Shown piece by piece: positions 1-18,485 of a stretch of 18,485 bases of DNA (the first letter of the stretch is position 1; every line of letters begins with the position of its first letter). The notes below the pieces were generated by a model. It searched no databases and was not told the DNA's origin. It saw only the letters and a list, made by a program, of their open reading frames with translations. Made by a program: the position numbers and the translations under genes. The stretch is from a bacterium (GTDB taxonomy: Bacteria; Lindowbacteria; 2-12-FULL-62-27). The stretch lies in NCBI GenBank assembly GCA_016202645.1, contig JACQOF010000035.1, positions 1-18,485 on the forward strand, in the 5' to 3' direction.

Positions 1-30
1 AAAACGGGACCGGAACGGGTGTCCGGTCCC
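1..30 (-). terminator. Rho-independent terminator of the porin-cytochrome/cupredoxin operon
   Basis: GGGACCGG (6-13) and CCGGTCCC (23-30) form a perfect 8-bp GC-rich stem around a 9-nt loop. Read on the minus strand, the stem is followed by CGTTTT, and the window edge cuts the T tract. It lies about 55 bases past the stop of the cupredoxin gene, as expected for the end of that operon. The length of the T tract cannot be judged from here. Confidence 0.7.
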
Positions 31-84
31 GGGTAGATGGGATGAACTCGCGGACCTTATCGGCAAAGGAGGAGTTTTCCCTCT

Positions 85-726
85 CTACCGTTTGAATTCC
101 ACTTGAATGGGGACCGGCGGTTCCTTGTATGAAATGATTTGGTCGGGCGCCTTAAACTCCTCGTGCCAGAATTTCACAGTGTATGGCCCGGCCGCAGGAG
201 CAGCGGCGGCGATTTTGAATCGCCCTTTTTTGTCGGTGATCGCATAATAGGAATTCGGCAGGACCAGGAGATACGCGCTCATTTCCGGATGCACGTCGCA
301 TTTCAGCAGAATTTCTCCCGGTTTGTCGTAGACGCGGGCCGGCGATGCGAGGTCCGGCAGGACGGCGACGTTGAAGAGCGTCTTGTTCTTCTCGTCATAG
401 GCGTGAATGTTGTGCAGTTCGGAGTCTGAATTTTTGAACGCCACGCGCGTGCCGGCCTGGACAGGCATGACGTGGGGGATGAACTTCAGACGTTTCTGGT
501 TGACGCTGACAACCGATGACGTGTCTTTCACCGGCGCCTTCAGACCGTCGATGTAGACAACGGCGTTTTCGACGGGCTTGCCCTTATAGACGGCGGTCCC
601 CTCAAGAATGACAATCGATTCGGACGCCCTGGACGGTACGGCGGCGGCCAATGCAACAGCGAGCAACGCGCCCTGAACCGCCAATCCCGCGCCAATCCAG
701 CGGACAAATGGATGTATCTGAGACAT
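85..726 (-). CDS. Exported cupredoxin-like blue-copper protein
   Basis: This 213-residue protein is probably a periplasmic or envelope-anchored type 1 copper electron carrier. It has an N-terminal signal sequence or anchor (hydrophobic residues about 11-30, AAAVPSRASES boundary) and a cupredoxin domain at about 40-156. Candidate copper ligands are His105 (or His108, in SELHNIHA), Cys143, His146 and Met149 (KCDVHPEM). The C-terminal part (YAITDKKGRFKI, about 160-213) resembles a carboxypeptidase-regulatory-like beta sandwich. Proteins of this layout are often annotated as methylamine-utilisation or plastocyanin-like. The ATG at 726 follows a strong Shine-Dalgarno (AGGGGGAA). It lies 11 bp behind the porin-cytochrome gene and is surely co-transcribed with it, so a role in passing electrons to or from that cytochrome is a reasonable inference. 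The ligand spacing C-x2-H-x2-M is tighter than in plastocyanin, and copper binding is not proven. Confidence 0.82.
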   Translation of the reverse strand: MSQIHPFVRWIGAGLAVQGALLAVALAAAVPSRASESIVILEGTAVYKGKPVENAVVYIDGLKAPVKDTSSVVSVNQKRLKFIPHVMPVQAGTRVAFKNSDSELHNIHAYDEKNKTLFNVAVLPDLASPARVYDKPGEILLKCDVHPEMSAYLLVLPNSYYAITDKKGRFKIAAAAPAAGPYTVKFWHEEFKAPDQIISYKEPPVPIQVEFKR

Positions 727-737
727 GAGTTTCCCCC

Positions 738-2078
738 TTAAAATGCGACGTCAAATCGCATGGTATAGTCGTTGTTTCGGGCAGCCGCGAGTCTGGCGCC
801 GTTAAACTTTTTGTAGACGACGCCCTCCCCGCTGATCTTGACATTGTGCCGAAGACGCCACGTCACGTTGCCCACATATCGCTCCTTGTCGATGTTGGCC
901 TGCGCCGCGTCGCTGGTGGTCATGTCCTGCTTTTCCCAGCGGCCGCCCACCAGCCAGGGCGGCGTCACGACGTAGGTGCCTTCCAGATAGACCGATTCGT
1001 AGTCCGCGGTCTTCTTTGTATTGAACGGATTATCGTCATCTCCGCGTAATTTCGCCGCCGTCAGAGTCCACGAACCGCGATCCACGACCCCGTCCATGTT
1101 GTAGGACAGGCGCACGTCCCCGCCTTTCCTCGTGAAATCTTCGTTGACGTTCGCCGCCACATTCGCTCTGCCGGAATAGAGGAGCCCTCCGACTTCAACC
1201 GTATATCCGCCTCCCGCGCCGGCAAACGCTTCTTCGCCGCCGTAGGGATTGCCGCCGACCTTGTATCGCGCCGTGAGATAGCCGTCCTTGCTCGTGTTGG
1301 CGTCGGACACGCCGCCGTCATCGCCGTTGACAAGTCCGGCGGCATACCAGAGACGGTTTTTAACCAGTTGGCCGTTGAACTCGACGCCGGGCTGGGCGCC
1401 GGAGGCCTCAAAGAACGACGTCGTGTTGTTCCCGACACGCTGGCCGTAGAGGTAATTGGTGGTGAGCAGGTGCTGAAAGAAATTATTCCAGGACAGATTC
1501 GGCACGTCGATCATGCCCACCCGGAGATTAAGGCCGTTGCGCCCGACCTGATTTTCGAGCAGATGATGAAAGCCGAGCTGGACTTGAAACGGCACAAAGG
1601 TGCCGAATCGGTTTGTCGCCGGCGTCATGCCGATCTTCCAGCAGATGGTCGCCAGAAAGGAGATGCGTTCGTCCAGATTGCCGCCCGCCAGCAGGCGGAA
1701 AAAATTCGGCGCATTGAAATTGTTGCGGACGGCGGCCGCGTCGTTGCGCAGATTGAAATCGCCGAAATACCGCAGGGCAATGGGAGGCAGGTGTGGAATC
1801 GTGGACGGAAAGATGGTGTTCGGATACGTCCGTTTGTCCGATTTGGCGCCAAGCTCGATCGGCTCGTCCTTGACCTTTTCCTCCTCGTCCGGAAACCGGT
1901 ACCCGTTCATCCGGAATGCCAGCCCCCGCGCGTTCAGCGTCGGCGGCGCGATATGGCACGTCGAGCAGGACGTGCCGTATTTCCGGGCGAACGCCGGTAT
2001 CGCCTCCGACGGCGTCTGCGCGGAAATAATCATCAGCGCGGTAAGCGCAAACAAAACCAAAAACATTTTCGTTCTCAT
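738..2078 (-). CDS. Cyc2-like fused monoheme cytochrome c / outer-membrane beta-barrel
   Basis: This 446-residue protein has a signal peptide (MRTKMFLVLFALTALMII...SEA), then one heme c site, Cys38-Ser-Thr-Cys41-His42, set in IPAFARKYGTSCSTCH. The rest is a long region rich in alternating polar/aromatic strands, ending in the outer-membrane assembly signature YTMRFDVAF with a terminal Phe. An N-terminal A-x-P-x-FAR...G-x-x-CxxCH block fused to a porin is the layout of Cyc2, the outer-membrane iron oxidase of Fe(II) oxidisers, and the length fits. The same block also occurs in porin-cytochromes of unknown substrate, so iron oxidation is inference. I chose the ATG at 2078 rather than the upstream GTG/ATG codons (to 2171). 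It begins the signal peptide and has an AAAGGGGG Shine-Dalgarno 10 nt upstream, and the longer frame would run into the promoter. It is first in an operon with the cupredoxin gene and lies downstream of sigma54-type control sites. Confidence 0.8.
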   Translation of the reverse strand: MRTKMFLVLFALTALMIISAQTPSEAIPAFARKYGTSCSTCHIAPPTLNARGLAFRMNGYRFPDEEEKVKDEPIELGAKSDKRTYPNTIFPSTIPHLPPIALRYFGDFNLRNDAAAVRNNFNAPNFFRLLAGGNLDERISFLATICWKIGMTPATNRFGTFVPFQVQLGFHHLLENQVGRNGLNLRVGMIDVPNLSWNNFFQHLLTTNYLYGQRVGNNTTSFFEASGAQPGVEFNGQLVKNRLWYAAGLVNGDDGGVSDANTSKDGYLTARYKVGGNPYGGEEAFAGAGGGYTVEVGGLLYSGRANVAANVNEDFTRKGGDVRLSYNMDGVVDRGSWTLTAAKLRGDDDNPFNTKKTADYESVYLEGTYVVTPPWLVGGRWEKQDMTTSDAAQANIDKERYVGNVTWRLRHNVKISGEGVVYKKFNGARLAAARNNDYTMRFDVAF

Positions 2079-2148
2079 AAAACGTGAACCCCCTTTGCGG
2101 TATCCAAGATTCCGAGCGCCCATAATGAGGCGGCCTTCGGGCAAACCC

Positions 2149-2176
2149 GGAATGTATCCAGCAGAATCCATGCCGG
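2149..2176 (-). promoter_or_regulatory. Candidate sigma54 (-24/-12) promoter of the porin-cytochrome operon
   Basis: On the minus strand, CGGCATG-GATT-CTGCT (2175-2160) keeps the invariant GG (2174-2173) and GC (2162-2161) separated by exactly 10 bases, as sigma54 promoters require. It differs from TGGCACG-N4-TTGCA at only a few flexible positions. The predicted start is near 2149, giving a leader of about 70 nt with the Shine-Dalgarno. The site falls between two tandem palindromes and the gene, with a sigma54 activator encoded next door. Confidence 0.55.
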
Positions 2177-2275
2177 CCCGCGGAAGGCGCGAAGGAATGC
2201 GCGGAACTTATTTGGGTTCAGGAAAATAATTTTAAGTGGCGAGCGGACAACTCCCGAAGGCGGGCGATCGATTTA

Positions 2276-2308
2276 TTTCAAATTGAAAAGGCGCGTTTCA
2301 TTTTGAAA
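2276..2308. promoter_or_regulatory. Tandem enhancer (UAS) palindromes TTTCA-N3-TGAAA
   Basis: Two copies of the inverted repeat TTTCA-N3-TGAAA lie at 2276-2288 (spacer AAT) and 2296-2308 (spacer TTT). Their centres are 20 bp apart, so they face the same side of the helix. They sit just past the activator gene's stop and about 133 and 153 bp upstream of the predicted sigma54 transcription start, the usual geometry for NtrC-type activator sites. The likely binder is the Fis-type helix-turn-helix of the adjacent regulator. The inverted repeats are directly seen; the binding partner is inferred. Confidence 0.65.
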
Positions 2309-2315
2309 TGGACGC

Positions 2316-3683
2316 TCATGAGGAGGCGCGCATCTTCCTCCACAGCGTCGCCGGCGAAATGCCGAGCGCTTCGGACGCCTTTGAGCGGTTGCCGCCGAAA
2401 GCTTTGAGGGCCGTCTCGATGGCCTGCCGCTCGATTTCCTCAAGGGATCGAATCGAAGCGGGCCGGGTCAGGGGGTCGGCCTGGCGCAGGGACAAATCCG
2501 CGGCGCGGATCGTATCGCCGTCGGCGAGAATGACGGCCTGCTCGATTACATTTTTGAGTTCCCGGATGTTGCCGGGCCAGGAGTAGGCGCGAAGGGCGTC
2601 GACCGCGGCCGGCTCCAGGCGTTTCGGGGGCCGGGTTGTCTCCCGGGAAAACCGATCCAGAAATTCCCCCGTCAATTTCTGGATGTCTTCGGGGCGCTCC
2701 CTTAGAGGCGGCAGGCGAATCGAAATGACATTCAGCCGGAAAAACAAATCCGGACGGAATTTCCCGGCGCGCGAGAGCGCCTCCAGATCGGCGTTCGTGG
2801 CGGCGAGGATGCGCGTGTCCACCGCCACCGGCCGGTCCGCGCCGAGTCTGCGGAATTCGCTGGATTCGACCGCGCCGAGGAGTTTCGCCTGAAGGCCGAG
2901 CGGCATGTCGCCGATTTCGTCGAGAAAAAGCGTTCCGCCGGTTGCGGCCTGAAACGCGCCGCGCCGTTCCTGGGTCGCGCCGGTGAACGCCCCCCTCGTG
3001 TGGCCGAACAACTCGCTTTCGATCAGATTTTCCGGCAAAGCCGCGCAGTTCACTTTGACGAACGGCCCCTCCGCCCGCGGCGATTTCTCGTGGATGTATC
3101 TGGCGTAGACTTCCTTGCCCGTGCCGCTTTCGCCCTGAAGCAGGACCGTCGCCTTGGTCGGCGCCGCTTTTTCGATCACGCTCTCGATTTCCGTTATCGC
3201 GGCCGACGCGCTCCTGACGGGCCGGCCGATCCAGCGGTCAACGACCTCCCGCCGGAGGCGCCGGGTTTCATCCTGAAGACGCCGGTAGCGGATGGTCCGG
3301 CCGACCGCGGTTCGGATTTGATCCGGGGAAAACGGTTTGATCAAGAAATCGGCTGCGCCGCCGCGCAGGGCCTCGATGGCCACATCGATCGTCGCGAACG
3401 CGGTGATGATGACGACGCCCAGGTCCGGCAGTTTTTGCCGGACTTCGGCCAGAAGCTCCATGCCGTTTTCCGTTCCGAGTTTGACGTCCAGCGCCATCGC
3501 GTCGTATCCCCCAAGCGCGATCAACCGGCGGGCCTCGCCCAACGTTTCAGCCTCATCCACCGTCGCCCCGCTTCTTTACAGGGACTCCTTCACCGCGCGC
3601 CTCAGGTTTTCGTCTTCATCCACCACGAGCACGGCCGCGCGGCGAAGGACAGAGAATCCGTCAAGGGTCCGCGAATCGCTCAT
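2316..3683 (-). CDS. NtrC-family sigma54 response regulator, interrupted by an in-frame TAA
   Basis: The regulator has a receiver domain, a sigma54-interaction AAA+ domain (Walker A GESGTGKE, GAFTGA loop, Walker B GGTLFLDEIGD) and a C-terminal Fis-type helix-turn-helix (GNRSKASEALGISPATLWRKM). The natural start is the ATG at 3683, which overlaps the kinase stop as ATGA. That frame reads AAVLVVDEDENLRRAVKESL, then TAA at 3578-3576, then RSGATVDEAETLGEARR in the same frame. Treating the stop as one residue gives 455 residues and normal spacing from the acidic pocket (Asp22/Glu23) to the phosphorylated Asp66, so nothing else is lost. A GTG at 3560 could restart a 414-residue protein lacking the first beta strand and acidic pocket but keeping the AAA+ and DNA-binding parts. 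It may be a real nonsense mutation, an assembly error, or a reinitiated, phosphorylation-independent activator. Its likely targets are the paired palindromes beyond its 3' end. Confidence 0.85.
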
Positions 3684-5143
3684 GTTGTCGGGGTTGCGGC
3701 GGCCGGCAGAGTCACCAGAAAGGTCGTTCCGGGCGCGGCTTCGGCCTTGCGGCGCGACGTGACGTCGATCGTCCCGCCGTGTTCTTTGACGATCCCATGG
3801 CAGATGGAAAGCCCAAGCCCCGTGCCTCGCGGTTTGGTCGTGAAAAACGGCTCAAAGAGCCTGGTCCGGATTTCTTCAGGGATGCCGGGTCCCGAGTCCG
3901 TGATTTCAATTTCGACCTGTTCGCCCGACCGGCGGACGCCCAAAAATATCCGGCCGCCGCCGGGCTGGGCCTGCGCAGCATTCTGGATCAAATTCACAAA
4001 AACCTGAAGCATCTGGTTTCGATCGAGAACGCACGGCGGGACGGCGGGCGCGAAGTCCTTTTCCACGACGATGCTATTTTTTTCGATCTCATGTTTGCAG
4101 AGCTGCCATGCCGATTCCAGCAATCGGGGCAAGTCGGCCGGTTCGCGTTCGCCGGGGGAGCGTCTGGAGAAGTCGAGGAGATTCTGGATGATTTCCCGGC
4201 ATCGGACGACATCCCGCCGGATATACTCCAGAGATTGTTTCGTCTTCGGAGGAATCTGCGGATCCTCCTCCAGCAATTTCACCTCCATGTAGATGCTTCC
4301 CAGCGGATTTCCCAGCTCATGCGCGACCCCGCCGGCCAAGAGGCCAAGCCCGGCCATCTTGTCCGCCTGAATGAGTTTCGATTCCGTTTCCTTTTCCAGT
4401 TCGGCGCGTGATTTCGCCAGGGCGTCCGCCATCTGATTAAAGCTTTCGCCGAGCGTCTGAAGTTCGTCTCCCGTTCGAATGTCAACCCGCCGAGACAGAT
4501 CGCCGTGGCTCATTTCCCGGGTGACATGCAGCAGCGAGCGCAAGGATCGACGCAGGCGCCAATCGATGAACAGCGCAATCAACCCGCCGCCGAGCAAGGC
4601 CAGAAAAATGATCAGGGCATCCTGCTGAAGAGACTGAAGAAGCCGGTGGCGGATATTTTGATCTCCAACGCCGACGTGAAGGACGCCGAACGGTCGATCA
4701 GCGACCCTGACAGGAACCGAAAAATCCAGGAAGGCACCCCGATACCGGTCGGGATCGTCCAGTTCGCGCAGGTCGTGATGGGCCGGAATTTTTTCCACCC
4801 GGGCCGCCAATCCCGAATCGTCCGATGGCATACCCGCCAAAAATTGGCCGTCGGTCGAGACCACAAACAGGTACCGCACATCTTCGCCGTGTTCCTTTGT
4901 CGCGGCGGCCAATATTTTTCCGAGAACATCCATTCCCTCCGATTCCAGCGACATCGAGCAGGCATGGCCGATGCATCGGGCGGACAGACGGGTGGCCTCC
5001 GTCAGCATCGTCCGGGCGCCGCGATACTCCGCGAGCGTTTTCAGCGCGCTGAAAGCCGTAAACGCCCCGACCTGCCAGACGATCACCAGAAGAATCGCCT
5101 TCGTGCGGAGCGGCAGGGGAAATCGAAAGCCGGCGGGAATCAT
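3680..5143 (-). CDS. Membrane sensor histidine kinase (Cache-like sensor, HAMP, HisKA, HATPase)
   Basis: This is a 487-residue inner-membrane kinase, partner of the adjacent NtrC-type regulator. Transmembrane helix 1 is at about 15-34. A periplasmic Cache/PAS-like sensor follows at about 35-172 (YLFVVSTDGQFLAGMP, FGVLHVGVGDQNIRH). Helix 2 is at about 176-194 and HAMP at about 195-247. The H-box is GGVAHELGNP with His275 as the phosphorylated residue, then come the N-box NLIQNAAQA, G1 DSGPGIP, FEPFFTTK and G2 GTGLGLSICHG. All catalytic motifs are intact. The start ATG at 5143 overlaps the cytochrome stop by one base (TGATG), and its own stop overlaps the regulator start (ATGA), so the genes are translationally coupled. 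Placement after an exported cytochrome suggests it senses a redox or metal signal outside the membrane; the ligand is unknown. Confidence 0.93.
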   Translation of the reverse strand: MIPAGFRFPLPLRTKAILLVIVWQVGAFTAFSALKTLAEYRGARTMLTEATRLSARCIGHACSMSLESEGMDVLGKILAAATKEHGEDVRYLFVVSTDGQFLAGMPSDDSGLAARVEKIPAHHDLRELDDPDRYRGAFLDFSVPVRVADRPFGVLHVGVGDQNIRHRLLQSLQQDALIIFLALLGGGLIALFIDWRLRRSLRSLLHVTREMSHGDLSRRVDIRTGDELQTLGESFNQMADALAKSRAELEKETESKLIQADKMAGLGLLAGGVAHELGNPLGSIYMEVKLLEEDPQIPPKTKQSLEYIRRDVVRCREIIQNLLDFSRRSPGEREPADLPRLLESAWQLCKHEIEKNSIVVEKDFAPAVPPCVLDRNQMLQVFVNLIQNAAQAQPGGGRIFLGVRRSGEQVEIEITDSGPGIPEEIRTRLFEPFFTTKPRGTGLGLSICHGIVKEHGGTIDVTSRRKAEAAPGTTFLVTLPAAATPTT

Positions 5144-6501
5144 CAGTCACCCGCCCTCGGCCCGCCGAACCGCGCAGGCCGGGTTTCCGAATAGGCGGAA
5201 TACGCGGACTCGATTGAATTTCGATGAGCCTGCCGGATCATTCGAAGCGCCTCCGAGCCCAACTCGTCGTCCAGCAACGCCTCAAAAAGGCCCGTGTAAA
5301 AATGATCGGGAAAGACGGTGACGTCGACGCGGACCGCATCCAGGCGGCGAAGATCCGCATCGGGGAGTTTCGACCACGCGAAGCGGTAGGGAAGCGAGAA
5401 CGTATCGCCGGGGGCAATTCGGCTGTCGCGAATCTCACGTCTCTCGTTGCTCGTCAAAATGATTTCCCGGCTGATCACGCCTTCGATCCTGTCGCCATGG
5501 ACGGCGCGGCCTTGCGCATCGATCAATTCGACCGATGCGACGATTCTGGGCGTGACGTAAGTCGGGAAAAAATGGCCCGCGTTTGAATTGACGATTCGAA
5601 GACGCCCGCTGATCGCGTCCTTCTGTTCGTTGGTTTCAAAATCGATCGTCAATGCCAATCGAACCTGGTCGGAAGAATGAACGCCTTTCCACGTGTGCCC
5701 CCGGCCGGGCATGTGGCATTTCTGGCAACTCACTCCCTGTTTGCCCCACGAGCTATGTCTCCATTCTTCATAGGTGTTCTCCAGAGGTTTGCCGTTGATT
5801 GCGTTGTCGGGGCTGAATTGGTGGCAGGCGCGGCAGAATTCGGCGCTTTCAAAATAGCTCGTGTATCGGATCGGATGCGGCGACTTTTGCCGGGGTTTGG
5901 CCGGATCGGGCAGGGGTGGCGGGCCGTAGACGACGCCGTTTCGGACGTGGCAAGCCGCGCAAACAATCGCTTTTTTCGCAAGCGACGTGTCGTACGCCGG
6001 ATTTGGCAGTTCCGTGTCTGAATCGTATATCTGTGTCTGTACTTCCTCCACCGGCCATATTTGATCCGGGGACCGGCCGGGCGCCGGCGGTTTGACGTCA
6101 AACGTGTGGGATTGCTGTCGATCCAGCGGCGCGTGGCAGAGACGGCAGGCGGCGGCGTCTTTTGGCGAAAACCCCATCAGCTGGCCGACGACGCCCGGTC
6201 CCATCGCATGGGCGTGGACGGATTTCGACCACTGATTGTACTGCGCCGTGTGGCATTCCCCGCAGCTTTCCGGAGCAAGATTCAATCGACCGGCCGGATC
6301 GGCGCGGATGGGCAGCTGCCAGTATCGGGTGAGAAAGGCCGCGGTGTCCGAGAAATCTGATTCGGAGACTTCGGCGGCGGTCTCCCGGGCGGGACCCCTT
6401 GGCCAGGCCACGCCCAAAACAAGCAAAAACAAAAAAAAGGCGAAGCCGACGAGGGGTTGTCGACTTCGCCTTCCGCCTCCTATTGAATTCAAATCATCCA
6501 C
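5143..6501 (-). CDS. Membrane-anchored pentaheme c-type cytochrome (cytochrome c554-like)
   Basis: This is a 452-residue multiheme cytochrome with five CxxCH heme sites at about Cys80 (CGECH), Cys119 (CRLCH), Cys181 (CAACH), Cys223 (CRACH) and Cys259 (CQKCH). An N-terminal uncleaved-looking anchor (VGFAFFLFLLVLGVAW) follows RRSR, placing the hemes in the periplasm. After the last heme comes a beta-rich domain of about 180 residues (NAGHFFPTYVTPRIVASVELID), common in c554-type multiheme proteins of respiring bacteria. It probably relays electrons between the inner membrane and outer carriers, here plausibly the cupredoxin and porin-cytochrome. The start is uncertain: GTG at 6501 is the only in-frame choice ahead of the anchor and has no clear Shine-Dalgarno. 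Codons 11-26 coincide with a terminator-like hairpin and T tract. It lies 18 bp behind yceI and overlaps the kinase gene by one base. Confidence 0.88.
   Translation of the reverse strand: MDDLNSIGGGRRSRQPLVGFAFFLFLLVLGVAWPRGPARETAAEVSESDFSDTAAFLTRYWQLPIRADPAGRLNLAPESCGECHTAQYNQWSKSVHAHAMGPGVVGQLMGFSPKDAAACRLCHAPLDRQQSHTFDVKPPAPGRSPDQIWPVEEVQTQIYDSDTELPNPAYDTSLAKKAIVCAACHVRNGVVYGPPPLPDPAKPRQKSPHPIRYTSYFESAEFCRACHQFSPDNAINGKPLENTYEEWRHSSWGKQGVSCQKCHMPGRGHTWKGVHSSDQVRLALTIDFETNEQKDAISGRLRIVNSNAGHFFPTYVTPRIVASVELIDAQGRAVHGDRIEGVISREIILTSNERREIRDSRIAPGDTFSLPYRFAWSKLPDADLRRLDAVRVDVTVFPDHFYTGLFEALLDDELGSEALRMIRQAHRNSIESAYSAYSETRPARFGGPRAGD
6425..6470 (-). terminator. Intrinsic-terminator-like hairpin inside the start of the cytochrome gene
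   Basis: On the minus strand the arms at 6470-6464 (GGCGAAG) and 6445-6439 (CTTCGCC) pair, then after one mismatch CGAC (6462-6459) pairs with GTCG (6450-6447) across an 8-base loop. TTTTTTTT-G-TTTTT follows at once (6438-6425). This is a textbook rho-independent terminator placed 50 bases after the yceI stop, yet it lies within codons 11-26 of the cytochrome, whose Phe/Leu anchor is encoded by the T tract. It probably acts as an attenuator, giving more yceI transcript than cytochrome, kinase and regulator transcript. Confidence 0.65.
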
Positions 6502-6519
6502 GCCACATGCAACCGCGTC

Positions 6520-7263
6520 TCAGCGCTTCTTGCCGCCGCATGGGTTGCACGGATTGCACGGGTTCGACTTTTTGCCGCCGCACGGATTACAGGGGTTGCA
6601 GGGATTCGCCGCCGCGGGTTTGGTTTCAAGACTGTTCTTGGTCGACGCGAGCGCGTCGATGTCGATGTCGACATTTTTGTCAAGTTTCATAAAAAGCATT
6701 TCCGGAACTTCAATTCCATAGTCCGGTAGGCTCAGGCGAAAGCGCGTTTGGATGCGGATCAGATCGCCCGGCATCTTTGCCTTCGTCGCATCCGATTCCT
6801 TTAGATACACCACACTGACCGGCACCCGGACGCTCTTTTCGATGCCGTGCAATTCAAACAACCCGTCGGCGATAAACTCCGCTTTCTCGCCGGGTTTGAG
6901 CGCTTTATTCACTCCCGACGTGATTTTGGTCAGCGTGAACACGGCTTGTGGATGCTTGTCGGTATGGAGGAAATTTTCGCGCATGTGCTGATCACGAAGA
7001 CCGATGCCGGTTTTCATGGATGCCAAGTCCACCCAGAATTTGGCCCGGGTTCCCTCCCCGGCCACGTCCGCCGGATCGACAACGATTTCGCCGCGGATCT
7101 GGCTGGTCAGGCCGATGATGTTCTCCAGCGGCGCGTGGGACTCAAACTTGACGTTGTCCCGGCCGTTGGGATCGTTGACGATGAACATTTCCGCCCGCGC
7201 CGGCCCGGATGTCGCCAATACGCTTGCCAGCGTGACAACCGCAATCTTCAACATTCGTCTCAT
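6520..7263 (-). CDS. Exported YceI-family protein with duplicated NPCNPCNPC tail
   Basis: This 247-residue protein has a Sec signal peptide (MRRMLKIAVVTLASVLATSGPARA) and a YceI-like lipocalin fold at about 28-190 (FESHAPLENIIGLT, MKTGIGLRDQHMRENFLHTDKHPQAVFTLTKI, ADGLFELHGIEKSVRVPV). YceI proteins bind isoprenoid-type lipids or quinones in the periplasm. The C-terminus adds a tail absent from the classical family: NPCNPCNPCGGKK twice, with six cysteines, likely a metal (copper or zinc) or heme-handling site. The ATG at 7263 was chosen because AAGGAG lies 8 nt upstream; the GTG at 7272 is too close to that site. It is the first gene of the run yceI, cytochrome, kinase, regulator, behind a predicted Crp-type promoter. 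Confidence 0.9.
   Translation of the reverse strand: MRRMLKIAVVTLASVLATSGPARAEMFIVNDPNGRDNVKFESHAPLENIIGLTSQIRGEIVVDPADVAGEGTRAKFWVDLASMKTGIGLRDQHMRENFLHTDKHPQAVFTLTKITSGVNKALKPGEKAEFIADGLFELHGIEKSVRVPVSVVYLKESDATKAKMPGDLIRIQTRFRLSLPDYGIEVPEMLFMKLDKNVDIDIDALASTKNSLETKPAAANPCNPCNPCGGKKSNPCNPCNPCGGKKR
6523..6606 (-). repeat. Coding tandem repeat: two NPCNPCNPCGGKK units
   Basis: The last 28 codons of the YceI-like gene are a 14-residue unit (NPC NPC NPC GGKK plus Ser or Arg) repeated twice, and each unit is itself three NPC triplets. The spacing C-x2-C-x2-C suits metal or heme coordination. The repeat is at the protein level, and the DNA copies differ at several wobble positions, so it is not a very recent duplication. 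Confidence 0.8.
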
Positions 7264-7314
7264 GTCTCTCACTCCTTACATGAATTTTGTACGTCCGCCG
7301 GCATCCAGCGTCTC

Positions 7315-7364
7315 TACTGAAAGGATACCCTGTCTTTCGGGAGCAGGATGTAAGGCAGATTACG
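7315..7364 (-). promoter_or_regulatory. Crp/Fnr-type site and promoter of the yceI operon
   Basis: The palindrome GTAA-N6-TTAC lies at 7350-7363. On the minus strand a -10-like TATCCT sits at 7327-7322. With a start at 7315 the palindrome centre (7356.5) falls at -41.5, the standard class II activator position. The leader of about 50 nt then carries the AAGGAG Shine-Dalgarno. The same 14-mer core, GTAAGG-N-AGATTAC, stands in front of DUF3179, and a Crp/Fnr gene lies close by. Binding by that regulator is inferred. Confidence 0.55.
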
Positions 7365-7393
7365 GATGCGGAATATTTTCCATGGCGGATCAT

Positions 7394-8335
7394 TTAGTTG
7401 CCGGACGAAAAAATCTCCGTGCGCGGATGGAAGGCCGCCCAGGCGAACCAGAACGCGCGCACCACGGGAATGGGCCGGCCGGCGGAATCGTTTACCCGAA
7501 TCAGATCCGCGTCTTTATCATATTCGATCTCAAGGACGGTACCGCCGATGCGATCCTGGAATCGCCCCGGACCCGCGCGGATCCATCGGATGGGATAAGC
7601 CCTGGCACGGCCCCCGACCACGATTCCCGCCACGGGTTCTTTGGTCTGGAGCCTCTCGTCGCGATTGGATACCGGAAAATACAGAAGAGGGGAATAGGCA
7701 TACTCGCGGTAGGGACTTCGGCCGTAGTCCCTCATGTGCCCCGTTCGAGTGGAGAGGACTTTGCCGGACGGATAGCGCGCTTTGAAATCGGCAAAAGTAG
7801 TCTGATCGAGTGGGAGAAGCCGCAGAGTTTTCCCGCGCATCCGGCCGCTGACCGCCTTCATCATGATCTGCGACCAGAGACTCCCGGTTTCGCGGTCGTA
7901 CATGAGCACGTCGCTGTTATAAAGCAGACCCGACACGCCGAAGGTGAGGGGTTTGCCCTCGGCGCGCCGGTCGAATGCCATCCCCGTTCCACAGAGAGGG
8001 CAGAATGAAATGACGACCGGCACGCCGCCTACGATGTCGTTCACGATTTCATGCCAGTTCAGAATCCGGATCGGATAGGCCCGCGCGTCGCTGTCAATTT
8101 CAATCGACAGCACCCGGTCGGAAGGCGCCAGCCACGCCGCATCGGATGCGAGGTCGAACTCCGGCCGAAAAATCGCCGGAATCCCGTCCCGCCCCGGCCC
8201 GCCGGAGAGGATTTCGTTCGCCGGGATGTCCGTCTTGGACAGGTCGAATCCGTTCAGTGTGATCGCTTGCGCCGGATGGATCGCGGTCCATACCAAGGCG
8301 GCTGACATCAGATGTCGAACCCATACGTTTCTCAT
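7394..8335 (-). CDS. Exported DUF3179-domain protein
   Basis: This is a 313-residue protein with a signal peptide (MRNVWVRHLMSAALVWTAIHPAQA) followed by a full-length DUF3179 domain. Recognisable family blocks are RAYPIRILNWHEIVND, the Cys pair in FCPLCGTGMAFDR, SDVLMYDRETGSLWSQ, GRARAYPIRW and a C-terminal RAFWFAWAAFHP. The biochemical role of DUF3179 is unknown. The conserved CPLCGT suggests metal or redox chemistry, and its place in a redox gene block agrees with that. The ATG at 8335 has no Shine-Dalgarno, and the predicted transcript starts about four bases upstream, so it may be translated from an almost leaderless mRNA. It is separated from yceI by a Crp-type promoter and follows the Crp/Fnr gene by 71 bases. 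Confidence 0.9.
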   Translation of the reverse strand: MRNVWVRHLMSAALVWTAIHPAQAITLNGFDLSKTDIPANEILSGGPGRDGIPAIFRPEFDLASDAAWLAPSDRVLSIEIDSDARAYPIRILNWHEIVNDIVGGVPVVISFCPLCGTGMAFDRRAEGKPLTFGVSGLLYNSDVLMYDRETGSLWSQIMMKAVSGRMRGKTLRLLPLDQTTFADFKARYPSGKVLSTRTGHMRDYGRSPYREYAYSPLLYFPVSNRDERLQTKEPVAGIVVGGRARAYPIRWIRAGPGRFQDRIGGTVLEIEYDKDADLIRVNDSAGRPIPVVRAFWFAWAAFHPRTEIFSSGN

Positions 8336-8338
8336 GCC

Positions 8339-8387
8339 AGTGACAAGCCTAACAGGCAGGCAATGGCGGGGCGGTAAGGGAGATTAC
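8339..8387 (-). promoter_or_regulatory. Crp/Fnr-type site and promoter of the DUF3179 gene
   Basis: GTAA-N6-TTAC occurs at 8374-8387, sharing 13 of 14 bases with the site before yceI. Placing its centre at -41.5 predicts a start near 8339 and a -10 at 8351-8346, where TAGGCT is found (weak, but it keeps the TA and final T). The start would lie only four bases from the ATG. Two sites of identical sequence and geometry make chance unlikely. Confidence 0.5.
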
Positions 8388-8406
8388 AAAACGACGAAAA
8401 TAGAAC

Positions 8407-9096
8407 TTACGCGGTTTGGGACAGTTTTTGCCGGTTGAGGACGACGATCCGGCGGCCGTCGGTGTCGATGAGTTTTTTATCCCGGAACTGGCCCATGATG
8501 GCGCTGGTGGTTTCGCGGGTGGAGCCGATCAGCTCGGCCATCTCCTGATGCGTCAGTTTCAGGCCGATCTCGATGCCGCCGCGGGCCTCTTTGCCGTAAT
8601 CGCCGGCCAGACGGATTAAAAGTTCGGCGAGGCGCGCCGGAACGGATTTGAGCAGGAGCGACTGCAACCGGGTCTCGACTCTCTTCAACCGAAATCCCAT
8701 CAGCTTGGTAATCCGCATCACCAGCGCCGGCCGGCGATCCAAAAACATCAGAAACCGGTCTTTCGACGCGACGCATACATGCACGGGCGTCAGCGCCTCC
8801 GCCATCGTGTCCCGTTCCGCGTCCGGCCCCGTGATCGAGGCCTCGCCGAAAATTTCTCCGGGATTGAGGATGTCGAGCGTCAGTTTTTTCCCGTCCGGCG
8901 TGAGCTGGGAAATTTTGACATTTCCCTCCTTCAGAAGAAATATCGAATCGGACGGATCGCCCGGAAAATAGAGAACCTCTTTGGCCGGAAAGGAGGACAT
9001 GGTGGTCATGTCGGCCATCATTTGCATTTCCTCGCGCGTCATCTCGGAAAAGAGATTGATCCGTTTCAGGTACCAGAACTTCGTGAGTTCAGCCAC
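8407..9096 (-). CDS. Crp/Fnr-family transcriptional regulator
   Basis: This is a 229-residue regulator with an N-terminal cyclic-nucleotide-binding-type beta roll (about 12-125: VLYFPGDPSDSIFLLKEGNVKIS, LDILNPGEIFGEASI), a long dimerisation helix (RRPALVMRITKLMGFRLKRVETRLQSLL) and a winged helix-turn-helix with recognition helix LTHQEMAELIGSTRETTSAIMG. It has no Fnr-type cysteine cluster, so it is not an Fe-S oxygen sensor of the Fnr kind; its effector is unknown. The recognition helix keeps Arg-Glu of Crp (RETVG) but lacks the second Arg, fitting a half-site other than TGTGA, perhaps the GTAA palindromes seen nearby. I chose the GTG at 9096 because an extended -10 puts the transcript start at 9098, which excludes the TTG at 9102. 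It is divergent from the thioredoxin/Msr operon. Confidence 0.92.
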   Translation of the reverse strand: MAELTKFWYLKRINLFSEMTREEMQMMADMTTMSSFPAKEVLYFPGDPSDSIFLLKEGNVKISQLTPDGKKLTLDILNPGEIFGEASITGPDAERDTMAEALTPVHVCVASKDRFLMFLDRRPALVMRITKLMGFRLKRVETRLQSLLLKSVPARLAELLIRLAGDYGKEARGGIEIGLKLTHQEMAELIGSTRETTSAIMGQFRDKKLIDTDGRRIVVLNRQKLSQTA

Positions 9097-9097
9097 T

Positions 9098-9133
9098 GGC
9101 AACTCTTATAGCAACATGCACATTTTCTCGCAA
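9098..9133 (-). promoter_or_regulatory. Sigma70-type promoter of the Crp/Fnr gene
   Basis: On the minus strand TTGCGA (9133-9128) and TATAAG (9110-9105) are separated by 17 bases, with an extended -10 TG one base before the -10. The predicted start at 9098 leaves only two bases before the GTG at 9096, a near-leaderless mRNA. Confidence 0.55.
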
Positions 9134-9173
9134 CGGTTCCGCTTTAAAGATGATTTCCCCGGCCTGTAAAAGA

Positions 9174-9189
9174 TGGTATATAGATGGAG
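9174..9189 (+). promoter_or_regulatory. Extended -10 promoter of the Trx/Msr operon
   Basis: TGG-TATATA (9174-9182) is an extended -10 element; the -35 region (TTTCCC at 9154-9159) is poor. The predicted start is 9189, exactly the G of an in-frame GTG that begins a good signal peptide. The upstream ATG at 9150 would then lie outside the transcript. Confidence 0.45.
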
Positions 9190-10286
9190 TGGACGGGAGA
9201 GCGAAATGGACGCGGGTTTATCCCTGGATGGCGGCGGTGGCGGCGATGAGCATGGCTCTGTGTGAACAGATTCCCGCGGTCGCGGATCATCCCCGGGAAC
9301 TTGGCCGGGTGTCCTGGGAGCGGGACTTCGGACGCGGCGCGGACCGCGCGCGTTCGGAAAAGAAACCAATCCTGATGTTGTTTCAGGAAGTGCCGGGGTG
9401 CGCCACGTGCGTCGGCTACGGTCAGATGGTCTTGAGCCATCCGCTGGTTGTTGAAGCGATCGAGTCGCTGTTTGTGCCGGTGGCCATATATAATAATGGA
9501 GGGGGCGAGGACGCCGCGACCCTCAAAAAGTTCCGCGAACCGGCGTGGAACAACCCGGTTGTTCGGATCGTGTCAACCGAAGGCAGCGAGATTGCGCCGC
9601 GGCTGGCCGGGGATTATTCGATCAGAGGGCTTTTGTCGGCCATGTCCACAGCCCTGCGCAAACTCAACCGGCCCATCCCGCCGTATCTTCAGCTTCTTGC
9701 CGAAGAATACGGCGCGGCCAGGACCGAGCGCGGGACATTTGCGATGGCGTGTTTCTGGGCCGGCGAGGGCCGTCTGGGATCTCTGCCCGGCGTCCTTTCG
9801 ACTCGGCCCGGATTTTCCGGCGGGCATGAGGTCGTCGAGGTCGTGTTCAACCCCGGGACGATTCCCTACGACAAACTGGTCAGCGCCGCAAAATCGCAGG
9901 GATGCGCCCTGCGCGTCTTCGCCGAAAACGACGGCCAGCGCCAAATCGCCTCCGAGATCGTCGGCCGCGGCGCGGTCGAGCCGGCCGGAACAGTCCGACC
10001 CGACGCCGAGCCCAAGTATTATCTCTCGCAGACGCCGTTAAAATTCGTCCCCCTGTCAGCCACGCAGTCCGCGCGCGTCAACGCGGCGATCGGGATGGGC
10101 TTAAATCCCGACAGGTTTTTGTCGCCCCGGCAGATCGACCTCTGGGCCGTCGTCCAGCGGTATCCGAACGCCGGGTGGAAAAGTAAGATTGGCGCGCCGG
10201 ACATCGCGCGCGCCTGGGACGAGGTCATGCAAATCGCGGCGCGGGCGTTGACGGGGAAGGAAAAGCAGGTCAGCATACTGCGATGA
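9189..10286 (+). CDS. Exported thioredoxin-fold / MsrA-like fusion protein
   Basis: This protein of about 365 residues is in two parts. After a signal peptide ([21 protein letters not shown]) comes a thioredoxin-like domain, [23 protein letters not shown], with a CATC redox pair. The second part resembles peptide methionine sulfoxide reductase [20 protein letters not shown], then [19 protein letters not shown] and [13 protein letters not shown]. It keeps the catalytic-type Cys of CFW but lacks the usual THR/HRE and DP-LD segments of full MsrA. It may supply electrons to, or work with, the MsrB-MsrA enzyme encoded next, with which it overlaps by ATGA. The GTG at 9189 was chosen over the ATG at 9150, because the longer form gives a 26-residue lead before the hydrophobic core and starts upstream of the likely promoter. 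The start remains uncertain and no Shine-Dalgarno is seen. Confidence 0.78.
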
Positions 10287-11341
10287 AGCCATTCGTTGGA
10301 ATTCTGGCCCTGATGTTCATTGCAGTCCATCTGACGCCATCGGAGGGAAGGGACATGAAAAATTTCAGCAAGCCCGACAAGGTGGAACTCAAGAAGAAGC
10401 TCACGCCTCTCCAATACGAAGTCACCCAGGAGGAGGGCACGGAGCGGCCGTTTGCGAATGAATACTGGAACGAAAAGCGCGAGGGCATTTACGTCGACGT
10501 CGTCTCCGGCGAGCCGCTCTTTTCCTCGACCGACAAGTACGACTCCAAAACCGGCTGGCCGAGTTTCATGCGGCCTCTCGTCAAGGAGAACATTATGGAA
10601 AAACAGGACCGCAAATTATTCGTCTCCAGGACCGAAATCCGAAGCCGACACGCCAACAGCCACCTCGGCCATGTTTTCGACGACGGCCCCGCGCCCACCG
10701 GCCTGCGATACTGCATGAACTCCGCGGCCATGCGGTTTATTCCGAAGGAGAATCTGGCCAAAGAGGGTTACGCCGAATTTCTTCCGGTGTTCTCCTCCGC
10801 CGTGTCGGCCATGAAAACGGCGAAGGCTGTTTTCGCCGGCGGCTGTTTCTGGTGCATGGAACCGCCGTTTGACGCGCTGAAGGAAAAAGGCGTCCTCGAA
10901 ACCGTCGTCGGCTACACCGGCGGCCGCGGCGCGAACCCCACCTATGAGGAGATCTCGGGCGGCGGGACGGGCCACCGGGAAGCGATCGAAATCACGTACG
11001 ATCCCGCGAAAATCTCCTACGCGGATCTGCTTTCCGTCTTCTGGAAAAACATCGACCCCCTCGACGGCGCCGGGCAGTTTTGCGACAAGGGCGAGCAGTA
11101 CACCGGCGCGGTTTTTTATCTGGACGACGGGCAAAAAAAACAGGCGGAGAAATCCCTGGGCGAGATCAAAAGCCAAATCCGGGAAAAAGGCCGGATCGCG
11201 ACGGCGATCCTTCCCGCCGCTCCGTTCTATCCGGCGGAGGATTATCATCAGGACTACTACGTGAAAAATCCGCTCCGATACAAATTTTATCGGTATAACT
11301 GCGGCAGAGACGGGCGGCTTAAGGCAGTGTGGGGACCATGA
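10283..11341 (+). CDS. msrBA: Exported methionine sulfoxide reductase MsrB-MsrA fusion
   Basis: This 352-residue bifunctional enzyme reduces Met-R-O (MsrB half) and Met-S-O (MsrA half). The MsrB domain (about 38-165) has [25 protein letters not shown] and catalytic Cys144 in RYCMNS. The zinc-site cysteine pairs are absent ([13 protein letters not shown]), typical of the metal-free class. The MsrA domain (about 180-345) has [11 protein letters not shown] with Cys188, [23 protein letters not shown] and EDYHQDYY, and a C-terminal Cys in YNCGRDG as a possible resolving residue. The leading [17 protein letters not shown] is a signal or anchor, so it acts in the envelope. The order resembles secreted Msr fusions such as PilB, with the thioredoxin module in the separate upstream gene. 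The start overlaps the previous stop (ATGA). Confidence 0.95.
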
Positions 11342-11994
11342 AACGCGGGAGACATTGGAATCATCCGCTGTTGAAGGCGGTTGGCGTGCTGGCCGCCGTG
11401 ATGATCTGGGCAGGCACGGAGAGCTTCGCCGGGGAACAGGCGCGGAAGCCCGTCCCTGAGGCGAAGATCCTCAAAGTTTCCGGCGAGGCGCGGGCGGACG
11501 GAAAAACCGTCAAGGCCGGCGATACCCTCCGTGCGGGCGACCGCGTCGAAACCGACCGTTCTGACAACTCCTTTGTGGACATCCAATTTGAAAACGATAG
11601 AGTCGTCCGCCTGAAAAACGGCGGGATGGTTCTGGCCGATCTCTCCGACCGGTTCGTCCTGCGCCTCGACCGGGGCAAAATTTTCGCCCATGCGGGCACG
11701 CTTGCGGCGCGGCAGTCCTTCAAAATCCAGACTCCGTCGGCGGTCGCCGGCGTTCGCGGCACGAAGTTCATGATGGAAGCCGCCCCGGACAAGACGTACC
11801 TTTGCGTGTGCGAAGGCAAAGTCTGGGCGAAGAAAAAAGGCCTGGCGGGCATGATGGGCGGAGAGATCGTCCTCGGCGCGGGCGAAGACGCCCATATCAA
11901 ACCCAAAGAAAAATTGCCGCCGCCGGTGGAAAGCCCGATGATGGTGAAAATGACGTGGGACGAATTTGCGGACATGGGATTCGCTAAAGATTGA
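11338..11994 (+). CDS. Exported FecR-domain protein
   Basis: This is a 218-residue protein with a signal peptide ([32 protein letters not shown]) and a FecR-type domain: [26 protein letters not shown], then [13 protein letters not shown], and [20 protein letters not shown]. FecR domains act as periplasmic signal or ligand-sensing modules. This one lacks the membrane-spanning anti-sigma part, and no sigma factor gene is adjacent, so it is better read as a stand-alone envelope FecR-domain protein. The ATG at 11338 was chosen because it overlaps the MsrBA stop by ATGA; the GTG at 11329 only lengthens it by three residues. It is the last of three coupled genes and converges with the vapC-like gene 13 bases away. 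Confidence 0.88.
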
Positions 11995-12007
11995 GGGGCA
12001 CGGTGTT

Positions 12008-12394
12008 TCACCATTCGCAACGGACGGGGTATTGCCGGATCAATGGGTCGGGGGTGAGAATGACGCATCCCTCGACGATGGCTTGGCAGACGAGCATCCG
12101 GTCGAAAGGATCTTTATGAAGCCCTGGCAGGCGGGCCAGCCGGAGCACCGCTTCCTCGGAAATCGCCAGCGCCGATAGTCCATACGCGCGGCGGCGGGCC
12201 GGAAGAAAGTCATCCGGCGGTTCGGGAAGGACGAGTTTTTTTGCGCCATGCTTGACCACGATTTCCCACTCGGAAGCGGCGCTCAACCACACTTCATTAC
12301 CGGCGTCTTGAAAACAATCGCGGGCCGCGGCTGACAAATTTTTATCGTCCGAGGCGATCCACAAAAACGCGCAGGTATCGAGCAGAATCTTCAA
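12008..12394 (-). CDS. vapC: VapC-type PIN-domain toxin
   Basis: This is a 128-residue PIN ribonuclease with acidic catalytic residues Asp6 (LLDTCAFLW), Glu42 (SEWEIVVKHG), Asp95 and Asp98 (HKDPFDRMLVCQA) and a late Asp in TPDPLIRQY. Size and motif order match the WIASDD...HKDPFDR subfamily that pairs with Phd/VapB antitoxins. Its start overlaps the antitoxin stop by ATGA, the standard toxin-antitoxin arrangement. The expected activity is cleavage of RNA (tRNA or rRNA) when the antitoxin is degraded; the target is unknown. Confidence 0.92.
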   Translation of the reverse strand: MKILLDTCAFLWIASDDKNLSAAARDCFQDAGNEVWLSAASEWEIVVKHGAKKLVLPEPPDDFLPARRRAYGLSALAISEEAVLRLARLPGLHKDPFDRMLVCQAIVEGCVILTPDPLIRQYPVRCEW

Positions 12395-12636
12395 GATTCC
12401 CCGCCGTTGAAAAGATTGACGAGGTCTGGGGGAAGCGGGTCGTAAAAGGATTTTGGGATCCGGATTTTTCCCTTGTCGAGCCCCACCGGGCGCCGCCGCG
12501 CGGGCGGTTGCGGGACCGGCCGGATCTCCGCGATGGGGACGTTTCGGCGGCAGATGAGAATCGTCTCGCCTTTCTGGACCCGCTTCATGTACCGCGACAG
12601 ATGCGTCTTGGCGGCATGCATATTCAACTTCACCAT
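12391..12636 (-). CDS. vapB: Phd/YefM-type antitoxin
   Basis: This 81-residue antitoxin has an N-terminal Phd/YefM fold (MVKLNMHAAKTHLSRYMKRVQKGETILICRRNVPIAEIRPV) for dimerisation and operator binding. A basic/proline linker and a C-terminal segment (KIRIPKSFYDPLPPDLVNLFNG) probably wrap the toxin. It lies directly upstream of the PIN toxin gene with a 4-base overlap. No Shine-Dalgarno precedes the ATG at 12636; a strong promoter predicts transcription starting on that very A. Confidence 0.9.
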   Translation of the reverse strand: MVKLNMHAAKTHLSRYMKRVQKGETILICRRNVPIAEIRPVPQPPARRRPVGLDKGKIRIPKSFYDPLPPDLVNLFNGGES

Positions 12637-12671
12637 GACTGTATTGTAGACTAATTAGTGAATCAAGTCAA
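12636..12671 (-). promoter_or_regulatory. Toxin-antitoxin promoter with embedded operator
   Basis: On the minus strand TTGACT (12671-12666), 17 bases, then TACAAT (12648-12643) form a near-consensus sigma70 promoter. The predicted start is 12636, the A of the antitoxin ATG (leaderless). A perfect palindrome ACTAATTAGT (12650-12659) fills the spacer and is the likely site of autorepression by the antitoxin/toxin complex. Confidence 0.72.
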
Positions 12672-12703
12672 ATGGCCGGCATTTCCATGGACATTTCCAG
12701 GGG

Positions 12704-14557
12704 CTATCCGTACAGGATGCTCTGCATCTGCTCCGAAAAAATCCAGGCGAGGGTCAGCCATTGAAAGGCGAGGGGGGCGGCCGGGTCTGACGTTCGGCGG
12801 TGGAGCAGGAGGGACGCGGCCTGCTGGTAGAGCACAAACGCGAACCATCTGGCGCGGGAGGGATTGAAGTCCGGATTCAGCGCCGAAAGACCAATATGGA
12901 TCAGGGCGTAGAATGCCAGTGTCACCAGACCGCTGTGGACCGCATGTTTCCAGTCCCGGCCCAAAAAGGGGACGAGGAGAAGTTCCCCGGAACAGAAAAC
13001 GAACGGCAGGATAATGACAGCCGCCGCCAGGAAGGCCAGAGACTGCCGGAAGGCGCCCGCGGCGTTCATCGGGTTGATTTCAGGAAGGAATATCACGAGA
13101 AAATAGAGCACGGCCGACAGTCCGGCCGCCATCCGGGTCCGCTTGACGAAACCCCACAATCTTCCGAGAACTTCAGCGCCCCTGAAGAGGGAAACGAGGA
13201 GGATGATGACCCCCGTCAGGGAAATCATCAAAGGCAGGGCCGACAGCGTATCGACGTGAATCGGCCGTGCGATAAAGACGGCCGGCAAAACGGAGATGAA
13301 GAGGGCGATCCTGCAGGGCGCCGCGCCGGACGCGGGGGCGGCCGGGAACGTCTGAAGCGATCGGCCGAATCCGGACAGAAAAGCAACGAGAAACGGAACA
13401 GCCAGGATGGCCAGAGAAACCGCCAAGACATGGGCGCGCGGCCGATATCTGGGGTGCGGGGATTCCTCGAAGAATCCGTAAATATGGTAGGCGGACGGCG
13501 CGATTTTAGCGTTGAGATTTTTTTCCATCTCCTCGCGGCACCGCATCCCGAGAAACGCATCGAGAAATCCCCGGAGGCCTAGAAGATTGGCCAAGTGGGA
13601 GGTCAGGCCGGACGTCACAATCAGCGCGGATCGGGGGGATGATGAATGAATGAGGCGCGCGTAATGTTTTTGCGACTGGCAGGAAAAAAACCCGAGCAAT
13701 ACCGGGGGAGCGGCGCGGGCTCCCAAGGCGGCGGCCATTTCCGCCGCCAGAGGGCGATGAAGAAAAGTCGTCAAACCCTCCCTGGAAAAAAATCCACGCG
13801 GCCTGAACCCGGGCCCCGTCCCATACCGCGAGTGGCCCAGATACAGGACGACATCATCCCGCCTCAAGGCGTCCAAGTACGCCTCCGTCACCGCCCGTGA
13901 ATGATCTTCCTGCCTCCCGGCCCGCTCCGAGTCATTCTCCCCGATCGAGCTGTTGTAAATGTTCAGGACCACCCGCCCCCTTCGCATACTGAGGGTAACC
14001 GGATGGCCAGGCGCCGGGGGATGATCTTCATTTGTTTCTTTGAAACCGCACGCCCGCGACGGCCCGGCGCAGTCCTTTTTCAAGTGATCCACAAGGGCGG
14101 ACCTGAACGCCCCGTCCATCACGAGATCCGATCCCATCGAATTCATGAATCCGAGGAAAATCGAAAGGGTCAGGGTATCCCGGGCCTGAAGATACCCGTA
14201 CGCGGCGGCGCATTCCGAATCGAATTCCTGAACCGCCTCAGGCCCGGCCGCGCGGCGGTCAAGTTCAAACGCGACGGCATCCCGGATGGATTTGAAGCTG
14301 TCCGGCTCGGCGCCGAGGACGACGGATGGAAGGGACAGCATTGCCGCGGACAGCATGAGAATGCCGGCAAGCTGGTTGAGATACTCGGTGAAGAACCCGT
14401 GCGCGCTTGAACGGGGAGCTTCCTCAGACGCTTGAAACTGCAAACTCCGATTCGGAAAATGTGTCCAAAAATTGCTGAATGCTAACAGATCGCGGTCCCA
14501 CCCGGCCGTTTGAAGGGCGGGGGTGATCAGGGTTCTACAGGTGTCGGCTTCGTTCAT
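12704..14557 (-). CDS. Polytopic membrane protein with periplasmic caspase-like His/Cys motifs; N-terminus carries an HsdR remnant
   Basis: This 617-codon frame has three parts. Residues 1-23 match the start of type I restriction HsdR subunits, and residues 24-60 are unrecognised. From ATG68 (14356) a signal peptide (MLSAAMLSLPSVVLGAEPD) begins what is probably the real gene. Residues about 85-345 form a soluble domain with VVLYLGHSRYGTGPGF (His242) and VLLGFFSCQSQKHY (Cys293). The spacing and the hydrophobic strand before each match the His-Cys dyad of caspase/C25-like peptidases; this is a motif reading, not a proven assignment. The C-terminal half (about 378-610) has seven or eight transmembrane helices. 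No exact family is recognised. The frame overlaps the AlbA_2 gene stop by ATGA, but translation from 14557 would bury the signal peptide, so the start at 14356 is preferred biologically. Confidence 0.7.
   Translation of the reverse strand: MNEADTCRTLITPALQTAGWDRDLLAFSNFWTHFPNRSLQFQASEEAPRSSAHGFFTEYLNQLAGILMLSAAMLSLPSVVLGAEPDSFKSIRDAVAFELDRRAAGPEAVQEFDSECAAAYGYLQARDTLTLSIFLGFMNSMGSDLVMDGAFRSALVDHLKKDCAGPSRACGFKETNEDHPPAPGHPVTLSMRRGRVVLNIYNSSIGENDSERAGRQEDHSRAVTEAYLDALRRDDVVLYLGHSRYGTGPGFRPRGFFSREGLTTFLHRPLAAEMAAALGARAAPPVLLGFFSCQSQKHYARLIHSSSPRSALIVTSGLTSHLANLLGLRGFLDAFLGMRCREEMEKNLNAKIAPSAYHIYGFFEESPHPRYRPRAHVLAVSLAILAVPFLVAFLSGFGRSLQTFPAAPASGAAPCRIALFISVLPAVFIARPIHVDTLSALPLMISLTGVIILLVSLFRGAEVLGRLWGFVKRTRMAAGLSAVLYFLVIFLPEINPMNAAGAFRQSLAFLAAAVIILPFVFCSGELLLVPFLGRDWKHAVHSGLVTLAFYALIHIGLSALNPDFNPSRARWFAFVLYQQAASLLLHRRTSDPAAPLAFQWLTLAWIFSEQMQSILYG
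14489..14557 (-). pseudogene. hsdR: Remnant of type I restriction endonuclease subunit R (first ~23 codons)
   Basis: The codons MNEADTCRTLITPALQTAGW are typical of the N-terminus of EcoEI-type HsdR proteins. The similarity stops after about residue 23 and the frame continues into unrelated sequence. The ATG overlaps the stop of the AlbA_2-type gene by ATGA, as expected if an intact hsdR once followed it. No hsdM or hsdS is present in the window. Recognition is from memory of the family. Confidence 0.55.
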
Positions 14558-16068
14558 TGTTTGTCAGCCTTTGCCGTTCGAGATCGTCGCTCGGCCTGTT
14601 TCAGCGCCTTTATTCCGGCGGAAGTGGAACGGTATTTCTGCAGGCGGCTTCTCGGTTTTGTCGGAATAGTCATGGCAAGCCAACCCTTGTCGAGCATGGG
14701 CTTGAGATAATTATTCATGAAGTTTTCACGGTGCTTCAGATGCAGCAAATTCTGTATCTCGCCAGCCTTGCGCGGGGACATGCAGAATCGCAGAACTTGT
14801 CCGGCGACTTGTCCGGTGACTTGTCCGGTGACTTGTCCGGTGACTTGCGCGGTGACTTGCGCGGTATCACGCGGGGCGACAGACCCTGTCGGCTTTTTTT
14901 CCGGCCGGCGAAACCTCACGATAAAGGATGATCCCGTCTCCTCGAATTCCGGGGCAGGGATGCCGGCTTCACGGCAAAGAGAGATGATGTTTTGCGTTCC
15001 CTGCCCGAACTTCTCGATGACGCCGGCCAAAAAGAAGGCGGACGCGATCAGTTTATTACGGGGCTTGGATTCATGATTTCGTTTCAGGTCTCGGATCGTG
15101 ATGCCGTGTGGAAGCAGACCGGGGCTCCAAACCTCCAGAGATTCGTCAAAGATTCGCACCTGGACATTTGACGTTGACGCATAATCGCGGTGACAGATCG
15201 CATTGACAACGGCCTCCCGCACGGCGTCCAGCGGGTATTGCCAGACATCCGTCCGGCGCGGGCCGCCGTCCCTCACCTCGACGGCCATTCGAATGTTGCG
15301 CTGAACAAACCGGAGCACTTCATCCGCCTGATTCACCACGGTTCCGGCGATCACCTTTAAATCGATGGGTCTCTCGGACGAATCGTATTTGAACCTGGCG
15401 CATCGGATTTCGGACTGAATCAGATGGCGCTGAGGATATGAACCGAAGAGAAGTATTGCGGCCACGGTCGGCTTGCCGCTTGAAACAAGTTTCAAAAGCC
15501 GGAGTACCTTGATCGGGGCGTCCCGGCCGCTCCACTCGACTTTCCGCTCCCGGCGGGCAGTTGCGATAAATGATCGGACGTTCTTCATGGAAATGTCATC
15601 CATGCGGGCGTCGTCGAAAACCGTCTCGTCCCATGTTTGTCCTCGCGATGCCATGTAGATCGCGGCCGACTGATCCGGCGAAAGGCGCTGGTTCGTGCGG
15701 CCAGAGCGTTTGAAGGGCCGGCCGAAGGCGTGAATGGGTTTAGATCTCGCCTCCTCGACATCGATGACGAGAATGTCCTTCTTCTGATAGGCCGCCATGC
15801 GGACGGAGGGCACGATTCTGGGGTCCGTGTTCTGGACGATCCTGTTGGTGATGTCCTCCATGGACTTGCCGCCATGCTGAACGCCGCGGATTTCGCCTTT
15901 CCGATCCACGCCCACGAAAATCCGGCCGCCGCGGTGCGTGGCGAAGGCCGCTACAGTCTCGACGATTTCTTTCCATTCGCCGAGAGATTCTTTCCACTCC
16001 GCCGTTTCCGATTCGGGAGGGATGGCCGGTCGTCGGCCGGCGGGTTTCTGTTTGGTTTGCATGCCCAT
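14554..16068 (-). CDS. AlbA_2/Schlafen-type ATP-binding protein (RecG-like C-terminal family)
   Basis: This 504-residue protein has an AlbA_2 (Schlafen-like) domain at about 18-135 (ESLGEWKEIVETVAAFAT, GRIFVGVDRKGEIRGV, FYRRSGRTN-like PFKRSGRTNQ). A GHKL-type ATPase module follows, annotated in relatives as HATPase_c_4 (PLDAVREAVVNAICHRDY, LEVWSPGLLPHGI, NKLIASAFFLAGVIEKFGQG). Next comes a run of AQVTGQVTGQ repeats, then a winged-helix-like tail (MSPRKAGEIQNLLHLKHRENFMNNYLKPMLDKGWL). Such proteins are often encoded within type I restriction loci and may act as regulators. Here the next frame starts with an HsdR remnant, supporting that origin. It follows the YdjM-like gene by 16 bases. The ATG at 16068 has weak GGAT upstream; ATG at 16062 is an alternative. 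Confidence 0.85.
   Translation of the reverse strand: MGMQTKQKPAGRRPAIPPESETAEWKESLGEWKEIVETVAAFATHRGGRIFVGVDRKGEIRGVQHGGKSMEDITNRIVQNTDPRIVPSVRMAAYQKKDILVIDVEEARSKPIHAFGRPFKRSGRTNQRLSPDQSAAIYMASRGQTWDETVFDDARMDDISMKNVRSFIATARRERKVEWSGRDAPIKVLRLLKLVSSGKPTVAAILLFGSYPQRHLIQSEIRCARFKYDSSERPIDLKVIAGTVVNQADEVLRFVQRNIRMAVEVRDGGPRRTDVWQYPLDAVREAVVNAICHRDYASTSNVQVRIFDESLEVWSPGLLPHGITIRDLKRNHESKPRNKLIASAFFLAGVIEKFGQGTQNIISLCREAGIPAPEFEETGSSFIVRFRRPEKKPTGSVAPRDTAQVTAQVTGQVTGQVTGQVAGQVLRFCMSPRKAGEIQNLLHLKHRENFMNNYLKPMLDKGWLAMTIPTKPRSRLQKYRSTSAGIKALKQAERRSRTAKADKQ
14795..14866. repeat. 12-bp in-frame tandem repeat (six units)
   Basis: Six head-to-tail units of ACTTGTCCGGTG (two with ACTTGCGCGGT variants, the last imperfect) lie inside the AlbA_2-type gene and encode the V-T-G-Q linker on the minus strand. 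The unit is a multiple of three, so copy-number slippage changes linker length without shifting the frame. There are no spacers, so it is not a CRISPR. Confidence 0.85.
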
Positions 16069-16084
16069 ATTTTCTATCCGATCC

Positions 16085-16627
16085 TCATCTGCGACGCAGG
16101 CGCGAGGCCGCCTGGACTACCGGGAGCAGAAGGCACGCCGGAACCCAGACGTACAGAAATTCGCTGGCCATCACCCTCATGCCCCACTCGCCGAAAAACG
16201 GGGCGAGGCCGATCGGCGGCGCCTCCAGGGGCCTCCACGGCAGGAAATAGCGGGTCGAATCAAGCGGCGCAAAAAAGGCGACCCCCAGCCCGCCGTTGGT
16301 CATGGCGTCGAGCAGGCCGTGCGACGCCGTCACGGCGGAGAAATAAATCCACAGGGGAAATATTTTTCCGGCCCAGCCGAAGCCGGTCCCGGACATCAGC
16401 CGGGCGGCGAGGAATCCGAGCGCCGCCGCGAAGATGAGGGAATGCGACAGGCCGCGATGGCCCAGAACGCTTTCGTACGGAATTCCGAGAAAGAATCCGA
16501 GCACGTCCGCGTCCGGAATGACGCTGCAGAGGACGGACAGCGCCCAGAACCGGGGCGGCATATTTTCCGGCGCGACGGATTTCCCGATCGACCCGGCCAC
16601 AAACGCGTGGGTAAATGCAGACGACAT
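16085..16627 (-). CDS. YdjM/DUF457-family inner-membrane metal-dependent hydrolase
   Basis: This 180-residue integral membrane protein of the LexA-regulated YdjM/DUF457 type shows the family landmarks SSAFTHAFVAG (His near the start), VIPDADVLGFFLG, GHRGLSHSLIFA and SHGLLDAMTNGGLGVAFF, whose His and Asp residues form the presumed metal site. About four or five hydrophobic helices are visible. The true substrate is unknown and the hydrolase label rests on motif similarity. I chose the ATG at 16627, since GGGGGG lies about six bases upstream, rather than the GTG at 16630. It is the first gene of the minus-strand run YdjM, AlbA_2, caspase-like membrane protein. Confidence 0.9.
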   Translation of the reverse strand: MSSAFTHAFVAGSIGKSVAPENMPPRFWALSVLCSVIPDADVLGFFLGIPYESVLGHRGLSHSLIFAAALGFLAARLMSGTGFGWAGKIFPLWIYFSAVTASHGLLDAMTNGGLGVAFFAPLDSTRYFLPWRPLEAPPIGLAPFFGEWGMRVMASEFLYVWVPACLLLPVVQAASRLRRR

Positions 16628-16903
16628 CACCGGCCCCCCATGAGAGAAAGCCTACCATATCATCGAGAGATTAAGACTAGATACGAGACGGGGGACGAAA
16701 ATCAGGCAAAATTCCCTTGACTTTCGCTCATCCCGCGGATACGTTTAAAGGGTTGGCACGGGGTGGTGAGTCCTGCAGGATTCAGAACTCATGAATAGGT
16801 TCCATGCGCAGGTGATTGCCTCGGTTGATGAAGATACGTCCGTTGCACGACTCCCGAATCCATCCTGTTTCGGCGCCCCCTTCGTACGCAATTCCGTCCG
16901 CAG

Positions 16904-16945
16904 TGTGATCTGGATCACAATTAATATTTGTAGTTATATAGGAGG
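16904..16945 (+). promoter_or_regulatory. Orphan Crp-consensus palindrome with TATATA and AGGAGG
   Basis: TGTGATCTGGATCACA (16904-16919) has perfect TGTGA-N6-TCACA arms, as in the consensus for E. coli-type Crp. TATATA (16935-16940) and AGGAGG (16940-16945) follow. No start codon of a recognisable gene follows the Shine-Dalgarno-like motif. Being symmetric, it could also act toward the YdjM-like gene about 280 bases away on the minus strand. Its half-site differs from the GTAA sites earlier in the window, so another regulator may be involved. Confidence 0.5.
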
Positions 16946-17026
16946 TATTCTGTCTAATCTTAAAAACTTGGGGGCCGGCGCGTTCTCTCGCAGGAAAAAG
17001 AAATTCTCAATTTTCAAGTCGGGGAT

Positions 17027-17113
17027 GGCCACAAAAAGCACAAAAGCCACAAAACTTGTCCCCGCGCGCTCTAAGCGGGGAAATCATTCTGTGCCTTTTG
17101 TGCCTTCTGTGGC
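17027..17113. repeat. Composite inverted repeat (REP/MITE-like hairpin)
   Basis: The left arm GGCCACAAAAAGCACAAAAG (17027-17046) is complementary, with small slips, to the right arm TGTGCCTTTTGTGCC...TGTGGC (17090-17113). A second stem nests inside: CCCCGC (17060-17065) with GCGGGG (17075-17080). The whole could fold into one long hairpin of about 87 bases. Short direct matches TTTCAAGT-CGG lie on both sides (about 17012 and 17123). It looks like a dispersed non-coding repeat, but only one copy is visible here. Confidence 0.6.
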
Positions 17114-17233
17114 GGAATCGGATTTCAAGTTCGGACACTTGAAGTCAACAACTCACGGACTGTCCCTCTTCTCCCCGCACATCGCCCGCACCCCATCCGG
17201 CAATCCGGCGCCCTCCGTCCCCTTTTCCCCGAT

Positions 17234-17665
17234 TTATGTTTCCGGAGGCGATGGGGTCGGTTTCAAGAACGTTGCGGCTTTCATGACGCGGAATGGCAAA
17301 GGTTTTGACAGCGCGAGGAAATCACGGTTTTCACTGACAAGGCATTGGACTTTGGCGTGTTCGCAATATGCGGCGATCACCGCATCGCCGGATTTGAAGC
17401 CGCGATCCCTGTATGATTTGATGATGCCGATGGGTACGATCTCCTCTTCATCTATGGCGCAACCCATATCCCGCCAGAATTTATGGCAGAGTTTGAGGCC
17501 GTCGGCGCGCAGATTTCGACCGACTTCGTCGACAACCATCCGTGGCAGGTGCAATCGAAACCCGTGGATTCCGACGGTAAGATGGCGAATGGCTTGTTCA
17601 CAGTCCGCGGCGGGTTCATCCCCGAAGGCGAAAATGTATATGTTGCTATCCAAACAGATATCCAA
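17234..17665 (-). CDS. PIN-domain protein, probable toxin of a toxin-antitoxin-like pair
   Basis: This is a 143-residue PIN-fold nuclease with Asp6 in MDICLDSNIYIF, Glu in PRMVVDEVGRN, Asp in FKSGDAVIAAYCEHAKV and Asp in SENRDFLAL, matching the usual acidic quartet. It differs from the 12008-12394 toxin in sequence and belongs to another PIN subgroup. The start is a TTG at 17665 with GGGAG a few bases upstream; the frame overlaps the preceding small gene by 20 bases, so the two are co-translated. The activity is likely RNA cleavage; partner and target are inferred only from context. Confidence 0.8.
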   Translation of the reverse strand: MDICLDSNIYIFAFGDEPAADCEQAIRHLTVGIHGFRLHLPRMVVDEVGRNLRADGLKLCHKFWRDMGCAIDEEEIVPIGIIKSYRDRGFKSGDAVIAAYCEHAKVQCLVSENRDFLALSKPLPFRVMKAATFLKPTPSPPET

Positions 17666-17858
17666 ATCGCTCCCGCACCAGCTGTTCCCTCGTCTTTTTG
17701 ATCCGCACCATTATTTCGTCTCTCGTCATGCCCTTGAACTGAGAGCCGTACCTGCGTTTGTGCGCAATGGCCGCGTCGAGCGCCGCCAGCGCGCCCGCCG
17801 GATTCGGCTTTCTGCCGTTTCGCCCATTGACTCGATTCCGCCTCGTCTCCGCTCTCAT
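17646..17858 (-). CDS. Small basic protein upstream of PIN gene, possible antitoxin
   Basis: This 70-residue, highly basic protein has a disordered Arg/Asn-rich start (MRAETRRNRVNGRNGRKPN), an alanine-rich helix (AGALAALDAAIAHKRRYG) and a second helix (MTRDEIMVRIKKTREQLVRERFG). It matches no antitoxin family I can name. Its position directly upstream of, and overlapping, a PIN-domain gene makes an antitoxin role likely. The ATG at 17858 has no Shine-Dalgarno but has a promoter-like TTGACT placed as for the other toxin-antitoxin pair. Confidence 0.62.
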   Translation of the reverse strand: MRAETRRNRVNGRNGRKPNPAGALAALDAAIAHKRRYGSQFKGMTRDEIMVRIKKTREQLVRERFGYLFG

Positions 17859-17893
17859 GTCGATACTGTCCTAAATCCGTCCGGGCAAGTCAA
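17858..17893 (-). promoter_or_regulatory. Weak promoter of the PIN gene pair, predicted leaderless
   Basis: On the minus strand TTGACT (17893-17888), 17 bases, then GACAGT (17870-17865) and 6 bases to the ATG. The -35 is strong and the -10 poor. The spacing to the ATG is identical to that of the other toxin-antitoxin promoter at 12636-12671, which is the main support. Confidence 0.35.
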
Positions 17894-17948
17894 GGCGGCC
17901 GCATGAGACAGAAACGACCCCGACATCCAGACGGTGCTGTGATGGTCA

Positions 17949-17992
17949 GGGTGGGGAATGGGGATCAGGGATTAGGGAATAGGGATTAGGGA
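17949..17992 (+). repeat. Left telomere-like G-rich repeat array
   Basis: Seven runs of three or more G separated by short AT words (GGGATTA, GGGAATA) make a small array that ends 10 bases before the four-helix-bundle gene. Its 3' 24 bases (17969-17992) are the inverted complement, with one mismatch, of 18462-18485. The G spacing could allow a G-quadruplex on the plus strand. Confidence 0.8.
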
Positions 17993-18002
17993 AAAACATA
18001 CT

Positions 18003-18404
18003 ATGGAGAACAAAGAAGAGAAACCGGTGGAGAATGAGGAGATTCGGGAATACAAGGATCTCAAGGTCTGGCAGAAGGGGATGGAGCTTTGCGAGCGGGT
18101 CTATGAGATCACGCGGTCATTTCCGAAAGAGGAGCGGTTTGGCCTTACGGCCCAGGCGCGGGGAGCGGCGGTGAGTGTGCCCTCGAACATCGCGGAAGGA
18201 TATGGGAGAAGGACAACCGGCGACTATCATCATTTCTTGAACATTGCCTTTGGATCGCTCTGTGAGCTGGAAACCCAGCTGATGCTTGCGGCGCGCCTTG
18301 GATTTCTGCTGGATAAGCCCGCCCATCCGATTTTCGACATCATCCATCAGGAAAAACTGATGTTATCCCGCCTGATCACTCGAATCGGAGAACTCCGCCA
18401 ATGA
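18003..18404 (+). CDS. Four-helix-bundle protein (S23/IVS family)
   Basis: This is a 133-residue all-helical protein of the family named for the S23-like protein encoded in 23S rRNA intervening sequences; it is also related in fold to the Avd accessory protein of diversity-generating retroelements. Family landmarks are YKDLKVWQKGMELCERVYE, FPKEERFGLTAQARGAAVSVPSNIAEGYGR, YHHFLNIAFGSLCELETQL and a final helix with LITRIGEL. The charged N-terminal extension (MENKEEKPVENEEIRE) precedes the fold. The biochemical role is unknown. No reverse transcriptase, variable repeat or rRNA sequence is seen here. It is enclosed by GGGATTA-type inverted repeats, so it may be a self-contained mobile or dispersed unit. 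The ATG at 18003 has only a distant AGGGA upstream, supplied by the repeat. Confidence 0.9.
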   Translation: MENKEEKPVENEEIREYKDLKVWQKGMELCERVYEITRSFPKEERFGLTAQARGAAVSVPSNIAEGYGRRTTGDYHHFLNIAFGSLCELETQLMLAARLGFLLDKPAHPIFDIIHQEKLMLSRLITRIGELRQ

Positions 18405-18423
18405 TCCGCCGCCGCCTCGCTCG

Positions 18424-18485
18424 TCCCCTAATCCCCGCTCTATTTCTCGCCCTATCCCTAATCCCTAATACCTATTCCCTAATCC
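18424..18485 (-). repeat. Right telomere-like repeat array (runs off window)
   Basis: CCCTAATCCC-type words recur from 18424 to the window end (CCCCTAATCCCC, CCCTATCCCTAATCCCTAA, CCTATTCCCTAATCC). The last 24 bases pair with 17969-17992 at 23 of 24 positions, in inverted orientation. The array is cut by the window edge, so its outer end is unknown. Confidence 0.8.

Follow-up and report, generated by a model that had tools for sequence, protein, structure and literature searches.

An in-frame stop codon in the receiver domain of an NtrC-type sigma54 activator adjoining a Cyc2-like gene

The closest solved relative of the regulator described here is NtrC1 of Aquifex aeolicus (PDB 1ny5, 4l4u, 1zy2), which displays the same order of a receiver, an AAA+ domain and a Fis-type helix-turn-helix (HTH). 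The portion of our regulator that lies beyond its stop codon matches 4l4u with an E-value of 1.9e-96, and its receiver fold matches 1zy2 with a TM score of 0.85. Both NtrC1 and DctD are held in check by their receivers, which repress the AAA+ domain; NtrC, by contrast, is subject to positive regulation (PMC2941729). Another sigma54 activator, FlbD of Caulobacter, has a receiver without the key residues and works without a kinase of its own, being regulated instead by FliX (PMC3096577). As for the probable target, Cyc2 proteins are recognized by the motif AXPXFAR[Q/K][T/Y] upstream of CXXCH, by PXL downstream of it and by a length of at least 365 residues (PMC8406198). In the rus operon of Acidithiobacillus ferrooxidans, of which cyc2 is the first gene, the promoters are sigma70-dependent (PMC5506826), and in the literature that we searched cyc2 and sigma54 are rarely mentioned together.

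The window analysed here is one entire contig of 18,485 nucleotides, and encodes, on the minus strand, a sensor histidine kinase, an NtrC-type regulator and a Cyc2-like protein. In contrast to Aquifex NtrC1, the regulator has a TAA that cuts helix alpha1 of the receiver, and a Glu in place of the second Asp of the acidic pocket. It likewise differs from FlbD, which is uninterrupted, and its cognate kinase is both adjacent and intact.

The regulator frame and its stop codon

The regulator frame opens with an ATG (3683-3681, minus strand) that overlaps the stop codon of the kinase gene in the arrangement ATGA, runs for 35 codons to a TAA at codon 36 (3578-3576), and then goes on in the same frame to a TGA at 2318-2316 (Table 1). 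Beyond the TAA there is no further stop, and the rest of the receiver, the AAA+ sigma54-activator domain and the Fis-type HTH follow one another. The initial annotation had described this coupling, the TAA and the resumption in frame as far as Asp66, and both the translation and a PF00072 match extending across the stop bear it out. When the TAA was read as Glu and the first 140 codons were taken, residues 18-127 aligned to positions 1-110 of the PF00072 profile with 87.5 bits, and Asp66, Thr94 and Lys116 were found at their normal spacing in this alignment. Of the receiver residues that typify the family these three are present, whereas the second acid is Glu23 in place of Asp, and the domain is complete only with the TAA read through. 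The AAA+ domain (PF00158, 224.5 bits), with both GESGTGKE as the Walker A motif and GAFTGA, and the C-terminal HTH (PF02954, 58.9 bits) are those expected of an NtrC-type regulator. Given that both other reading frames are closed over the stretch containing the stop, a frameshift in place of a nonsense codon could be rejected.

Modelled with AlphaFold (pLDDT 92), the read-through receiver has beta1 at residues 17-21, alpha1 at 25-37 and beta2 at 41-45, and codon 36 thus falls in the last turn of alpha1. GAA, CAA and AAA had been proposed as the codons from which the TAA arose; these are indeed a single step away, but so are TCA, TTA, TAC and TAT, and the two counterparts in the family member G002 (see below) have a Ser at this position. 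The further claim that the frame begins as a normal receiver holds insofar as the PF00072 match is complete on readthrough, but not at codon 23 (3615-3617, minus strand), 39 bases upstream of the TAA, which specifies Glu at a metal-binding acid position where 121 of 121 distinct homologues have Asp. This substitution could reduce phosphorylation, and it could also be a sign of earlier relaxed selection on the receiver; alternatively, the sequence may contain another wrong base here, about 40 bases from the stop.

Table 1. Features of the kinase, regulator and Cyc2-like gene region, in window coordinates
Feature	Positions	Strand	Remarks
Cyc2-like protein, probable target; signal peptide, AIPAFARKY-GTS-CSTCH-IAP-PTL, 446 aa	738..2078	-	GCAAAGGGGGT before start
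Sigma54-like promoter CCGGCATGGATTCTGCT, of the form GG-N10-GC, departing from the consensus at two positions	2160..2176	-	
Candidate enhancer 2, dyad TTTCAATTTGAAA, spaced 20 bp from candidate enhancer 1	2276..2288	-	
Candidate enhancer (operator) 1, dyad TTTCAAAATGAAA, in tandem with candidate enhancer 2	2296..2308	-	
Regulator remainder: receiver from beta2 (Asp66, Thr94, Lys116), AAA+ (Walker A, GAFTGA), Fis-type HTH, TGA	2316..3575	-	
Codon 63 (ATG), a further possible internal start, preceded by GGGGGA, duplex -8.4 kcal/mol	3495..3497	-	prediction
GTG, possible restart codon, 15 nt past the TAA	3558..3560	-	prediction
Codon 36, TAA in frame, within the final turn of alpha1	3576..3578	-	
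Pre-stop segment, codons 1-35 (receiver beta1 and alpha1; Asp22, unusual Glu23)	3579..3683	-	
Sensor histidine kinase, HAMP, HisKA, HATPase_c, intact, 487 aa	3681..5143	-	open frame, no stop; TGA overlaps regulator ATG

The stop codon among homologues and within the genome

A stop at codon 36 was not encountered in any of 134 homologous hits drawn from two collections. Glu is the commonest residue at this position (43 hits), followed by Arg, Ser and Lys, and the occurrence of all these residues marks it as a variable and tolerant position. The possibility, raised at the outset, of a short independent frame at this place in all close relatives is not borne out, as the frame of the relatives is continuous and no conserved short upstream frame was seen among them.

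The genome itself is a fragmented MAG-like assembly of 2.9 Mb (146 contigs, 82% complete). Among its 154 matches to receiver, AAA+, HATPase and ABC domains the regulator is the sole interrupted case; it is likewise the only one of the 69 receivers with a stop, and none was detected in 85 other domain matches (13 sigma54-activator, 41 HATPase and 31 ABC) or in the neighbouring genes on the contig. The absence of the stop from all 134 homologous hits, taken with this single interruption in the genome, argues that TAA is not reassigned. Recoding or readthrough, with an amino acid inserted at the TAA, would explain why the frame goes on with perfect domain spacing, but we consider it very improbable: apart from the count of interrupted matches, ARAGORN recovered no TTA anticodon, and thus no ochre suppressor, among the 30 tRNA loci of this incomplete MAG, and an RF-1-family release factor is present in the genome. 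Furthermore, among stop codons TAA normally terminates translation most efficiently. Going by these sequence comparisons, the stop is a change private to this sequence, and neither a family feature nor a case of recoding.

Isolated nonsense alleles do arise in such assemblies: in a homologue from a Zixiibacteriota MAG (L061), an NtrC-family gene that is otherwise intact, the frame is likewise broken by one stop, inside GAFTGA and at the codon aligned to residue 235 of our regulator. The two differ in the position of the stop, and in the present case a restart could still yield the DNA-binding and AAA+ parts. Stops had also been flagged in the regulators of three further genomes, but that of G055 precedes the receiver and the alignments of those of G001 and G025 show none in the domains.

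As the searched genomes contain no close orthologue (the best is at about 45% identity), composition and conserved motifs were the sole guides to how old the lesion is. The GC content by codon position is 0.71/0.40/0.77 before the stop and 0.69/0.45/0.76 after it, with a GC3 of 77% before and of 76% and 80% after, and the AAA+ domain deviates at just 1 of 61 strongly conserved columns, which is below the average of the homologues. This coding-like composition on both sides, together with the intact appearance of the kinase, the activator motifs, the tandem operator and the sigma54-like promoter, suggests that the lesion is either recent or a consensus error. We consider it probable that it is a recent, lineage-specific nonsense mutation in an otherwise intact NtrC-type sigma54 activator, though Glu23 fits less readily with this, since the receiver could already have been under relaxed selection. 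An artefact of the consensus, whereby the population has a sense codon and the contig shows at 3576-3578 a base that is incorrect or belongs to a minority, strikes us as rather unlikely. It would be in keeping with the fragmented nature of the assembly, of which the window is one whole contig, with the proximity of two anomalies, Glu23 and the stop, and with the intactness of everything around the stop. Against it, no stops were seen in the other 153 domain matches or the neighbouring genes, which indicates that the assembly is not generally error-rich. Thus, of the three explanations offered in the initial annotation, mutation and consensus error both stand, while recoding is disfavoured by the genome counts, the release factor, the tRNA complement and the homologues.

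The intact kinase and the product of a possible restart

In the normal pathway, the kinase would phosphorylate Asp66 of the regulator, and the activated AAA+ ring, bound at the tandem TTTCAAWWTGAAA dyads, would open the sigma54-RNA polymerase at about 2160-2176 and thereby turn on the Cyc2-like gene. With the stop in place, ribosomes passed on from the kinase at the ATGA would produce a 35-residue peptide, and a minority of them would probably restart at GTG 3560 or ATG 3497. The predicted anti-SD duplex of GTG 3560, at -7.5 kcal/mol, is equalled or bettered at only about 5% of background positions, a moderate Shine-Dalgarno. In E. coli, coupling at +14 nt is lowered by 40-80% but still persists (PMC10666635), and a restart at GTG 3560 is physically plausible.

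The product from either start would keep Asp66, the AAA+ domain and the HTH, but would be devoid of beta1, alpha1 and the metal-binding acids, because of which it should escape phosphorylation by its kinase. The original proposal that a protein initiated at the GTG is without the acidic pocket proved right, as it comprises positions 26-110 of the receiver profile (PF00072, 58.5 bits) followed by the AAA+ domain and the HTH. Given that both receiver-repressed activators (NtrC1, DctD) and positively regulated ones (NtrC) exist, the broken receiver might either release or abolish activity, and an inactive and a constitutively active product are both compatible with the sequence. By analogy with NtrC1, the closest solved relative, whose receiver represses the AAA+ domain, partial kinase-independent activity of the restart product is possible.

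We also considered whether selection maintains a split gene here, in which the TAA followed by a restart at GTG 3560 gives a kinase-independent sigma54 activator that would hold the Cyc2-like gene on (or off). The Shine-Dalgarno of the GTG and its workable 15-nt distance from the stop, the replacement of an otherwise invariant Asp by Glu23 and the receiver-repressed type of NtrC1 are all consistent with such an arrangement, but the retention of Asp66, Thr94 and Lys116 and of the coding composition ahead of the stop, the intact kinase and the absence of the split from every relative render it improbable. Its more specific version, in which the split locks on the Cyc2-like iron-oxidation gene as a one-codon rewiring of an extracellular electron-transfer switch, appears slightly more improbable still. 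The rewiring of the cascade that had been suggested initially is therefore possible, but no conserved split form supports it, and a recent nonsense mutation remains our preferred reading.

The Cyc2-like neighbour and its control region

The product of 738-2078 fits both the motif and the length criteria for Cyc2, with AIPAFARKY, CSTCH and PTL in a protein of 446 aa. Its sequence features suggest a fused cytochrome-porin resembling the iron-oxidising Cyc2, with a putative role in Fe(II) oxidation. It gave no Pfam or NCBIfam hit, and its AlphaFold model, made from only 3 sequences, has a pLDDT of 30 and is unusable for the porin barrel. The tandem dyads sit between the regulator and this gene, and the only exact match to the dyad outside the pair in the 2.9 Mb genome lies within a large open frame. 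Sigma54-like sites were found 6 times in the window as against 3.7 expected, and the site at 2160-2176 is weak when taken alone; comparable sites are, however, seen at the equivalent place in both clusters of G002 that are described below. The genome has one sigma54 gene, and no Rfam element turned up around the GCAAAGGGGGT leader, which is conserved.

The order of kinase, sigma54 regulator and Cyc2-like gene recurs twice in G002 (L227:7000-10098; L228:6980-9758). Each of these clusters has a GG-N10-GC promoter, a dyad about 110-130 bp upstream and a GCAAAGGGGGT identical to that of the window before the Cyc2-like start, although the dyads themselves differ in sequence from those of the window, being of the GTGTCC..GGACAC type. 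Their regulators are about 35% identical to ours, but are uninterrupted and have Asp at position 23. The shared gene order, promoter, dyad and GCAAAGGGGGT support the Cyc2-like neighbour as the target, which the regulator switch probably controls, and the regulators without a stop indicate that the uninterrupted regulator is the normal form.

Directly upstream of the kinase, 5143-6501 (minus strand) encodes a multihaem cytochrome, for which Pfam gave an MtrC/MtrF-like match and for which an ExtKL-like match fell below the cutoff; this gene may be part of the same electron-transfer locus. Elsewhere on the minus strand of the window, a YceI-domain protein (6520-7272) ends in repeated Cys-rich NPCNPCGGKK units, 12008-12636 contains an overlapping pair whose translations, judged by eye, resemble a VapB-like antitoxin and a PIN-domain toxin, and towards the C terminus of the protein encoded at 14554-16068 there is a QVTAQVTGQVTGQVTGQVAGQV repeat.

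Taken by itself, the stop is a nonsense allele of an ordinary sort or a consensus error; it would gain importance only if it proved to be fixed and the regulator to be expressed by restart, as a two-component switch would then have been uncoupled from its kinase. Of more lasting interest than the stop is the Cyc2-like circuit, in which the recurrent order of kinase, sigma54 activator and Cyc2-like gene, along with the sigma54-like promoter and the dyads, suggests control of a putative iron-oxidation gene.
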